Source: Wenzhouxiangella sp. AB-CW3 (lineage in GTDB: Bacteria; Pseudomonadota; Gammaproteobacteria; Xanthomonadales; Wenzhouxiangellaceae). From it: a DNA stretch of 64,000 nt. The stretch is from contig NZ_CP061368.1 of the NCBI RefSeq assembly GCF_014725735.1, forward strand, positions 3,301,225 to 3,365,224, in the 5' to 3' direction. Below are positions 1-64,000 of this stretch, one piece after another. The translations under genes and the position numbers were made by a program. The notes below the pieces were generated by a model. That model ran no database searches, had not been told where the DNA came from, and saw nothing but the letters and a program-made list of their open reading frames with translations. Each line of letters starts with the position of its first letter. Within the stretch, counting starts at the first letter, position 1.

Positions 1-2199
1 CGCCTGATTGGTGACACTGTCGACCGAGCACCCTGTCAATCCGTCCGGCACATCGTCGAACAGGGTGACTTCGAACGCCGGCGACCGGCCCATGTTTTCC
101 ACGGTGAGACGGAATGTGATCTCGTCACCGGCCTCGACATCGCTGATGTTGCTGTTCTCGGGAAAATCGCCCGGCGCAGGGGCGATCACACCATCACCGT
201 CGGTACCGATCACGCCCTTGGTCAGTTCCAGCGCCGGGGCGCCAACCAGGATCTGCACCGGACCGGTGGCCGCGGCAATGTCGCCCGGCGTATTCGCCGT
301 GAACACCTGAAAGATATTGGTCAGGAACAGGCCATCGGCAAAGGGATCGTCGGTCACCGTGGTGTAGAGATCGATCTCGATGACCTGGGGGTCCTCAGTG
401 TCGACATCCGGCCAGTCGATCTGAATCGAGTTCTGGGTCGGGTTGATGATGATGTCGTCGGGCGTGAAATCCAGCGTATCGTTTTCCGTCAGGCAGATTC
501 CGGCACTGCCAGGGCAGTCGCTCGGGTCGGTGCTGAAATCGGTATCCACATCCGTGACCTGAAGCACGGGCAGGGGCAAGAAATCCAGAAACTGGATATT
601 GCGCGTATCGCCGGAGGGCACTTCCATGCGCAACCGGAACACGACATTGTCACCCGGCTCGTAGAAGTTCTGCTGATCGACCACCGACTTGTCGATCACG
701 ATAGGGATAATGCCGACCGACGCCGAGCTGCCCTCGGTACAGGCCGTGGCACCTTCGACCAGGTCATAGGTGGCCACGACCGAGTTGGGAAGGCTGTCGG
801 AGGCACGCACCGGCTCACCGGTTTCGCGATAATCCTGGCGCACGGTGCCCTGATAGCTGACCGAGATGGCCGTCCCGGCATCGAACTGACTCAGGCCTGT
901 TGCGGCCAGCAGGTCCATGACCACCGTGGTGTCATTGTTGACTGTCACATCGGGCGTGACGGCGACCGACGGACCACCATCGACCGAGACGGTCACGCTC
1001 TGATCATCAAAATCGATGCCGTCACCCAGCACATCGGTGATCACCAGGTCGGAGACATTGCCGAAATCGGTGATCTGAATGGCGTAGCTGTAGTCGATGG
1101 TCTGACCGGGCGTGGCCTGCCCGGGTGAGGCCGACTTCTGGATGGCCACATGCTCGGCCGTTACCTGGGTGTTGTCCGACACCGCAGGAAGGATATTTTC
1201 CTCGTTGGCCTGATCGATGTAGGTGGCCGTCACGGAAGCGTCATTGATGATCGGGCTGGTCTGACAGATGGACTCATCAAGAATGTCGACGATATGACCC
1301 GAATAAGTCACCACGACATCGCCACCCCCGGTGGTGCCCACGTTCTCGCCGCACTCCACTTCAAGACTACCGCCCGGTGTGAGGCCATCGGGCTCTTGAA
1401 TCACCGAGCAGTCGTCCCCGGCCACGATCGTCGCCGAGCCCGGCTCGTAAAGAAAGTCCGCCGGCAGGGTATCGCTGATGGTGATCGGATCGATGGTCGC
1501 CGTATTGGCGATATCCACCGACAGCGTGTAGGTGTAGGGCCAGCTCGAGCCCGGCGGTCTTTCGGACTCGGGCGCGTTGTCGGTCTTGTCAAACACCAGC
1601 ACCGTCGGCACCACTTCCTGTTCGACCACATTGCCGACGATGGGGCCGTTGGCGCCGGTGGCCGTGTCGCCAAACTCGTAGACAGGCTGCAGGTCGATCG
1701 GCAGCGGATCGCCGACGATGGCGTCAGGGTCGATGGTCACGCAGATGTCGATCGGCAGCGGCGGTGCACCGTCCACCAGGGAGCCGACCGGCAACACGAT
1801 ATTGCGATAGGAAAAGCCTTCCGGCCCGATGACCGGCTCGCTGATTCGCGGGTCGGTCAGTTCGGTCTCGGTCACCTGCGGGTCGGGATCGACAGGGAAT
1901 TCACCGATGAAATTGACGTCTCCACCGCCGAACACGGACGCCGAATCGAATTGCAGCAGGGGCGGCAGCACCAGACGCACGTATGGCCCGAAACCTGTGT
2001 CTCCATCGTTGGTAAACTCGGTGGTAAAGCAGAACTGCTCACCGAGAAAGGATTCCTGTGGTACCGCTTCGGTCAGGTTCGCCTGCTGTGCAAACACCTG
2101 GCCGGCGGCACAAAAACCGGCAATGATCAGAACGACCGTAACCATCCATTGTTGCTGACCGGACAGTACGCCTGCCGACTCCGCCTTGTTCATCTGCAT
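1..2199 (-). CDS. DUF11-repeat surface/exported protein (C-terminus beyond window edge)
   Basis: The frame is open from the window edge to an ATG at 2199, giving 733 residues of a longer protein. An AAGGTG ribosome-binding site lies 6 nt upstream; in-frame ATGs also exist at 2205 and 2193. The N-terminus has a hydrophobic segment (VTVVLIIAGFCAAG) ending in a plausible signal peptidase site (VFA-QQ). Beta-rich repeats follow, with recurring phrases such as IQKSASPGQATPGQTIDYSY, VIDKSVVDQQNFYEPGDNVV and ELTKGVIGTDGDG. These are typical of the DUF11/conserved-repeat family, which is found in exported, often cell-surface proteins. Function is not determined by the sequence: adhesin or envelope structural role is inference. 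It is an isolated minus-strand gene and its end cannot be seen. Confidence 0.85.
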   Translation of the reverse strand, partial: MQMNKAESAGVLSGQQQWMVTVVLIIAGFCAAGQVFAQQANLTEAVPQESFLGEQFCFTTEFTNDGDTGFGPYVRLVLPPLLQFDSASVFGGGDVNFIGEFPVDPDPQVTETELTDPRISEPVIGPEGFSYRNIVLPVGSLVDGAPPLPIDICVTIDPDAIVGDPLPIDLQPVYEFGDTATGANGPIVGNVVEQEVVPTVLVFDKTDNAPESERPPGSSWPYTYTLSVDIANTATIDPITISDTLPADFLYEPGSATIVAGDDCSVIQEPDGLTPGGSLEVECGENVGTTGGGDVVVTYSGHIVDILDESICQTSPIINDASVTATYIDQANEENILPAVSDNTQVTAEHVAIQKSASPGQATPGQTIDYSYAIQITDFGNVSDLVITDVLGDGIDFDDQSVTVSVDGGPSVAVTPDVTVNNDTTVVMDLLAATGLSQFDAGTAISVSYQGTVRQDYRETGEPVRASDSLPNSVVATYDLVEGATACTEGSSASVGIIPIVIDKSVVDQQNFYEPGDNVVFRLRMEVPSGDTRNIQFLDFLPLPVLQVTDVDTDFSTDPSDCPGSAGICLTENDTLDFTPDDIIINPTQNSIQIDWPDVDTEDPQVIEIDLYTTVTDDPFADGLFLTNIFQVFTANTPGDIAAATGPVQILVGAPALELTKGVIGTDGDGVIAPAPGDFPENSNISDVEAGDEITFRLTVENMGRSPAFEVTLFDDVPDGLTGCSVDSVTNQA

Positions 2200-2489
2200 A
2201 CCCATCACCTTGCAAAAGCTCGACGTGATCACGTCTCCCACCAAGGACGGATACTGCCCGATGCCGGCAGCCGACCCCTTTCAAACAGCGGGAATCCCCA
2301 TTCCCGAAATGGAAGCGAGACTCGCAGCGCTGGCGAGCCGGTGTCGTGACCCTCTGTGGATTATTCTCAGAAGTCTAGCAGATGACCCAATGATGCGCAG
2401 CACCGGCTGGCTGCCCGCGGGCCACAACAGCCACGCCCACTGTGTTCTGCGCGATCATCACGCGAATTCCTGAGTTATTCAGAGGCTCC

Positions 2490-3257
2490 CTAGTGCGCGC
2501 AGTAACCGCCGTCGACCAGGTAGCTGTTGCCGTTGCAACCGCCGGAGGCGTCGGAGAACAGGAATACGGCCATGGCCGCGCATTCATCGTTGGTGACATA
2601 GCGCCCCAGCGGGATGCGGGCGGAAAAAGCCTTGTGTACTTCCTCGCCGTGGCCCGGGCTGGACTGATCCTCGATCGAGCGCATCATGCGGTTGTCGACC
2701 GGGCCGGGGTTGAGCGTGTTGACGCGAATGCCTTCCGGCCCGAGTTCCGCGGCCAGGCAGCGCATCATGCCCATGACAGCGTGCTTGCTGCTGACATAGG
2801 GCGACAGGCCGGCGGCGCCGCGCAGCCCGGCCACGCTGGAGGTGATCACGATGCTGCCACCGCCGCTGTTGCGTAGCGCCGGCAGGGCTTCCTCGACCCC
2901 GAAGCGCACGCCATCGACATTGACGGCAAAGACCTTCTCCCAGGCCTGGTCGCTGCGGCTGTCGAACGGCCCCACCTCGCCCTCGATACCGGCATTGAGA
3001 AACACCGCATCCAGACGCCCGAATTGCTCCACCGCGGCTGCCACCATGCGGCGATTGTCTTCGCGCTTGCTCACGTCGACGGCCAGACCAATCGCGCGAT
3101 CACCCAGCGAATCCGCAAGCGCTTCCACCGGCGCTGCCTCCAGATCGGTAATGACCACGCTCGCACCCTGTTCGCGGGCCATGCGCGCGGTTGCCTCGCC
3201 TATGCCGCCGGCACCGCCGGTCAGCACAATCACCTTGCCTTGCAAACTGCTCATCAC
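2490..3257 (-). CDS. SDR family NAD(P)-dependent oxidoreductase
   Basis: This 255-residue protein has the length of a classical short-chain dehydrogenase/reductase. It carries the cofactor-binding TGGAGGIG motif near residues 13-20, the structural NAG motif (FLNAGIEG), a catalytic serine in ITSSVAGL and the YVSSK active-site Tyr/Lys. The conserved NPGP stretch follows the active site, as in the family. The first codon is a MetMet pair, so the start could be 3257 or 3254. The substrate cannot be told from sequence. The gene ends about 290 bp before the DUF11 gene and starts about 30 bp from the divergent promoter of the globin-coupled transducer. Confidence 0.88.
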   Translation of the reverse strand: MMSSLQGKVIVLTGGAGGIGEATARMAREQGASVVITDLEAAPVEALADSLGDRAIGLAVDVSKREDNRRMVAAAVEQFGRLDAVFLNAGIEGEVGPFDSRSDQAWEKVFAVNVDGVRFGVEEALPALRNSGGGSIVITSSVAGLRGAAGLSPYVSSKHAVMGMMRCLAAELGPEGIRVNTLNPGPVDNRMMRSIEDQSSPGHGEEVHKAFSARIPLGRYVTNDECAAMAVFLFSDASGGCNGNSYLVDGGYCAH

Positions 3258-3286
3258 TGTCTCCCGCTCCGGGTTTACGGCACTGC

Positions 3287-3315
3287 TTGATTGATATGTC
3301 AGAGTATTCTAATAT
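3287..3315 (+). promoter_or_regulatory. Sigma-70-type promoter for the globin-coupled transducer
   Basis: TTGATT (3287-3292) and TAATAT (3310-3315) are separated by exactly 17 bp, a good match to the housekeeping consensus. The predicted transcription start is near 3322, between the divergent SDR gene and the transducer. This leaves a very short leader if translation starts at 3333, or about 116 nt if it starts at the downstream ATG 3438. Confidence 0.5.
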
Positions 3316-3332
3316 GGTCTGGAGTTTCCAGC

Positions 3333-4529
3333 ATGACTGCAAGCATATCGAAGTTGGTCGGGTCGCGCGCCACGACTCTCGCGCTGCAGGCACCGGAACA
3401 CGCTTGCCCGATTCGACCCACTCCGAGCCAGAGCCCAATGGAACAACTGCTTACCCTGTTCGACCTCGACCACCCCGACACCACGCAGCGGCTGCGGCAG
3501 ATCCGGGGCCGCATCGGCCCGTTTCTTGACGATGTCATCGATCACTTCTATGAACGCATCTCCCGCGAGCCGGCCCTGGCCGCCTACCTGCAGGGAGCTT
3601 CGATCGATCGGCTCAAACGGGTGCAGAAGAACCACTGGATGAGCACCCTGGAATCGGGAGCAACGGAAGCATACCGGCAGCGGGTTGAGCGTGTGGGGGA
3701 TGCGCATGAACGCATCGGTCTGAATCCGGCCTACTTCATCGTCGGTTACTCGATGATCATCCGCGAACTGATCGGTCTGAAGCCACGCCGCGGCGGCAAA
3801 CTGCGCCGGAACCGCTATGCGCTGTCTCACGAAGACATCGAGCTGCTGATTCGCCTGTTCACCTATGATATGGCCATGTCGATCACGGCCTACCAGAAGA
3901 AGTCGAACCGGATGTCGGAAGTTCTGTCCGCCTCTTCGATCTTCATCGAAGAGATCAATTCCGACCTGGAAAAGACGGCCAGCTCGGCCACACAGGTCAA
4001 TTCCAGCGTGCGCGAGATCAGCGAGCGCGTCGACGAAGCGCGGCAAAACACCAACACCGTGTCGCGCCGGATGGAAGAAGTCAACGCACTGACCCAGGAG
4101 CTGAAGAACGCTTCGGACAAGATCGGCGACATTCTCGGCATCATCAAGGAGGTATCCGAGAAGACCAACCTGCTGTCGCTCAATGCGGCCGTGGAGTCGG
4201 CCCGGGCTGGAGAACACGGTCGGGGTTTCGGCGTGGTTGCCGGCGAGGTCAGGAAGCTGGCCAGCCAGACCCATCAGTCGGTCGCGGATATCGGCCGCGA
4301 AATTCAGGGCATCCAGGACAAGATCACGTCGATCTCGCAGGATGTCGCCAGCGTGGCCGGAGACATCAGCAACCTGGAAGGCATCAATACGCATATTTCC
4401 TCGGCGGTGCGTGAACAGAGCGAGGCCATGCAGGAAGTCGACGGATTCATCCGCACCGTATTCGAGAAGTCCTCGAGCACCAAGTCGCGGCTGCAGCAGG
4501 AAGCCGAAACCCTGATTCGCCATTCATGA
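3333..4529 (+). CDS. Globin-coupled sensor / soluble methyl-accepting chemotaxis-type transducer (HemAT-like)
   Basis: The N-terminal half is a protoglobin-type sensor, including a [18 protein letters not shown] helix. The sequence [10 protein letters not shown] fits the proximal heme-ligand histidine region of globin-coupled sensors. After a helical linker comes an MCP signalling domain with a conserved hairpin tip ([19 protein letters not shown], then [15 protein letters not shown]). There is no membrane segment, so the protein should be cytoplasmic and sense oxygen or another heme ligand for a CheA-type pathway. ATG 3333 has GGAG 8 nt upstream; the globin domain proper begins close to a second ATG at 3438. 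No che genes are visible nearby. The protein ends about 30 bp from the convergent ada-like gene. Confidence 0.88.
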
Positions 4530-4559
4530 CCGTCGGCCACGGCGGCCTGCACAGGTGAA

Positions 4560-5396
4560 TCATCGATCGACGCAGTGTGCGGCTTCCCAGGCCAGTATGG
4601 CGCGCTTGCGTAGCACACCGCCGCTGTACTGACCGAAGGCCCCGGTTCCGCGAATGACGCGATGGCAGGGGATCAGCAGGGGCACCGGGTTGGCCGCGAC
4701 CGCGCTGCCCACCGCCCGCGCCGCACCCGGGCATCCGGTCGCGGCCGCCAGCTGACCATAGCTGACCACCTGACCGGGCGGTATGCGCAACAACGCCTCC
4801 CAGATGCGGATCTGAAAGTTGGTACCCCTGACTGCCAGGCGCAGTCGTGAAGGATTTCGACCCGCCAGGCCGGCCATGATGTCTGCCAGCACCCGGGCCG
4901 TGGCATCCTTGTCATGCACCAGGGAGGCCTCGGGCCATTGCGCTTCGAGCGCGGCCAGGTCGGCGTCCGGTCCCTCTTCGCCCGGAAAACCAAGCGCGCA
5001 GACACCGCGCTGGCTGATGGCCAGAAAGCAGTCTCCGAACGGGCTGTCGTGCACGCCGTGGCGCAGGATCAGTCCACGGCCCTGGCGACCAATGTCTCCC
5101 GGGGTGACGCCATCGAGGCGGACGAACAGGTCGTGCAGTCGCCCGCTGCCCGAAAGCCCCGAAGCCCAGGCCGACTCGAGCACACTAGTTGACTCGGCCA
5201 GCAAGCGGCGCGCATGCGAGGCGGTGACATAGGCCAGAAACTGCTGCGGCGTGATGCCGGCCCAGCGCCGGAAAACGCGGTGGAACTGCGATACAGACAG
5301 GCCGACATGTGCCGCCACTTCGGCCACCGACGGCTGCCGGCGAAACCCGTTGTCGATAAAGGCAATCGCGCTTTCGATTCGCTGATAGTCATTCAT
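4560..5396 (-). CDS. Ada-like bifunctional protein: AraC-type HTH plus O6-methylguanine-DNA methyltransferase
   Basis: In this 278-residue fusion, residues about 1-85 form an AraC-type double helix-turn-helix (VAEVAAHVGLSVSQFHRVFR). The C-terminal half is a methylguanine-DNA methyltransferase with the methyl-acceptor motif LIPCHRVI followed by G-x-FGQYSGG. It lacks the N-terminal Cys4-zinc methylphosphotriester domain of E. coli Ada, so activation by phosphotriester repair is not expected; the domain order resembles known short Ada variants. The protein directly repairs O6-alkylguanine and may regulate transcription. It follows the SRAP gene on the same strand. A 14-bp tandem duplication straddles its start codon. 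Confidence 0.9.
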   Translation of the reverse strand: MNDYQRIESAIAFIDNGFRRQPSVAEVAAHVGLSVSQFHRVFRRWAGITPQQFLAYVTASHARRLLAESTSVLESAWASGLSGSGRLHDLFVRLDGVTPGDIGRQGRGLILRHGVHDSPFGDCFLAISQRGVCALGFPGEEGPDADLAALEAQWPEASLVHDKDATARVLADIMAGLAGRNPSRLRLAVRGTNFQIRIWEALLRIPPGQVVSYGQLAAATGCPGAARAVGSAVAANPVPLLIPCHRVIRGTGAFGQYSGGVLRKRAILAWEAAHCVDR

Positions 5397-5411
5397 GGAT
5401 AGTCATTCATG
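5384..5411. repeat. 14-bp tandem duplication over the ada-like start codon
   Basis: The sequence gatagtcattcatg occurs twice in immediate succession (5384-5397 and 5398-5411). Read on the minus strand, each copy contains an ATG-AAT-GAC start, and the two are out of frame with each other because the unit is 14 bp. Only the inner ATG (5396) opens the Ada-like frame. Confidence 0.9.
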
Positions 5412-5493
5412 ACAATATTCCGGACCAAACCGTCAACCGCATGGTGATTGTTCGCGATTGCGCAGACAACCCGATTCCTGCTCTGGCCATCGG

Positions 5494-6219
5494 CTACTCC
5501 GAATCGGCGTCAGCGAGCAGTTCCTCGCCCTGGTAGCCGGGATTGTTGACCCGGGTCGTGACCCGGTGGGCACGCAGGCTCCCTTCCGGTGGCGGTGCCA
5601 GCAGTTGCTCGGCCTGCTCCGCGGTCCCGGTCAGCCACGCCGACCACTGCTCCGGCGCCAGCAACACGGGGGCGCGATGATGACCGATATCGCGAAGCAG
5701 ATCGTTGGGTTCGGTGGTCACCAACGTAAACGACCGGAAAGAGGAACCGCCGGGCGGACTGCTTTCGTCCCACAAGCCGGCAAACACCAGCATGGGAGCG
5801 GACACGGGCATTACGCGCCAGGGCTGGCGCGGGCGGCTGCGCTGGTCCCATTCATAGAACCAGGAAAACGGCACCAGGCAGCGCTGATGTCGCTTCCAGG
5901 CCGTGCGAAAGGCGGGCTTGCCGGCAACCGTGGTGGAAAACGGCACACCGGCCTCGGATCGGCAGTTGGCCGTGGAGAACTTCGGCAACTGCCCTTTCAG
6001 CCAGCCGGGCACCAGCGGCCAGACCATGCGCACCATCCGGCGCCCGTCTTCCGCATCTTCAATGACCGCGGGCAACTCCGTCCACTGCACCTCCTGGCCG
6101 CGCCGGGTCGAAGGGGCGACATTCAGGCGCCGAAACTGACCGGCGGGCGGCTGACCGGGAATGTTCAGGTACTGGTAGACCTGTTCCCAGGAAAACTCGT
6201 GTCCACCGCGACCGCACAT
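5494..6219 (-). CDS. SOS response-associated peptidase / abasic-site shield (SRAP, YedK/HMCES family)
   Basis: The family's catalytic residue is Cys2, and the reading frame gives MCGRGGHEFSW if translation begins at ATG 6219, so that start is preferred over the ATG two codons upstream. The active-site WFYEW motif (Glu) and a His in IGHHRAPVLL, where the family usually has H-x-R-M-P, are both present. SRAP proteins form a thiazolidine crosslink with abasic sites in single-stranded DNA. The gene lies 38 bp downstream of the last pilus-operon gene on the same strand and about 100 bp upstream of the Ada-like gene, so it may be read through with either. Confidence 0.92.
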   Translation of the reverse strand: MCGRGGHEFSWEQVYQYLNIPGQPPAGQFRRLNVAPSTRRGQEVQWTELPAVIEDAEDGRRMVRMVWPLVPGWLKGQLPKFSTANCRSEAGVPFSTTVAGKPAFRTAWKRHQRCLVPFSWFYEWDQRSRPRQPWRVMPVSAPMLVFAGLWDESSPPGGSSFRSFTLVTTEPNDLLRDIGHHRAPVLLAPEQWSAWLTGTAEQAEQLLAPPPEGSLRAHRVTTRVNNPGYQGEELLADADSE

Positions 6220-6257
6220 GATCACGATTCTAAGCGATCGCGCCCCGGGGTCGGCGA

Positions 6258-6965
6258 TCAGCGCGGCATGGCGAAGTAAGCCGTCAGCACGGCCACCTGG
6301 TACTCGTTGCCGCCAACATTGCTGCCACTGGTGCCGTCACGCTCATCCAGACTCCATTGCTCGGAGTCGTCCGGATCCAGCGAATCGGCCAGGCCCGATT
6401 CGCGGAAACTCCCGAATCGTGCATTGACCCGGCCATCGACCTGCCGGTCGATCAGTTCGGCCAGCGCCGGAGTCAGCCCTTCCAGGCGCATGACATTGCG
6501 AGCTCCAAGTTGATACTCGCCCAGCGACGAGCCGGGCTCGGCCCAGTCGACATGCTCGAAGCACACCCGCACCTGCTGCGGATTGCCGTTGGAATCGTGG
6601 TAGACATACCGATCATGCTGGCCTTCGGCCCGACCGGCCGGCAGGCTGATGCCCGCGGCCAGGAACGCGTTCATGAGTTCATCGCCACACAGCCGCTCAC
6701 CCTGGTTGACCTGGCCCGTGGGACTCGAGGGGTCATCACCGGGGACGATCCCCTGCCCGTCGACATAGGCATCGTAGGCCACCCGCCAGGCCTGCACGAA
6801 ACTGGCCGAAACCTGCTGGTAGGAGGCGTTGCGCTGGAGATCGCGGCCGATGGTCACGGCACCGATGATCAGGCCGATGACGACCAGCACCACGGCCAGC
6901 TCGAGCAGGGTAAAACCGTCCTGCACTCCGGCCGACTTTCTCAATGCTCTGTCTGCGGCTTTCAT
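6258..6965 (-). CDS. Prepilin-like protein of the pilus operon (family A, distal paralog)
   Basis: A type III prepilin leader ends in G-FTLLELAVVLVVIGLI, the prepilin peptidase site plus N-terminal helix. The rest resembles the two promoter-proximal pilins of the operon: LPAGRAEG, YVYHDSNGNPQQVRVCFE and GLTPALAELIDRQVDG align with their LPxGRGEG, YVYxDSNGN, QVCF and GLTPDLARYLDQ. It is about 235 residues, larger than ordinary pseudopilins. ATG 6965 (MKAADRAL) is preferred because it follows the stop of the upstream gene by 4 bp; an earlier ATG at 6986 would overlap it. It is the last gene of the operon and probably a minor pilin. Confidence 0.85.
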   Translation of the reverse strand: MKAADRALRKSAGVQDGFTLLELAVVLVVIGLIIGAVTIGRDLQRNASYQQVSASFVQAWRVAYDAYVDGQGIVPGDDPSSPTGQVNQGERLCGDELMNAFLAAGISLPAGRAEGQHDRYVYHDSNGNPQQVRVCFEHVDWAEPGSSLGEYQLGARNVMRLEGLTPALAELIDRQVDGRVNARFGSFRESGLADSLDPDDSEQWSLDERDGTSGSNVGGNEYQVAVLTAYFAMPR

Positions 6966-6969
6966 GGAA

Positions 6970-8148
6970 TCAGTAACCTCTCTCATCGGCGGTCACGGCG
7001 CTGGCTTCGATGGCATCGGCGACCACTTCGAAATCCGAGGCCAGGTCTCCGGCCGCTGATGCCAGGATGCCCTGCACCACCAGGTTCGTGATCGCCAGGG
7101 CCAGCGAGGCAGCGGCCACGACGGTCACGGCCGTGTTGGTAACAATATCGGCCACGGCGATGGCAATCAGGCCCGACGCACCGCCCACCGTACCGATGGC
7201 CGTGGCAATGGCCTGTGCCAGGTTGGCCCCGGCCTGGACGATTCCGGCGGCCGATGTCGCCACGGTGGCCACACCAGACGCCACGCCGGCCGAAGCGCTG
7301 ACCGCGGTCAGGATCTTGAGCGTGTAGTAGTCGGCCATGGCCCGCTCCATCATGCGCGCGCTGGCCGCGGCATTGAAGTGGGTGTGGCCGATGGCGCTCA
7401 GGCCGCGTTCGCAGTCTAAGTGGGCCGAAAGGGCGGCGAAACTGGCCACGGCCACCTGGTCGCTGTAGGTCGGTCCGGTACGGCGAGATGGCGGGTCGAA
7501 TACGGGGGCGGGGGACGGCTGGCTGCCATCAAAATCCGGGCGCAATGCACGCCCCGGAGCGGCCAGTGCATAGGCGATTTGCTGCCTCTGGCCGTTACCG
7601 TTGTCGGTATGCAGGAAGTCGGTCTCCACGCCATCGCGCATACGATCGACCAGGTCGAGCGCGTAACAGAAATCGACCAGGGTCGAGGAACCGGTAGGCA
7701 CGGAGAAATCACTGAGCTCGCCAGCCTGCAGCGGAATGAAACGATCGCGGGCGACCGCCAGATCGCGATCGACGGCCGGCAGTGCCTCGTTGGGCTGACG
7801 ATAAACCCCGTAACGCAGCTGACCGGCCGCGGCATCGGCCAGGCCGAGCGTGCGCCAGGGCAATTGGCCTTTCTGGAGATCGCTGCCGGGGCCGACCTCA
7901 TGACCCTCCAGCCCGGCTGCCGGACGCGGCAGGCGATGGTTCTGATAAACGAAATCGACCAGGGCAATCTCGGCCCGCACCATCAGTTCGCGTTCTGCCT
8001 GGGCGATGCGCTGGTTCTGGGCAAACACCAGCCAGGTCAGCACCCCCACGATGAGCAGGCCGACCACGCTCATGGCGATGGCCAGCTCCACCAGACTCAT
8101 CCCGTCCTGTCTCAGACTTCTTCGGCCCATCTCTACCTCATGGCTCAT
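6970..8148 (-). CDS. Large prepilin-like protein with C-terminal Ala-rich hydrophobic region (PCPD family, cysteine-less variant)
   Basis: The leader ends in QDG-MSLVELAIAMSVVGLL, a prepilin site with Met at +1. Downstream it shares the family-B framework (GQLPWRTLGL, RYGVYR, DFCYALDL, IAYALAAPG, TYSDQVAVAS), but the PCPD-Cys box is degenerate (LPRPAAG). Residues about 260-370 form a long Ala/Val/Gly-rich stretch with several membrane-like segments (for example IVTNTAVTVVAAASLALAI), unexpected in a pilin. ATG 8148 is favoured over 8151 by the AGG spacing. Role unknown; probably a minor pilin or tip component. Confidence 0.82.
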   Translation of the reverse strand: MSHEVEMGRRSLRQDGMSLVELAIAMSVVGLLIVGVLTWLVFAQNQRIAQAERELMVRAEIALVDFVYQNHRLPRPAAGLEGHEVGPGSDLQKGQLPWRTLGLADAAAGQLRYGVYRQPNEALPAVDRDLAVARDRFIPLQAGELSDFSVPTGSSTLVDFCYALDLVDRMRDGVETDFLHTDNGNGQRQQIAYALAAPGRALRPDFDGSQPSPAPVFDPPSRRTGPTYSDQVAVASFAALSAHLDCERGLSAIGHTHFNAAASARMMERAMADYYTLKILTAVSASAGVASGVATVATSAAGIVQAGANLAQAIATAIGTVGGASGLIAIAVADIVTNTAVTVVAAASLALAITNLVVQGILASAAGDLASDFEVVADAIEASAVTADERGY

Positions 8149-8156
8149 CATTCACC

Positions 8157-9347
8157 TCAACGAATCAGCCCGCGACCATACTCACGCTCGACCTCCTCAA
8201 GCATGCGGCCGAACTCGGCCAGCGTGGTACCACGATGACCTTCGAAACCCTCCGGCACGTGGTCGCCGCAGAAGCCGCTGCTGCCGGAAGGAATCTCCTC
8301 GACCTCGGCCCCGGGCAGGGCAAAACCGGGTTCCCAGCCCTCACCAGCGGCATCGCAGATTCGCTGAATCGACTCGTCCCGGTTGATCACCGCCAGCACG
8401 ACCTGCACCGTCGTCGTGCCGACCAGGGCTGCGGCACCACCAACGACAAATACCGCAGCGACCACATCAGCCGTACCGATACCGACGGTGTTGGCGGTAA
8501 ACGACAGGCTGGTGGCCACCTTGCCGATGGCGCCGGCCAGGCCGGCACCGGCCAGGGCCAGGCGCGTGGCGGCAAAGACCACCTCGGCGTCACGCGAACG
8601 GAAATCGAAAGCATTGAATGCCACCAGCATCTGACCCACCCGGTCGACGTCGTAGGCGGCACGCATGCCGGCCAGCGCCGAGCGGGTCTGGGCCAGCCGG
8701 GCCGTGCACCCCAGTCGGCCAGACAGTTCGTGGAAGCCAACCGCCAACACCTCGCCGTCCGCGGCATTCGCCCGCCCCGGCAACCCGAACTGGAAGGCAG
8801 CATCCGGTTCGGCGCCCACCGGCAGCGATTCCAGCGCGTAGGCCACCGGTACGGGCTCGACATCATCGGCCACGACCGTCCCGGTCAGCCCGTTGGCATT
8901 CTCGATTCCAACACAGAGATCCAGTCCTTCGGGCTGGACTCCGACACTGACCTCCGGCGGCAGCGTTGGCGAGAACCGTGGCCTGAGCGCGGCCAGGTCG
9001 GCATCGATGCTGGCATTGTCGCGCGCAATCCGCGTGACACCATAGGCCACCGGCGCCGATGGGGCGTCCATCCCCAGCGTTTTCCACGGAATGCGCCCGC
9101 GGTCCTGTCCGCCCGAACAGTTCTCTTCACCATTGCCCGAGCTATCGGGACAGGGCATGCGACCACGCAGCAGGGCAAACCCCTCGACCTGCTCACGCAT
9201 CTCGTTGAGCTCGCTCAACCCCACCGTGGCCGGGTCCGTCAGCTCCTGTATCAGGGGCTGGTAGCGCAGCAGCAGCGCTCCGAGTATGCCAACGATCAGG
9301 AGCACCACGGCCAGCTCGACCAGCGAGAAACCACGCCATACCTTCAT
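8157..9347 (-). CDS. Large prepilin-like protein, PCPD family, with hydrophobic C-terminal region
   Basis: A very short leader (MKVWRG-FSLVELAVVLLIVGILG) is followed by the family box GRMPCPDSSGNGEENC and then RIPWKTLG, VAYGVTRIA, DLCVGIENA and PVAYALESL. A second hydrophobic zone covers about residues 265-330 (GAGLAGAIGKVATSLSF, then VVAAVFVVGGAAALVGTT). The start overlaps the stop of the 765-residue paralog by 4 bp, implying translational coupling. Cysteines in the PCPD box suggest a disulfide in the head domain. Function is inferred only from the pilus operon context. Confidence 0.83.
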   Translation of the reverse strand: MKVWRGFSLVELAVVLLIVGILGALLLRYQPLIQELTDPATVGLSELNEMREQVEGFALLRGRMPCPDSSGNGEENCSGGQDRGRIPWKTLGMDAPSAPVAYGVTRIARDNASIDADLAALRPRFSPTLPPEVSVGVQPEGLDLCVGIENANGLTGTVVADDVEPVPVAYALESLPVGAEPDAAFQFGLPGRANAADGEVLAVGFHELSGRLGCTARLAQTRSALAGMRAAYDVDRVGQMLVAFNAFDFRSRDAEVVFAATRLALAGAGLAGAIGKVATSLSFTANTVGIGTADVVAAVFVVGGAAALVGTTTVQVVLAVINRDESIQRICDAAGEGWEPGFALPGAEVEEIPSGSSGFCGDHVPEGFEGHRGTTLAEFGRMLEEVEREYGRGLIR

Positions 9348-11641
9348 CGCGTGCCTCCGCGGCCGGTGGCCTCTTCCAGGATTTCCATGTCGCCGCTGAA
9401 GATATTGAGGGCGTCCTGGTCCTCGACATCAACATCCGGCCCGTCAAAGGTCTCGAGCGCATCTTCGAGCTGTTCGACGCTGGTGACCGAATCCTCGTAG
9501 TTGCGCCGGGCATCTTCACGATTCTCCTCGGCGGTTCGGAACTCTTCCAGCACCTCGATATAGGCGTCCATGAGTAGACGGATGAGAAATCGCGCTTCGA
9601 CGTGGCCGGTCTCGGTGGTGCACTGCTCGTTCCCGTCGTCGTCCTCCTCGCAGTCTTCCGTGCGGTAGCTGAGTCGGAAGCGGCTGACCACGAGGTCATA
9701 GGCCGAAGCGCGTCGATCAAGCGCGGTGTCGAGTCGCGACTCGGCCGTGTTGACCTCGCTCTGGCGAGCGGCCACGTCGGTATCGATTTCACTGAACTGG
9801 CGCGCCAGTTCCTGCTCGGTGTCTTCCAACTCCTCGATCTGCTCACGCAGCTCGGCTTCGCGCTCCGGGCTCAGATCGTTTTCGTCAAGCTGAGCCTCGA
9901 GGTCGTTGATCTGGTCACGGATCTGGGCCATGGCGGCCTCGAACTCGGCCGTTGAACCGGCTTCGTCCTGATCGCCGGCACCAAAGCCGTCGGCCAGGTC
10001 ATCCCTGGCATCACGCAGGGCGTCGATTTCCGTTTGCAGCCGCAGTTGTTCATCCTCGTCATCGGTCTGGGCCAGGGCATCCTCGGCCTCGGCAATCAAG
10101 TCATCGAGCTCGTCGATGGCCTCCTGGGGCGGCTCGGGCGCGCTGCCGCCATCAAAGCCGTCACGGTTTTCCTCTGCCTGCTCCAGGCGGCTGAGCGCGC
10201 GCTCGAGCTCCAGGCGCCGCGATTCAACCGTCTCGGAACGATCAATGAACTGATTGATCACGCCATCAAGGTGGCTTCTTGACAGGTTGCCGCCCACCTC
10301 ATTGCGGTCATTGCGCTCATCGATCAGAGCCCGAGCCGCATCGAACATCGCCTGACGCGCATCGCGATGATCGTCACGCGCATCGGCCAAGTCGGACTCG
10401 GCATCGTCGAGATCGCTTTCGGCATCGTCCATTTCATCGCGCGCTTCATCCAGCCCGCTCTGTATGTCGTCTCGCACTTCCGACAGGTCGATATCGGTGT
10501 CGAACTGATCGATGTTGACGCCTGCGGCCACCGCCACCCCGAGGTGCAGCCCGAAAGCGACCGCGTGCAGACCCAGCGCGGCAATGGCCGCGACCATGGC
10601 CGTGATGGCCGCCACCAGGGCGGCAATAGCGGCTACCAGGAAAGCAATGGCCCCGGGCACTGCCGCACAGCCGACAATCACGACACAACCGGCAATGGCA
10701 CTGGCCAGGGCGGCCGCCGCGATGCCGACCTGGGTGACGGCCGCACTGATCTGACCGGCGGCCGTGACGATGCCCTTGATCTGCACCCCCATCAGGACAC
10801 CCGACACCAGCGCCGAACTGCTGGCACCGATGGTGGTCCAGAGAAAGGCATCGTTGGTCCGATCGACGGTGGCCGAGGCCAGCGACAGGGTATCGAGCGA
10901 CACGATCTGACCGCGGCAATCGAATCCGGTCGCCAGACTGCCATGACTGCGCGCCAGCACCCGGTCGTCATAGCCCGGGCCGGGGCCGCGGGCCGGGGAT
11001 TCGAACAGCAGCCCGCTGTCGTCGGCATTCAGGCCATCAAACAGGCTGCCCGAACCATCCATGTCGCGACCACCCGGATGGGCGATGGCGTACGCCACGG
11101 GTGTCTGCAGCTCGTCAGCCACGCGCGCGCCGGGTTCGGCTGCCGCCTGTTCCAGGCCCAGACAGAAGTCGGTCGTGGTAACGAAATCATAGTCATGGAA
11201 TTCGTCGTTGCCGTCTTCTCCGTTGTTGAAGAAGCGGTACTCGGCCGTGCCCTGTTGTCCCGGCTGGAAGCGGTTCTCGGCCACGGTCAGGTCCGCGCCT
11301 TCGCGATCGACCAGGTAGGCCATATGCCCGATCTCGGCCCTGAGCTCCCGGTCTTCCAGGTTCAGGGTGCGCCACGGCAGGCGCCCCCGCGCAGCATTGC
11401 TGTCGCAGTCCTCGAAGCCATCGCCGCTGGTGTCCGGACACGGCAGGCGGTACTGGGTCAGGGCGAAACCGCGCAAGGCCCGATCGGTATGTTCCAGGAC
11501 ACCGGCAATATCTTCCGCGCGCTGACTGACCTGCTGACTGTTCAGCCAGATATAGCCGGCCAGCAGCGTGGCCCCGAGCAGAACGGTCAACACGAAAACG
11601 GCCAGCAGCCCGAAACCCGCCTCCCTGGTGCGCACCCTCAT
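9344..11641 (-). CDS. Giant prepilin-like protein (765 aa) with hydrophobic insert and long acidic coiled coil
   Basis: The N-terminus (MRVRTREAG-FGLLAVFVLTVLLGATL) resembles a prepilin leader, but +5 is Ala rather than Glu. The family box follows (YRLPCPDTSGDGFEDC, GRLPWRTLNLED), with PVAYAIAHPGGRDMDG and GYDDRVLARSHG. Residues about 275-370 are Ala/Val/Ile-rich and membrane-like (AAIAALVAAITAMVAAIAAL). Residues about 380-720 are highly charged heptad-like sequence (EARDEMDDAESDLDDAESDL and similar), predicted coiled coil. This is several times the size of a typical minor pilin. The gene starts one base after the GspF-type gene's stop. Role unknown; a filament tip, scaffold or adhesive extension are possibilities. 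Confidence 0.82.
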   Translation of the reverse strand: MRVRTREAGFGLLAVFVLTVLLGATLLAGYIWLNSQQVSQRAEDIAGVLEHTDRALRGFALTQYRLPCPDTSGDGFEDCDSNAARGRLPWRTLNLEDRELRAEIGHMAYLVDREGADLTVAENRFQPGQQGTAEYRFFNNGEDGNDEFHDYDFVTTTDFCLGLEQAAAEPGARVADELQTPVAYAIAHPGGRDMDGSGSLFDGLNADDSGLLFESPARGPGPGYDDRVLARSHGSLATGFDCRGQIVSLDTLSLASATVDRTNDAFLWTTIGASSSALVSGVLMGVQIKGIVTAAGQISAAVTQVGIAAAALASAIAGCVVIVGCAAVPGAIAFLVAAIAALVAAITAMVAAIAALGLHAVAFGLHLGVAVAAGVNIDQFDTDIDLSEVRDDIQSGLDEARDEMDDAESDLDDAESDLADARDDHRDARQAMFDAARALIDERNDRNEVGGNLSRSHLDGVINQFIDRSETVESRRLELERALSRLEQAEENRDGFDGGSAPEPPQEAIDELDDLIAEAEDALAQTDDEDEQLRLQTEIDALRDARDDLADGFGAGDQDEAGSTAEFEAAMAQIRDQINDLEAQLDENDLSPEREAELREQIEELEDTEQELARQFSEIDTDVAARQSEVNTAESRLDTALDRRASAYDLVVSRFRLSYRTEDCEEDDDGNEQCTTETGHVEARFLIRLLMDAYIEVLEEFRTAEENREDARRNYEDSVTSVEQLEDALETFDGPDVDVEDQDALNIFSGDMEILEEATGRGGTR

Positions 11642-11642
11642 G

Positions 11643-12914
11643 CTAGGCCCCTCCCATCCCCTGGGTGACCGACTGCTGGATGAGGTCGTAGACCGGGATC
11701 AGCAGGGCAATCACCAGGAAGATAAACAGCGCACCGGCAACCAGAATGACGGCCGGCTTGATGATTTCGGCCAGCGAACGCACGACAACCTCCAGCCGGC
11801 GGCGATACTCATCGGCCAGGTGGGTCAACTGCTCATCGAGCGAGCCGCTCTCCTCGCCGACGCCGATCATGCGCACCGCCATGGCGGGAAAGCCGCCGGC
11901 CACCCGCATCGAGCGCGCCACCGACTCGCCGCGCATCACTGACTCGCGCACTTCCTGCAGTCGCCGGCGATAGTAGAGATCCGACGTCGACCGACCGAGC
12001 ACATCCAGGCTGGAGACCATGTCCAGCCCGCCCCGGACCAGGATGCCCAGGTGCTCGGTCAACTGGGCCATGCCGGCGGAAGTGACAATGACGCGGGAGA
12101 CCGGCAGGCGATGCAGCGTACGGTGCAGCACGTAGCGGCTGGGTTCATGGTGCCTGAACAGCCAGTACAGGCCGAGCACGGTCATGACCACCACGATCAG
12201 ACTGGTCCAGACATGATCACCGGACGCCCCGGCCAGGTTCATGACGGTGACGGTCAGGGCGGGAAGCTCGGCATTGAGTTGCAGGAACAGGTCCTGCATG
12301 GCCGGCAGCACGTAGTAGATCCAGAACAATGCCACCGCGAAGATGCTGGCAAAGACCACTACCGGGTAGATCAGCGCGGTGCGCACGTCACGGCGCACGT
12401 TGATCATGCGCTCGACATGGCTGGCCGATTCCAGCAGCATGCGATCCAGATTGCCCGACTGGTCACCAATGCGGATCAGGTTGCGCACGGTTTCGGGAAA
12501 GACGTCGGGACGACGCTCGAAGGCCTCGCTGACGCTGACGCCGGCATCGAGATCCTCGAGCATGCTCGAGGCCACGCGCGCCACGCGGCGCGAGCCGGCC
12601 GTGTCTCCTTCGCCAATCAGGGTGCTGAGCGCGTCCAGTGCCGGAATGCCGGCACGCAACATCACGCCCAGGTCGCGCAGAAACCCGGCCAGTTCTTCGG
12701 GGCGGATATCGGACTGAAACAGCCCGCGGACAAAGGCGTGTATTCCCGTAAACACCTGGGGCAGGCGCCAAAGACTGAGTACCACGGCGTCCTGTTCACG
12801 CTCCAGCCGCACCCGGGCGGAGAAATCCCGCTCCACGGCCAGCCGATAAAATCCGGTACGCACTCCGCCATCGGGTTTCAGAATGCGGTAGTAGTAAGTA
12901 TTGAGCCGACTCAT
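11643..12914 (-). CDS. mshG: MSHA-like pilus assembly inner-membrane platform protein (GspF/PilC family)
   Basis: At 423 residues it matches the GspF/PilC family in length. Two repeated GspF cytoplasmic domains (LRDLGVMLRAGIPALDALST and LTEHLGILVRGGLDMVSSLD) are each followed by hydrophobic segments (PVVVFASIFAVALFWIYYVL and AVILVAGALFIFLVIALLIP). The family's G-E-x-SG motif is present twice (RIGDQSGNLD, GVGEESGSLDEQL). It anchors the GspE-type ATPase at the inner membrane. Its start overlaps the ATPase stop by 4 bp. Confidence 0.93.
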   Translation of the reverse strand: MSRLNTYYYRILKPDGGVRTGFYRLAVERDFSARVRLEREQDAVVLSLWRLPQVFTGIHAFVRGLFQSDIRPEELAGFLRDLGVMLRAGIPALDALSTLIGEGDTAGSRRVARVASSMLEDLDAGVSVSEAFERRPDVFPETVRNLIRIGDQSGNLDRMLLESASHVERMINVRRDVRTALIYPVVVFASIFAVALFWIYYVLPAMQDLFLQLNAELPALTVTVMNLAGASGDHVWTSLIVVVMTVLGLYWLFRHHEPSRYVLHRTLHRLPVSRVIVTSAGMAQLTEHLGILVRGGLDMVSSLDVLGRSTSDLYYRRRLQEVRESVMRGESVARSMRVAGGFPAMAVRMIGVGEESGSLDEQLTHLADEYRRRLEVVVRSLAEIIKPAVILVAGALFIFLVIALLIPVYDLIQQSVTQGMGGA

Positions 12915-14623
12915 TGCGGTGCGTTCCCCACAGCCCGGTGAATTTCCTCGACGGTGGTCTCGCCGGCCAGCACCTGACGCCGGGCCAGTGCGTGAATCGA
13001 GCGCATGCCCTGCTGGGCCGCCAGGTCGCGCAATTGACCCCGGGTCACATCGTCGGCGACGGCATCGGCCATGATCCGGTCCATGACAAGTTGCTCGTAG
13101 ATCGGCAGGCGACCGTGATAGCCGCTGCCGCGGCAGTGATCGCAGCCGCGACCGCGCCAGATGCGCACCGGTTCCTGGTCGTCAACTCCCAGCCATTGCC
13201 GCTCCTCATCGGTAGGCTGCACGGATTCCTTGCAGTGCGGGCAGATGCGCCGCACCAGCCGCTGATTGATCACGCCAAGCAGGTTTTCGGCAATGGTTTC
13301 GGTATCCATGCCGAGGATCTTCAAACGCGGCACCACGCCAAAGATGCTGCCCACGTGCAGCGTCGACAGCACCAGGTGGCCGGTGGAGGCCGCGTCAATG
13401 GCCGCGCGGGCGGTCTCGGCATCGCGAATCTCGCCGACCAGGATCACATCCGGGTCATGACGCAGGAAATAGCGCAGTGCATTGGAAAAGGTATAGCCGG
13501 AGCGGGCATTGACCTCGGTCTGGCAGACCGAATTGACCCGGTATTCAACGGGGTCCTCGACCGTGAGCACATTGCGCTCCACCAGCGCCTGCATTCTCAA
13601 CGCCGCGTGCAGGGTGGTCGACTTGCCCGAGCCGGTCGGGCCGGTCAACAGGATCAGCCCCGAGGGGCGACTGAACAGGGGGCCAAGCGCTTCCACGTCC
13701 TCGGCCAGGAAACCGAGATCGGTCAGCTTGTCCAGCGCGTTGCGTTCGGGCAGCAGGCGCAGGACCATGCGCTCGCCATGCTCGGCAATCAGGGTCGAGA
13801 CGCGCATGGTGAAAGGCTGATCCATCACCTCGCGGCTGAAGCTGCCGTCCTGCGGCAGTCGCTGCTCGGCTACATCCATTTCCGCGCACAGCTTGATGAA
13901 GCTGGTGACCCGGTCAAGCGCCGGAGAAAGCGCGAACATGGGCCGCAGCACGCCGTCTATGCGAAACAGCACGTGACGGCTGTCGACACCGGGGGCGATA
14001 TGAATATCGGTGGCGCGTTCGCGTACCGCCAGGTTGAGCAGGTGATCGACCAGCTTTTCAGGGCTGTAGACCCGGTCGCGGTCGTTCTCCAGCAAGCGTA
14101 TCTCGCGCTGCAGCACCGTTTCCTGGGGGTTGGCGGCAAAATAGAAGTGCTGCCGGATGGCGCGCTTGATGCCGGCAAAGTCGCTCTGGACAAAACGGAT
14201 GTCCCACCCGGTCCTGCGCTGCACCAGGTCACGCACATGCTCGGGGCTGCCATCGCCCAGGGCCACGGTGGCCAGACCGTCGCGCACACTGATGGGCAGA
14301 AAACCGTTTTTCAGACATAGCGACTGGTTGAACGGCGCCATCGCGTCGGCGGACGGCTCGGGCAGATCGTCGACATCGACGAACTCGCCGCCTTCGGTTC
14401 GCTGCCGTGCCAGCAACTGGGCGATTTCCTTCTGCGTGGCAAAGCCATGCTCCACGAGGAGATTGCCAAGCAAACCGCCTTCCACGGCCTGCTTCTGCAG
14501 GGCATAGTCCAGCTCGGTCTGGCTGATCAGCCCCTGCTGCCTGGCCAGCGTGCCCAGGTTCCAGCGACCACCGGCATTGGATCCTGATCCGGTTATCGGC
14601 TCTTGAGCCGGCATATCGAGCAT
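12911..14623 (-). CDS. mshE: MSHA-like pilus extension ATPase (GspE/PilB family, MshE-like)
   Basis: From ATG 14623 the product has 570 residues. This start is chosen because AGGAGG lies 8 nt upstream and it clears the previous gene's stop by 4 bp; upstream ATGs lack such a site. The N-terminus has an MshEN-like pattern (NLGTLARQQGLISQTELDYA, then GGLLGNLLVEHG), the domain that binds cyclic di-GMP in MshE. The ATPase core has Walker A GPTGSGKS (about 328-335), VEDPVEYR, and Walker B with His box (DVILVGEIRDAETA). A tetracysteine zinc site follows (CPHC and CDHC). The N-terminal domain offers a link to the cyclic di-GMP enzymes elsewhere in the window. Confidence 0.94.
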   Translation of the reverse strand: MLDMPAQEPITGSGSNAGGRWNLGTLARQQGLISQTELDYALQKQAVEGGLLGNLLVEHGFATQKEIAQLLARQRTEGGEFVDVDDLPEPSADAMAPFNQSLCLKNGFLPISVRDGLATVALGDGSPEHVRDLVQRRTGWDIRFVQSDFAGIKRAIRQHFYFAANPQETVLQREIRLLENDRDRVYSPEKLVDHLLNLAVRERATDIHIAPGVDSRHVLFRIDGVLRPMFALSPALDRVTSFIKLCAEMDVAEQRLPQDGSFSREVMDQPFTMRVSTLIAEHGERMVLRLLPERNALDKLTDLGFLAEDVEALGPLFSRPSGLILLTGPTGSGKSTTLHAALRMQALVERNVLTVEDPVEYRVNSVCQTEVNARSGYTFSNALRYFLRHDPDVILVGEIRDAETARAAIDAASTGHLVLSTLHVGSIFGVVPRLKILGMDTETIAENLLGVINQRLVRRICPHCKESVQPTDEERQWLGVDDQEPVRIWRGRGCDHCRGSGYHGRLPIYEQLVMDRIMADAVADDVTRGQLRDLAAQQGMRSIHALARRQVLAGETTVEEIHRAVGNAPQ

Positions 14624-14627
14624 CTCG

Positions 14628-16028
14628 TCAACCTCCTGAATGTGTTTCATCTGACTTGCGCGCTTCATGCCGGGCCAGTGCTTGCAACAGCCCAGAGGTC
14701 AAGGCATCGGGACGACCATGTGTCGGCAGACCCGACTGCTGCTGAAACGCTTCCACTGCCGAACGCGTGATCGGACCAAACCAGCCGTCGACGCCATCGG
14801 CATCGAGCAGGCCGAGCTCGAACAGCAGGCGCTGAACCTCGCGCACATGGCCGCGATCACCGACGCCGGGTACCGGCTCGACCGCCAGCCAGTGCCTGTC
14901 GGCCTTCTCGAAGCGGCACAGGTGTTCGCTCCCGTCATCGCCATCCAGCGCCGGCGGCTGCGGGTACAGGCCGACGGCCTCGCCGTGGCGCTCCAGCAGT
15001 TCATCCAGGCAAGGGGGTGTGGTGTCCGTTGCGGAAGTCTCTTCCAGGCCCGCCAGCCATTCTGAATCGAGCGGCTTCACGACCGGCGCCGGCACGGTAT
15101 CGGTCTGCGATGCGGTTTCACGTTGCGGGTCCAGCCCGAACACCAGTGCGCTGGACAGTACCGCGGCTGCCGCGAAACTCAGCGCCGGCGCGCGCCAGGC
15201 ATGATGGCCGGACACCATCTCCAGCTCCCCGGCGGCCTGGCGCACCATGGCGACGCTGATATGCTGCTGCGCCGCTCCGATCAGTGCATACAGACAACGG
15301 TCCAGCAACAGGTGAATCCGGCGCGGATTGCCCTTGCTGCATTGCCACAAGCAGCGCAGCGCCGATGCCGAAATACCGATCCGGCCCGCGCTGCCGGCCG
15401 CATCCAGGCGAAAGCGCACGTAGTCGCTCAACTCCGCGCGCGACAGCGGCTCCAGGTCCAGCCGATAGACGATACGACTCGACAGCTGTCTCAGATTCGG
15501 CGCGGACAGACGATCATCAAGCTCCGGCTGTCCGCACAGAAGAATCTGCAGCAGCTTGTGCTGATCGGTCTCCAGGTTGCTGAGCAGCCGGATCATCTCC
15601 AGGCTTTCGGCATCCAGGTTCTGAGCGTCATCGAGCACCAGCAGGCAGGTGCGCCCGGCCTCGGCACGATCGATGAGGAAATGGTTGAGCCTTTCCAGGT
15701 TGTCGCTGACCGAGTCGCCTGCATCCAGACCGAAATCGCTGCAGATGGCCTGCAGCAGCTCGCCGCCGCGCAGGAAGGTATTGAAGATCAGCGCATATTC
15801 CAGGGTGTCGGGATCGAAATCGGCCAGCAGCCGGCGCAACAGCGTGGTCTTGCCCAGTCCGATTTCGCCGGTAACCAGCAGAATGCCGCGCCGGGCCTCG
15901 ATGCAGTGCGCCAGCTCGGCCAGAGCGGCTTCGCGTCCCCGGGGCAGGAAATAGCTGTTGGCATCGGGTGTCACCGGAAAGGGGTGACGCTCCAGCCCGA
16001 GAACCTGATCCGGCGCCATCGTCGACAT
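14628..16028 (-). CDS. mshM: MshM/ExeA-like AAA ATPase with C-terminal peptidoglycan-binding domain
   Basis: The N-terminal ExeA/GspA-type AAA domain has Walker A GEIGLGKT (residues 54-61) and Walker B LLVLDDAQNLD, with ERHPFPVTPD at the start as in the family. A hydrophobic span near residues 277-300 (SFAAAAVLSSALVFGL) would put the C-terminus in the periplasm. There a peptidoglycan-binding repeat is seen (VQRLLFELGLLDADGVDGWF, then TRSAVEAFQQQSGLP). In related systems this architecture helps place the secretin in the cell wall. The fusion of both functions in one protein resembles ExeA more than short MshM. Confidence 0.9.
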   Translation of the reverse strand: MSTMAPDQVLGLERHPFPVTPDANSYFLPRGREAALAELAHCIEARRGILLVTGEIGLGKTTLLRRLLADFDPDTLEYALIFNTFLRGGELLQAICSDFGLDAGDSVSDNLERLNHFLIDRAEAGRTCLLVLDDAQNLDAESLEMIRLLSNLETDQHKLLQILLCGQPELDDRLSAPNLRQLSSRIVYRLDLEPLSRAELSDYVRFRLDAAGSAGRIGISASALRCLWQCSKGNPRRIHLLLDRCLYALIGAAQQHISVAMVRQAAGELEMVSGHHAWRAPALSFAAAAVLSSALVFGLDPQRETASQTDTVPAPVVKPLDSEWLAGLEETSATDTTPPCLDELLERHGEAVGLYPQPPALDGDDGSEHLCRFEKADRHWLAVEPVPGVGDRGHVREVQRLLFELGLLDADGVDGWFGPITRSAVEAFQQQSGLPTHGRPDALTSGLLQALARHEARKSDETHSGG

Positions 16029-16030
16029 CG

Positions 16031-17008
16031 TTACTGCCCCAGTGAACGTGACAGAGAACGCAGCGTGGACGAGTCCACATCTTGACGCGCGGCCTGCTCC
16101 AGCAATCTGCGGGCCGCGCCACGCTCGTCCAGCGCGAGGTGCGCATGAATCAGGTTGACAAAGGCCTGCTCATCATCCGGAACACGCCGCAGGATGTCCT
16201 GGTAGGGCGAGACGGCCCGGCGGTGGTCGCCGCTTTGCAGGTAGAACCATCCTTCGGCGCGCAGCCGCGTGAGGTGATCGCGCGGCAATACCGCCTGCAG
16301 TTCGGCCAGCGCTTCCTCGGCTGCCTCCCAGTCGCGATTGCCGATGGCCGACAGCAGGTCGGAATGCAGCTCGCGCGCCGCCGCACTTCGGCGGGCCACG
16401 CTCACACTGACCTGACCGGCCTCCTCGGCCGCGGTTTCAGGGCCGGTTTCCCGGTCGGATGCGGGCTTCGAATCCGACTTCGAATCCGGCGACGGTTCGG
16501 GTTCGCTATCCGCTGTTCCGGTCGACGCCTCCGCGTCTGTCGCGGATCGTGCCTGTTGCCCATTGCGCTCACCGCCCCGGTCTCCGGCGCTTGCGACCGA
16601 GGCCACCTCAAGCGGCCGGAGATCAACCGCCCGGGCCACCTGAATCGGCTCGACTTCCTCGATCGGGGCGGCAAGAGCATCATCGGACCGACGCTGGCCG
16701 GAAGCCGGCCTCGAACGCTCAGTTGGTTCGGCTGCAGGCTCCTCGACCATCGCCGACACCTGCCGTTCGGGGCTAACCGCGGCGATTTCCGTGATGGCCG
16801 TTTCCTGCCCGTCCGTGCCACCGTCGGCATTGATGGAGAAAACGGTTGAAACCAGGATGGGCAGCGCCAGCCCGGTGGCTGCCAGCCCGCCGAGCGTGAG
16901 CGTGCGGCGAGTGACTTGACCTGTCCGGGAGCGGGCAGCGGCATACACCTGCCGCTCGGTCGCGGCATCCGCTTCCACGCGTTGCAGGGCCTGGTGAATC
17001 AGACTCAT
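16031..17008 (-). CDS. mshN: MshN-like TPR protein of the pilus operon
   Basis: This 325-residue protein begins MSLIHQALQRVEAD, the typical opening of MshN/GspB-like proteins. A single membrane anchor follows (TLTLGGLAATGLALPILVST), then a Ser/Pro/Glu-rich periplasmic linker. C-terminal TPR-like helices (EEALAELQAVLPRDHLTRLR, YLQSGDHRRAVSPYQDIL, NLIHAHLALDERGAARRLLE) end the protein. It sits between the secretin and the MshM ATPase, overlapping the secretin gene by 4 bp. A role as a periplasmic scaffold for secretin or pilus assembly is inferred from position and architecture. Confidence 0.82.
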   Translation of the reverse strand: MSLIHQALQRVEADAATERQVYAAARSRTGQVTRRTLTLGGLAATGLALPILVSTVFSINADGGTDGQETAITEIAAVSPERQVSAMVEEPAAEPTERSRPASGQRRSDDALAAPIEEVEPIQVARAVDLRPLEVASVASAGDRGGERNGQQARSATDAEASTGTADSEPEPSPDSKSDSKPASDRETGPETAAEEAGQVSVSVARRSAAARELHSDLLSAIGNRDWEAAEEALAELQAVLPRDHLTRLRAEGWFYLQSGDHRRAVSPYQDILRRVPDDEQAFVNLIHAHLALDERGAARRLLEQAARQDVDSSTLRSLSRSLGQ

Positions 17009-18675
17009 TGACTGTGCACTCGCAGGGCGATGACCAGTTCACGGGTTTCGCTTTGTTCACGACGCTGTCCGAACAGGCGGCCGAACAATCCGATGCGGGA
17101 CACGCCGGGCACCCCGGTGTCGTTGGTGCCATGACTCTGATCGATCAGCCCACCGATCAGGGCCATGTCGCCATCGCGCAGCTGCAGCGTGGTGGTCAGA
17201 CCCTTGAGGTTGACCCGCGGCAGCGAGATGCGGGTATCACCCCCCACGTCAACCAGTGCCAGGCTGCCCTCGTCGACTTCGGTCTGCATCGGATGGATCA
17301 ACAACTCGATCACCCCGTCATCGCGCAGGTAGGGAACAACGGCCACCATCACGCCGGAGAAGACCGAGTCGGTTTGTACTTCCGTGCGGGTGCGCCCCGC
17401 GGTGGTTTCGGTGCCGGTATCGGTGACCGATGTACTGGACACGAAGCGCGACGTGGTGCCGACATTGAGCAGTGCCGGCGAACCGTTGCGCGCCATGATG
17501 TTGGGGTTCGACAGCACCGAGACATGGCCAAAGGAATCGAGCGCATTGAGCACGGCGCTGAAGTTGTCGGACTGATAGGCCCCGCCCAGTCCACCGCTGC
17601 CCTCGCGGCCCAGGGCCCGCTCCGGCAGCACCACGCCTCGCTCGGGCAAACCCTGGTCACCCGGCGGCAGGCTCGCGGCCGCCTCGCCGATGCGGCCGCC
17701 CGAACCACCGATGGTGCCGGCGAAACGATTGCGCAAAAGGTTCCAGTCAATGCCGAACTCGAACTGATCGCTCAGGCGAACGTCGATCAACTGGGCCTCG
17801 ATGAAGACCTGGCGCCCGATCACGCTGCGCAGGCGCTGAATGAACTTGTCGACCGTGGCCACCTCCGACGGACGGGCCTTGAGATAAAGCGAACTGGACG
17901 ACTCGTCCACCGAAATGACCGTTGCATCGCTATCGCTGGTCCGCAGCACATTGGCCAGCGCATTGCGCACCCCTTCGTAGGGGTTGGTGTCGCTGCCGCC
18001 GCTGGCATTGAGCGTGATGTCGCCACGCAGGGCGCTGCTGCCACCACCGCCACCGGTCATGCCGCTGCCGCCGCCTCCGCCTTCGGTACCGGCACCGAAG
18101 ACATTGCCGCCGGCGCTGAGTTGCAGATCGGACTGGGCATTGAGAAAGTCCAGCGAGTAGGTCTTTTCCTCGAAGAGCCGGACGCGCAGGGTGTTGCCGC
18201 GCACCTCGCCGTGCACGTTGTAGACCGACAGGATCTGGTCCAGCGCCTCGCGCAAGCTGACGTTGTCCAGCGACATGGTTGCGCGCTGACCGAGCGCATA
18301 GACTTCCGGGTCGACGATCAGGTTGAGATCGGACTCCTCGCTCAGGGCACGCAGCGCCTCACTGATGTCCGCGCCGTCGACCATCAGCGTGATGGTCTCG
18401 GCCTCCAGCGGATCGAAGGCAGGCGCCACCGGCTCGGTTTCCTCGAGCTCACGGCGCCGTTCGATCTTTTCGCGCAGCATGTCCACGGTGCGGGCCAGTT
18501 GCTCGGAATGCTGCGCTGCCCGCTCGGCAACCGCGGGAGCGGATTCAGTATCCGGCTCGGTGCGCTCGAGGTGGTCCAGGCTGCGCGGCGTGGCGCATGC
18601 AGTCGCGACCGCGACCAGCGCAATGGTCAGCAGCATTCTCGAAACGGTGACGGTCTGAAAAGTCATGCGGTTCAT
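17005..18675 (-). CDS. mshL: MSHA-like pilus secretin lipoprotein (MshL)
   Basis: The 556-residue protein has a lipoprotein signal with a lipobox ending at Cys27 (VAVATACATP). It then has an STN/secretin N-domain (ITLMVDGADISEALRALSEE) and a Gly/Ser-rich loop of about 30 residues. The secretin core follows: QVFIEAQLIDVRLSDQFEFG, FGHVSVLSNPNIMARNG, VVPYLRDDGVIELLIHP and LQLRDGDMALIGGLIDQSH. It forms the outer-membrane channel for the pilus. It lies in the operon between a PCPD-family prepilin and the TPR protein, as expected for an MSHA-type locus. Confidence 0.94.
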   Translation of the reverse strand: MNRMTFQTVTVSRMLLTIALVAVATACATPRSLDHLERTEPDTESAPAVAERAAQHSEQLARTVDMLREKIERRRELEETEPVAPAFDPLEAETITLMVDGADISEALRALSEESDLNLIVDPEVYALGQRATMSLDNVSLREALDQILSVYNVHGEVRGNTLRVRLFEEKTYSLDFLNAQSDLQLSAGGNVFGAGTEGGGGGSGMTGGGGGSSALRGDITLNASGGSDTNPYEGVRNALANVLRTSDSDATVISVDESSSSLYLKARPSEVATVDKFIQRLRSVIGRQVFIEAQLIDVRLSDQFEFGIDWNLLRNRFAGTIGGSGGRIGEAAASLPPGDQGLPERGVVLPERALGREGSGGLGGAYQSDNFSAVLNALDSFGHVSVLSNPNIMARNGSPALLNVGTTSRFVSSTSVTDTGTETTAGRTRTEVQTDSVFSGVMVAVVPYLRDDGVIELLIHPMQTEVDEGSLALVDVGGDTRISLPRVNLKGLTTTLQLRDGDMALIGGLIDQSHGTNDTGVPGVSRIGLFGRLFGQRREQSETRELVIALRVHSQ

Positions 18676-18712
18676 GTATTCGGTTCCTGCATTCTGCGTG
18701 AGCCCTGAAAGG

Positions 18713-19456
18713 TCAAATACTGGTTGCAGCGTGGCGCTGCAGCCAGGAAGCGAGTCTTGAAAAGGTTTCGGCGGTCACGACATCGTCGCGGTTGTATCCC
18801 GGCGGTGTGGACGGTGCATGCGCGCAGGACGGAAATCCCGGCTGGTCGTGCACGGAATCCAGCCGTCGTCCGCTGCCACTGCGATCGGTCAGCGGGCTGA
18901 CGGCGAACCAGGCGACGTTGCGCACCGGGTTGTTGACACAATCCGGATTTCCGTCGCCACCGCCGCTGCCGGTCAGAATGATGCGATCCGGATCGGTAGC
19001 CAGGCGATCGGCATTGATCAGCCCGCGCACGAGGTCGCCGCTGCCGGGCGGGCCACCGCCGGGCAAACGCTTGATGGCGCGGGCCAGGTCGGCCTGCGAG
19101 TCGGTGGAACGAAAAACACCGTAATAGGCCCGGAGCTCGGGAATGGGTTGCGACATGCCCAGTGATACATAAGGGACCCAGCCGGTTTCCAGCTCCGGCG
19201 GGCAGGCATCCTGCTCCAGGCTTTCCAGGCCGTCACCTTCACGGTCGGGGCAAGGCAGCCGGCCATGCGCCAATGCAAAGGCGCGCATGCTCGAGCGCAA
19301 CTCCTCGCCATGAGCTAGCGCCGTTGCGCGATCGGCCACCGGGTTCAGGTTGCCGAAGGTGTCGGTCGCGATCCAGGCCAGGACCCCGATGACGGTCAGG
19401 GCGATGGCCAGCTCGACCAGTGTGAACCCGTGTGCGCCCGAATATCCGTGAATCAT
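18713..19456 (-). CDS. Prepilin-like protein, PCPD family (247 aa)
   Basis: The leader MIHGYSGAHG-FTLVELAIALTVIGVLA is a canonical prepilin site with Glu at +5. The head shares the family box (GRLPCPDREGDGLESLEQDAC) and VPYVSLGMSQ plus AYYGVFR. It lacks the Ala-rich membrane-like tail seen in three other family members. It is encoded between platform-type genes and the secretin, overlapping the upstream gene by 4 bp. A minor-pilin or pseudopilin role is inferred from operon context. Confidence 0.85.
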   Translation of the reverse strand: MIHGYSGAHGFTLVELAIALTVIGVLAWIATDTFGNLNPVADRATALAHGEELRSSMRAFALAHGRLPCPDREGDGLESLEQDACPPELETGWVPYVSLGMSQPIPELRAYYGVFRSTDSQADLARAIKRLPGGGPPGSGDLVRGLINADRLATDPDRIILTGSGGGDGNPDCVNNPVRNVAWFAVSPLTDRSGSGRRLDSVHDQPGFPSCAHAPSTPPGYNRDDVVTAETFSRLASWLQRHAATSI

Positions 19457-20106
19457 GGCGATTCCTCGTCCGGCATTCCCGGCGGATCGAGATCCATCAG
19501 GTTCGGCATGTCGGACTGGAGCGCGCTGATTTCCTCGAAAAGCTCCATCATCCGGTCGCTGTGATCGACCTCGCCGCTTTCTTCGGCCAGCCGCGACAAC
19601 TCCTGCGCCCGCGAGCGCATCTGCCCGGCCACATCAACCGTGGTTTCGAGATCCTGCAGGTTGACCCCGGCCACCTCGTCGGTGCCCAGGGTGGCGCGCA
19701 GGCGCCCAAGTACCTGCCGCAACTCGTCGGGATCGGCGCCCAGGCCTTCGCGGGACAGTCCCAGCAGGCGCTGCTGGATATCCATCAGCTCCTCGACGCT
19801 TTCGCTGCCGGGCAGCGGGGCGCGCAGACCGGTCGACGGCTCGTGAATCCTGGGTTCGCGTTCGCCGAACAGTTCCGGCACGGTGGGGCCGGGGACGTCT
19901 TCGGCATCTGCCGGATCAAATGCCCGGTCAGGAGCAAGGGCCGGCTCCAGCCGATCCGCCGGGGCGGGCTGCTCCGTTCGCGTCGTGGGCAGATCGGGGG
20001 TATCCATCGGCGCCGGCGCGATAAAGCGGTACTGCACCCACAGCCAGAGCGCGCCAACCACCAGCAGCCCCAACAAAAATCCGAGAACAGCCTGGCGATT
20101 GATCAT
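19453..20106 (-). CDS. Single-pass membrane protein of the pilus operon, function unknown
   Basis: This 217-residue protein has one N-terminal membrane anchor (AVLGFLLGLLVVGALWLWV), a Pro/Glu/Asp-rich linker and a helical C-terminal half. That half contains ESVEELMDIQQRLLGLSREG and MELFEEISALQSDMPNLMDL. No enzyme or known domain is recognised. It overlaps both neighbours by 4 bp, so it is almost certainly part of the assembly machinery. By position it could be a platform or secretin-linking component, but this is inference only. Confidence 0.75.
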   Translation of the reverse strand: MINRQAVLGFLLGLLVVGALWLWVQYRFIAPAPMDTPDLPTTRTEQPAPADRLEPALAPDRAFDPADAEDVPGPTVPELFGEREPRIHEPSTGLRAPLPGSESVEELMDIQQRLLGLSREGLGADPDELRQVLGRLRATLGTDEVAGVNLQDLETTVDVAGQMRSRAQELSRLAEESGEVDHSDRMMELFEEISALQSDMPNLMDLDPPGMPDEESP

Positions 20107-20645
20107 GATCCGTCCCGCTCGCTCGAGTTCTCCAGGGTGCCGCGCCGGACCCGGTCCCGGGACAGGGTCAGTACCTGGCGGCCCTCTCTTTCCTGGATCA
20201 CCACCTGGTGGCCTTCGATACGCTCAACGCGACCGCCACGATCCAGGCTGGAGGCTTCCGTGACCATGGCCCCATCAATCATGGCCCGCGGTTCGGATCC
20301 GAGCACGATCAGGCTGAGCCGACGATCCGGCAGCACCGGCGCCGGTTCCGCCGCGGCAATCCGGTCGTCGATCAGATCGCGTGGCGCCAGCGCAAGCAGC
20401 GGCGCGTCGTCTGCATCGGCCCGTACCGAGGCAACGGCCTGGGTATCGATTTCGCGGGCGATGCTGTCGATGTTGGCGGCCAGCCCCTCCAGCGCTTCCC
20501 TGCTGACCGGGGCCGAGACCTCGGCAGAGCCGGAATCGGCGCGCGGTGGCATGTGGGTCCTCTGGCCGTCGAAGAAACCGCCCAGACCGGCCGCGGCAAG
20601 CAGCAACACGACGATGGCGGTGAGCGTCAGAAATGCGAATCTCAC
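20103..20645 (-). CDS. MshK-like small pilus biogenesis protein
   Basis: This 180-residue protein has an N-terminal anchor (FLTLTAIVVLLLAAAGLGGFF) and a C-terminal beta module. The module reads LIVLGSEPRAMIDGAMVTEA, then RVERIEGHQVVIQEREGRQV and LTLSRDRVRRG. The pattern of a redox-independent HR/GspC-GspB-like domain that ends by reporting an internal sequence value is like MshK and GspB C-termini. Identity as MshK is inferred from this module plus the operon position between the MshI-like and unknown genes. Confidence 0.65.
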   Translation of the reverse strand: MRFAFLTLTAIVVLLLAAAGLGGFFDGQRTHMPPRADSGSAEVSAPVSREALEGLAANIDSIAREIDTQAVASVRADADDAPLLALAPRDLIDDRIAAAEPAPVLPDRRLSLIVLGSEPRAMIDGAMVTEASSLDRGGRVERIEGHQVVIQEREGRQVLTLSRDRVRRGTLENSSERDGS

Positions 20646-21919
20646 GTCCGATCCTCCCGCGCTATCAAGCGATAGGAAAAACTGCCCCGACTGGTGCCGG
20701 CCGGGTCCAGCGAACGGGCCTCCCAGCCCGCTTCGTTCAGGGCCGCGACAAAGCGACTGATGGTGCCGCTCTGACCGCTTTCACTTGCCCGGCCGTCGAC
20801 GCGCAAGCGGTAGTCTCCGCGCACGTCTTCGAGCGTGATGCGATGAATCGACACGCCCTCGGGCACGGCCGCTCGAATCTGTTCCACCACCGGAACCGGT
20901 GCATACAGACTGCCGGGAACCAATTGCTGAACAAAGCCGGCCACCGACTCCAGCCGGACCCAGTCCGGCGGCGCCGAGCCATTGCCGATGGCCTCGCGCA
21001 GACCATCGATCTCGGCCTGGCGGGTGGTCAGCTCACCCTGGGTTTCTGCAGCCACCTGGCGCGCCTGCCAGCCGCCGGCCAGCAGACCGAGTGCCAGCAC
21101 CGCGATCAACGCCATGGCCATGGGCGCGCGCTTCTCGGCCAGCCAGGCCAGTCGCTGCGGCACCGGGTTGGCCAGGTTCATGGCCGGCTGGGCATTCAAT
21201 TGCTCGGCCAGACCATCGAAGGGGGCATCGCTGCGCCCTCCTACAAAGGTGCCGGGCAGGAGCTCGACGCTCAGCGCTTCTTCCTGCTGCATGGCATCGA
21301 CCAGATCAGACTCCTGATCAACACCGGAGCGGCTCAGCGGCAGCCAATCCAGCGTCACTTCGCCGGAGCGAAGCATCGGGTGGTCGACCAGTTGCCGACC
21401 CAGGCGGGTGGCCGCGGCAGTCAGATCGTCGTGACCATCGCCGCTGGCGAAAACATCCTCATAGACAAGTCCCCGGGGACTATCGACAAAGGCCATCAAG
21501 TGCCTGCCATGGCGCAGCACCCTGCCTCCGGCACCGGCAGCCAGCAACTGTCCGGGCAGCACGATCATGCAATGATCGGACTGGCGCGAGGCCCACTCCA
21601 TGCCATCCTGCCAGGCAGCCAGCGGAACGGCGGTGTAGAGCACCTGCGCGCCGTCGGGAAGCCGGCGATTGCGATGAATGACGACATGGCTGGGGCCCTC
21701 GATCCACCCTTCCATGCGCACATGGCGCTCAACCATGGCGCGGGCGAATGTAGGCTTTCCCTCGAACCTCAGCTCACCAAGCACGGCGCCCGGGAAGGAC
21801 ATGACGACCATGGCCGGGCGGCTCAGTCGCTCGCGCGGCTTGAGCTGGCGGGTCTCGCCATCGGGCCCCAGCAGGGTCCAGGCGTCTCCCGCGGCCAGAA
21901 CGACATCAACCGGCGTCAT
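20642..21919 (-). CDS. Bipartite PilM/PilN-like (GspL-like) platform protein
   Basis: The 425 residues comprise a cytoplasmic N-terminal half of actin-like/GspL type, one membrane segment around residues 258-278 (APMAMALIAVLALGLLAGGW) and a periplasmic PilN/GspL-like module. That module includes a coiled-coil start (ETQGELTTRQAEIDGLREAI) and a ferredoxin-like part (GVSIHRITLEDVRGDYRLRV, FVAALNEAGWEARSLD). This corresponds to MshI plus MshI2-like functions in one chain. It would connect the GspE-type motor to the periplasmic alignment complex. It overlaps both neighbours by 4 bp. Confidence 0.75.
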   Translation of the reverse strand: MTPVDVVLAAGDAWTLLGPDGETRQLKPRERLSRPAMVVMSFPGAVLGELRFEGKPTFARAMVERHVRMEGWIEGPSHVVIHRNRRLPDGAQVLYTAVPLAAWQDGMEWASRQSDHCMIVLPGQLLAAGAGGRVLRHGRHLMAFVDSPRGLVYEDVFASGDGHDDLTAAATRLGRQLVDHPMLRSGEVTLDWLPLSRSGVDQESDLVDAMQQEEALSVELLPGTFVGGRSDAPFDGLAEQLNAQPAMNLANPVPQRLAWLAEKRAPMAMALIAVLALGLLAGGWQARQVAAETQGELTTRQAEIDGLREAIGNGSAPPDWVRLESVAGFVQQLVPGSLYAPVPVVEQIRAAVPEGVSIHRITLEDVRGDYRLRVDGRASESGQSGTISRFVAALNEAGWEARSLDPAGTSRGSFSYRLIAREDRT

Positions 21920-22392
21920 ACATCCTCCTCGACTTGCAGGTAAAGCGTGCCGGTCAACTCGAAGTTGAGCCCACGCTCGCGCTGGGACGGCACACTGAAC
22001 AGGCTGAAACCGGGGTCGCTCACACCGACCGTCCAGGCGCGCGGCACAAACAGGGCGCGGCGGTCCTCGGGCACGGTCTCGTCCAGCGCCGCCAGCACGT
22101 CACGTCGTGGCATGGTCGAACTGCGATAGCGCAGGCGCCGTTCGGTCCAGCGACCCGACTGCAGGCCCAGGGACTCGGCCCGGTCCAGCAGATCGGTCGC
22201 CGCCTGCTCTATCTCGCGGCGCCGCTCGACCTGTTCGCGCTGCTCGGCCAGAACCGCGGCTTCCCGGTCCAGTGCGTGCAACTCCACGCGCAACTGATCG
22301 AGCTCGGAAAAGCCGTGGCGCGCGTAGAACGCACTGACCACCAGGGCCGCGATCAGGCCGACGAACAACAAAATGACGACGGGACGACTCAC
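21916..22392 (-). CDS. PilO/MshJ-like membrane protein
   Basis: This 158-residue protein has one N-terminal membrane helix (PVVILLFVGLIAALVVSAFY) followed directly by coiled coil (LDQLRVELHALDREAAVLAE) and a small alpha/beta end. That is the usual PilO/GspM/MshJ layout. It is the partner position for the PilN/GspL-like protein encoded immediately downstream with a 4-bp overlap. Sequence similarity to named MshJ proteins cannot be confirmed by eye, so the name is by architecture and context. Confidence 0.68.
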   Translation of the reverse strand: MSRPVVILLFVGLIAALVVSAFYARHGFSELDQLRVELHALDREAAVLAEQREQVERRREIEQAATDLLDRAESLGLQSGRWTERRLRYRSSTMPRRDVLAALDETVPEDRRALFVPRAWTVGVSDPGFSLFSVPSQRERGLNFELTGTLYLQVEEDV

Positions 22393-22396
22393 GGGA

Positions 22397-23284
22397 TTAC
22401 TGGTCCATTCGCCAGTGCGCGGTCAACAGCACCACTTCGTCCTCATTGAAGGCACGACCTGTGGCGATGGCGTTGGCCGGCTCATCCGGGTCGACCACGA
22501 AGTGATTCTGGGAGTGGGTCACGTTGGCCGCCCACTGGTGGCCCGGCTGGTTGGCGCCGCCGGCCTCGTCGGAGCGCTGACCCTCGTTCTGGATGCGGAA
22601 ACGACCCTCGCGTGCATCGGCCTGGCCATCGATCAACTGATCGAGGTAACGGGCCAGATCGGGGGTCAGGCCGCGAATGACCATGACATTGCCGGAGCCG
22701 GATGCCTGCTCCGGCGGGTTCCACTGAAAGCAGACCTGCAATTCGGCGACGTTGCCGTTGGAGTCTTCGTAGACATAGCGGTCTTCGAAGCCTTCGCCGC
22801 GACCGGCCGGCAGGGTAATACCCGATCGCAACATCAGGTCGCGCAGGTTCTGTTCGGCCAGTTCGGGATCGCCCGGGCCGACGGAGTTGGCCGGGTAGCC
22901 CTCGCCGTTACAGACCCTCAGTCCGGTATCGGTGAAGTTGGCCGGAACGCCGGCCGCGCCGCTGCCACCGGCCCAGGGGCTGGTGCGCTGGCAGACATCG
23001 CCTCCGGAACCGTCAAAGTTGGTCTCGGCCCCGTTGATCATGTAGGTCGGCGCCTGCTGGCAGTCGCCGACAACCGAGCCGGTGCGCTGGTAATACTGGT
23101 CGTAGGCCGCACGCCACTGCATGACGAACTTGTTGGCCACCCGGTTGTATTCGGCGTTGCGCTGCACGTCCTTGGCCACGGCCAGGGCACCGAGTATGAG
23201 TCCGATAATGGCCAGGACCACGGCCATCTCGACCAGGGTGAAGCCGCGCGAATCGGCGGCAGGATGACTGCTTGTCAGCTTCAT
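22397..23284 (-). CDS. Type IV prepilin-like protein (family A, second copy)
   Basis: ATG 23284 has GGAGG 8 nt upstream and gives a leader MKLTSSHPAADSRG-FTLVEMAVVLAIIGLI. The 295-residue product is unusually large for a major pilin. It shares with its upstream neighbour YNRVANKFVMQW, LPAGRGEGFEDRYVYEDSNG, QVCFQWNPP, SGSGNVMVIRGLTPDLARYL and IDGQADAREG. It carries several cysteines that could form head-domain disulfides. Being second in the operon, it is a candidate structural or minor pilin. Confidence 0.87.
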   Translation of the reverse strand: MKLTSSHPAADSRGFTLVEMAVVLAIIGLILGALAVAKDVQRNAEYNRVANKFVMQWRAAYDQYYQRTGSVVGDCQQAPTYMINGAETNFDGSGGDVCQRTSPWAGGSGAAGVPANFTDTGLRVCNGEGYPANSVGPGDPELAEQNLRDLMLRSGITLPAGRGEGFEDRYVYEDSNGNVAELQVCFQWNPPEQASGSGNVMVIRGLTPDLARYLDQLIDGQADAREGRFRIQNEGQRSDEAGGANQPGHQWAANVTHSQNHFVVDPDEPANAIATGRAFNEDEVVLLTAHWRMDQ

Positions 23285-23318
23285 GAGATCTTCCTCCATC
23301 GTCCGGTCAATACCGGGA

Positions 23319-24113
23319 TCACTGATTCATCTTGTAGTGGGCGGCCACGGTGATGACCTGGGCCTCGTTGAGTGCCGGACCTGCGCCGGGCTCACCGGCT
23401 TCGTCACCGATGCCGTAGGTGTTGTCGGTATTCCATTGCAGCCCCGGCTGGTTGCGGTCGCCGTCTCCGTTGAGCCCGACCTGCCGGAACATGCCTTCAC
23501 GGGCATCGGCCTGGCCATCAATGGCCTGATCAAGGTAGCGGGCCAGGTCGGGCGTCAGGCCGGTAATCACCATGACGTTGCCCGATCCCGAGGGCGTATC
23601 CGGCGGATTCCACCCGAAGCAGACCTGTATCTCCTGCGGGTTGCCGTTGCTGTCCAGATACACGTAGCGATCCTCGAAACCCTCGCCGCGGCCCGGCGGC
23701 AGAGTGACACCGGCCTGCAGCATCAGGGTGCGCAGGCTGCGGTCGGCATCGACATTGGCCAGGCCATCGAGCGCCGGATTGTCGCCTTCGCAGATCACCT
23801 CCAACGGCTCGATATCGCTCATGTCGCCACCCGATGAGTTGCCGGAATCGACAAAGCGCTCACCGTTGACCATCAACTGTGGCTGGATCTGGGAATCACC
23901 GACTGGCACGCCGGTACGCTGGTAGTAAGCGTTGTAGGCGACCACCCACTGATCGATGAACTTCTGCTTGACCTTGGTGTACTCGGCATTGCGCTGGATA
24001 TCCAGCCCGATCATGACCGCTCCCAGGATCAGACCGATGACCGCCAGCACCACGGCCATCTCGACCAGGGTGAAGCCGGACTGCCGACCATTGAACCGAT
24101 TGACTTTCTTCAT
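23319..24113 (-). CDS. Type IV prepilin-like protein (family A, first gene of the operon)
   Basis: The 264-residue protein has the leader MKKVNRFNGRQSG-FTLVEMAVVLAVIGLI (prepilin peptidase site, Glu at +5). The head contains LPPGRGEGFEDRYVYLDSNG, IQVCFGWNPP, SGSGNVMVITGLTPDLARYL and IDGQADAREG, nearly matching the next gene. GGAGG lies 10 nt before the ATG. As first gene of a 16-gene operon it should be the most strongly expressed and is the best candidate for the major pilin. Confidence 0.87.
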   Translation of the reverse strand: MKKVNRFNGRQSGFTLVEMAVVLAVIGLILGAVMIGLDIQRNAEYTKVKQKFIDQWVVAYNAYYQRTGVPVGDSQIQPQLMVNGERFVDSGNSSGGDMSDIEPLEVICEGDNPALDGLANVDADRSLRTLMLQAGVTLPPGRGEGFEDRYVYLDSNGNPQEIQVCFGWNPPDTPSGSGNVMVITGLTPDLARYLDQAIDGQADAREGMFRQVGLNGDGDRNQPGLQWNTDNTYGIGDEAGEPGAGPALNEAQVITVAAHYKMNQ

Positions 24114-24363
24114 CTTGCTATTGCCTCCATGGATGCCTCAAAGGCTGCTGTATCTGGACTTGTCCACTAGCGGATCCCTCGACTTTCGGTCCGGCGGGAG
24201 GGCATTGACACCGCGCTCCCCGAAGCTTCTGATAGACTCAAATCCGCGACTGTTACCGTATTCAGCGTGATTTCTTGCCGTCCTGTAACACTTTGTCCAG
24301 GAATCGCCCCGAACGCCGCACAACAAGCACAACCAGGCGGGGGACAACACCAGCCGATCAGCC
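24114..24363. promoter_or_regulatory. Divergent intergenic region: pilus operon (minus) and ECF sigma/kinase pair (plus)
   Basis: This 250-bp spacer must hold the promoters of both divergent units. On the plus strand TTGACA occurs at 24205-24210, with TGATAG at 24230-24235 after a 19-bp spacer. That is a suboptimal but usable candidate for the sigma-factor gene. No convincing -10/-35 pair stands out for the minus-strand operon, and no sigma-54 site was seen. Some of the candidate elements may instead be recognised by the ECF factor itself. Confidence 0.35.
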
Positions 24364-24963
24364 ATGACAAGAAAAGCGATCTCTGCGAGTGAGACACAGC
24401 CGATTACCCGGCTGCTCAGGGATTGGCGCTCCGGGGATGACCAGGCCCTGGAGGCGCTGATGCCGCTGGTTCATCGCCAGCTGATTCAACTGGCGCGCGG
24501 ACACATGGCCCACGAGCGCAGTGCGACCATGCAACCCACGGCACTGGTCAACGAAGCTTTCCTGCGCCTGGTCGATTCCAGTGTCGATTTTGTCGATCGA
24601 TCGCATTTCTACGCCATGACCGCGCGCATGATGCGCCGGATCCTGGTCGACCAGGCACGGGCCCGCTCCAGCCAACGGCGCGGCGGCGACAAGTTGCAGG
24701 TCAGCCTGGAGGACAACGAACTGCCCGCAGGGGAAGGTGGTGAGGAACAAGTCGATTTCCTGGCACTGGATCAGGCACTGACGACCCTGGCGCAACGCGA
24801 CGAACAGAAAGCCGAGATTCTGGTGCTGACCTACTTCGGCGGAATGACCACCCGAGAAGTCGCTGCCGTCCTTGATGTCTCGGCCATGAAGGTCTCGCGT
24901 GAGCTCAGGTTCGCCAGGGCCTGGTTGGCAAAGACACTCGGAGATACATTCAACCTCTCATGA
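24364..24963 (+). CDS. ECF-type RNA polymerase sigma factor
   Basis: The 199-residue protein belongs to the ECF subfamily often paired with Ser/Thr kinases. Region 2 contains TALVNEAFLRLVD and SHFYAMTARMMRRILVDQAR. Region 4 has ILVLTYFGGMTTREVAAVLD followed by the recognition helix SAMKVSRELRFARAWL. No anti-sigma gene is visible. The downstream kinase gene overlaps by 4 bp (ATGA), so the two are translationally coupled and the kinase is the likely controller of sigma activity, as proposed for related ECF-kinase pairs. Confidence 0.92.
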   Translation: MTRKAISASETQPITRLLRDWRSGDDQALEALMPLVHRQLIQLARGHMAHERSATMQPTALVNEAFLRLVDSSVDFVDRSHFYAMTARMMRRILVDQARARSSQRRGGDKLQVSLEDNELPAGEGGEEQVDFLALDQALTTLAQRDEQKAEILVLTYFGGMTTREVAAVLDVSAMKVSRELRFARAWLAKTLGDTFNLS

Positions 24964-27632
24964 ACGACTGGAACACCCTCCAGAACTGGTTCGACAAACT
25001 CGTCGCCCTGCCGGAAAACGCCCGTCGCGGCGCGCTCGAGGCGCTGCGCCGCGACGATCCAGCCCTGGCCACGGAGCTGGAAGACCTGCTGGCGGTTGAC
25101 AGCTCGACCAGCACGCAGATCGGCTGGCGCGTACGTCGGGCAGCCACCAGCCTGCCCTTTCCCGGAGAACTGGAAAGCGGCGACCAGATCGGCGCATGGC
25201 GGGTCAAACAACGGATTGGCCGTGGTGGCATGGGCATCGTCTACCAGGTCGAGCGGGTCGAGGGCGACTTTGAACAAATCGCAGCGCTCAAGCTGGTGGC
25301 GACTGCCGGCGACCCGGCCCTGGGCGACTATTTTGTGCGCGAGCGCCAGATCATGGCCCGCCTCAATCACGCCAACATTGCCGGGTTGCTCGACGGTGGA
25401 GTCCTCGAAGACGGTCGCCCCTGGCTGGTCATGGAGTTCATCGAAGGCCTGCCGATCAACACATGGTGCGACACGCAACGCCTCGGCATCCGGCAGCGCC
25501 TGGCCCTGTTCCTGCGCGCCCTGGACGCGGTGCAGTTTGCGCATCGCAGCCTGGTGCTGCACAAGGACCTGAAGTTCAGCAACCTGCTGGTCACCGACGA
25601 CGGGCAACCCAAGCTGCTGGATTTTGGCACCGCGTCGCTGATGGAAGACGAGACCTCCGACGACAATCAGACCCGACTGCTCGCACTCACCCCCGAGTTT
25701 TCCAGCCCGGAGCGCATTCAGGGCGCGCCCCTGACCACCGCCAGCGATATCTACAGCCTGGGCGTGATGCTCTACCACCTGCTGGCCGGATGCCTCCCAC
25801 TTGATGCCCGAACATCAAGCCCGGCCGAGCTGGAGAGGATGGTTTGCGAACAGGAGCCGCTGCCGCCATCCCGACAGATCGACGGCAAGAACAACGAAGT
25901 GGCAAGTGCACGAAGCACTACACCCCGGTCGCTGCAGCAACAGCTCAAGGGGGACCTCGACGCCATCGTGCTCACCTGCCTGCGCAAGGAACCGGAACGC
26001 CGCTACGCCACTGCCCAGGCGCTGGCGGCCGACATTCGCGCCTTCCTGGACGACGAGCCGGTCAGCGCACGCAAGGACGCCGTCGGCTATCGCATCGGCA
26101 AGTTCATCCGGCGCCGCCGCTGGCCCCTGGGCAGCGGCATTGCCCTGGTGCTGGCCGTTGGCTTCGGCCTCAACGCATCCCTGACCAGTTACCTGGAAGC
26201 CGAACAAAGGCGCCTGGAACTGGAGCATGTCGCCCAGTTCCAGAACGAGCTGCTGCTGACACTGGACCCGGCCGACATGGGTGCAACCGTGATGGGATGG
26301 CTGGAAGACGAGCTCGGTCAACACGAACTGGGGGCCGATGGCGACCTGCCGGCGAAACTGCGCGAGACCCTCGACCTGGCCGACCTGGGGCGAACGCTGA
26401 TCGACCGTGCCCTGCTCGGCACGGCACTGGAGCGTATCGGCGAACACTTCGTCGACATGCCCATGATCGGTTCGGAAATGGCCCGCAGCGTGGCTTCCAA
26501 CTACCACCAGTTGCAACTCATCGATCAGGCCCTGGATGCACTTAAGCTTGCCGAGCGCATGGCACGGATCGACCCGGAGGGCGAAGGCGAGGCGCTGCAG
26601 TTGCGGGCACTGAGGCTGTCTCACCAGCGCCAGGTCGGCCGCCTGGAAGAGGCTGAAAGCGGCCTGAAGGAACTGGCCGCGAAGCTCGACGCCGACCCGG
26701 ACCTTGCCGATGAGCTGGTTCGCGGCATCGTATTCAAGGGGCTTGGCGATATCGCCGCGCAACGCGGTGCACTGCCCAGGGCGCTCAACGACTATCAGCG
26801 TTCGCTGAACTATCGGCGTGCCGGGGGCCACGCAAGCGCGGCGCGCATCGTACTGCAGGACATTGCCAACACGCAGGCCCGCCTGGGCCGGGTGCACGAT
26901 GCCCTGAACACGCTGGAGCAACTGGAAGACGAATGGACCCGGGCCGAATCAGCCGACCACCCCCGGGCGGTCAGCGCCCGGCTCAGCAAGGCCTCTGCGC
27001 TGAGCGACCTTGGCCAATTGGATGAGGCCGAAGCCATTCAGCGCGAGGTCCTGGCGTTAAGAACCCGCATGCACGGTCGCAACGACCAACGCACCCTGGT
27101 GGTACTGAACAATCTCGGCCTCACCCTCAATCGCAAGGGCAAGCCAGACCGGGGCATGGAGAAGATCAGACAGGCCTTCGACCTGCGCATGAATGCCTAC
27201 GGCCCCACCGATCCCTGGACCATCAACAGTGCAGTTCGTCTGGCATCGGAAAGCCTGGATGAGGGCGAGCCGGAGAACGCACTCGACATCGCCGACAAGA
27301 TCCTGGCGTCCAACAATCCGGCCGATTCGGGCAGCCTGGTCCTGCTCAGCCTGATTGCGCTGGTGGCCGAAACGGAGATCAACCGGGAAGTCGACAGGGA
27401 GCGCCAGGCTGATGTGCTGGCCCATCTCGATACCCTGGAACTGGGTTGGCAGAACGAGCTCCTGGCCGACAAGCTGCTGGCCCGACTCGACGAGCTCAAG
27501 GGCGAGCCTGGGCAGGCCCGCGACCGGCTGCAACAGGCGCAACAGCAACTGGATGACTTCGTCGACCCCGACCACTTCATCATGCGCGACCTGCTAAACC
27601 GACTGTCGCGGCTTGAGAGCTCTTCAACGTGA
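24960..27632 (+). CDS. Transmembrane Ser/Thr protein kinase with TPR-like C-terminal domain
   Basis: In this 890-residue protein a short N-terminal segment precedes a Hanks-type kinase domain. The glycine loop is IGRGGMGIVYQVERV, the catalytic lysine is in IAALKLV, the catalytic loop is LHKDLKFSN (HKD replacing HRD) and the magnesium loop is LLDFGTAS, with SPERIQG and a Ser/Thr-rich tail region. A membrane helix near 392-412 (SGIALVLAVGFGLNASL) is followed by about 450 residues of TPR-like helical pairs (ALDALKLAERMARIDPEGEG, AIQREVLALRTRMHGRNDQR). The TPR part would be extracytoplasmic. It likely senses envelope signals and acts on the coupled sigma factor. Confidence 0.92.
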   Translation: MNDWNTLQNWFDKLVALPENARRGALEALRRDDPALATELEDLLAVDSSTSTQIGWRVRRAATSLPFPGELESGDQIGAWRVKQRIGRGGMGIVYQVERVEGDFEQIAALKLVATAGDPALGDYFVRERQIMARLNHANIAGLLDGGVLEDGRPWLVMEFIEGLPINTWCDTQRLGIRQRLALFLRALDAVQFAHRSLVLHKDLKFSNLLVTDDGQPKLLDFGTASLMEDETSDDNQTRLLALTPEFSSPERIQGAPLTTASDIYSLGVMLYHLLAGCLPLDARTSSPAELERMVCEQEPLPPSRQIDGKNNEVASARSTTPRSLQQQLKGDLDAIVLTCLRKEPERRYATAQALAADIRAFLDDEPVSARKDAVGYRIGKFIRRRRWPLGSGIALVLAVGFGLNASLTSYLEAEQRRLELEHVAQFQNELLLTLDPADMGATVMGWLEDELGQHELGADGDLPAKLRETLDLADLGRTLIDRALLGTALERIGEHFVDMPMIGSEMARSVASNYHQLQLIDQALDALKLAERMARIDPEGEGEALQLRALRLSHQRQVGRLEEAESGLKELAAKLDADPDLADELVRGIVFKGLGDIAAQRGALPRALNDYQRSLNYRRAGGHASAARIVLQDIANTQARLGRVHDALNTLEQLEDEWTRAESADHPRAVSARLSKASALSDLGQLDEAEAIQREVLALRTRMHGRNDQRTLVVLNNLGLTLNRKGKPDRGMEKIRQAFDLRMNAYGPTDPWTINSAVRLASESLDEGEPENALDIADKILASNNPADSGSLVLLSLIALVAETEINREVDRERQADVLAHLDTLELGWQNELLADKLLARLDELKGEPGQARDRLQQAQQQLDDFVDPDHFIMRDLLNRLSRLESSST

Positions 27633-27722
27633 CCTGCGACCACATGGGCTAAGATTGAACCTGGCTCGCCCTGACCGGGCAGTCATGAAACCCACCTCCC
27701 TGCATGAAACGGGACCGCAGCA

Positions 27723-28937
27723 GTGGCGCTCACCGAAAACCTGTACATCGCCCGTCAACCGATCTACAACCGAAACCTCAAGGTCATCGGTTACGAGCTG
27801 CTGTATCGAAACAGCAATGTCGACCGGGCCATATTCAGTGACGGCGATCTGGCTTCGGGGCAGACCATACTGAATTCGTTTCTGCACATCGGCATCGACA
27901 ATCTCACCGGCAGCGCACGGGTCTTCATCAACCTTCCCGAGCAGTTCATCACCAGCGAGTCACTGACACCGATGTTCAGGGAGAACTGCGTGCTGGAAGT
28001 CGTGGAGTCGGTGGCGCCCACGGAAGACGTCATCGCCGGAGTCAAACGACTCAAGAAAATGGGCTTCAAGATCGCCCTGGACGATTTCGAGTACGACGAC
28101 AGCGTCCTGCCGCTGGCCGAGCTGGCCGACTACATCAAGGTGGATGTGCTGGACAAGGACAGACAGCAACTGGGCCGTGAAGTCGAGCGGCTGCAGAATC
28201 TGCCGGCCCGGCTTGTGGCCGAGAAGGTCGAAACCCAGGAGATGAAGCAGCTCTGCCACGACCTGGGCTTCGACTATTTTCAGGGTCATTTCTTCTGCCG
28301 GCCGCAGACCCTGACGCACCGCACGATCGCGGCCAACAAGGGCGTGGTCTTCAACCTGATGGCCAGACTGCAGCGCGACGACATCTGCCTGCACGAAGTC
28401 GAGCGACTGCTGGCACAGGACGTCGCGCTGTCCTACAAATTGCTGCGCTACATCAACAGTGCCGCTTTCACCCTGCGCCGAGAAATCGAATCCATCCGCG
28501 ACGCCGTGGTCCTGCTGGGCCTCGACAATGTGCGCAACTGGCTCACGCTGATCGTCATGACCCGGCTCGACGACAACAAGCCTCGGGAGTTGATCGTGAT
28601 TGCCATGACCCGGGCCCGCATGTGCGAGCTGCTGGCTCGCGAGAGTGCTCCCGAGCTGAGCCGGCAGATGTTCATCATCGGACTGTTCTCGGTACTCGAT
28701 GCACTGATGGACCAGCCCATGATCGAACTGCTCGACAACCTCATCCTGAGTACTCCGATCAAGCTGGCATTGCTCGAGCACAGCGGCGAACAGGGACAAC
28801 TGCTCGAATCGGTTCTGGCCTACGAACGCATGGATCCCGAACGGCTGGCGCAGTCCGGCCTGGAACCCCAGACCATCTCATCGGCCTACATCGAAGCCGT
28901 GAAATGGGCCGACCAGAGCCTGAGCCTGCTGACCTGA
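27723..28937 (+). CDS. EAL-HDOD domain signalling protein with degenerate EAL domain
   Basis: A GTG start opens MALTENLYIARQPIYNRNLK, matching the standard N-terminus of this family. The EAL domain is degenerate: YELLYR stands where EALxR is expected, though DDFEYDD and YIKVDVL are retained, so phosphodiesterase activity is unlikely. The C-terminal HDOD domain is seen from DVALSYKLLRYINSAAF to IRDAVVLLGLDNVRNWLTLI. Relatives act as cyclic di-GMP effectors or regulators of motility and pili. The gene stands alone, about 90 bp after the kinase gene and convergent with the ABC permease. Confidence 0.9.
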   Translation: MALTENLYIARQPIYNRNLKVIGYELLYRNSNVDRAIFSDGDLASGQTILNSFLHIGIDNLTGSARVFINLPEQFITSESLTPMFRENCVLEVVESVAPTEDVIAGVKRLKKMGFKIALDDFEYDDSVLPLAELADYIKVDVLDKDRQQLGREVERLQNLPARLVAEKVETQEMKQLCHDLGFDYFQGHFFCRPQTLTHRTIAANKGVVFNLMARLQRDDICLHEVERLLAQDVALSYKLLRYINSAAFTLRREIESIRDAVVLLGLDNVRNWLTLIVMTRLDDNKPRELIVIAMTRARMCELLARESAPELSRQMFIIGLFSVLDALMDQPMIELLDNLILSTPIKLALLEHSGEQGQLLESVLAYERMDPERLAQSGLEPQTISSAYIEAVKWADQSLSLLT

Positions 28938-28951
28938 ACCTGGTCAGCCAT

Positions 28952-31462
28952 CTACTCGATTCTCAGGGCGGCCACCGGATTCAACCGAGAGGCACGCCGC
29001 GCCGGAACATAGGCGGCCGTCAATCCGATGACCACAAGCAAACCCGCCGCCAGCAGATAGGTACCCGGGTCACCCGGCGTGATGCCGTAGAGCATGCCGT
29101 GCATCAGGCGGGTGAGCAGTACCGCGGCAACCAGACCAACGCCTACGCCCAGCGCCACCATCTTCATCGATCCGGCCACCACGATGCGCACGACCTGGTG
29201 CGGCGTGGCGCCCAGCGCCATGCGAATGCCGATCTCGTTGGTTCGCCTTGCAATAAGATAGGCAATGACTCCATACAGACCCACGGCAGCCAGAAGCAGT
29301 GCGGCCATCGCGGCAATCGCCAATAGCGTCATGATGAAGCTGACCTGGCTCTTCGAGTCGGCCAGATCTTCTTTCAGGGTGCCGACCAGACTGATGGGCA
29401 CCGCGACATCAAGCGCCTCGAGGATATCGCGAATCCGCGCAATGGTGTCCGCGTGCACGGCATTCCCGGTTTTGACGATCAGGTGCAGATGCAGCGACGG
29501 GTTCAAGGGCAAGCGTTCACCGGGCTTGGGCGTGATGGGGTAGTAGATGGCCGCCGGCCTGGATCCCTCCAGCGAAGCCTCGGGCACATCGCCGACCACG
29601 CCAACCACCCGATAGTACTCGGGCGGATCACCCGGCATCATTAGCGGACGCACTCCCTTGCCCAGCGGGTTCTGATCGGGCCAGAATCGCTCGGCAAAGG
29701 TCTGGCTGACCACCACCGCGCCCGTGTCGGGATGATCCAGGTCCGAATGTGTGAATGTGCGTCCTGACAGCAACGGAATCCCCAGGGTCTCGAAGTAGCC
29801 CGGGGCGGTGAACACGATATCGCCGCAGGCGGCATCCTCACCCTTGCTTTCCAGATCAACCCCGGTCGCACCTTCGAAGTCCTGTGCGGAACAGGCGTAC
29901 TCGCCGGACAATGGCAAGGGATTGCCGACCGATGCCGACACCACGCCCGGCAAGGCCTCGACACGCTCAATCAGTTCGCCATGGAACTGCCAGACCGCTT
30001 CGTGGCTGTTGTACTGCGCGAATGGCAGGTGAAGCTGCATGCGAATCACCGATTCCGGCTCAAAGCCGGGATCGATACTGCTGAGCTTCTGATAGCTCTG
30101 GACCAACAGGCCGGCGGCGACCAGCAGTACCAGCGCCAGGGCCACCTGTCCGCCGACCAGACCGGCGCGCATATGTTGCCGCTCGATGCCCGCGGTCGTC
30201 GAACGGGTCTCGCCACCCAGCACATCGACCGCCGGGTCGTGTCGATAGCGAACAAGCACCAGTGCGGTCAAGACGACCCCGGCCAGCAGCGAGACCGCGA
30301 CGACGAGCAATCCGACGTCGGCATCCACGCCGATATTGTCCAGTCTGGGCAGCGTCTCGGGCGCCTTGGCAATGAGCAGACGCACGGCCATGGAGGCCCC
30401 CAACACGGCCAGCAGGCCACCGAGGACGGCAAACACCATGGCCTCGATCAGAACATGCCGGGCAATCACCCGCCGACTGGCCCCGAGGGCGGCGCGCACG
30501 GCCAGTTCGCGATGCCGACCCTCCATGCGCACCAGGAACAGGTTCGCAACATTGGCCAGTGCAATCAACAGCACCAGCCCGATGGCGCCGAACAATAGCC
30601 ACAGGTGCCGAGCCAGCGGGCCCAGCTCGAAATCCTTCAGCGGTGTCACCCGCGTACGGAACCCGAACTGTTCGATAAAACCTTCGAAATAGGCGTCCGG
30701 GAACTCCTCGTGCAAACGAGCCGTCATGCGGGACACCTCGTCCTGCGCCTGATCGTGATGAACTCCCTCGGCCAGTCGGGCGACTCCGAGGAAAACATGA
30801 GAGTTGAAGTAAGGACCGGCCGGGTCCAGTCGCAGTGCGACCCACAGCTCGGGCTGTTCAGCTCGATCGGACAGGTCGGCATCGCCTGGCAGGCGCACCC
30901 CCGGCGACATGACACCGATGATCTCGTGGCGCTCTCCCTCGAACTCCAGCATGCGCCCGATCACTCCCGGATCGGCCCCGAACTCCCGCTGCCAGAACTC
31001 ATGCGTCAACACCACCACGGCGCTGGCATCCGGCGCATGGTCATGTGAAGCAAAGGTACGACCGAGTGCTGGCCGCCCACCGAGCAGCGACATCATGTCG
31101 CTGCTGACAATCGCGGTCAGGGCTCGTTGCGATTCATCGCCGACGCGCACGGTCTGGCCGGTGATCTGCCAGACCCCTACCCTTTCGAATGCCTCGGCCT
31201 GTTTGCGAAAATGAAAGTACTGCGCATTCGACAGGTGCCACACCGCGTCCTCCGCCACACCCGGCACCGGTGATGTCAAACGCACCAGGCGGTCGTGCTC
31301 GGGAAACGGCAAGGGATCGAGCACCACGCCGCGCAGCACGGCAAAAATAGCCGCTACGGCACCGATACCCAGTGCCAGGGTGAGTATTGCCGCTACCGTG
31401 AATGCCGGATTGCGGGTCAGTTGCCGAATGGCATATCGGAGATCTTCCAGTATCGTTCCCAT
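28952..31462 (-). CDS. MacB-like ABC transporter permease (FtsX/ADOP type, two-module)
   Basis: ATG 31462 (MGTILEDLRYAIRQLTRNPA) has AAGGG 6 nt upstream. The 836-residue protein has the N-terminal helix AAILTLALGIGAVAAIFAVL and a MacB periplasmic core. It also has internal segments HLWLLFGAIGLVLLIALANV and LGGLLAVLGAS, and a second FtsX domain with IIM-type helices (FIMTLLAIAAMAALLLAAVG, NEIGIRMALGAT). This duplicated-permease layout is that of ADOP-type permeases. It is the last gene of the sigma-54-driven efflux operon; substrate unknown. Confidence 0.9.
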   Translation of the reverse strand: MGTILEDLRYAIRQLTRNPAFTVAAILTLALGIGAVAAIFAVLRGVVLDPLPFPEHDRLVRLTSPVPGVAEDAVWHLSNAQYFHFRKQAEAFERVGVWQITGQTVRVGDESQRALTAIVSSDMMSLLGGRPALGRTFASHDHAPDASAVVVLTHEFWQREFGADPGVIGRMLEFEGERHEIIGVMSPGVRLPGDADLSDRAEQPELWVALRLDPAGPYFNSHVFLGVARLAEGVHHDQAQDEVSRMTARLHEEFPDAYFEGFIEQFGFRTRVTPLKDFELGPLARHLWLLFGAIGLVLLIALANVANLFLVRMEGRHRELAVRAALGASRRVIARHVLIEAMVFAVLGGLLAVLGASMAVRLLIAKAPETLPRLDNIGVDADVGLLVVAVSLLAGVVLTALVLVRYRHDPAVDVLGGETRSTTAGIERQHMRAGLVGGQVALALVLLVAAGLLVQSYQKLSSIDPGFEPESVIRMQLHLPFAQYNSHEAVWQFHGELIERVEALPGVVSASVGNPLPLSGEYACSAQDFEGATGVDLESKGEDAACGDIVFTAPGYFETLGIPLLSGRTFTHSDLDHPDTGAVVVSQTFAERFWPDQNPLGKGVRPLMMPGDPPEYYRVVGVVGDVPEASLEGSRPAAIYYPITPKPGERLPLNPSLHLHLIVKTGNAVHADTIARIRDILEALDVAVPISLVGTLKEDLADSKSQVSFIMTLLAIAAMAALLLAAVGLYGVIAYLIARRTNEIGIRMALGATPHQVVRIVVAGSMKMVALGVGVGLVAAVLLTRLMHGMLYGITPGDPGTYLLAAGLLVVIGLTAAYVPARRASRLNPVAALRIE

Positions 31463-31521
31463 GAAATCCCTTGTTTCTTGCATTGCTGACAACCGGACCG
31501 AAATCCGGCAATCGATGAAGC

Positions 31522-32286
31522 TCAGGCAATACCGGCCGCCAGTTCGCGAACCCGCATGTCCTCCTCGTCACGGCGTCGTTCCATTTCCTCCTCGTCGACA
31601 ATCTGACCATCGAACAGAAAGATCTGGCGCGAGGCCATGGCCGCATAGCGGGCATCGTGGGTGACCATGCAGATGGTGGTCCCGGCATGATGCAACTGTT
31701 CGAGCAACTTCATGATCTGTTCGCCATTGCGCGAGTCGAGGTTGCCGGTCGGTTCGTCGGCCAGCAGGATGGAAGGCTGACCGACCAGGGCTCGGGCCAC
31801 CGCCACGCGTTGCTGCTGCCCGCCGGACAACTGCGCGGGATAGTGGTTGAGACGATGCGCCATGCCCACCCGATCCAGCGATTCCAGTGCCCGCTCACGG
31901 CGTTCCTTGCGGCCCGTGTCGTTTCGGTAGCTCAGTGGAAGTTCGACGTTCTCGGCCACCGTGAGATCGCCGATCAGATTGAAGGCCTGAAAGATGAAGC
32001 CAATCTCCTGGTTGCGAATGCGCGCCCGCTCGGCGATGCTCAGCTCCGCCACCTCGGTGCCGGCAAGCCGGTAACTGCCTTCAGTGGGCTGATCCAGCAG
32101 GCCCAGCAGCGATAGCAAGGTGGATTTGCCGCATCCCGACGGACCGGTGATGGACAGGTACTCACCCTGGCTAATATCCAGCTCGATGCCGGCCAGGGCC
32201 CGGGTTTCGACTTCGTCGGTGTAGAACACCTTCTTGATGTTCTGCATACAGATCAGTAGGTCTTTAGAGTTCATGGTCTTGCTCAT
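31522..32286 (-). CDS. MacB-type ABC transporter ATP-binding protein
   Basis: The ATPase has Walker A GPSGCGKST, signature LSGGQQQR, Walker B ILLADEPTG and a switch histidine in MVTHD, and is about 254 residues from ATG 32286 (MSKTMNSKD). ATG 32274 is an equally possible start; neither has a strong ribosome-binding site. The upstream extension of the open frame is hydrophobic and unlike this family, so it is excluded. It powers the adjacent permease and adaptor. The gap to the adaptor gene is 77 bp. Confidence 0.92.
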   Translation of the reverse strand: MSKTMNSKDLLICMQNIKKVFYTDEVETRALAGIELDISQGEYLSITGPSGCGKSTLLSLLGLLDQPTEGSYRLAGTEVAELSIAERARIRNQEIGFIFQAFNLIGDLTVAENVELPLSYRNDTGRKERRERALESLDRVGMAHRLNHYPAQLSGGQQQRVAVARALVGQPSILLADEPTGNLDSRNGEQIMKLLEQLHHAGTTICMVTHDARYAAMASRQIFLFDGQIVDEEEMERRRDEEDMRVRELAAGIA

Positions 32287-32363
32287 GCACGGTGAGAAAC
32301 AATTGGATGCGAAAAGAATGAATATGAACAGAAAGCCGAGACGATCTTCCTGCATGCCCATCA

Positions 32364-33614
32364 TCAGTCCAGGCGAATACGGTCATGACTGTCCCACTTT
32401 GATGTATCGGAAAGAATGACTCGATCGCCCGGATTGAGTCCCGCTCGAATTTCAATGACATTGACCGAGGCACGTCCCAGCTCCACCGCGACCCTGTGAG
32501 CATAGGAATTGTCGTCGAGCCGAAACAGGGTGGCGGTGGACTCCGGCTGACCATGGGACGGCCGTCCGACAAACAGGGCATCTTCCAGTCGCTCGAGGAC
32601 AATGGTGCCATCCACGGAAAGATCCGGACGCACACCCGGTGGCAATTCACCCATCAGTTCCACATCCACCTGCACGCTGCCGCCCACCACGGCCGGGTCG
32701 ATGCGAACAACACGTCCCGGCACCTTGGCATTGCGAGTATCGATGGTGACTTGCTGGTCGAGCTGAATGTCGCGCGCCTGGCTTTCCGAGATGCGCAGCT
32801 CGGCAATCAGCTCATCCGGACGTGCCACGCGCCCCACGTTGACGCCCGGGTCGACCCGCTGTCCTTCTTCCACGTCGACGCGTTGCAGCACCCCGGCCAC
32901 ACCGCCCCGGATACTGAGATCATCCAGACGTTGCTGCTGGCGACGATAGCGCTGCTTCGCCTGCTCAAGACGGGCACGTTCGGCCTGTATCTGCGCGCTG
33001 ACCGAGGCCTGCAGACGTTCCATACGTTCGGTCTCCAGTTCGGTGCGAACGCCGAGCTGATCGGCGCGCAGCCGACTTTGCTGATGATGAATGCGCGAAA
33101 CAATGCCCAGCTCTGCCAGCTCCTCCTCGGCGACCGCTTCCAGCTGGGCGCTTTCATGTTCGGCCCGGGTCGCGGCCAGCGAACTGCGCGCGTCCAGCAA
33201 CTGACGCTCTAGCTCTGCTTCCAGTGAAGCCAGACCCGCCTTCAGGGCATCGACTTCCCAGCGAATGTCCTCGACTCCCTGCACCAGCTCCGGATTGGAA
33301 AGCTCGACCAGCACCGTATCGGGCTCGACCAGGGCGCCGGGCCGGACCAGTACCCGCTCGACCCTTCCGGCGCTGGCGGCCGATACCCAGCGTGTTTCCC
33401 GGGGCACCAGGGTGCCCGGCCCGCGGACTTCACGCACGAATTCGCCCGAACGCACGGAGTCCATCCAGACCGCGCTTTCAGCCACCCGGGGAACGGCCGG
33501 CTCAAGATCATGAACGAATAGCCCGGCAACGGTCAGGCTGACAGCAACCACACCGGCCCACAGCATGCGCCTGCGCCAGAGCTTTCGTTTCAGGTCGGGG
33601 CGTTGAATATCCAT
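32364..33614 (-). CDS. HlyD/MacA-like efflux periplasmic adaptor
   Basis: About 416 residues from ATG 33614 (MDIQRPDLKRKLWRRR) include an N-terminal anchor (MLWAGVVAVSLTVAGLFV) and a lipoyl/barrel-sandwich module (SAASAGRVERVLVRPGALVE). A long coiled-coil hairpin (residues about 100-220) and a beta-barrel (VDVEEGQRVDPGVNVGRVAR) follow. A second in-frame ATG at 33566 would give a leader of about 49 nt from the predicted sigma-54 start, whereas ATG 33614 would be almost leaderless. The adaptor would bridge the ABC permease to an outer-membrane channel encoded elsewhere. Confidence 0.88.
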   Translation of the reverse strand: MDIQRPDLKRKLWRRRMLWAGVVAVSLTVAGLFVHDLEPAVPRVAESAVWMDSVRSGEFVREVRGPGTLVPRETRWVSAASAGRVERVLVRPGALVEPDTVLVELSNPELVQGVEDIRWEVDALKAGLASLEAELERQLLDARSSLAATRAEHESAQLEAVAEEELAELGIVSRIHHQQSRLRADQLGVRTELETERMERLQASVSAQIQAERARLEQAKQRYRRQQQRLDDLSIRGGVAGVLQRVDVEEGQRVDPGVNVGRVARPDELIAELRISESQARDIQLDQQVTIDTRNAKVPGRVVRIDPAVVGGSVQVDVELMGELPPGVRPDLSVDGTIVLERLEDALFVGRPSHGQPESTATLFRLDDNSYAHRVAVELGRASVNVIEIRAGLNPGDRVILSDTSKWDSHDRIRLD

Positions 33615-33625
33615 GGGCCATAGTA

Positions 33626-33641
33626 AGCAAGTATCGAGCCA
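33626..33641 (-). promoter_or_regulatory. Sigma-54 (-24/-12) promoter of the efflux operon
   Basis: Read on the minus strand the sequence is TGGCTCGATACTTGCT. It matches the RpoN consensus TGGCACG-N4-TTGCW at all positions except one (T for A), with exact spacing. The predicted transcription start is about 33615, next to the adaptor ATG at 33614. Two palindromic enhancer-like sites lie 90-126 bp upstream, and an NtrC-family activator is encoded nearby. Confidence 0.82.
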
Positions 33642-33704
33642 ACTTCCCGACCTCAATCAATTCAATCACTTGCCCGATCCGCATCGATACAGAGACCCCC
33701 CGTG

Positions 33705-33741
33705 AATCCCGAATCCGGGACCGACAATCCCAAATTCGGGA
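33705..33741 (-). promoter_or_regulatory. Tandem palindromic upstream activating sites for an NtrC-type regulator
   Basis: AATCCCGAATCCGGGA (33705-33720) and AATCCCAAATTCGGGA (33726-33741) are two copies of an imperfect palindrome with ideal core TCCCGAATTCGGGA. Their centres are 21 bp apart, two DNA turns. They sit 90-126 bp upstream of the predicted sigma-54 transcription start, the usual enhancer distance. The obvious candidate ligand is the NtrC-family protein encoded at 35053-36423. Confidence 0.72.
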
Positions 33742-33767
33742 TTTTTCCGACCGCCGGAATAGACCGT

Positions 33768-35060
33768 TTATTCGCTGCGCAGCCACAGCCGGGCGACAGC
33801 GCCCTGCCCCTCGTCCCTGGCTTCCAGTGTCAGGCCGCCACCGTGCAACTCGGCAATGCGGCGCGCCAGCAAGAGCCCAACGCCGCTGCCGCCCGGCTTG
33901 GTGGTAAAGAACGGCACGAACAGATTGTCCGACTCCGGCGGCCCGGGACCATTGTCGACCACTTCGATGCACACACCCGGATCCTGCGCGCGCCACCGCA
34001 CAACAACCTTTCCCTGCTCGGCCGGCACGGCATCGCCAGCATTCTTCACCAGATTGATCAGGGCCTGCTCGAGCTGATCGGCATCGGCCCGCACGGTCAT
34101 GGAGGCGCCGTCCAGCTCAACGCCCACACGGACCTCCAGCTCCGCGACACGCGCAATCAACTCGCCAAGCTCGAACGTGCTGATGGCCGGTGCGGGCAAC
34201 CGCGCCAGGGCCGCGTAGCCACCCACAAAGCGTTCCAGCACATCGGCACGCGAGGCGATCAAGCTCAGGCATTCCCGCACCTCGGCATGATCAAGCGGCC
34301 CATCGGTCGACAACAGGGTCTGGGATATGGACTTGATCGGTGCCAGCGAATTGTTGATCTCGTGGCCCAGCACGCGCACCAGTGTTTGCCAGGCTTCGCG
34401 GCGCTCGGCACCCAGTGCATCGCCGACCTCGGTCAGCACCAGCAGGATATGGGCCTGTCCGGCATTTCGGAATGGACGACGCCGCACCAGGAAGCGGCCG
34501 CTGCCGCCGGCCAGTTCGAGTCTGACCGGCTCGTCATGCGTCTGCTCCAACACGTCATCCAGGCCCAGGGTGTCGGCGGTCACCCCGGATTCCAGTCGCA
34601 TGCCGCACAACTGTTCCGCTGCAGGATTGGCGGCGACCAGTTCCCGGGCGCTGTTGAAAGTGAGAATGGGCAGGTCGATTTCCTGCATCAGCTTTGCCAA
34701 CAGCGCATCGGCCTGGCGAATGCCAAGACCATGCTCGCGCAAACCATCGGCCAGGCGATTGATCTCCCGGGCCAGATCACCCATCAAGCCGGCCCGATCG
34801 GCGCGCGCCCGTACGGCCAGGTCATGACCCCGGACCGCACCCAGTACGTTGGTCAGGCTACCCAGCGGACGCAGAATCCTGGCCGGCACGTACCAGGCCA
34901 GCACAGCGACGCCAGCCAGGGCTGCAGACCACGGCAGCCAGCCCGGCAAAGCCGGAAGCAATACCGCGCTAGCCCAGGCCAGCACCACGATGCCCGCGGC
35001 CAGCAGCATGGCCAGCATCACCGACCACTCAAGAGCCGGGCGCCTGCCAGGCCTAGACAT
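33768..35060 (-). CDS. NtrY/NtrB-like sensor histidine kinase
   Basis: From ATG 35060 (MSRPGRRPAL) the protein has about 430 residues. Two membrane helices (MLAMLLAAGIVVLAWASAVL and AALAGVAVLAWYVPA) enclose almost no periplasmic loop. A HAMP-like region and a PAS-like segment (PILTFNSARELVAANPAAEQ) follow. The H box is VLGHEINNSLAPIKSIS, the N box LVKNAGDA and the G box GGSGVGLLLARR. The start overlaps the regulator stop by 8 bp, so both are one unit. Lack of a periplasmic domain suggests sensing at or within the membrane. Confidence 0.9.
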   Translation of the reverse strand: MSRPGRRPALEWSVMLAMLLAAGIVVLAWASAVLLPALPGWLPWSAALAGVAVLAWYVPARILRPLGSLTNVLGAVRGHDLAVRARADRAGLMGDLAREINRLADGLREHGLGIRQADALLAKLMQEIDLPILTFNSARELVAANPAAEQLCGMRLESGVTADTLGLDDVLEQTHDEPVRLELAGGSGRFLVRRRPFRNAGQAHILLVLTEVGDALGAERREAWQTLVRVLGHEINNSLAPIKSISQTLLSTDGPLDHAEVRECLSLIASRADVLERFVGGYAALARLPAPAISTFELGELIARVAELEVRVGVELDGASMTVRADADQLEQALINLVKNAGDAVPAEQGKVVVRWRAQDPGVCIEVVDNGPGPPESDNLFVPFFTTKPGGSGVGLLLARRIAELHGGGLTLEARDEGQGAVARLWLRSE

Positions 35061-36423
35061 CGATCCCGAACTTCTGCAATCGCCGGTACAGCGCACTGCG
35101 GCTCAGGCCCAGCGCCTGCGCCGCTGCTTCAACATTGCCACCAAAGCGATCCAGCGCGTTGCGGATCAAGAGCTGTTCGGCATCCATCAGCGGCATCACT
35201 TCGCCGGAGACCCGCTTGCGGCTGGACAATGAAGTGCGATCAAGGCTCAGATGTTGCGGTTCGACAACGTCTTCACCACCGAGCAGCACCACGCGCTCGA
35301 TCACATGACTCAACTCGCGCACATTGCCCGGCCAGTCATGGGCGGTCAAGGCTTCCTCTGCCGCGTCCGACAGCGTGAGCGAACGGCCGTAGCGCCGGCC
35401 ATGGCGCTGCAGAAAATGTCGCGCCAGCAGCGGAATATCCGAACACCGCTCACGCAGAGGCGGCACACGGATCTCGATGGTATTCAGACGAAAATACAGG
35501 TCCTGCCTGAACGCTCCCGCGCGCACGCGCTCGGGCAGGTCGGCATTGGTCGCGGCAATGACACGCATATCGACCGCATGCGTTCGGGTGCCGCCGACAC
35601 GTTCAAACTGGCCCGACTCCAGCACATGCAACAGCTTGGCCTGCTGCGATTCCGGCAGATTGCCGATCTCGTCGAGAAACAGGGTGCCGCCATCGGCCAG
35701 CTCGAAACGACCGATGCGGTCTTCACGGGCATCGGTAAATGCGCCGCGCAGGTGTCCAAACATCTCGCTTTCAAACAGATGCTCCGGGATGCTGCCCATA
35801 TTGACCGCCACGAAGGCCTGCCCTGCACGCAGGGAGCGCCGGTGCAGCATCTCCGCCACCAGGCTCTTGCCAGTACCGTTCTCGCCGGTAATCAGCACGG
35901 AGACATCGGCGCTGGCCACCCGGCCCACGGTCTCCAGCATCGCCTTCATCGCCGGTGCTTCGGCCACCAGCTCCCCGCCCCCCGAATCATCACGCTGGAT
36001 TTCCGAGATGGCCTGGAAGCGCCGCTGGTCGCGACAGGCCCTGGCACGTTCAAGCTGGCTACGAATCACCGTCAGCAACCGAACATTGTCCCAGGGCTTC
36101 TCGATGAAATCCGACGCCCCCGCCTTGAGCGCCTCCACGGCCACTTCCACCGACCCCCAGGCCGTCATCGCCACCAGGGGTGTTTCTGGGTCTGCCGTCC
36201 TGATGTCCTCGATCAGTGTCAGACCCTCGCGACCGGACGTGGTATCGCGGCTATAGTTGAGATCAAGCAGCGCCAGGTCGATACCGCCTTCTGTCATCCG
36301 CGCCCGCGCCGCCTCCGGCGAGGCGACACAGACCACCTCACAGCCTTCCTTTTTCAGCATCAGGCGCAGCGCCTGCCGAACATCCGCCTGATCGTCAGCG
36401 ACAATGATGGTCGAACCCTTCAT
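35053..36423 (-). CDS. Sigma-54-dependent response regulator (NtrC family)
   Basis: The 456-residue protein has a receiver domain (TIIVADDQADVRQALRLML, phospho-Asp in LALLDLNYSRD, Lys in DFIEKPW) and an AAA+ domain. Walker A is GENGTGKS and Walker B is GGTLFLDEIGN. The sigma-54 contact loop reads GAFTDA instead of the usual GAFTGA. The C-terminal Fis-type HTH is GNVEAAAQALGLSRSALYRR. ATG 36423 (MKGSTII) and 36429 are both possible starts. It very probably activates the efflux operon through the tandem palindromes at 33705-33741. Confidence 0.93.
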   Translation of the reverse strand: MKGSTIIVADDQADVRQALRLMLKKEGCEVVCVASPEAARARMTEGGIDLALLDLNYSRDTTSGREGLTLIEDIRTADPETPLVAMTAWGSVEVAVEALKAGASDFIEKPWDNVRLLTVIRSQLERARACRDQRRFQAISEIQRDDSGGGELVAEAPAMKAMLETVGRVASADVSVLITGENGTGKSLVAEMLHRRSLRAGQAFVAVNMGSIPEHLFESEMFGHLRGAFTDAREDRIGRFELADGGTLFLDEIGNLPESQQAKLLHVLESGQFERVGGTRTHAVDMRVIAATNADLPERVRAGAFRQDLYFRLNTIEIRVPPLRERCSDIPLLARHFLQRHGRRYGRSLTLSDAAEEALTAHDWPGNVRELSHVIERVVLLGGEDVVEPQHLSLDRTSLSSRKRVSGEVMPLMDAEQLLIRNALDRFGGNVEAAAQALGLSRSALYRRLQKFGIDV

Positions 36424-36510
36424 GTCCATGGGCCACCTTCTGTGGGTCTATCCGGAATTCGTCTGGGCCGAGGTCGCGTGATCTGAGAGCTGACCAGTGA
36501 GGAGGGTCCC

Positions 36511-36642
36511 ATGACCGTACCCAAGCTTATCGGAACGGTGCTCAAGTTCAAGGGATTTCTCCGGGCACTCTTGAGCCTTGGTCAGTTCGCCCACCATTCC
36601 ATACGGCAGGGGTCTAACAGGTATAATGCAAGCATCTTTTAG
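36511..36642 (+). CDS. Possible small protein (43 aa), low support
   Basis: A 43-codon frame (MTVPKLIGTVLKFKGFLRAL, then LSLGQFAHHS and IRQGSNRYNASIF) begins 4 nt after a very strong GAGGAGGG ribosome-binding sequence. It ends just before the His-rich protein gene and overlaps that gene's -10 element. The N-terminal part is amphipathic and basic. No family is recognised. The ribosome-binding site is the only positive evidence, and the unusually short spacing weakens it. Confidence 0.3.
   Translation: MTVPKLIGTVLKFKGFLRALLSLGQFAHHSIRQGSNRYNASIF
36622..36627 (+). promoter_or_regulatory. -10 element (TATAAT) of the His-rich protein gene
   Basis: A perfect TATAAT preceded by GG lies 31 bp before the ATG at 36658. 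No good -35 hexamer is seen 16-18 bp upstream, so the promoter may depend on an extended -10 or an activator. Confidence 0.4.
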
Positions 36643-36657
36643 CCGAGGATATCGTCA

Positions 36658-37161
36658 ATGAGTCAGGCACACATAACCCGCTCCCTGCCCATCCGGGCCA
36701 TCCTGTTTGCAGCCTGCCTCGCTGCCGGTATGATCCAGGCGGCAGCAGAACCGGAAGACCACCACCATCACCATCATCACCACGACGGAGAGCTGGAGCT
36801 GGCCCTGAACAACGGTGAACGCTGGGGCACCGACGAGTCGCTGCGCACCGGCATGGACGGAATCTTCGAGGCCTTCGCACAAGCCCATGACGCCTACCGC
36901 AGTGGCGCGCTCAACAGCAAGGGAGCCGCGTCTCTGGCCGATCAGGTCGATGAACAGGTCCAATTCATCTTCGCCAACTGCAACCTCCCGGCCGATGCCG
37001 ATGCCGAGCTGCACAAGCTGCTGGCCGCCACCTTCGGCGCCACCGCAACCCTGCGCGAGTCGGACGACCCGCACGACGGCCTGCATCAACTGCATGCCGT
37101 ACTCAAAGCCTACGGCGAGCACTTTGAACACCCGGGCTGGTCGGCGGCGGTATCCCATTGA
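36658..37161 (+). CDS. Exported His-rich small protein, DnrO-like
   Basis: The 167-residue protein has a signal peptide (IRAILFAACLAAGMIQAAAE) followed directly by a run of eight histidines. A helical domain follows, with WGTDESLRTGMDGIFEAFAQ, VDEQVQFIFANCNL and DADAELHKLLAATFGAT. The W-x-T-D-x-x-L-R-x-G-M start, the FI-x-ANC motif and the DA-x-LH motif resemble small periplasmic proteins annotated DnrO-like; function of that group is not established. The His run suggests metal binding. GAGG lies 9 nt before the ATG. Confidence 0.75.
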   Translation: MSQAHITRSLPIRAILFAACLAAGMIQAAAEPEDHHHHHHHHDGELELALNNGERWGTDESLRTGMDGIFEAFAQAHDAYRSGALNSKGAASLADQVDEQVQFIFANCNLPADADAELHKLLAATFGATATLRESDDPHDGLHQLHAVLKAYGEHFEHPGWSAAVSH

Positions 37162-37367
37162 GCCGGTAGCCCAACAACCGACTGGGTGATGGCCAAGCAG
37201 GCAGGAGTCGGGTAGCATCACATCCGGCTGGGTGATTGCGGCAGGGACTGCTTCCAGGACTCGAGGGTCAAACCGCTGCTTGCCGCCTTTCAGGCCGAGC
37301 TCACGCAGAGTGGGCCAGCCTGATACCCGAGAGCATCAACATCGAACAAAAAAAGGGATTGCTGCTA

Positions 37368-38462
37368 ATGAGAGTGGGACCCAACCGTGCCCCCCTTCGG
37401 GGCTTACTTTGCCTGCTGAGCGGCCTGCTCGTCCTGTCGTCGGCCCAAACGGAGGAGCTTTTCGTGGAAACCTTCGATGGCCAGGACGACTGGACCAGTG
37501 CCATGTGGAGTACCGATCGCAGCCAGTATGCTTCCACGCACACCATTCCAGACGGTTGGTTTTCCATTCGCCAGGATCCGACCTGGGCGCCTTCCACGGG
37601 GCATGAGGATCGGCATGAAGCCATAGAAGTACTGGCCAGCAACGCGCACAAGGCTCGCGGCGAAAGTGGCAAGAGCTTTGTATCATGGCGCGACTATCAC
37701 GACCCCGGCTGGCTGCGCTGGAATTCCGATTCCATACTGGCCAAGTATTTCGAGGAAGGATATTCGCAGCTATATGTCGAGTTCTATGTCAGCTTTTCGG
37801 AGGACTGGACACCAACGGGCACCTCGAAGATGTTTCGGGTGACCTCCTGGTCCGGGGAGGGCAGTTTCTACGGTTATGGTAGCGGCAGAGAACACGGTCC
37901 CACCATGCTCTGGAACTACCGCGCCGGATCCAGTGGTGTGAGCAACCGGCTCGCCTTTCGCGGTGGCAAGCACGGCGAACAGTACAGCTTGACCGACGAC
38001 ATGATTTCAGGCCTGCCGCGGTCATTGATCAACTCCGGCGATTTTACCGGCAATTGGACCAGTCACCTGCTCAACCCCGTGCCCGACAAACTTCATGGCG
38101 GCCTCATCGAAAGTACGGCGGCTCACCAACAGGTCTACGGCCCTCCAGGCAGCTGGACCAAGGTAGGCATTTTCGTGAAGATGAACTCCGCACCCGGAGT
38201 GATGGATGGCGTTTTCAAGCAATGGCATGACGGAATTCTCATTACCAGAGCCGATGTGATGTGGGTGCCGGAAATGGAGGTGGACGAGATGCCCAGGTGG
38301 AACGTGGTCGCGATTGGTGGCAATGACTTCTGGCGTGGCTTTAGCAACGAGGAGCGCAGGGAAGAGTGGTATGCCATCGATGACCTGCGCATCAAGACCG
38401 CCCCCCCTGCTCACATGCTTGACAGTGTCTTCATGGATCAGTTTGAAAGCTGGGCTCAGTAG
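37368..38462 (+). CDS. Secreted protein with lectin/LamG-like fold features and F-x-D-x-F-E C-terminus
   Basis: ATG 37368 gives 364 residues with a signal peptide (LRGLLCLLSGLLVLSSAQ). The body is rich in Trp/Tyr/Gly beta segments: LFVETFDGQDDWTSAMW, LYVEFYVSFSEDW, SKMFRVTSWSG, VGIFVKMNSAPGVMDGVFKQ and WYAIDDLRI. This is like concanavalin-type polysaccharide-binding or lyase domains. It ends DSVFMDQFESW, resembling the DxxFxDxFE tail found on many secreted gammaproteobacterial proteins. No catalytic motif is recognised. The open frame extends upstream from a TTG at 37236, but that part lacks a signal peptide and is excluded. Confidence 0.75.
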   Translation: MRVGPNRAPLRGLLCLLSGLLVLSSAQTEELFVETFDGQDDWTSAMWSTDRSQYASTHTIPDGWFSIRQDPTWAPSTGHEDRHEAIEVLASNAHKARGESGKSFVSWRDYHDPGWLRWNSDSILAKYFEEGYSQLYVEFYVSFSEDWTPTGTSKMFRVTSWSGEGSFYGYGSGREHGPTMLWNYRAGSSGVSNRLAFRGGKHGEQYSLTDDMISGLPRSLINSGDFTGNWTSHLLNPVPDKLHGGLIESTAAHQQVYGPPGSWTKVGIFVKMNSAPGVMDGVFKQWHDGILITRADVMWVPEMEVDEMPRWNVVAIGGNDFWRGFSNEERREEWYAIDDLRIKTAPPAHMLDSVFMDQFESWAQ

Positions 38463-38504
38463 GAGATCAACAAGGTCGTTACTCAGCCGACACCCAGGGC
38501 TTCT

Positions 38505-39533
38505 TTACTCACCAGCCAGCTCCAGGACAACGGCCCTGAGCCCAACAGCCAACCGCGCCATGCGTTCGAAGTCGAGGCGCTGTGGCGTATCGGCCGGGGA
38601 GTGGTAGTTCGGGTCGCGAAACGGCAGGGTGTCGGTGACCAGGAATGCCGGATAGCCGTGCTGCCAGAACGACCAGTGATCGGACCAGCCCACCCCGGGC
38701 AGGAACGAAGGCAGCACTGCACCCTCGGAAGGAATGCTGGCTTCCCGGCGAAAGGCACCAAGTGAGCGGGTGAGCACGGAGCGGTCCCGCATCCGGGTGA
38801 CGAAGGCAATGAACTCGGCTCGATCGGAGTAAGCCAGGCCCAGTCCCGGCGCGGGGAATTGCTGGGAACCCGGTTCTGTCGAGTAGAAACCCAGCCCGTC
38901 CAACGCCATCATGGCGCTGACCTGTTCGTCGGCGGCCCGCAAACTGTCTGCATAAGCGTAGCTACCCATATCGGCCGACAGATAGAAGGGCGGTTCCTCG
39001 TTGGCAAACGCCACGAAACGCAGGGTGCGCGACTGCGGTCGGTCTGAAAACCAGTCGGCCAGCGCCAGCAGGACAGCCACCGCCGAGGCATTGTCGTTGG
39101 CCCCAGGCGAGCCCGGCACAGTGTCGTAGTGGGCACCGATGATGACGTATTCGTCCGCACGGCGAGAGCCAGGTATTTCGGCGACGACATTGACGGCGGT
39201 CGCATCCGCATGGCCGCTGCCTGAAAGCGTGTACTGGTGGTGAACCGGTCTCAGCCCCGACTCGGAAAAGCGCTCGTCAAGCCATTCGACAGTGCGCGTC
39301 ATTGACCCGGGCCGGCCCATGTTGCGCACTCCGATCTCGTCGGCCAGCATATACACATCGCGCTCCAGGCGGGCAGCCCACCGGGCTTCCAGCGAGGTCA
39401 GTTCGGCCAGTGGTTCGGAAACACTTTCTCCCGGCATTCTGGTCATCCAGGCTACAGATCCAGCCAATAGTGCGACAATCGCCAACCAGAAGCCGATCCG
39501 GGCAGCCATAACGATTCGGCGTGTACCGGTCAT
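38505..39533 (-). CDS. M28 family metallopeptidase, membrane-anchored or exported
   Basis: About 342 residues from ATG 39533 (MTGTRRIVMAARIG) include an N-terminal hydrophobic anchor (GFWLAIVALLAGSVAWM). The M28 zinc and catalytic signature is complete: GAHYDTVPGSPGANDNASAV, FANEEPP, MALDGLG, SDHWSF and YHSPADTPQRL. These match the two-zinc aminopeptidase fold. A periplasmic or cell-surface aminopeptidase or carboxypeptidase is expected; substrate is unknown. It is convergent with the secreted protein gene, 42 bp apart. Confidence 0.9.
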   Translation of the reverse strand: MTGTRRIVMAARIGFWLAIVALLAGSVAWMTRMPGESVSEPLAELTSLEARWAARLERDVYMLADEIGVRNMGRPGSMTRTVEWLDERFSESGLRPVHHQYTLSGSGHADATAVNVVAEIPGSRRADEYVIIGAHYDTVPGSPGANDNASAVAVLLALADWFSDRPQSRTLRFVAFANEEPPFYLSADMGSYAYADSLRAADEQVSAMMALDGLGFYSTEPGSQQFPAPGLGLAYSDRAEFIAFVTRMRDRSVLTRSLGAFRREASIPSEGAVLPSFLPGVGWSDHWSFWQHGYPAFLVTDTLPFRDPNYHSPADTPQRLDFERMARLAVGLRAVVLELAGE

Positions 39534-39593
39534 GCGCTGATCTCCCGGCAAGACTCCTGAGCATTGTATGCCGATTGCATAGGCCCTGCCTGA

Positions 39594-39629
39594 TACTCAT
39601 GCGGTCACTAATCAGCAGACACACAGCTT
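39594..39629. repeat. Solo end of the 44955-45151 MITE-like repeat
   Basis: This stretch shares tgcggtca-taatcagcag, then a CA-rich spacer and cagctt, with the right end (minus strand) of the element at 44955-45151. It also shares aatcagcagacacacagctt exactly with that element's left end. No partner end is seen nearby, so it is a solo terminus or decayed copy. It lies between the M28 peptidase and the helicase gene. Confidence 0.65.
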
Positions 39630-39706
39630 CCAATTACAACCATCCAACCTGCTATTTCGAGCCCTGTTTCGCGCCGTGACGACCGAACGACGACACCCGT
39701 GCCGGA

Positions 39707-42700
39707 TCAATGGTGACCGCCTGATCCACCCAGCAGTGCCTCGACCGTAGCTTCGTCAATCGGTGGCTGGTCGGGTGCACGACCACTGCCATGGACCTGA
39801 TCAGCCAGCTGTTGCTTGCGTTCCTGCAGCGAGAGCATGCGCTCCTCTACAGTCCCCTCGGCAACGAGCCGGTAGACGAAGACCGGTTTACCCTGCCCAA
39901 TGCGATGGGCGCGACCAGTCGCCTGGTGCTCGACAGCAGGGTTCCACCAAGGGTCATAGTGAATGACGGTATCGGCTTCGGTGAGGTTCAGCCCGACGCC
40001 GCCCGCCTTCAGGCTGATCAGGAACAGATCGGCCGCGCCCGACCGGAATGTTTCAATGGCTGCGTCCCGCTTGCGGGTCTGCCCGGTCAGCTTGCTGTAT
40101 GCGATACCACGTTTCTTGACCTCGCACTCAATCAAGCCCAGCATGGTGGTGAACTGGGAAAACAGCAGGATTCGGCGGCCCTCCTCGAGCAATTCGGGAA
40201 GCAGCTCGAAAAGCAGGTTGAACTTGGCCGAGCCGGCCGCGCGGGCCCCACGCGTCGCAGCTGGCAACAAGCGCGGATCGCAGCAGACCTGACGCAGCTT
40301 GAGCAGCGCCTCGAGCACAACGATATGACTGCGCGCCAGGCCGCGCCTGGCAATCGACTTGCGCACCTTCTTTTCCATGGTCAAACGCACGCTTTCGTAC
40401 AGCAGGGCCTGCTTGCTCTCCAAGGCCACCGTTCGCAACAGCTCGCTTTTGGGCGGCAGTTCGCTGGCGACCAGATCCTTGGTGCGTCGCAGCAGGAACG
40501 GTGCGGTTCGCCGCGTCAGCAACTGCAGTTTCTCGCGGTCGTCATGCTTCTCAATCGGGGTACGGTACTGGCGCTGGAACGTCTGCTGATCCCCCAGAAA
40601 CCCCGGCATCAGGAAGTCGAACTGGGCCCAGAGCTCCCCCAGATGATTTTCCATCGGCGTGCCGGTCAGGCACAGTCGATGCGTGGCCTTCAAACGCCGC
40701 ACAACCTGCGCGGCCTGCGCTCGAGGATTCTTGACCTGCTGGGCCTCGTCCAGAATCACGTAGTGCCATTCCTGTGCCAGCAGAATTTCGCGGTCGCGCG
40801 GCAACAGCGGATAAGTGGTCAACACCAGGTTGGCCTGATCAATGAATTCGAAACGCTCGACGCGTTCAGGCCCCTGCAGCACCAGCACCTTCAGCTTGGG
40901 CGTGAATGCAGCCGCTTCGCGTTGCCAATTACTCATCAGGCTAGTCGGCGCGACAATCAGGCTGGGGTGCTGCATGCGGCCGGCACGTTTTTCCACCGCC
41001 AGGTGAGCCAGCGTCTGGACGGTCTTGCCCAGCCCCATGTCATCGGCCAGGATGCCGCCAAAACCGCGCCGACGCAAAAACTGCAACCAGTTGACGCCGT
41101 GCTGTTGGTAATCACGCAATTGTCCCTTGAAAGTGGTCGGCAAGTGCACGGACTCAAGACCGGAAAAATCCCGCAGTTGCGCCGCGACCTTGCGCAGCGA
41201 AGTCGCGCCTTGAATCGGAATGCCATCGAGATAATTCAGATGCGCCGCATCGGGTCTCGGCAGTTCGAGCGCGTCGCCATCAACCCGGTCGAACAATTCA
41301 ATGATGGTCGTGAGCACCGGCTCGATGCGTTCGCCAGGCACCGCCACGAAGTGCCCCTGGCCGGCATTCAGATACAGCGTTTCCGGCAAGCTGCCGGGCT
41401 CGTAGTTTTCCAGCAATTCACTGACCAGGGGCAGCAACGGCATGACCCAGCCATCGAACTCCAGATCGAAACGCAGACTGAACCAGTCATTGCCCGACTC
41501 CTCGACCTCGCCACGAATATCGCTGGCCTGGCTGAGAGTGACGCCCGATGGTTCGACGACCTCGATCTGCCAGCCGGCCCGTTCCAGTCGCGGCTTTTCC
41601 TCCTCCAGCCAGGCAAACCAGGCATCGCGCAACGCCGCGTCCGGCTTCCATCCAGGTTGAATGAACTGATCGGCTTTGCCGTGCAGGCGCGTCAGACCAT
41701 GTGCCTGGAGCTGATCGACCGCCCGCTGCTCGGCATCGAGATCCCGCAGGATCCTGACCAGGCCGGCCTCGACCTCCAGATTCAGCACCGCCTCGCCTCC
41801 CGGATCCACGTGATGACCGCCATAGAGGAAATGCAATCGCGCATCTGCCATCTGCGGAACGCGCGGGTCGAAATCGACCCTCAGCACCGGCTGCGGTGCC
41901 TCCGCTATGTCCTGCCTTTCCACCGCAACCGGGGTCGGCATATCCGGCAGGGTCAACGCCATCGCCCGGGCCACGCTCGCTGCCCGATCAGCCGGGATAG
42001 GCGGCGCCGTCACCAGCGCGCGCACCCGCGCCCGGTCGAGGCCGGATGGGCCGTCAAGCCGTCCAACCAGATGTCGCCCGACATCCAGATATGCCGGCGG
42101 ATCGAGATCCAGCATCTGCCCACCCTCGGCGAGAGACAGGTCAACCCGAAACGCCCCATCATCCCGATTCCAGTTCACGTGCAACTCCCGATCTGGCCCC
42201 CAGAGCAGTGGCTGATCACGATCAGAACTCAGAAAACAGCGCCCGGTCTGAACCATGTGCTCAAGCGCCAGATAACCACTGGCCCCGGTCAACTGGAACC
42301 CAGGGCCAATAGAATGCACAGGCAGACAGGCGCGGATCAAGGCCAGGATTTCCTCATCGGCGCCACTCAGATAGCCCGGACGTTGCCAAGGGTTGTTCAG
42401 TGTCACAGGAATCGTGCGTCGCCCCTGAGTCCATCCATCCGCGCGGGGGCGGGCGACAGCGAACTCCGGCACGAGGGTCTGCGGATTGCGCTGCGCGGGA
42501 GCAAGCAAATAGAGCAGCGCCTCCTCACCGGTTTGACCCGCACCCTCGGTCCAGGTCGCCAGACCCTCCAGCCAGGCATCAACCGGATCCGCTTTCTCGA
42601 CCCCACTGCCCGACATCTGGCGCTGCCACTCCAGCATCACGGCGACCACATGCTTGCAGTCGAACCCTACCGGACAGTCACAATACCCCATCAGCAACAC

Positions 42701-42937
42701 CCCCTGACGCTCCGGGATCAAGCTGATTTCCTGCTCGTAGGCATCGACACGGCTTCCCTGACAACGACCGAGAATCCCCAGATAGCCTTCCTCCACCACA
42801 ATGACATCGACCAACGAAGCCCGACCCTCGCGAAAGTATTTCAGCCCACGCCTCCAGCTCCCGGGATCGACCTCCGTCTCCAGCCATTGCGGCGACAGAC
42901 ATTCATCGTACGTGCGGGGGTCGATCTTTCGGGGCAT
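39707..42937 (-). CDS. SWIM zinc-finger SNF2-family helicase
   Basis: The 1076-residue protein begins with a SWIM zinc motif (YCDCPVGFDCKHVVAVML: C-x-C-x(n)-C-x-H). A long middle region has no clear motif. The C-terminal SNF2 ATPase has LADDMGLGKTVQTLAHLA (Walker A), DEAQ (Walker B), LTGTPMENHLGELWAQ, LLFSQFTTML, SLKAGGVGLNL and ATGRAHRIGQ. This matches bacterial SNF2 proteins of the HepA/RapA-like superfamily, which remodel nucleoprotein or RNA polymerase complexes. A long plus-strand frame over the same region is a codon-bias shadow. Confidence 0.93.
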   Translation of the reverse strand: MPRKIDPRTYDECLSPQWLETEVDPGSWRRGLKYFREGRASLVDVIVVEEGYLGILGRCQGSRVDAYEQEISLIPERQGVLLMGYCDCPVGFDCKHVVAVMLEWQRQMSGSGVEKADPVDAWLEGLATWTEGAGQTGEEALLYLLAPAQRNPQTLVPEFAVARPRADGWTQGRRTIPVTLNNPWQRPGYLSGADEEILALIRACLPVHSIGPGFQLTGASGYLALEHMVQTGRCFLSSDRDQPLLWGPDRELHVNWNRDDGAFRVDLSLAEGGQMLDLDPPAYLDVGRHLVGRLDGPSGLDRARVRALVTAPPIPADRAASVARAMALTLPDMPTPVAVERQDIAEAPQPVLRVDFDPRVPQMADARLHFLYGGHHVDPGGEAVLNLEVEAGLVRILRDLDAEQRAVDQLQAHGLTRLHGKADQFIQPGWKPDAALRDAWFAWLEEEKPRLERAGWQIEVVEPSGVTLSQASDIRGEVEESGNDWFSLRFDLEFDGWVMPLLPLVSELLENYEPGSLPETLYLNAGQGHFVAVPGERIEPVLTTIIELFDRVDGDALELPRPDAAHLNYLDGIPIQGATSLRKVAAQLRDFSGLESVHLPTTFKGQLRDYQQHGVNWLQFLRRRGFGGILADDMGLGKTVQTLAHLAVEKRAGRMQHPSLIVAPTSLMSNWQREAAAFTPKLKVLVLQGPERVERFEFIDQANLVLTTYPLLPRDREILLAQEWHYVILDEAQQVKNPRAQAAQVVRRLKATHRLCLTGTPMENHLGELWAQFDFLMPGFLGDQQTFQRQYRTPIEKHDDREKLQLLTRRTAPFLLRRTKDLVASELPPKSELLRTVALESKQALLYESVRLTMEKKVRKSIARRGLARSHIVVLEALLKLRQVCCDPRLLPAATRGARAAGSAKFNLLFELLPELLEEGRRILLFSQFTTMLGLIECEVKKRGIAYSKLTGQTRKRDAAIETFRSGAADLFLISLKAGGVGLNLTEADTVIHYDPWWNPAVEHQATGRAHRIGQGKPVFVYRLVAEGTVEERMLSLQERKQQLADQVHGSGRAPDQPPIDEATVEALLGGSGGHH

Positions 42938-43047
42938 GGGCGCGGATCTCAGGTCGGCAAAAAAGCAGGTGCATTGTAACGACAGTCAGGCCCGCGTCAC
43001 CCCGAGCGCTGCCAGTACCCCCTTGCATCAATCCGAGGCAGCCCAAC

Positions 43048-43192
43048 CTGAAAGCAACTGATCAACGGCTTCCCCGCATTGTCCATGTTCTATGCTGCCT
43101 CATTCGAAGCTCCTGCAAGGGTTTTACCTACATCCTTGCATAGACCCTCCGAAGCGCCAGCTCCCCCCACCGGGATCGCAAGTTGCTTTCAG
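43048..43192. repeat. 145-bp segment bounded by 12-bp inverted repeats
   Basis: CTGAAAGCAACT (43048-43059) is perfectly repeated in inverted orientation as AGTTGCTTTCAG (43181-43192). The interior has no gene. It may be a small non-autonomous element or its remnant, next to the broken AbiE locus. No target duplication is evident. Confidence 0.4.
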
Positions 43193-43198
43193 CTGAAT

Positions 43199-44270
43199 CT
43201 AAGGCGCTGCGCCGCCGGCCAACACTTCGCCGCCGGCCAACACTACCTGGAGCGCTTCACGCTGCGCGGCATGCTTGTCCGGATTCTGCTCCATCAAGCG
43301 TCGAAGACTTTGCAGCTTCCATTTGACCGCCGGCAGTTCAGCGGCTTGCTCCAGTTCAATGGAAGAAAAGTCGGGTGTGCCCTCATGCAACGACAGCAAG
43401 AACGCAGTGGCTTTGGCATCCAGGCACGTACGGACATCGTCGATCAGACGACTTCTCGTGGCATGCAGGTCATCTAGTGGGCCATGCGGCAAGTTAGGTA
43501 ACACTCAGCCGTCGCACAAGCGTCGTGGGCAAGGCGCGCGAGCGCAGGACTGGCCGTCGCCAATTCAAGCGAGTGCAACACGAGCAACGGCTCCGCTCGC
43601 AAGGCTTCATTCTCTGCGCGAAAGTCGCCATGCGGCTTCGCCTGCCCTGCCCTCGGCGCTTGTGCGGCGGCTGAGTGTTACCTTACTTGCCGCATGGCCC
43701 ACTAGCGCCACAGGCTCACGGGTCATGCCTGCGAACTCCTGCCGAAACACCTGGTCGTGGTCGTAGGCGCGGGGACCGAGCAGTTCGTGGGGCGGACGAT
43801 AGGAGCTCGCTACGTGCACCAGAAAAACCCGGAACATACCCTCGGTCAGTCCTTCATTGTCGTATAGCAACTTCACATCGAACAGGTCACGTGGGTGCTG
43901 ACGATCCAGGGCGGCGTGCAGTTTTCCGCCGAAAAGATCCTCGAACGACACCACCTGGATTTCAGCATACCCATATCGATCCTGAACAGCCTCGCTGACC
44001 TCCCGCCATTCGGGCTCGTGAACGACGCCGCGCATCACCGGCGAGGTCTCGATCTTGATTTCAGCGCTGCCAAGCCGAGCGAAAACCCATGTCTCGCCGC
44101 CACGCCCGCCGGCCATTCGCTGTGTTCTTGCTCCCTTCACAGTTCGCTCGATGCCTGCGGCAATTCGGTCCAGGGCCGCATCGATTTCAGCAAGACTGTC
44201 GGCACGGTTCATCACCGGGAGATAAGTCAGGTTGATATCAACGGACAAACGAGGCAGATCACGGTATAAG
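43199..44270 (-). pseudogene. AbiEii-type nucleotidyltransferase toxin, broken (5' deletion, frameshift, MITE insertion)
   Basis: Conceptual translation gives YRDLPRLSVDINLTYLPV (the nucleotidyltransferase core of AbiEii), RHPRDLFDVKLLYDNEGLT and EFAGMTREPVAL, interrupted by the 232-bp element at 43474-43705. It then resumes exactly in frame as DDLHATRSRLIDDVRTCLDA to the stop at 43199. The start is lost: the upstream KGGTGINL motif survives only as the fused tail of the AbiEi gene, and one extra base (or two missing) shifts it out of frame before YRDLP. The toxin is therefore inactive by at least three lesions. Family recognition rests on these motifs and the AbiEi neighbour. Confidence 0.85.
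43474..43705. mobile_element. MITE-like element with ~49-bp inverted repeats and CTAG target duplication
   Basis: The ends are inverted copies over about 49 bp with two mismatches; each begins ctagtgggccatgcggcaag. CTAG flanks both ends (43474-43477 and 43702-43705), and removing the element plus one CTAG restores the AbiEii frame precisely (VAL-DDLHA). The interior has no transposase and is GC-rich. It shares interior segments (tcaagcg, aacacg-gcaacggc) with the second element at 44955-45151. A 4-bp YTAR-like duplication is known for some IS families such as IS701; the parent transposase here is unknown. Confidence 0.85.
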
Positions 44271-44954
44271 ATTGATGCCGGTTCCGCCTTTGACCAGGGC
44301 GCGGTCCCCGCGCCCGAGGTCGAAATCCTCGGGATTGAGCCGTTTGCGCCAGGCATGCCCATGGCGATCGGCAAAGACGAAGAACAGGCGCCTGACCTGG
44401 ATCTTCCTGCAATCATTCAGTAGGGAACCCAGGAGTTTGGGGCGCAGAGTCGTCAGGCTTTCGAACGCCATATCCAGATTGTGGAAGCTCACATGATCCG
44501 GGAGTTCATCCAGGGCTTCCATCACGGCACGTTCCGGCCCGGACATCCTCATCGACCACTCCCATGGGGGGCTTCCTGCTCGGCCCGAATCCGGCTCGCC
44601 TTGGACTTCCAATTGCCCCATCTCTGGATCTCCAAACAGGCGCTGATTGCGGATCTCCAGCGGAGCGTCCAAGGACAGTTTTTTCAGCCAATTGGGAGCG
44701 TCTGCACCGTAGAGCCAGACGGGCGCCTTGTCGCCAAGCGCCAGGTAATGAGTGTAGCCTTGAAGTGTCAAGGCCGTCATGCCTCCCACATGGACGGTGT
44801 AGCCCATGATGTGCTGCAACGAGAGCACACAGGTCTTCCAGTCGATTCTGTCCGACGACCGGGCACTCGTTCCCGGGCGACGGAAAACGCCGCGAGCGAG
44901 ACGCTCCAGCCAGCCCTGCTTAACCCGGCCATCGCATACTATTAACCCGGCACG
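44259..44954 (-). pseudogene. AbiEi-type antitoxin, truncated by MITE at 5' end and fused to AbiEii at 3' end
   Basis: The frame retains AbiEi features: GWLERLARGVFRRPG, YTVHVGGMTALTLQGYTHYL, DAPLEIRNQRLFGD, LLNDCRKIQVRRLFFVFADR and HAWRKRLNPEDFDLGRGDRA. It ends LVKGGTGINLIP. The last part switches from the AbiEi terminal VKGG to the AbiEii motif KGGTxINL, indicating a deletion joining the two genes at the shared KGG. The N-terminal winged-helix segment expected before GWLERLARG is missing, displaced by the repeat at 44955-45151. Confidence 0.8.
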
Positions 44955-45151
44955 AATCAGCAGACACACAGCTTGCCTCTCAGCGTTCGTGGCAAGGCGT
45001 CGGCACGCAGGTGTAGCGGGGACTACGTCAAGCGCCGAGAACACGCGCAACGGCTTCACTCCAGGGCTTTTTCCCGTTCCGACAAGCCGCCCTTGCGTTC
45101 TCGCCTGCACTGTCCACGGACGCTGAGAGGCAAGCTGAATGCCTGCTGATT
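44955..45151. mobile_element. Second MITE-like element (~197 bp) interrupting the AbiEi gene
   Basis: The ends form an imperfect inverted repeat of about 38 bp (aatcagcag, then CA-rich spacer, cagcttgcctctcagcg, then gtgg). The right end continues outward as taatgaccgcatta, which also occurs at the solo copy near 39594; the left flank differs. There is no coding capacity. Interior stretches resemble the element at 43474-43705, so both are probably mobilised by the same or related transposase. No clear target duplication was found. Confidence 0.7.
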
Positions 45152-45923
45152 AATGACCGCATTAGTAAAGGGCCGAGGATGCCTGACCACGAGCACGGAG
45201 AATCTGGTGGTAAATCTGGAGCACCGGCTTGAACTTCGTCCGGCAGTCCCGCTGACCGCACCCCGCGATTCGAGCATGAAGCAATGTGGGAGTTTCAGCG
45301 TATCAGGCAGCGTGGACATGCGCGGTCGAATTGGTGTAGTTCAACAACAAGTCCGGCTGGCGTGTTACTTTATCAGTCCCGGTCGCCCGGCTGTCCCCCT
45401 ACTGCCAACGCCAACACGCAAGCCCCTCAGCCGGGTGGCCGTACTTTTTACTTGCCGGTGCGCTCAATTGAGCCCTGCCGACCGGCAGCATCCTCGCTCA
45501 ACCGGGCACCGAAACAATTCAACTGGGCACCGCCCCCCTGTTATGCCCCCAGCAGGAGGCCAACGCAGCTGGGCAAGGGTTTACCCTATTCCCTTGTGGA
45601 GGCACCCTGCCCAGAAAAGCCGGTTACCGGTATCGGCGATCGGGCCTGCCCAATGGACGACTTTGCCGAGCGCTCTACCAATAGAGCGATATGTCCATCC
45701 ATGATGGACAAAATGACAACTCTATAAAGTGACTGGAAGCGACCGCCCCTCCAGAACCCTGCCCGATGGATTCACGCGCGATACGCGGCCCGATCGGTTG
45801 GCTGGGCCGTCATCTCCATTCAGTGGGATTGAATCGACCTGCCTGGAAGGACTGCTCCCGCGGGGCATTCAAGGCCCACCAATGCGGACTGGAGCCGAGC
45901 TCACCCCCACTCGCACGTCTCTA
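45152..45923. other. 772-bp stretch without a supported gene
   Basis: Open frames here have no recognisable domain, ribosome-binding site or family resemblance. A fragment on the minus strand near 45190-45270 (KFKPVLQIYHQILRARG) looks protein-like, but it is bounded by stop codons. A tRNA D-arm-like hairpin at about 45672-45692 has no accompanying T-arm. The stretch is probably decayed insertion-sequence or gene-remnant DNA between the broken AbiE pair and the TacAT-like pair. Confidence 0.6.
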
Positions 45924-46439
45924 TCAGACGAGGTTCAGTTTCTTCACCGTCGAAATCGGCAGGTACAGGTGATGCCGATCATCCTTCAGCGGCTGGAATC
46001 CATATTTCAGGTAAAACGCGCGTGCAGCATCATTGATTGCGTCCACTTCGACAGCATGGATTCCAATTTCGTCGGCCGCACGCAGGGTTCTGGCCAGGGC
46101 ATCCATCAGCAGGTGCTCCCCCAGACCCTGGCCGGCAGCGGATCGGGCGACAGCCAGCCGACCAAGGTGCGCCACCGGTATGGGATAACGGGGCAGGCGC
46201 TTGCGCAAGTCCTTTGGCACATGATCAAAGGCCACGGCACCTGCCGAGAGCGCATAGTAGCCATAAACGTCATGCGAGCCCGGGGAACCAAGGGCCACGA
46301 AGTGCTGGCTGATTCCTGCAGCCTCGTTCTGGCGGGCAAAGCGGCGAAGGTACTCGTTAAGCTCCGGGACACCGCAGTCGAAGGACTTGCGATCATGCCC
46401 CTTCCTCAGCGCCTCGATCGTCCAGGCCGGATCAGCCAC
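45924..46439 (-). CDS. GNAT-family toxin of a TacAT-type toxin-antitoxin pair
   Basis: The 171-residue N-acetyltransferase has HLGRLAVARSAAGQGLGEHL (acetyl-CoA binding R/Q-x-x-G-x-G), FDCGVPELNEYLRRFARQNE at the start and ARAFYLKYGFQPLKD near the end. This is the layout of TacT-like toxins that acetylate charged tRNAs. It overlaps the 3' end of the DUF1778 antitoxin gene by 8 bp, the usual arrangement. No damage is visible, so the pair is likely functional. Confidence 0.9.
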   Translation of the reverse strand: MADPAWTIEALRKGHDRKSFDCGVPELNEYLRRFARQNEAAGISQHFVALGSPGSHDVYGYYALSAGAVAFDHVPKDLRKRLPRYPIPVAHLGRLAVARSAAGQGLGEHLLMDALARTLRAADEIGIHAVEVDAINDAARAFYLKYGFQPLKDDRHHLYLPISTVKKLNLV

Positions 46440-46737
46440 CTCGACGACGATAGCGTTCGGCAGCGGCTTGCAACGCCTCGTTGGGCTCGGAATCTTCCGA
46501 AATCAGCGCCAGGAACGCCTCGCGGTCACGGCGATTGAGCTGCGTGGTCGTCGCTCGCTCGACCGTCTCGCGAGCCACATCAAGCAAGCGCGACAGCACG
46601 AATTCCGAGACGGTCTGGCCACTGGCCACCGCCGCCTGCTCGATCAGGCGCTTGTGCTCACTCTGTAGCCGGAAATCCAGCCGGGCGTCCCGCGCGGGCG
46701 GGTTGGAATTCGTTGCGGTTGCCATGGACGTGCTCAT
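46432..46737 (-). CDS. DUF1778 (TacA-type) antitoxin
   Basis: About 101 residues from ATG 46737 (MSTSMATATNSN) contain a ribbon-helix-helix-like N-terminus (ARLDFRLQSEHKRLIEQAAV, then SEFVLSRLL). A C-terminal toxin-binding tail (LISEDSEPNEALQAAAERYR) follows. ATG 46725 is an alternative start. The ATG at 46737 lies within the left arm of the palindromic operator, consistent with autorepression. The gene precedes and overlaps the GNAT toxin gene. Confidence 0.9.
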   Translation of the reverse strand: MSTSMATATNSNPPARDARLDFRLQSEHKRLIEQAAVASGQTVSEFVLSRLLDVARETVERATTTQLNRRDREAFLALISEDSEPNEALQAAAERYRRRGG

Positions 46738-46758
46738 GTACGGATATTTGCCGTACAT
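46736..46758 (-). promoter_or_regulatory. Palindromic operator of the TacAT-like operon
   Basis: ATGTACGG (46736-46743) and CCGTACAT (46751-46758) are perfect 8-bp inverted arms with a 7-bp spacer. On the minus strand a -35 TTGCGG (46785-46780), 17-bp spacer and -10 TAGAAT (46762-46757) overlap it. The expected transcription start is near 46750, inside the operator, so antitoxin binding would block polymerase. Confidence 0.8.
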
Positions 46759-46849
46759 TCTACAGGGGAAGTCCTGCAGCCGCAAGGTGGCACTTGGGCG
46801 TTTGTGAAGGGGGTAATCCCCCGAACTCGATGCGCCTCAGAAGTACAGT

Positions 46850-47218
46850 TCACCCCCCCCCCTGAACCCCCATGCGTCGGGCCACCCATACGACTTCGTC
46901 GGGATCGGATTCGAGCGCTTCGAGCGGACTTCGACCACGCAGGCGATCATTGGGCGTGATCAGCCACATGAGTCGCAACCAGGGCGACGCAAGCTCCATC
47001 GCCTGAATCACCTTCCCCAGCCCGGGCAAGATACATCCATCGGGCATCAGAAGGGTCGGTATCAGCGTGCGGCCTTTGCTCTCGACCCCGATCAGACCCC
47101 CGTTCTCAAGGTGCTGCTCGACCTGCACTGTCGCGCAGCCCAGCATGTCGACCGCGGCGGGCAGGTCGACCATCTGTTTGCGGAACTCCTCCCGATATGG
47201 GGAATGGGATTTTGGCAT
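46850..47218 (-). CDS. Chimeric protein: IS3 OrfA start fused to a ParS/MbcA-like antitoxin domain
   Basis: ATG 47218 has AGGAGG 8 nt upstream, which is the IS3-family OrfA initiation region. The first about 18 residues (MPKSHSPYREEFRKQMVD) are OrfA-like, then the sequence switches to a HTH/antitoxin-like protein: AAVDMLGCATVQVEQHLENG, WLITPNDRLRGRSPLEALES, VVWVARRMGVQ. The C-terminal part resembles toxin-binding domains of Xre/MbcA/ParS antitoxins. No toxin partner is adjacent. A 10-G run lies just before the stop, so slippage would alter the last residues. Confidence 0.65.
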   Translation of the reverse strand: MPKSHSPYREEFRKQMVDLPAAVDMLGCATVQVEQHLENGGLIGVESKGRTLIPTLLMPDGCILPGLGKVIQAMELASPWLRLMWLITPNDRLRGRSPLEALESDPDEVVWVARRMGVQGGG

Positions 47219-47268
47219 TTGGAACACCTCCTATTCTTAAAGGATCAGGTGTCCACGAAAGTGGATCA
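47166..47268 (-). mobile_element. Truncated IS3-family left end
   Basis: On the minus strand the sequence from 47268 begins tgatccactttcgtggacac, the left inverted repeat type of IS3-family elements. The OrfA ribosome-binding site, ATG and about 18 codons follow. The rest of orfA and all of orfB are absent; the fusion point is near 47166. It is a fossil end whose promoter and start now drive the chimeric antitoxin-like frame. Confidence 0.65.
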
Positions 47269-47274
47269 AAACCA

Positions 47275-47367
47275 GATGGTCGCAGGTTCGAATTGGGGCA
47301 GTGGATATGAAAATGCCCCGTCGGGTAGACGAGGCAATTTTCTTGAAGTGGCGCGCCCGGCAGGATT
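47275..47367 (-). repeat. 93-bp direct repeat copy 1: tRNA-Arg 3' end plus terminator
   Basis: This is identical to 47457-47549, offset by 182 bp. It contains the final 19 bases of the tRNA-Arg gene including CCA, the downstream hairpin terminator and a plus-strand piece of the T-arm (gtcgcaggttcgaa). It is a detached tRNA end without the 5' part, adjoining the IS3 end. Hairpin-rich DNA (47368-47442) follows it. Confidence 0.9.
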
Positions 47368-47442
47368 GCTGCGCCCGCTGAAGCGGGCTTGTCCTTCGGA
47401 CTGTCGCTTCGCTCCAGCGATTGTGCGCTAACGCGCACAATG
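47368..47442. repeat. Hairpin cassette in the detached tRNA T-loop (copy A)
   Basis: The 75-bp insert lies between ggcaggatt and cgaacctg, the two halves of a tRNA T-arm. It consists of consecutive stem-loops: GCCCGCT/AGCGGGC, GTCC/GGAC with a TTC loop, TCGCT/AGCGA and TTGTGCGC/GCGCACAA. The first two modules are shared with the cassettes at 47667-47746 and 47865-47944; the others differ. Confidence 0.8.
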
Positions 47443-47456
47443 CGAACCTGATTGTT

Positions 47457-47549
47457 GATGGTCGCAGGTTCGAATTGGGGCAGTGGATATGAAAATGCCC
47501 CGTCGGGTAGACGAGGCAATTTTCTTGAAGTGGCGCGCCCGGCAGGATT
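47457..47549 (-). repeat. 93-bp direct repeat copy 2 (native tRNA-Arg 3' end and terminator)
   Basis: This is the intact counterpart of the repeat at 47275-47367. Here the 3' end is continuous with the complete tRNA-Arg gene. The duplication implies that tRNA end plus terminator were copied once to the left. Confidence 0.9.
47491..47517 (-). terminator. Rho-independent terminator of tRNA-Arg
   Basis: On the minus strand GCCTCGTC pairs with GACGGGGC (one G-T pair) around loop TACCC and is followed by ATTTTC. It begins 14 bp after the tRNA CCA end. A second identical copy is at 47309-47335. Confidence 0.75.
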
Positions 47550-47607
47550 CGAACCTGCGACCTTCGGCTTCGGAGGCCGACACTCTATCCAACTGAGCTA
47601 CGGGCGC
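47531..47607 (-). tRNA. tRNA-Arg (anticodon CCG)
   Basis: The 77-base gene includes an encoded CCA. The acceptor GCGCCCG pairs with CGGGCGC, the D-arm is GCTC-AGTTGGATA-GAGT, and the anticodon stem-loop is TCGGC-CTCCGAA-GCCGA with anticodon CCG at 47573-47571. The T-arm is GCAGG-TTCGAAT-CCTGC. All arms pair, so it is functional. A -10-like TACAAT lies at 47624-47619. It is the only intact one of three copies in the locus. Confidence 0.95.
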
Positions 47608-47655
47608 TCTGTGCATGTATTGTAGGCGAATCCTGCGCGAACCCTTCGGGTTCGG

Positions 47656-47805
47656 CCCGGCAGGATGGCTGCGCCCGCTAAAGCGGGCTTGTCCTTCGGA
47701 CTGAATTGCTGCGCAATTCAGCGAGCTCGCGGCTATGCCGCTCGGTTCGAACCTGCGACCTTCGGCTTCGGAGGCCGACACTCTATCCAACTGAGCTACG
47801 GGCGC
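47656..47805 (-). pseudogene. tRNA-Arg(CCG) copy split in the T-loop by a hairpin cassette (unit 1)
   Basis: On the minus strand the tRNA runs intact from the acceptor through the anticodon arm to GCAGGTTCGA. The 80-bp cassette (47746-47667) follows, then ATCCTGCCGGG, after which the acceptor end is replaced by a CGAACCC/GGGTTCG hairpin. It cannot fold to a standard tRNA unless the cassette is removed, and it lacks the proper 3' end and CCA. Confidence 0.85.
47667..47746. repeat. Hairpin cassette in the split tRNA copy (unit 1)
   Basis: Four consecutive stem-loops occupy 80 bp: GCCCGCT/AGCGGGC, GTCC/GGAC (TTC loop), GAATTGC/GCAATTC and GCGGC/GCCGC, plus the palindrome GCGAGCTCGC. It interrupts the T-loop exactly between ggcaggat and tcgaacctg. 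The first two modules are shared with the cassette at 47368-47442. Confidence 0.85.
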
Positions 47806-47853
47806 TCTGTGCATGTATTGTAGGCGAATCCTGCGCGAACCCTTCGGGTTCGG

Positions 47854-48003
47854 CCCGGCAGGATGGCTGCGCCCGCTAAAGCGGGCTTGTCCTTCGGACT
47901 GAATTGCTGCGCAATTCAGCGAGCTCGCGGCTATGCCGCTCGGTTCGAACCTGCGACCTTCGGCTTCGGAGGCCGACACTCTATCCAACTGAGCTACGGG
48001 CGC
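47854..48003 (-). pseudogene. tRNA-Arg(CCG) copy split in the T-loop by a hairpin cassette (unit 2)
   Basis: This copy repeats unit 1 base for base, with its cassette at 47865-47944. Its upstream side (48004-48040) differs from unit 1 and looks like the ancestral tRNA promoter region, with TACAAT read on the minus strand just upstream. Transcription from there could run through all three copies. Confidence 0.85.
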
Positions 48004-48196
48004 TCTGTAATCGTATTGTAGATGAATCCTACGCGAACCCTTTGGGCGTGGCTCGGCCGGCTCGTTTGCGCGGCCGGGTGGTGGCCTCGCCTGAACATGA
48101 TGGGCATTCTAACTGATCCGTCGACGAACCGGGAAGACTTCCTGCTGCGGGACCTATGAACGGGGTTGGCTTCTGGACCCTTGCCCGCCGGTCAAT

Positions 48197-48229
48197 TGGT
48201 TTGCAAACCATTGCTTTACGTGCTGGAAT
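48197..48229 (+). promoter_or_regulatory. Promoter with overlapping perfect palindrome upstream of the binding-protein gene
   Basis: TGGTTTGCAAACCA (48197-48210) is a perfect 14-bp palindrome. TTGCAA within it (48201-48206) and TGGAAT (48224-48229) are 17 bp apart and form a plausible -35/-10 pair. The predicted start is about 37 bp before the ATG at 48273. The palindrome is well placed as an operator; the regulator is not identified. Confidence 0.5.
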
Positions 48230-48272
48230 GTTCGAAATGGGGATTGCCACGCCGCGGGAGGTGCAAGGCTCA

Positions 48273-49348
48273 ATGGGTCGGATAGATGAAGACCGGCAGC
48301 ACGTGCGAATGCTCGGCATTTTTGTTGGCGCCTGGCTGATGATGCTGAGTGGCACGGCCGGCGCCGAGCCCACGGAAGCCATACGGATTGCCGGGTCCGG
48401 CTGGATTGGGGATGCGCCGACCTGGGTGGCCAGCGAGCTGGATCTGTTCAATCAGCAGCGTTCGGCAGAGGATCCGGTGGTCGAGGTCGACCTCTATGGA
48501 TCGGGCATGGAAGCGCTTGAAGCCTTGCTGGCCGGCCAGGCTGACCTGGCCCTGGCTGCAACGACACCGACGGCGCGCGCCCTTGCCGGGCTTTTGAACG
48601 AATCAGGGGGCACATCTCCAGAGATCGTGGTTCTGGCAAGCGTCGCTCTTTCCAATCAGTCCCACTACATCATTGCACCCGATACCGTGGGTATCCGGCA
48701 GCCAGATGATTTTGCCGGCCAACGGATTGGCGTGATGAAGGGCACATCCGCCCACTACGGCTGGTCACGCTTTTCTCTGTTCCACGGCCTGTCGGCCGAT
48801 GATGTTTCGCTGGTCGATGTGCCGGTCAGCGATATGGCCAATGCTCTGCTTGAGGGTCAGATCGATGCGGCGGTCATCTGGCAACCATGGGACCTGACCC
48901 TGCGCGAGGAACTGGACGACGAAGTCACCGTGCTTCCGATGCGCATGCTCCATACGGTCAACTGGCTGCTGCTAGCCAGCACCGACTTTGTCAACCGTCA
49001 CCCCGGCGGCACCGAACGCATTCTGAAGGCCTACATCGAGGCTATAGAACATATTGATGTTCACCCCGGGAAGATGCTTGCCTTGTTCGGCGGGATCATC
49101 GGACATGACCCGGAAGTGCTCGAACCGCTGGCCGATCGGATGTTGTGGCGTGTTGGAATGAACTGGTCGGTGCTGGTCAATCTGGGTATCCAGTTCGAGT
49201 GGCTATCGACCTGGCCGGGATTGAGCGAGCACACCTTTCCCAAGCCCCGACGATTTCTCCACGCCGAACCACTGCATCGGGTTGCCCCAACGCTGGTGAC
49301 TCTGCCCGACTATCTGATGTCGGGCCATGCGCAGCCGGGGACAGAACC

Positions 49349-49352
<4 letters not shown>
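48273..49352 (+). CDS. NMT1/SsuA-like substrate-binding protein, coupled to a hybrid histidine kinase
   Basis: About 359 residues from ATG 48273 (MGRIDEDRQHVRML) begin with a signal peptide (IFVGAWLMMLSGTAGAEP). The NMT1/SsuA periplasmic binding fold follows: IRIAGSGWIGDAPTWVASEL, GSGMEALEALLAGQADLALA, RIGVMKGTSAHYG and NALLEGQIDAAVIWQPWD. No ABC permease or ATPase gene is adjacent. Instead the stop overlaps the kinase start by 4 bp, suggesting a sensory rather than transport role, with the bound ligand signalling to the kinase. AAGG sits 4-5 nt before the ATG. Confidence 0.85.
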
Positions 49353-51979
<2,627 letters not shown>

Positions 51980-52033
51980 AAAGGGGAGTCACGCTGTTCC
52001 CGAAGCCATGCAGGCACCCGATGGGACACCACG

Positions 52034-53287
52034 ATGGATAACAACAAGTACAAACTGCTGATCCTCGACGACGACACGCTGATCGCCCGCACCATCAGCG
52101 TGATTGGGGAATCGTCGGGCTTCGAAACCAGGGCCACGACCAGCCCCGAATCCTTTTTCAAAACGCTGGATGAATGGCAACCGACCCATATCGCCCTGGA
52201 CCTGATCATGCCCGACATGGACGGGGTGGAGGTGCTGGTTGAACTGGCACGAAAAGAATGCACTGCGCGCATACTGATCACCAGCGGCGTGGGCAGTCGC
52301 GTGCTGGATGCCGCGCGTCGCTCGGCCGTGGAACATGGCCTGAGCATCGCAGGCGTCGTACCCAAACCGTTTTCCCCGGGACAACTGCGCGAGTTGCTCA
52401 ACAAGGATCGGGACAGCCGGGGCGATGCACTTGAGCCCGATCCGCATCCCGACCCTGCCCGACGCCGTTTCGAAGTCACGACCGAAGAGTTGGAGGCCGC
52501 CCTGGAGCGCGACGAATTCGAACTGGTCTACCAACCCAAGGTCAAGTGTGCCGATAGCGATCTGGCCGGTTTCGAGGCGCTGGTACGCTGGCGGTGCCCG
52601 CAACGCGGGCTGGTGCCCCCAGCACTCTTTATCCCGGTCGCCGAAACTTGCGGCCTGATTGCCCCGCTGACCCGCCTGATCATCCGTCGGTCGATCGAAT
52701 GGTTTGCCCGAGAAGTGCGCGCCTGCCCGGAGCTCAATGACAATCCATGGCGCTCGTCACTGGTCGAGCGCCTGACTCTGTCGATCAACCTTTCGGCACG
52801 CTCACTGGGCGATGCCGAGTTCATCGAGTTCGTCCACGAACAGTGCGCGGCAGCCAGTATCGACCCTTTCTGCCTGGTATTCGAGCTGACCGAAACCAGT
52901 GCCATGGAAGACCCGGTGAGCTCGCTGGATCTGCTCACTCGCCTGCGTATGAAAGGATTCCAGTTGTCGATTGATGACTTTGGCACCGGCTACTCTTCCA
53001 TGCTGCAACTGGTCAGGCTGCCGTTCTCCGAAGTCAAGGTCGACAAGTCTTTCGTGATGAGCGCACCCCGATCGGAGGAATCGCGCGCGGTCATCCGGTC
53101 CATTGTCGAGCTGGGTCACAGCCTGGGACTGCGCACCACCGCCGAGGGTGTCGAGGACCCCGACACTCTGGAATACCTGAAAGAAATCGAATGCGACCTG
53201 GCCCAGGGTTTCCTGATTTCCCGACCGCTACCAGCCGACGAGGCACTGGCCTGGGCCCGTCGTCACCTGAACTCCTGGCGCGAATAA
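52034..53287 (+). CDS. REC-EAL response regulator, probable cyclic di-GMP phosphodiesterase
   Basis: The 417-residue protein joins a receiver (LLILDDDTLIARTISVIGE, phospho-Asp in ALDLIMPDMDG, Lys in VVPKPF) to an EAL domain. The EAL domain keeps FEALVRW, NLSARS, FELTETSAMED, DDFGTGYSSM, KVDKSF and EGVEDPDTLEYL, the catalytic and metal-binding set, so it should hydrolyse cyclic di-GMP. It lies 54 bp after the hybrid kinase on the same strand and is the likely output of that system. Confidence 0.93.
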   Translation: MDNNKYKLLILDDDTLIARTISVIGESSGFETRATTSPESFFKTLDEWQPTHIALDLIMPDMDGVEVLVELARKECTARILITSGVGSRVLDAARRSAVEHGLSIAGVVPKPFSPGQLRELLNKDRDSRGDALEPDPHPDPARRRFEVTTEELEAALERDEFELVYQPKVKCADSDLAGFEALVRWRCPQRGLVPPALFIPVAETCGLIAPLTRLIIRRSIEWFAREVRACPELNDNPWRSSLVERLTLSINLSARSLGDAEFIEFVHEQCAAASIDPFCLVFELTETSAMEDPVSSLDLLTRLRMKGFQLSIDDFGTGYSSMLQLVRLPFSEVKVDKSFVMSAPRSEESRAVIRSIVELGHSLGLRTTAEGVEDPDTLEYLKEIECDLAQGFLISRPLPADEALAWARRHLNSWRE

Positions 53288-53309
53288 TCTGCACAGAACC
53301 GGCCGGCGC

Positions 53310-55598
53310 TCAGGCACCTTCGCGGCGCCGACTGGCCTGCTTTGCCATCAGACCGGACCAGGGGTAGTCACCCTCTATCATGGCCTGAACCTCGACACGC
53401 TCGACCGGCCGCGAGAACAGGAACCCCTGGGCATGCGTGCATTGATACTGACGCAACAACTCCAGTTGCTCCATTTGTTCCACGCCCTCGGCAACCGTCC
53501 GCATGCCCAGCTCCCGGGACAGCCCGCAAATCGTGCGGGTAATCGCCTGATCTTCGGGATCGACCGACAAATCGCGCACGAAACCGCGGTCAATCTTGAC
53601 CACCGAAATCGGGAAGTTCTTCAGGTAGGCCAGTGAGGAATAGCCGACCCCGAAATCGTCCACCACGATCCGCATGCCAATCTCGTCGAGCTTTTGCAGC
53701 ATGCGCCGGTTGCGCAAGAGGTTCTCGATCAGAACCTCCTCGGTAATCTCTATATGCAGTAGATCGGGAGCCACCCGGTGCTGGTGCAGCATCACGCTGA
53801 GCTGTTCGGCGAATCCGGCTTCATGGGCCTGGGCGCCGGATACATTGACGGCAATCCAGGGAGGAGACGTCACCGTCTGCTGCCACTCGGCCAGATCGGA
53901 CAGGGCCTGGTCGAGGGCAAACTGGCCCAGTCGGCCGATCACCCCCGTTTCTTCGGCAACGCGGATGAACTCCTGCGGCGGCACCATGTAGCCGCGACTG
54001 TGCTGCCAGCGCAGCAGGGTTTCCAGTCCGACCAGCTCCAATGTCCCGACATCGACGATGGGCTGGTAGACCACGCGAAAATCACCGTCTTCCAGCGCAT
54101 GACGGATATCGCGGCTGAGATTGAGCCGGTGCTGCGCCTGGGCAAACATTTCGCGAGTGAACACGGCAAATTGGTTACGACCGGCATTCTTGGCCTTGAA
54201 CAGGGCGGTATCGGCATTCTGGATCAGCTCGTCAACCGTTCTGCCGGACTCCGGGAAGTAGGCAATGCCGATACTGGCCGAAATGAACAGCCGGTGGTCA
54301 TCGATCGCGAACCCGCCATCGAGAACGCGCAGGATATTGCCGGCCAGTTGCTCGATCTGTTCGCGGCTCTCGCGCACCACTGCAATGAGAAACTCGTCAC
54401 CGCCGTGACGACCGACCAGATCCTGTTCACGCAACACACCGGCCAGACGCTGCGGAACGGCACAGAGCAACTGGTCCCCCAGTTGGTGTCCAAGAGAATC
54501 GTTGATGTCCTTGAACTGATCCAGGTCCAGGAACATGACCGCCATCTGATCGTCGCTGTCGCCGTTTCGGCGAATCAGCGCTTCTATGGCTTCGGCACAG
54601 CCGGTGCGGTTGGGCAGGCCAGTCAGGCTGTCGTGCTCGACCAGAAAGGCAAGATCTTCCTCGGCCTGCTCGCGCTCGCGCACTTCGCTTTCCAGCCGGC
54701 GGTTGGACTCACCCAGGACACGAGCCTGGCCACGTGCGCTGATGCCCAGCCAGACCACCAGCGCAAACAGAAAGCTGAGCAGCAAACCACTGACCAGAAC
54801 CACGACTGGCAGCATGGTTGTCAGGTTTGCGCGCGCTTCGGGATTGAGCGCCAATTGAAACGCCATGCCCTGGCCATCCTCATCGGGGTCCAGAGTAAAC
54901 GCAGCATCATATTCATCCGGTGCATCTGTCGCATCGAACGGAAACGGATACACATCCCGCCCTCGATGCCGGGCATGCAGCGACACCTCCTCTCGCCAAC
55001 TGGCCGACACCATGGTCTCGATGGAATCGGGAATGACCAGCACGGCAGCCAGAAACCCGTCATGCATCTCCCCCTGGCCTATGGGGGTCAGGAAGGTAAT
55101 CCCGGGCATACCGTCGGGCAGGTACCACGGGCGGGTGATGACGAACTCACCGTTTCTGGCGGCCTCCTCAAGCCTGATCCGGTATGTGCTTTCTACCTGG
55201 AAGCGCTCACCGGGCACGAGATCAACCGGCGCCCGACTGTGTACATCGAGTATGGTCAGGTCCGGGGCCAGAGTGGCCAGCGAGCGATAGTAGGGGTAGT
55301 GCTCCAGAAAAAGGCCAGCGGTCGATTCCCACATCTCGCCCTGATCCATCCCCCCAAGGCTCAAGCGGGTGGCCATGCGCTCCTGTGCATTGATCTGCTC
55401 GCTCAGGTCGCTAAGCAGGTCGGACTGAATCAACGATGCCAGATTCTCGGCATAGCGCTGCACTGCCGCATGCTCGTTTGACTTCAGCCCCTGGTACAGG
55501 AGGATCGTCCCGCCACAGCCCAGCGCCAGGATCAACAACGCGAGCAGGGTGGCCTGCGAGCGGCGCAGTGCCGGCAGTTGAGCACGAGTCCGGCTCAT
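53310..55598 (-). CDS. Membrane-bound GGDEF-EAL dual-domain cyclic di-GMP protein
   Basis: The 762-residue protein has TM1 near 17-35 (LLALLILALGCGGTILLY), an extracytoplasmic sensor of about 230 residues and TM2 near 265-290 (VVVLVSGLLLSFLFALVVWL). The GGDEF domain is intact (RHGGDEFLIAV) and the EAL domain has ETL for EAL with IEITEEVL, VDDFGVGYSSL, KIDRGFV and EGVE retained. Both activities are possible; which dominates cannot be told. It is convergent with the REC-EAL gene, 22 bp apart. Confidence 0.92.
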   Translation of the reverse strand: MSRTRAQLPALRRSQATLLALLILALGCGGTILLYQGLKSNEHAAVQRYAENLASLIQSDLLSDLSEQINAQERMATRLSLGGMDQGEMWESTAGLFLEHYPYYRSLATLAPDLTILDVHSRAPVDLVPGERFQVESTYRIRLEEAARNGEFVITRPWYLPDGMPGITFLTPIGQGEMHDGFLAAVLVIPDSIETMVSASWREEVSLHARHRGRDVYPFPFDATDAPDEYDAAFTLDPDEDGQGMAFQLALNPEARANLTTMLPVVVLVSGLLLSFLFALVVWLGISARGQARVLGESNRRLESEVREREQAEEDLAFLVEHDSLTGLPNRTGCAEAIEALIRRNGDSDDQMAVMFLDLDQFKDINDSLGHQLGDQLLCAVPQRLAGVLREQDLVGRHGGDEFLIAVVRESREQIEQLAGNILRVLDGGFAIDDHRLFISASIGIAYFPESGRTVDELIQNADTALFKAKNAGRNQFAVFTREMFAQAQHRLNLSRDIRHALEDGDFRVVYQPIVDVGTLELVGLETLLRWQHSRGYMVPPQEFIRVAEETGVIGRLGQFALDQALSDLAEWQQTVTSPPWIAVNVSGAQAHEAGFAEQLSVMLHQHRVAPDLLHIEITEEVLIENLLRNRRMLQKLDEIGMRIVVDDFGVGYSSLAYLKNFPISVVKIDRGFVRDLSVDPEDQAITRTICGLSRELGMRTVAEGVEQMEQLELLRQYQCTHAQGFLFSRPVERVEVQAMIEGDYPWSGLMAKQASRRREGA

Positions 55599-55770
55599 GT
55601 CAGCGCCAGGTCCCGGGACAGGGCCACATGGCAGCTCGGCGAAAAGCAGGCTTCATTCAGTCTTCTTCTATTTGGATTGCTGGTTTATGGCGCGAGTATA
55701 TCTTGCCGCGCGCGCGATCACCACGGGGTACACTAGACTCTCACGCTGTCCCATTGCAGGAGTTCCAACG

Positions 55771-56148
55771 TTGCTGTGCATGCTTCGGGCCCTGGCGGGC
55801 GGGCTGGGACTGGCCGTGATCCTGATCGAGGCCTTGCTGGCCGGCCTGCGGTTACTGACCGATAGCGCGCATGCGCATGCCGCCCTGGCCAATGGGCAAC
55901 TACTGCCGCCGGCAGTCGCGATCTCGCTGATCGCAATCTGGTGGCTTGGCGCTGCGCTGGGAAGCGCGCTGGCCACGGCCTTGACCGGCCATCGTGTGAC
56001 CGGCTGGCTGATCGGCTGCCTGCTGGGCCTGCCCATGATCCTGATGATGATCCTGGCCGGCCTGCCCGGACCTGTCCTTGTCATGGCAGGTGTTCCGCTG
56101 GCCGGCGCAATCGCCGGTGCGGGACTGGCCCGCCGCGTCATTGCCTGA
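55771..56148 (+). CDS. Small multi-pass membrane protein
   Basis: A TTG at 55771 follows AGGAG by 8 nt and is the best-supported start, giving about 125 residues (MLCMLRALAGGLGLAVILIE). An ATG four codons later is the alternative. Four hydrophobic segments are seen (LAVILIEALLAGLRLL, AVAISLIAIWWLGAALGSAL, LIGCLLGLPMILMMILAGLP, VLVMAGVPLAGAIAGAGLA). No family is recognised. It precedes the cytochrome gene. Confidence 0.65.
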   Translation: MLCMLRALAGGLGLAVILIEALLAGLRLLTDSAHAHAALANGQLLPPAVAISLIAIWWLGAALGSALATALTGHRVTGWLIGCLLGLPMILMMILAGLPGPVLVMAGVPLAGAIAGAGLARRVIA

Positions 56149-56158
56149 CCGACCCGGA

Positions 56159-56187
56159 TTCCAACCGGCCCATCACTGGGCTATAAT
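56159..56187 (+). promoter_or_regulatory. Promoter of the cytochrome c5-type gene
   Basis: A perfect TATAAT (56182-56187) follows TTCCAA (56159-56164) with a 17-bp spacer. The -35 match is modest. The GTG start is 60 bp downstream of the -10. Confidence 0.45.
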
Positions 56188-56246
56188 CCGCCCACGAATC
56201 TGCCTGCAGGCAGCCACCCCCGAATTCAACATGAGGTCTGTCCGGC

Positions 56247-56750
56247 GTGTCCGAGGAACATGATCGTATTTTCATAAGGAACTTCAGCATCGTCATCGTT
56301 GCGCTGATGGCCTTTACCGTGCTGATCATCCTGCTGTCATTGGCCATCCACCAGACGCAGGAGCGCGAACCCAGCGCCGCCCGCATAGCGGCCGTGGAAG
56401 AGCGCCTGCAGCCGCTGGCCGGTGTTTATGCCGGCGAAACCGGCCGGGCTGCGGCCCAGGCGGCGGCAGCAGAGGCAGTTGCCGAGGAGCCCGAAGTTGC
56501 CTTCGGCGGCTCGACCGATGGCGAAATGATCTACGAACGGGTCTGCGCCGCCTGTCACGATGCCGGTGTCGCCGGCGCACCCACGCTGGCGCGCGAGACC
56601 TGGGGCGATCGACTCGATCAGGACCGTGAAGCACTGATTGCTTCGGTCATTGATGGTCTGGGTGCCATGCCGCCGCGCGCGGGTCGCGCCGACCTGAGCG
56701 ACGAACAGGCAGCCGCCTCGGTCGACTACATGCTCGACCATCTCGACTGA
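56247..56750 (+). CDS. Membrane-anchored c5-type cytochrome
   Basis: GTG 56247 opens MSEEHDRIFIRNFSIVIVAL, a cytoplasmic segment followed by one membrane anchor (FSIVIVALMAFTVLIILLSL). An Ala-rich linker of about 35 residues leads to a cytochrome c domain with heme-binding VCAACH and a Met ligand in GAMPPRAG. c5-type domains shuttle electrons to terminal oxidases or reductases in the periplasm. The 3' end overlaps the convergent ACP phosphodiesterase gene by 25 bp. Confidence 0.9.
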   Translation: MSEEHDRIFIRNFSIVIVALMAFTVLIILLSLAIHQTQEREPSAARIAAVEERLQPLAGVYAGETGRAAAQAAAAEAVAEEPEVAFGGSTDGEMIYERVCAACHDAGVAGAPTLARETWGDRLDQDREALIASVIDGLGAMPPRAGRADLSDEQAAASVDYMLDHLD

Positions 56751-57334
56751 AGCCTCAGCCGCTCTTCCCCGGCCTGCCGAACCAGGTCGGGGAAACACTT
56801 CAGGAACGTTGATTCGATTTCCCGCTCCCGGGCCGACAGTACCTCGATGCCGTCGGCCAGCGGACCCGGGCGACCATGGCGTTGCGCCAGGCGATAGAAA
56901 ATTTCATCAAGCATGGCTTTGTCGCCGTAGCGCATCCACAGCCGCCGTGCCCGCGCCCAGCGGCTGAAGCGCACCAGGCGCGCTGGCAGGTCGGCCGCAT
57001 GCCGCGCCAGCAGATCATCCAGTTCGGCAGACAACTGGCCCAGCGGCGCCGGCCCGAAGCGATCCCAGTGGCGGCTGAGCATGTAATCGAACAGAACATC
57101 AACGATCACCCCGGCGTAGCGCCGCCACGGGGGGTGAAATCGTGCCAGCAGTGCGCGCACGGCCGGATGCGAATCGCTGAGCGTGTCGATGCGCCGGTGC
57201 AGCATCACCCCCGCCGCCCAGTCAGGCGGCAGCGCGGAGAGCGCACGTCGACCACGCACGTGGTCGCCGAGAAAGGCTCCCAGTCGCAGCCCTTCCTGCG
57301 ATCCGGCCAGGACCACATGGGCCAGATGATTCAT
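56726..57334 (-). CDS. AcpH-type ACP phosphodiesterase (DUF479)
   Basis: ATG 57334 (MNHLAHVVLAGSQEGLRLGA) matches the family N-terminus; the longer open frame upstream is unlike it. Of about 202 residues, FLGDHVRG, MLHRRIDTLSDSHPAVRA and VIVDVLFDYMLSRHWDRFG carry the metal-dependent phosphohydrolase-like motifs of AcpH (D, H and RRID/D residues). AcpH removes phosphopantetheine from acyl carrier protein. Its stop lies within the cytochrome gene's last codons. Confidence 0.88.
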   Translation of the reverse strand: MNHLAHVVLAGSQEGLRLGAFLGDHVRGRRALSALPPDWAAGVMLHRRIDTLSDSHPAVRALLARFHPPWRRYAGVIVDVLFDYMLSRHWDRFGPAPLGQLSAELDDLLARHAADLPARLVRFSRWARARRLWMRYGDKAMLDEIFYRLAQRHGRPGPLADGIEVLSAREREIESTFLKCFPDLVRQAGEERLRLQSRWSSM

Positions 57335-57420
57335 GGGTTCACGGTTTTCATGGGCGGATGTGACTGGGTTATGATGTGCCCCCGCGCCGAGGGCGGGGAC
57401 CAATGGTGCCGAGGACAACC

Positions 57421-58081
57421 AATGTTAATGGATCCAGAGCAGTTTCCAACCGAAACCACCGAATTCTTCCTGAGTGGCCCAAGCGGCCACCTGGAATGCC
57501 TGGCTGACGCCCCCGAAGCGGACGCGGCACGTCCGGGCGTGGCCGTGCTGTGCCACCCGCATCCCTTGCACGGCGGCACCATGCGCAACAAGGTGGTGAC
57601 CATCATGGAACGCAGCCTGCGCGAACTGGGGCTGAAGACCGTGCGCTTCAACTTTCGCGGCACCGGCGACAGCGAGGGCGAGTTCGACGACGGTGAAGGC
57701 GAAACCGAAGACCTGCTGGCCGTCGTCGAATGGGCACGCAAGACCTGTCCGGACGACGACCTCTGGCTGGGCGGTTTCTCCTTCGGCGCCTATGTGGCCC
57801 TCAAGGCCGCCCAGGATCTGCCGGTGCGCCAGCTGATTTCCATCGCTCCCCCGGTGGAACGCTACGGTTTCGACCAGCTCATGCCGCCCAACTGCCCCTG
57901 GCTGGTCGTCCAGGGCGACGAGGACGAGGTGGTCTCGCCCGATGCCGTGTTCAAATGGGCGGAGCCACTCGAGGCCGATGCCAATCTGGTGGTGATGGAG
58001 GGCACCGGTCATTTCTTCCATCGTCGACTCATGGATCTGCGCGGGCTGATCAAGAATCACGTTCAGCCCAATCTGCCCTGA
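57421..58081 (+). CDS. Alpha/beta hydrolase
   Basis: The frame opens MLMDPEQFPTETTEFFLSG, with GAGG 7 nt before ATG 57421. The 219-residue fold has the nucleophile elbow GGFSFGAY, an Asp in GDEDEVV and a catalytic His in GTGHFFHRR, with HPHPLHGGTMRNKVV and RFNFRGTGDSEGEFDDGEGE as oxyanion-region and loop sequence. Such proteins are often annotated as dienelactone-hydrolase-like or general alpha/beta hydrolases; substrate unknown. It is followed by zapE 18 bp downstream. Confidence 0.9.
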
Positions 58082-58099
58082 TCCGACGAGGAAGAAGCC

Positions 58100-59197
58100 T
58101 TGAACGGCGGTGACGCCTCCGGACCCCTACCCCGCTACCGAAAGCTGTGCGAGCGGGAGCAACTAAAGGCCGACCCGGCTCAGCGGCAGATCGTCGAGGC
58201 GCTGCAGGCCACCTTCGAGCGTCTCGGGAACAAGCGCGCCAGCCTGGTCGAGCGTTGGCAGAAACGCTATCCGGCCGTACCCGGCATCTACCTGCATGGC
58301 CAGGTCGGTCGCGGCAAGACCATGCTCATGGATCTGCTGGCCGAAAGTCTGGCCGAGTCCGGCATCCCGGTGGAGCGGATTCACTTTCACCGCTTCATGG
58401 ACCAGACCCACGAACGCCTGAAACACCTGCGCGAGAAAGGCGAACCGCTCGTCCGACTGGGCCGCGAGATCGCGGCGCGAACCCGCGTGCTGTGTTTTGA
58501 TGAATTTCATGTCGGCGATATCGGCGATGCCATGATCCTCGCCGGCCTGCTCGAGACCCTGTTCGAGCGCGGGGTCACGCTGGTGGCCACCAGCAACGCC
58601 GCCCCCGACGATCTTTATGCCGGCGGCCTGCAGCGCGAACGCTTCGTGCCGGCCATCGAGGCCATCAAGGCCCATTGCGACGTGATTTGCCTGGACAGCC
58701 GCGAAGACTACCGGCTGCGGGAACTGGTGCGCCACCCCACCTACCTGCACCCGGCCGACGAAGCGGCCCGCCGGGAGCTGGCCGGGGAGTTCGAGGCGCT
58801 GGCGGCCGGGGAGCGGGTATCAACCGCGCCGCTGGACATTCGGGGTCGAGAACTCCAGCCGCTCAGACGCGCCGGCTCGGTGGTCTGGTTCGACTTTGCC
58901 ACGCTGTGCCAGGGCCCGCGCGCCAGCGCCGACTATATCGAGCTGTGCAAGCGCTTTGGTACGCTCATCGTTAGCGATGTGGCGCAGATGCAGGAAAACG
59001 ACAACAACACCGCGCGTCGCTTCATTCACTTGGTCGACGAATGCTATGACCGCTCGGTCAAGCTGATCGTCTCGGCCGCGGTGGCACCCACCGAACTCTA
59101 CACCGGCAGCAAGCTCACCGCCCCCTTCGAGCGAACCGTCTCACGACTGATCGAAATGCAGAGCCGCGACTACCTGGCGCTGCCTCACCGCCCCTGA
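58100..59197 (+). CDS. zapE: Cell division protein ZapE (AFG1-like ATPase)
   Basis: A TTG start preceded by GAGGAAG gives a 365-residue AFG1/ZapE protein. It has YLHGQVGRGKTMLMDLLAE (Walker A), LCFDEFHVGDIGDAMILAGL (Walker B), HFHRFMDQTHERLK and TSNAAPDDLYAGGLQRERFV. ZapE associates with the division ring in E. coli and needs its ATPase. Starting at TTG is somewhat unusual; the strong ribosome-binding site supports it. Confidence 0.93.
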   Translation: MNGGDASGPLPRYRKLCEREQLKADPAQRQIVEALQATFERLGNKRASLVERWQKRYPAVPGIYLHGQVGRGKTMLMDLLAESLAESGIPVERIHFHRFMDQTHERLKHLREKGEPLVRLGREIAARTRVLCFDEFHVGDIGDAMILAGLLETLFERGVTLVATSNAAPDDLYAGGLQRERFVPAIEAIKAHCDVICLDSREDYRLRELVRHPTYLHPADEAARRELAGEFEALAAGERVSTAPLDIRGRELQPLRRAGSVVWFDFATLCQGPRASADYIELCKRFGTLIVSDVAQMQENDNNTARRFIHLVDECYDRSVKLIVSAAVAPTELYTGSKLTAPFERTVSRLIEMQSRDYLALPHRP

Positions 59198-59224
59198 AAT
59201 CCCAACCGGTTCTGGCCGAGAGCC

Positions 59225-59827
59225 TCAACCCACCTCGACCAGAGTCTCGATGATATGTCGGATGTACTGCTCGAACTCCGGGTTGTCCGGGCCGGGCTCG
59301 GGCACCAGGTTCTGGGCCTGCAGGTGCAAGTAGCCCACATACGACGAGTACAGCAGGTTCGCGCGCTGGCGCGCCGAATCACGATTCAGCCCCAGTTCCT
59401 CGAATGCGCCGGCCAGGTACTTGATGCGGCGGGCGGTCACGCGCTTGATCACCGGGCCGATGCAAGGATCTTCCGGGGCGGCGCACAGTGCCAGGTAGAT
59501 GCGGTGAGTCAGGGTCTGCTGGCTGGTTCGCCACACGAACTGGCTCAGGCGCTCGGCCGGCGGCATCTCGGCGGTCAGCGACAGCTTCAGGTGCTGGCGA
59601 TCCTGGTTTTCCCACCGTTCCAGCGCCGCGGCCAACAACTCGCCGCGACCGGGAAAATGCCAGTAGAAACTGCCCTTGGTGATTTCAAGCCGCCGCGCCA
59701 GCGGCTCCACGCCCAGGCCACTGATTCCCTTTTCCGCAATCAACTCCAGCGCGGCCTGCTCCCAGTCCGCCGGTGTGAGCGTGGCGCGTTCGCCGCCATT
59801 TCGTGTTGAAGGATTTGAATTCTGCAT
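59225..59827 (-). CDS. TetR family regulator of the hydrolase-fadE operon (putative)
   Basis: ATG 59827 (MQNSNPSTRNGGERATLTPA) starts an approximately 200-residue TetR protein. The HTH is seen in AALELIAEKGISGLGVEPLA, then RRLEITKGSFYWHFPGRGEL. The ligand domain is all-alpha. It diverges from the hydrolase-fadE operon with a 123-bp gap and is the obvious regulator of that pair, probably responding to an acyl-CoA or fatty acid (inference from the neighbours). Confidence 0.88.
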   Translation of the reverse strand: MQNSNPSTRNGGERATLTPADWEQAALELIAEKGISGLGVEPLARRLEITKGSFYWHFPGRGELLAAALERWENQDRQHLKLSLTAEMPPAERLSQFVWRTSQQTLTHRIYLALCAAPEDPCIGPVIKRVTARRIKYLAGAFEELGLNRDSARQRANLLYSSYVGYLHLQAQNLVPEPGPDNPEFEQYIRHIIETLVEVG

Positions 59828-59907
59828 GATAATCGGGGATGGTACTCCATTCGGGGGCGGAAGCCTTCGGGGCGGCCTTGTATCGGGATCAGAGCGAACC
59901 AATATGA

Positions 59908-59942
59908 GGTCTAGTTGACTAATCCAAAAGGTATAACCATAC
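59908..59942. promoter_or_regulatory. Candidate TetR operator and promoter between TetR and hydrolase genes
   Basis: GGTCTAGT (59908-59915) and GACTAATCC (59917-59925) form an imperfect inverted repeat with 6 of 9 arm bases matching. TTGACT (59914-59919), a 17-bp spacer and CATACT (59937-59942) form a possible promoter for the hydrolase gene with the operator over its -35. The predicted start is just upstream of ATG 59951, so the mRNA may have almost no leader. Confidence 0.35.
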
Positions 59943-59950
59943 TCTGCCGT

Positions 59951-60835
59951 ATGGAAGCTGTTCGCAAATTACATGACGATATTCGCCGGCGCCAGATCTG
60001 GACCGATGACGGCATTCGCCTGAACCTCCGGTATTATGGCGATGATCGGGCCCCTTGTGTGCTCATGGCCCATGGTTTCGGCCAGACCCAGTATGCCTGG
60101 GAAGAAACGGGTCGGCGGCTGGCCGCGGCTGGCTGGCAGGCCGTCAGCTATGATGCCCGTGGCCACGGCGAGAGTGACCGCGCACCCAGCGGAGAATACG
60201 ACTTCGAGCAGTTCGTCGAAGATTTCCGACGCGTATGCGCTTCTCTGCCCCACCCACCGTTGGTCATCGGGGCATCCATGGGCGGGCTGACCGCCCTGCT
60301 GGCGCATTCTGAAAAACCCAAGGTCGATCTCGAGGCACTGGTTCTGGTCGATATCGCCCCGCGCTGGGACGATCGTGGCGTTGACGCCATGATCGCCTTC
60401 ATGCGACAGAACCCCAAGGGTTTCGCCACGCTCGAGGAGGCCACCGAATCGGTACGCGGCTTTCTGCCGCATCGTCGTCGTGGCGGCAAGAGTGATGGCC
60501 TGACCCGCAACCTTCGCCAGGGCTCGGACGGGCGCTGGTACTGGCACTGGGATCCGGCCATGCTGGCCCTGGCCGAGAAAAGTGCCAACCTGCAATCGCG
60601 CCTGAAGTCGGCCACCCGCCGGCTCAAGATTCCGACCCTGCTGGTGGCCGGCAGCCAGAGCGAGATGATCGGCGAGGAGCATATCGAGGAGTTCCTCAAG
60701 CTGGCCCCCAATGCCGAGAAAGCAACCGTCGCCGACGCAACCCACATGGTGGCCGGTGACAACAATGAACACTTCATGGGTGCCGTGGCCCCGTTTCTGA
60801 AGCGCATGGCCTCCCGAGGAGCGCAACAATCATGA
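59951..60835 (+). CDS. Alpha/beta hydrolase coupled to fadE
   Basis: ATG 59951 (MEAVRKLHDDIRRRQIW) gives about 294 residues with HGFGQTQYAWEETGRRLAAA, the nucleophile elbow GASMGG and a catalytic His in DATHMVAGDN. It is a lipase/esterase-like hydrolase. It overlaps the FadE gene by 4 bp, suggesting action on a fatty-acid or acyl-ester substrate feeding beta-oxidation; that link is inference. Confidence 0.88.
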   Translation: MEAVRKLHDDIRRRQIWTDDGIRLNLRYYGDDRAPCVLMAHGFGQTQYAWEETGRRLAAAGWQAVSYDARGHGESDRAPSGEYDFEQFVEDFRRVCASLPHPPLVIGASMGGLTALLAHSEKPKVDLEALVLVDIAPRWDDRGVDAMIAFMRQNPKGFATLEEATESVRGFLPHRRRGGKSDGLTRNLRQGSDGRWYWHWDPAMLALAEKSANLQSRLKSATRRLKIPTLLVAGSQSEMIGEEHIEEFLKLAPNAEKATVADATHMVAGDNNEHFMGAVAPFLKRMASRGAQQS

Positions 60836-63312
60836 CCACCGTGCTGTTCCTGCTGGCCCTTCTGGCGGTCGGCCTGGGATGCGCCTATTTCAAGACATCC
60901 TTTCTGACCTGGTCCATCGCCACCGCGATCGTGCTGCTGAGCTTTTCCATCGCCGGGCAGCCGGGCTGGATCCTGCTGACGCTGTTCTGGCTGCTGTTCC
61001 TGGCAGTCGCCATTCCGCTCAATCACCGCCCCTGGCGACGCGAGTTCATCACCGGGCCCATCCTCAAGGGCTTCGAGAAGATGACACCGCAGATCTCGGA
61101 AACCGAGCGCATTGCCCTGGAAGCCGGGACCGTGGGGTTCGAGGGCGAACTGTTTACCGGCAATCCGCGCTGGAACCGCTTCATCAAGAAACCCCTGCAT
61201 GAACTGAGCACGGACGAACAGGCCTTTCTCGACGGTCCAGTCGAAGAACTGTGCGGCATGATCAACGACTGGGAGTTCTCGCACTACCGCGCCGGGGTGT
61301 CCGACGAGGTCTGGGACCACCTGCGCAAGAACAAGTACTTCGGCATGATCATCCCGAAGGAATACGGCGGCCTCGGGTTTTCCGCCGTTGCCCACCGGGC
61401 CGTGCTCGAGAAAGTCGGCGGCATGAGTTCACAGGTCGGCTCCATCATCGCCGTACCCAACTCCCTGGGCCCGGCCGAGCTGCTGCTGCATTACGGCACC
61501 GATGAACAGAAGGATCACTACCTGCCGCGCCTGGCCACCGGCGAGGAAATCCCGTGTTTCGGCCTGACCAGCACCACCGCTGGCTCCGATGCCACCTCGA
61601 TTTCCGACTTCGGCATCGTCTGCAAGAAGAAGGTCGACGGCAAGCAGGTGCTGGGTATCAAGCTCAACTTCGAAAAGCGCTACATCACCCTGGCGCCCTG
61701 TGCCACCGTGGTCGGTCTGGCCTTCCGCCTGTACGACCCCGACGGCCTGATCGGCGATACCGAAGACATCGGCATTTCCGTGGCGCTGTTGCCCGCCGAC
61801 ACGCCGGGCATGGAGATTGGCCGGCGCCACTTCCCGCTCAACAACCCGTTCCCCAACGGGCCGATCGTTGGCAAGGACGTGTTCGTGCCGCTCGATACCC
61901 TGCTCGGTGGCGTCGAGCATGCCGGCAATGGCTGGCGCATGCTGATCGAATCGCTTTCGGTGGGCCGGGCCATTTCACTGCCTTCCTCGACCTCCGGCGG
62001 GGCCAAGTCCGCCACCCTGGTCACCGGCGCCTATGCCCGCATCCGCAAGCAATTCAACCTGCCCATCGGCCGCTTCGAAGGCGTCGAGGAAGCCCTGGCG
62101 CGCATGGCCGGCCATACCTACGCCATCAGCGCCCTGAGCCGCCAGACCGCATCGGCAGTCGACGACGGCGAGAAACCGGCCGTGCCGGGCGCCATCGCCA
62201 AGTACCACTGCACCGAGCAGAGCCGCGACATCATCAAGGACGCCATGGACATCCATGGCGGCAAGGGCATCATTCTCGGGCCGAAGAACTACCTCGGCCG
62301 CGCCTGGCAGGGCGCTCCGATCTGGATCACGGTCGAGGGCGCCAACATCCTGACCCGCTCGATGATGATCTTCGGGCAGGGCGCCATCCGCTGCCACCCC
62401 TATGTACTCAAGGAGCTCGAAGCCCTCAAGATCGAGGATGATGACGAGCGCCTGAGGGAATTCGACAAGCTGCTGTTTGCCCACATCGGTCATTCGATTT
62501 CCAATGCCGTGCGGGCTTTCATCCTGGGCTTGAGCTTTGCCCGTTTTGCCGCCGTGCCCGGCGACCGCCGCACGCGCAAGTACTACCGCAAGCTCAGCCG
62601 CTACAGCGCCGCGTTTGCCTACCTGGCCGATATCGCCATGCTCACCTATGGCGGCAAGCTCAAGCAGAAGGAAAAGATTTCCGGTCGCCTGGGTGACGCA
62701 CTCAGCCAGCTCTACATCTGCTCGGCCATGCTCAGGCGCTTTGAGCACGAGGGCCGCCCGGCTGCCGATCAGCCGATTCTGGCCTGGGCTTTCCACGATG
62801 CCATCTTCAAGATCCAGACCGCGCTGCGCGGCGTGATCGACAACTACCCGATGCCCTGGGTGCGCCCGTTCCTGCGCATGATCATCTTCCCGCTGGGTCG
62901 CGTCGAGCGGGCACCCAATGACCGCCTGGGTCACAAGGTGGCCTCGCTGCTGCTCTCGCCTTCGGAAACGCGCGACCGCCTCACCCGCGGGGTTTACCGA
63001 TCGGATGCCGCCGGCCACTGGGTGGGCGTCATGGAAAAACTGCTGCCCGACGTGATCGCCGCCGAGCCACTGGAGCGCAAGATGCTCAAGGCCCAGCGGG
63101 CCGAACAGCTCTCCGGGTACACTTCGGACGAGCATATTGCCTCGGCGGTCAACAATCAGGTGCTAACCGATAAGGAAGCCGAATTCCTGGCCTCGGTACG
63201 CGAGCGCGTCATGGAAATCATCACCGTTGATGACTTCGAGCTCGAAGAGCTCCAGGCCAGCCTGACCAGCACCGGCGAGAAGATCCGCAACGGCGACCGC
63301 AAGGCCGCCTGA
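60832..63312 (+). CDS. fadE: Acyl-CoA dehydrogenase FadE
   Basis: The 826-residue protein has the length and layout of FadE. Two N-terminal hydrophobic segments (TVLFLLALLAVGLGCAYF, FSIAGQPGWILLTLFWLLFL) precede the acyl-CoA dehydrogenase fold. Conserved pieces include MIIPKEYGGLGFSAVAHRAV, SLGPAELLLHYGTDEQKDHY, CFGLTSTTAGSDATSISDFG and a long C-terminal FadE-specific region. It carries out the first step of fatty-acid beta-oxidation at the membrane. It is the last gene of the TetR-controlled unit. Confidence 0.94.
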   Translation: MTTVLFLLALLAVGLGCAYFKTSFLTWSIATAIVLLSFSIAGQPGWILLTLFWLLFLAVAIPLNHRPWRREFITGPILKGFEKMTPQISETERIALEAGTVGFEGELFTGNPRWNRFIKKPLHELSTDEQAFLDGPVEELCGMINDWEFSHYRAGVSDEVWDHLRKNKYFGMIIPKEYGGLGFSAVAHRAVLEKVGGMSSQVGSIIAVPNSLGPAELLLHYGTDEQKDHYLPRLATGEEIPCFGLTSTTAGSDATSISDFGIVCKKKVDGKQVLGIKLNFEKRYITLAPCATVVGLAFRLYDPDGLIGDTEDIGISVALLPADTPGMEIGRRHFPLNNPFPNGPIVGKDVFVPLDTLLGGVEHAGNGWRMLIESLSVGRAISLPSSTSGGAKSATLVTGAYARIRKQFNLPIGRFEGVEEALARMAGHTYAISALSRQTASAVDDGEKPAVPGAIAKYHCTEQSRDIIKDAMDIHGGKGIILGPKNYLGRAWQGAPIWITVEGANILTRSMMIFGQGAIRCHPYVLKELEALKIEDDDERLREFDKLLFAHIGHSISNAVRAFILGLSFARFAAVPGDRRTRKYYRKLSRYSAAFAYLADIAMLTYGGKLKQKEKISGRLGDALSQLYICSAMLRRFEHEGRPAADQPILAWAFHDAIFKIQTALRGVIDNYPMPWVRPFLRMIIFPLGRVERAPNDRLGHKVASLLLSPSETRDRLTRGVYRSDAAGHWVGVMEKLLPDVIAAEPLERKMLKAQRAEQLSGYTSDEHIASAVNNQVLTDKEAEFLASVRERVMEIITVDDFELEELQASLTSTGEKIRNGDRKAA

Positions 63313-63563
63313 CCGGATCAACCTGCCCCACCAACAGCGTCTGGCATCTCCTCAACGTCGCCCCGGCCACCGCGCCGGGACCTCACAGGCTCGATCCTGC
63401 ATCGCCCACCCCCAGTCACCGTCCTACCGGCCGAAGAGCCGGGACCCCGCACGCTCACTGCTGCACGGCCTCCACCAATTGCCGCGCTCCAACCGGCCTG
63501 ATTGGGTTAACATGGCGGCTTGCTACTTGGGACCACCGAGTCAGCGACTCAAGAAAAAAGCCA

Positions 63564-63745
63564 CGGCATCAGGTGTTTCGGGAAACCGGTGAAAGTCCGG
63601 CACTGCCCCCGCAACTGTAATCGGCACGCCCAGGGTGATTCGGCCCGGACATGCGGCTGGTACAACCACTCCGTCGGATGATGGGGGAAGGTCCAGCCGG
63701 GATGACACGACTGTTCATCCCCGAAAGTCAGGAGACCGGCCTGAG
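63564..63745 (+). promoter_or_regulatory. Cobalamin riboswitch upstream of btuB
   Basis: Conserved elements appear in order: GGTG-TTTCGGGAAACCGGTG, GAAAGTCCGG, CCCCCGCAACTGTAATCGG, and the B12-box AGTCAGGAGACCGGCC at 63726-63741. Spacing agrees with class I cobalamin riboswitches. It should repress the downstream btuB when adenosylcobalamin is abundant. Confidence 0.93.
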
Positions 63746-63877
63746 CCAGATCATGAACCATTCGGGTTGCGGTGGGCGACCGGGGTCGACGTTGCCTGTG
63801 CATATCCTGACGGCTTCTCGTGCTCCTTCCACCCTCTCCGACCAGTGCGCGGGTGAGCGCGAGGAGCCAACAACACC

Positions 63878-64000
63878 ATGAAACGAAGTACTTTTGCCGG
63901 CCTGGCCGGTTCAGGCCTGCTTTTGACCTCTCTTCATGTCGTTGCCGAGGACGCAGAGCACGACACCGTCGTGGTCACGGCCACACGCAGCGAACAATTG
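63878..64000 (+). CDS. btuB: TonB-dependent vitamin B12 receptor BtuB (5' end only)
   Basis: ATG 63878, with GGAG about 12 nt upstream, opens MKRSTFAGLAGSGLLLTSLH followed by a signal-cleavage region and DTVVVTATRSEQL, the TonB box region typical of TonB-dependent receptors. The gene runs off the window. Its identity as BtuB rests on the cobalamin riboswitch immediately upstream plus the receptor-like start. Confidence 0.85.
   Translation, partial: MKRSTFAGLAGSGLLLTSLHVVAEDAEHDTVVVTATRSEQL

Follow-up and report, generated by a model that had tools for sequence, protein, structure and literature searches.

Three partial copies of a tRNA-Arg gene in the soda-lake bacterium Wenzhouxiangella sp. 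AB-CW3 (genome label G000) are each interrupted in the T-loop by an array of hairpins, and sequence comparison suggests that these cassettes are a divergent, RtT-like variant of the tyrT-type tRNA repeats. The locus lies on a 64-kb stretch of DNA that was analyzed as a whole (the window). The explanation that we favor, to which we give an even chance of being correct, is that the cassettes derive from an RtT-like non-autonomous mobile element that was tolerated in half-copies of tRNA genes and then tandemly amplified. Mobility has an observed basis in a fixed insertion point and orientation, a preference for the T-loop TTCGAAT, a parallel in REP palindromes, and covarying stems with GNA triloops.

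Split copies of tRNA-Arg(CCG) and their hairpin cassettes

A sequence-only reading of the window had described three hairpin cassettes in tRNA-Arg T-loops, and all three were recovered, as arrays of four hairpins spanning 76 to 80 bp (Table 1). The same reading placed the cassettes within tRNA-Arg itself. The split at the T-loop was borne out, but the gene is encoded on the minus strand and the split copies are partial. Three points had been missed: the intact tRNA-Arg gene is kept, the split copies duplicate only part of it, and REP palindromes elsewhere hold related cassettes.

Table 1. Features of the tRNA-Arg(CCG) locus in window coordinates
Feature	Position	Strand	Remark
Intact tRNA-Arg (anticodon CCG)	47531..47607	-	Sole gene with a CCG anticodon in the genome
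Left hairpin cassette, 76 bp, L-type, in T-loop of duplicated tRNA 3' part	47367..47442	-	
First right hairpin cassette, 80 bp, R-type, in T-loop of duplicated tRNA 5' part	47667..47746	-	
Second right hairpin cassette, 80 bp	47865..47944	-	Identical to first right cassette
Duplicated tRNA 3' part, T-loop to CCA end	47349..47366	-	After left cassette in tRNA sense
93-bp duplicate (inverted T-arm, terminator, tRNA 3' end)	47275..47367	.	100% identical to 47457-47549
Inverted copy of the gene's own T-arm 5' half (GATGGTCGCAGGTTCGAATT)	47457..47476	+	Second copy 47275-47294
Terminator-like hairpin between tRNA and left cassette	47496..47518	-	Duplicate at 47314-47336
198-bp tandem unit 1: tRNA 5' part, promoter region, cassette	47548..47745	.	
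198-bp tandem unit 2	47746..47943	.	Identical to unit 1
tRNA-Arg 5' part (acceptor 5' strand to T-loop)	47747..47805	-	Split by first right cassette
tRNA-Arg 5' part	47945..48003	-	Split by second right cassette
Short T-arm 3' half, 12 nt, after first right cassette	47655..47666	-	Second copy 47853-47864

All three partial copies are interrupted between tRNA positions 58 and 59 (TTCGA/ATCC, the slash marking the insertion point). Read on the plus strand, every cassette lies between GGAT and the complement of the T-loop, which is TCGAA at two copies and CGAA at the first. The left copy (L-type) keeps the tRNA 3' part and the terminator region, and the right copies (R-type) keep the tRNA 5' part, its upstream region, and 11 to 12 nt of the 3' part. 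The motif GGCTTGTCCTTCGGACTG occurs three times against 0.08 expected occurrences, and the cassettes are therefore not a product of chance. Identical tandem units are a known assembly problem; an assembly or sequencing artifact is nevertheless hardly conceivable here, since many independent genomes share this layout, which refutes it. Furthermore, the 3,844,697-nt AB-CW3 genome was closed with nanopore and Illumina reads (PMC7691419), and this combination of long and short reads argues against assembly error.

Hairpin arrays of this type span 60 to 90 nt and share a general layout, in which H1, H2, and a CCGAAGG-type H3 are followed by RAG, H4, and then AGTA, AGTCA, or AGCA. In tRNA sense, the Wenzhouxiangella cassette follows TTCGA and precedes N59-TCC, and consists of an (A)CCGAGC hairpin, a CTG-hairpin-CAG module, YCCGNAGGR, CAAG, a hairpin, and GCGCAG(T)C[A/C]. 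The cassettes fold better than shuffled sequences (z of -2.4 to -4.1), and the Wenzhouxiangella set contains 58 hairpins, compared with a shuffle mean of 21.9 and a shuffle maximum of 33. GNA triloops, which are known from stable DNA hairpins, close 31 of these 58 hairpins (0.7 in shuffles). In the H2 and H3 stems, on which the covariation count rests, 30 double-sided changes were found versus 11.3 in shuffles.

Several other features of the window were noted. Directly adjoining the array on the minus strand, a small protein (46850-47227) has weak similarity to wHTH and Xre/MbcA/ParS antitoxin domains. A GNAT acetyltransferase and a TacA-like antitoxin (45924-46785, minus strand) probably form a TacAT-type toxin-antitoxin pair, and an AbiEii/AbiEi type IV toxin-antitoxin pair was identified with Pfam at 43607-45110 (minus strand). 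At gathering score, the only Rfam matches in the window were tRNA and a cobalamin riboswitch (RF00174, 79.8 bits; 63554-63758, plus strand).

Array loci in AB-CW3 and in other genomes

Examination of all 42 AB-CW3 tRNA genes revealed arrays at 8 of them. Besides tRNA-Arg(CCG), these are tRNA-Arg(ACG), Ser(GCT), Ser(CGA), Ser(GGA), Ser(TGA), Thr(CGT), and Gln(CTG), the last of which is rearranged. Arrays were found at 8 of the 17 tRNAs with the T-loop TTCGAAT and at none of the 25 other tRNAs, a distribution with a chance probability of about 2e-4 (hypergeometric), although the four Ser loci are related. An intact tRNA gene is retained at all eight array loci; 39 of the 40 anticodons in this genome are served by a single gene, and Met CAT is served by three.

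At the eight AB-CW3 loci the insertion point (A58/N59) is fixed and the orientation is always that of the tRNA strand. The proposal that the T-loop is the site of a hairpin element is thus upheld by the same position at eight tRNA loci and across the family. Cassettes also occur in the D-arm of tRNA-Ser copies, at TCGA/A or TTGA/A, and in tandem, after their own end. L-type units hold 8 to 10 nt before the insertion point and the entire 3' part, and R-type units hold the 5' part and 10 to 12 nt past the insertion point, so that a split copy comprises about 20 nt of core sequence surrounding the insertion point, extended on one side. No target duplication beyond 1 to 2 nt was found.

Some loci show further rearrangement. 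At tRNA-Gln(CTG) of AB-CW3 (L013, 1140-1260), an inverted copy of the tRNA 3' end, reaching as far as the T-loop, comes after the terminator, and a double cassette comes next; this long palindrome looks like a snap-back copy, in which a strand would have been copied back to the T-loop break. Both R-type copies of tRNA-Ser(GCT) (L010, 1500-1800) share an altered anticodon arm, which contains two additional nucleotides absent from the intact gene. Three tandem L-type units lie at tRNA-Arg(CCG) of W. marina (L192), and in the third of these the last part of the hairpin array differs and a second array is present, as if modules had been exchanged. A nearest-neighbor comparison also suggests exchange between tRNA loci inside genomes: 17 nearest neighbors were found at another tRNA locus of the same genome (shuffle mean, 3.9; shuffle maximum, 12), a count that is inflated by neighboring tRNAs sharing one array.

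A covariance model built from Wenzhouxiangella cassettes, including their TTCGAA and ATCC flanks (R1), detected cassettes in 34 of 43 Wenzhouxiangellaceae genomes. Among 369 genomes of the class, two scored with R1 besides AB-CW3; here tRNA-Glu and tRNA-Arg show the same layout, and a congener of one of these two genomes carries cassettes at tRNA-Ser and tRNA-Arg. A strict core pattern matched 19 of the 369 genomes (reversed control, 0), and many of its matches lie about 100 to 380 nt behind tRNA genes for Ser, Arg, Gln, or Glu. The layout is also found in other families, including f59, f143, and Enterobacteriaceae, and overall the arrays occur at Arg, Ser, Thr, Gln, Glu, and Tyr tRNA genes. 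Matches of the core pattern in Fluviicola lie within a protein gene and look like chance, and a loose H1 pattern was discarded since it matched as often as in the control. A search of phage and plasmid collections with the window cassette gave no match. Two of four viral-contig matches (L214 and L215) lie in coding DNA and look like chance.

Tyrosine integrases that use T-loop attB sites leave attR-like tRNA 3' ends, and the cassettes could be scars of such integrative elements, with the hairpins as remains of attP. The left units do duplicate the sequence from the T-loop to the tRNA 3' end, as these integrations do, and one array locus (L217) adjoins what appears by eye to be an integrase gene. 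However, the units measure 165 to 200 bp and carry no genes, the right-hand units contain the tRNA 5' half, and arrays also occur in REPs. The window neighbors are AbiE, GNAT/TacA-like, NMT1, and kinase genes, with no integrase or island. The cassettes thus resemble integrase attachment sites in T-loop use and tRNA 3'-end duplication, but differ in lacking an integrase or island at the window locus and in having 5'-half duplicates as well. We consider an origin as integration scars very unlikely.

Relation to the tyrT repeats

Repeats behind E. coli tyrT, reportedly described by Egan and Landy in 1978, have been known for decades, and no accepted account of their origin is known. A search with a Pseudomonas-like unit led to the purU-tyrTV locus of Enterobacteriaceae and to E. 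coli RtT sRNA annotations, with a match in 4,106 of 5,426 E. coli genomes. The 178-bp tyrT repeats of E. coli (RtT, RF00391) and the window-type arrays have in common tandem units of about 170 to 200 bp behind an intact tRNA gene, a tRNA 3' end closing each unit, an inverted T-arm-like motif (GATGAGAACC) ahead of GGTTCGA, and hairpins with CCCGAAGGGC, RAG, a hairpin, and AATCC. In the window, the left unit follows an intact tRNA copy and closes with the tRNA sequence from T-loop to CCA (17 nt of 3' end inside a 91-nt match), but right units hold only 11 to 12 nt. The hairpin array, the CCGAAGG core, RAG, and a last hairpin followed by AATCC are likewise found. In contrast, the hairpin sequences of the window type differ and fall below the Rfam threshold, its arrays occur at Arg, Ser, Thr, Gln, and Glu tRNA genes whereas RtT is found at Tyr, its right-hand units hold the tRNA 5' half, and its cassettes sometimes lie in the D-arm.

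The RF00391 model, which has a gathering threshold of 45 bits, did not match the window region up to E=10. The best Wenzhouxiangella match seen, to a cassette in L069, reached 24.8 bits and is below that threshold; matches at L216 and L217 were above it, and those at L235 and L211 were below. Because the window copies are below the Rfam threshold, we refer to them as RtT-like and not as members of the Rfam family as defined. R1 matched annotated E. coli RtT copies at E values of 1e-4 to 0.2 and Klebsiella copies from 1e-5, cross-family scores that are inflated because the flanks in this model are derived from tRNA. A second covariance model, R2 (the RtT cassette model), was made only from cassette interiors of other families; it matched the W. 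marina locus L193 at an E value of 0.002 (best in the control set, 0.11) and weakly matched L009 and other Wenzhouxiangellaceae copies at the right places. The cassettes of the window itself went undetected with R2 at E<=10. The covariance models suggest a weak tie between Wenzhouxiangella cassettes and RtT in both directions. The opinion that no named element has this structure was wrong in part, as the tyrT repeats share its layout and core and are matched by R1.

The RtT annotation also bears on a different reading, according to which array and tRNA are cotranscribed, a small RNA is released by processing, and the hairpins are kept for their RNA function. In RefSeq, the E. coli copies carry an RtT sRNA annotation that describes the RNA as a processing product of the tyrT transcript, and an RtT sRNA was reported to be upregulated at 10°C in Thioalkalivibrio strains (PMC8092127). 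Stem covariation and the presence of the tRNA upstream region in the right-hand units are consistent with such a function. However, the left cassette lies past the terminator-like hairpin in tRNA sense, REP-borne copies are located away from tRNA genes, GNA triloops are known from stable DNA hairpins, and both the host tRNA and the tandem copy number vary freely. A role as functional RNA therefore appears unlikely, if still worth serious consideration.

Cassettes in REP palindromes and the proposed mode of spread

The core motif was also found away from tRNA genes in four genomes (G372, G311, G324, and G301). Among 96 REPs of the form CGTCATTCCNGCG..GCNGGA listed in G372, 89 continue with ATCC and are uninterrupted, and 7 continue with CAAA and are filled. 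The filled REPs read GGA/CAAAAGCG...GGCCCGAAGGGCGAG...CGAGTA/ATCCA, and R2 matched the REP cassettes at E values of 3e-6 to 3e-4. The interruption point GA/ATCC is the same as in the T-loop, and this point shared by tRNA genes and REPs is the strongest sign of mobility. The filled REPs could also have arisen by copying of REP and cassette together as a unit, and not by invasion. CGTC-tagged REPs (CGTC-1/dRS3 type) have been reported to lack a dedicated transposase (Di Nocera 2013, PMC3733652). Like the cassettes, CGTC-type REPs are short dispersed palindromes, some of which hold an RtT-type cassette at GA/ATCC; the REP is, however, the host of the cassette and not the cassette itself, and the window copies sit in tRNA copies.

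The link to REPs is one of several features that recall HUH transposition, in which a single-stranded element would be moved by a Y1 (IS200/IS605 or RAYT) or Y2 (IS91) transposase. Hairpin ends, the lack of a clear target duplication, and a one-sided fixed target fit this mode of movement, and Y1 genes are present in the AB-CW3 genome. However, Y1 is absent from near-complete cassette carriers (e.g., G003 and G013) and from the carrier G019, IS91 (Y2) is absent from carriers G003, G011, and G013, and no cassette motifs flank any Y1 gene tested. As their presence is inconsistent among carriers, Y1 and IS91 transposases were rejected as the mover, and we regard HUH transposition as quite unlikely. 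The cassettes accordingly share hairpin ends and the lack of target duplication with IS200/IS605 and RAYT-REP systems, but no transposase is tied to them. Integron attC sites form a single long imperfect hairpin that bears R and L boxes; folding of the cassettes gives several separate hairpins.

Under the favored explanation, a mobile RtT-like cassette, a recombinase acting in trans would recognize the folded, single-stranded DNA of the array and insert it; no recombinase was recognized among the neighbors of the window copies. Since 39 of the 40 anticodons depend on one gene, insertions would persist only at tRNA genes of which one half had been duplicated. The units may then multiply by unequal recombination, giving rise to tandem copies. 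A broader proposal, to which we give slightly less than an even chance, is that RtT-type repeats are the tRNA form of a widespread non-autonomous mobile cassette that, as folded single-stranded DNA, is inserted by a recombinase at GA/ATCC in T-loops and in CGTC-type REPs. Our literature searches found no account of this architecture, and the spread to many tRNA genes, the 5'-half copies, and the occurrence in REP palindromes appear to be new within the literature searched.

The existence of both filled and uninterrupted REP sites makes the question of mobility directly testable. If RtT-like arrays are present at many tRNA genes of many families, and if the same cassette occupies REP palindromes that have uninterrupted sites alongside, RtT would be a case of a mobile element and not a peculiarity of tyrT. 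Overall, a small element would then exploit the most conserved part of tRNA genes while sparing the essential gene by way of half-copies.
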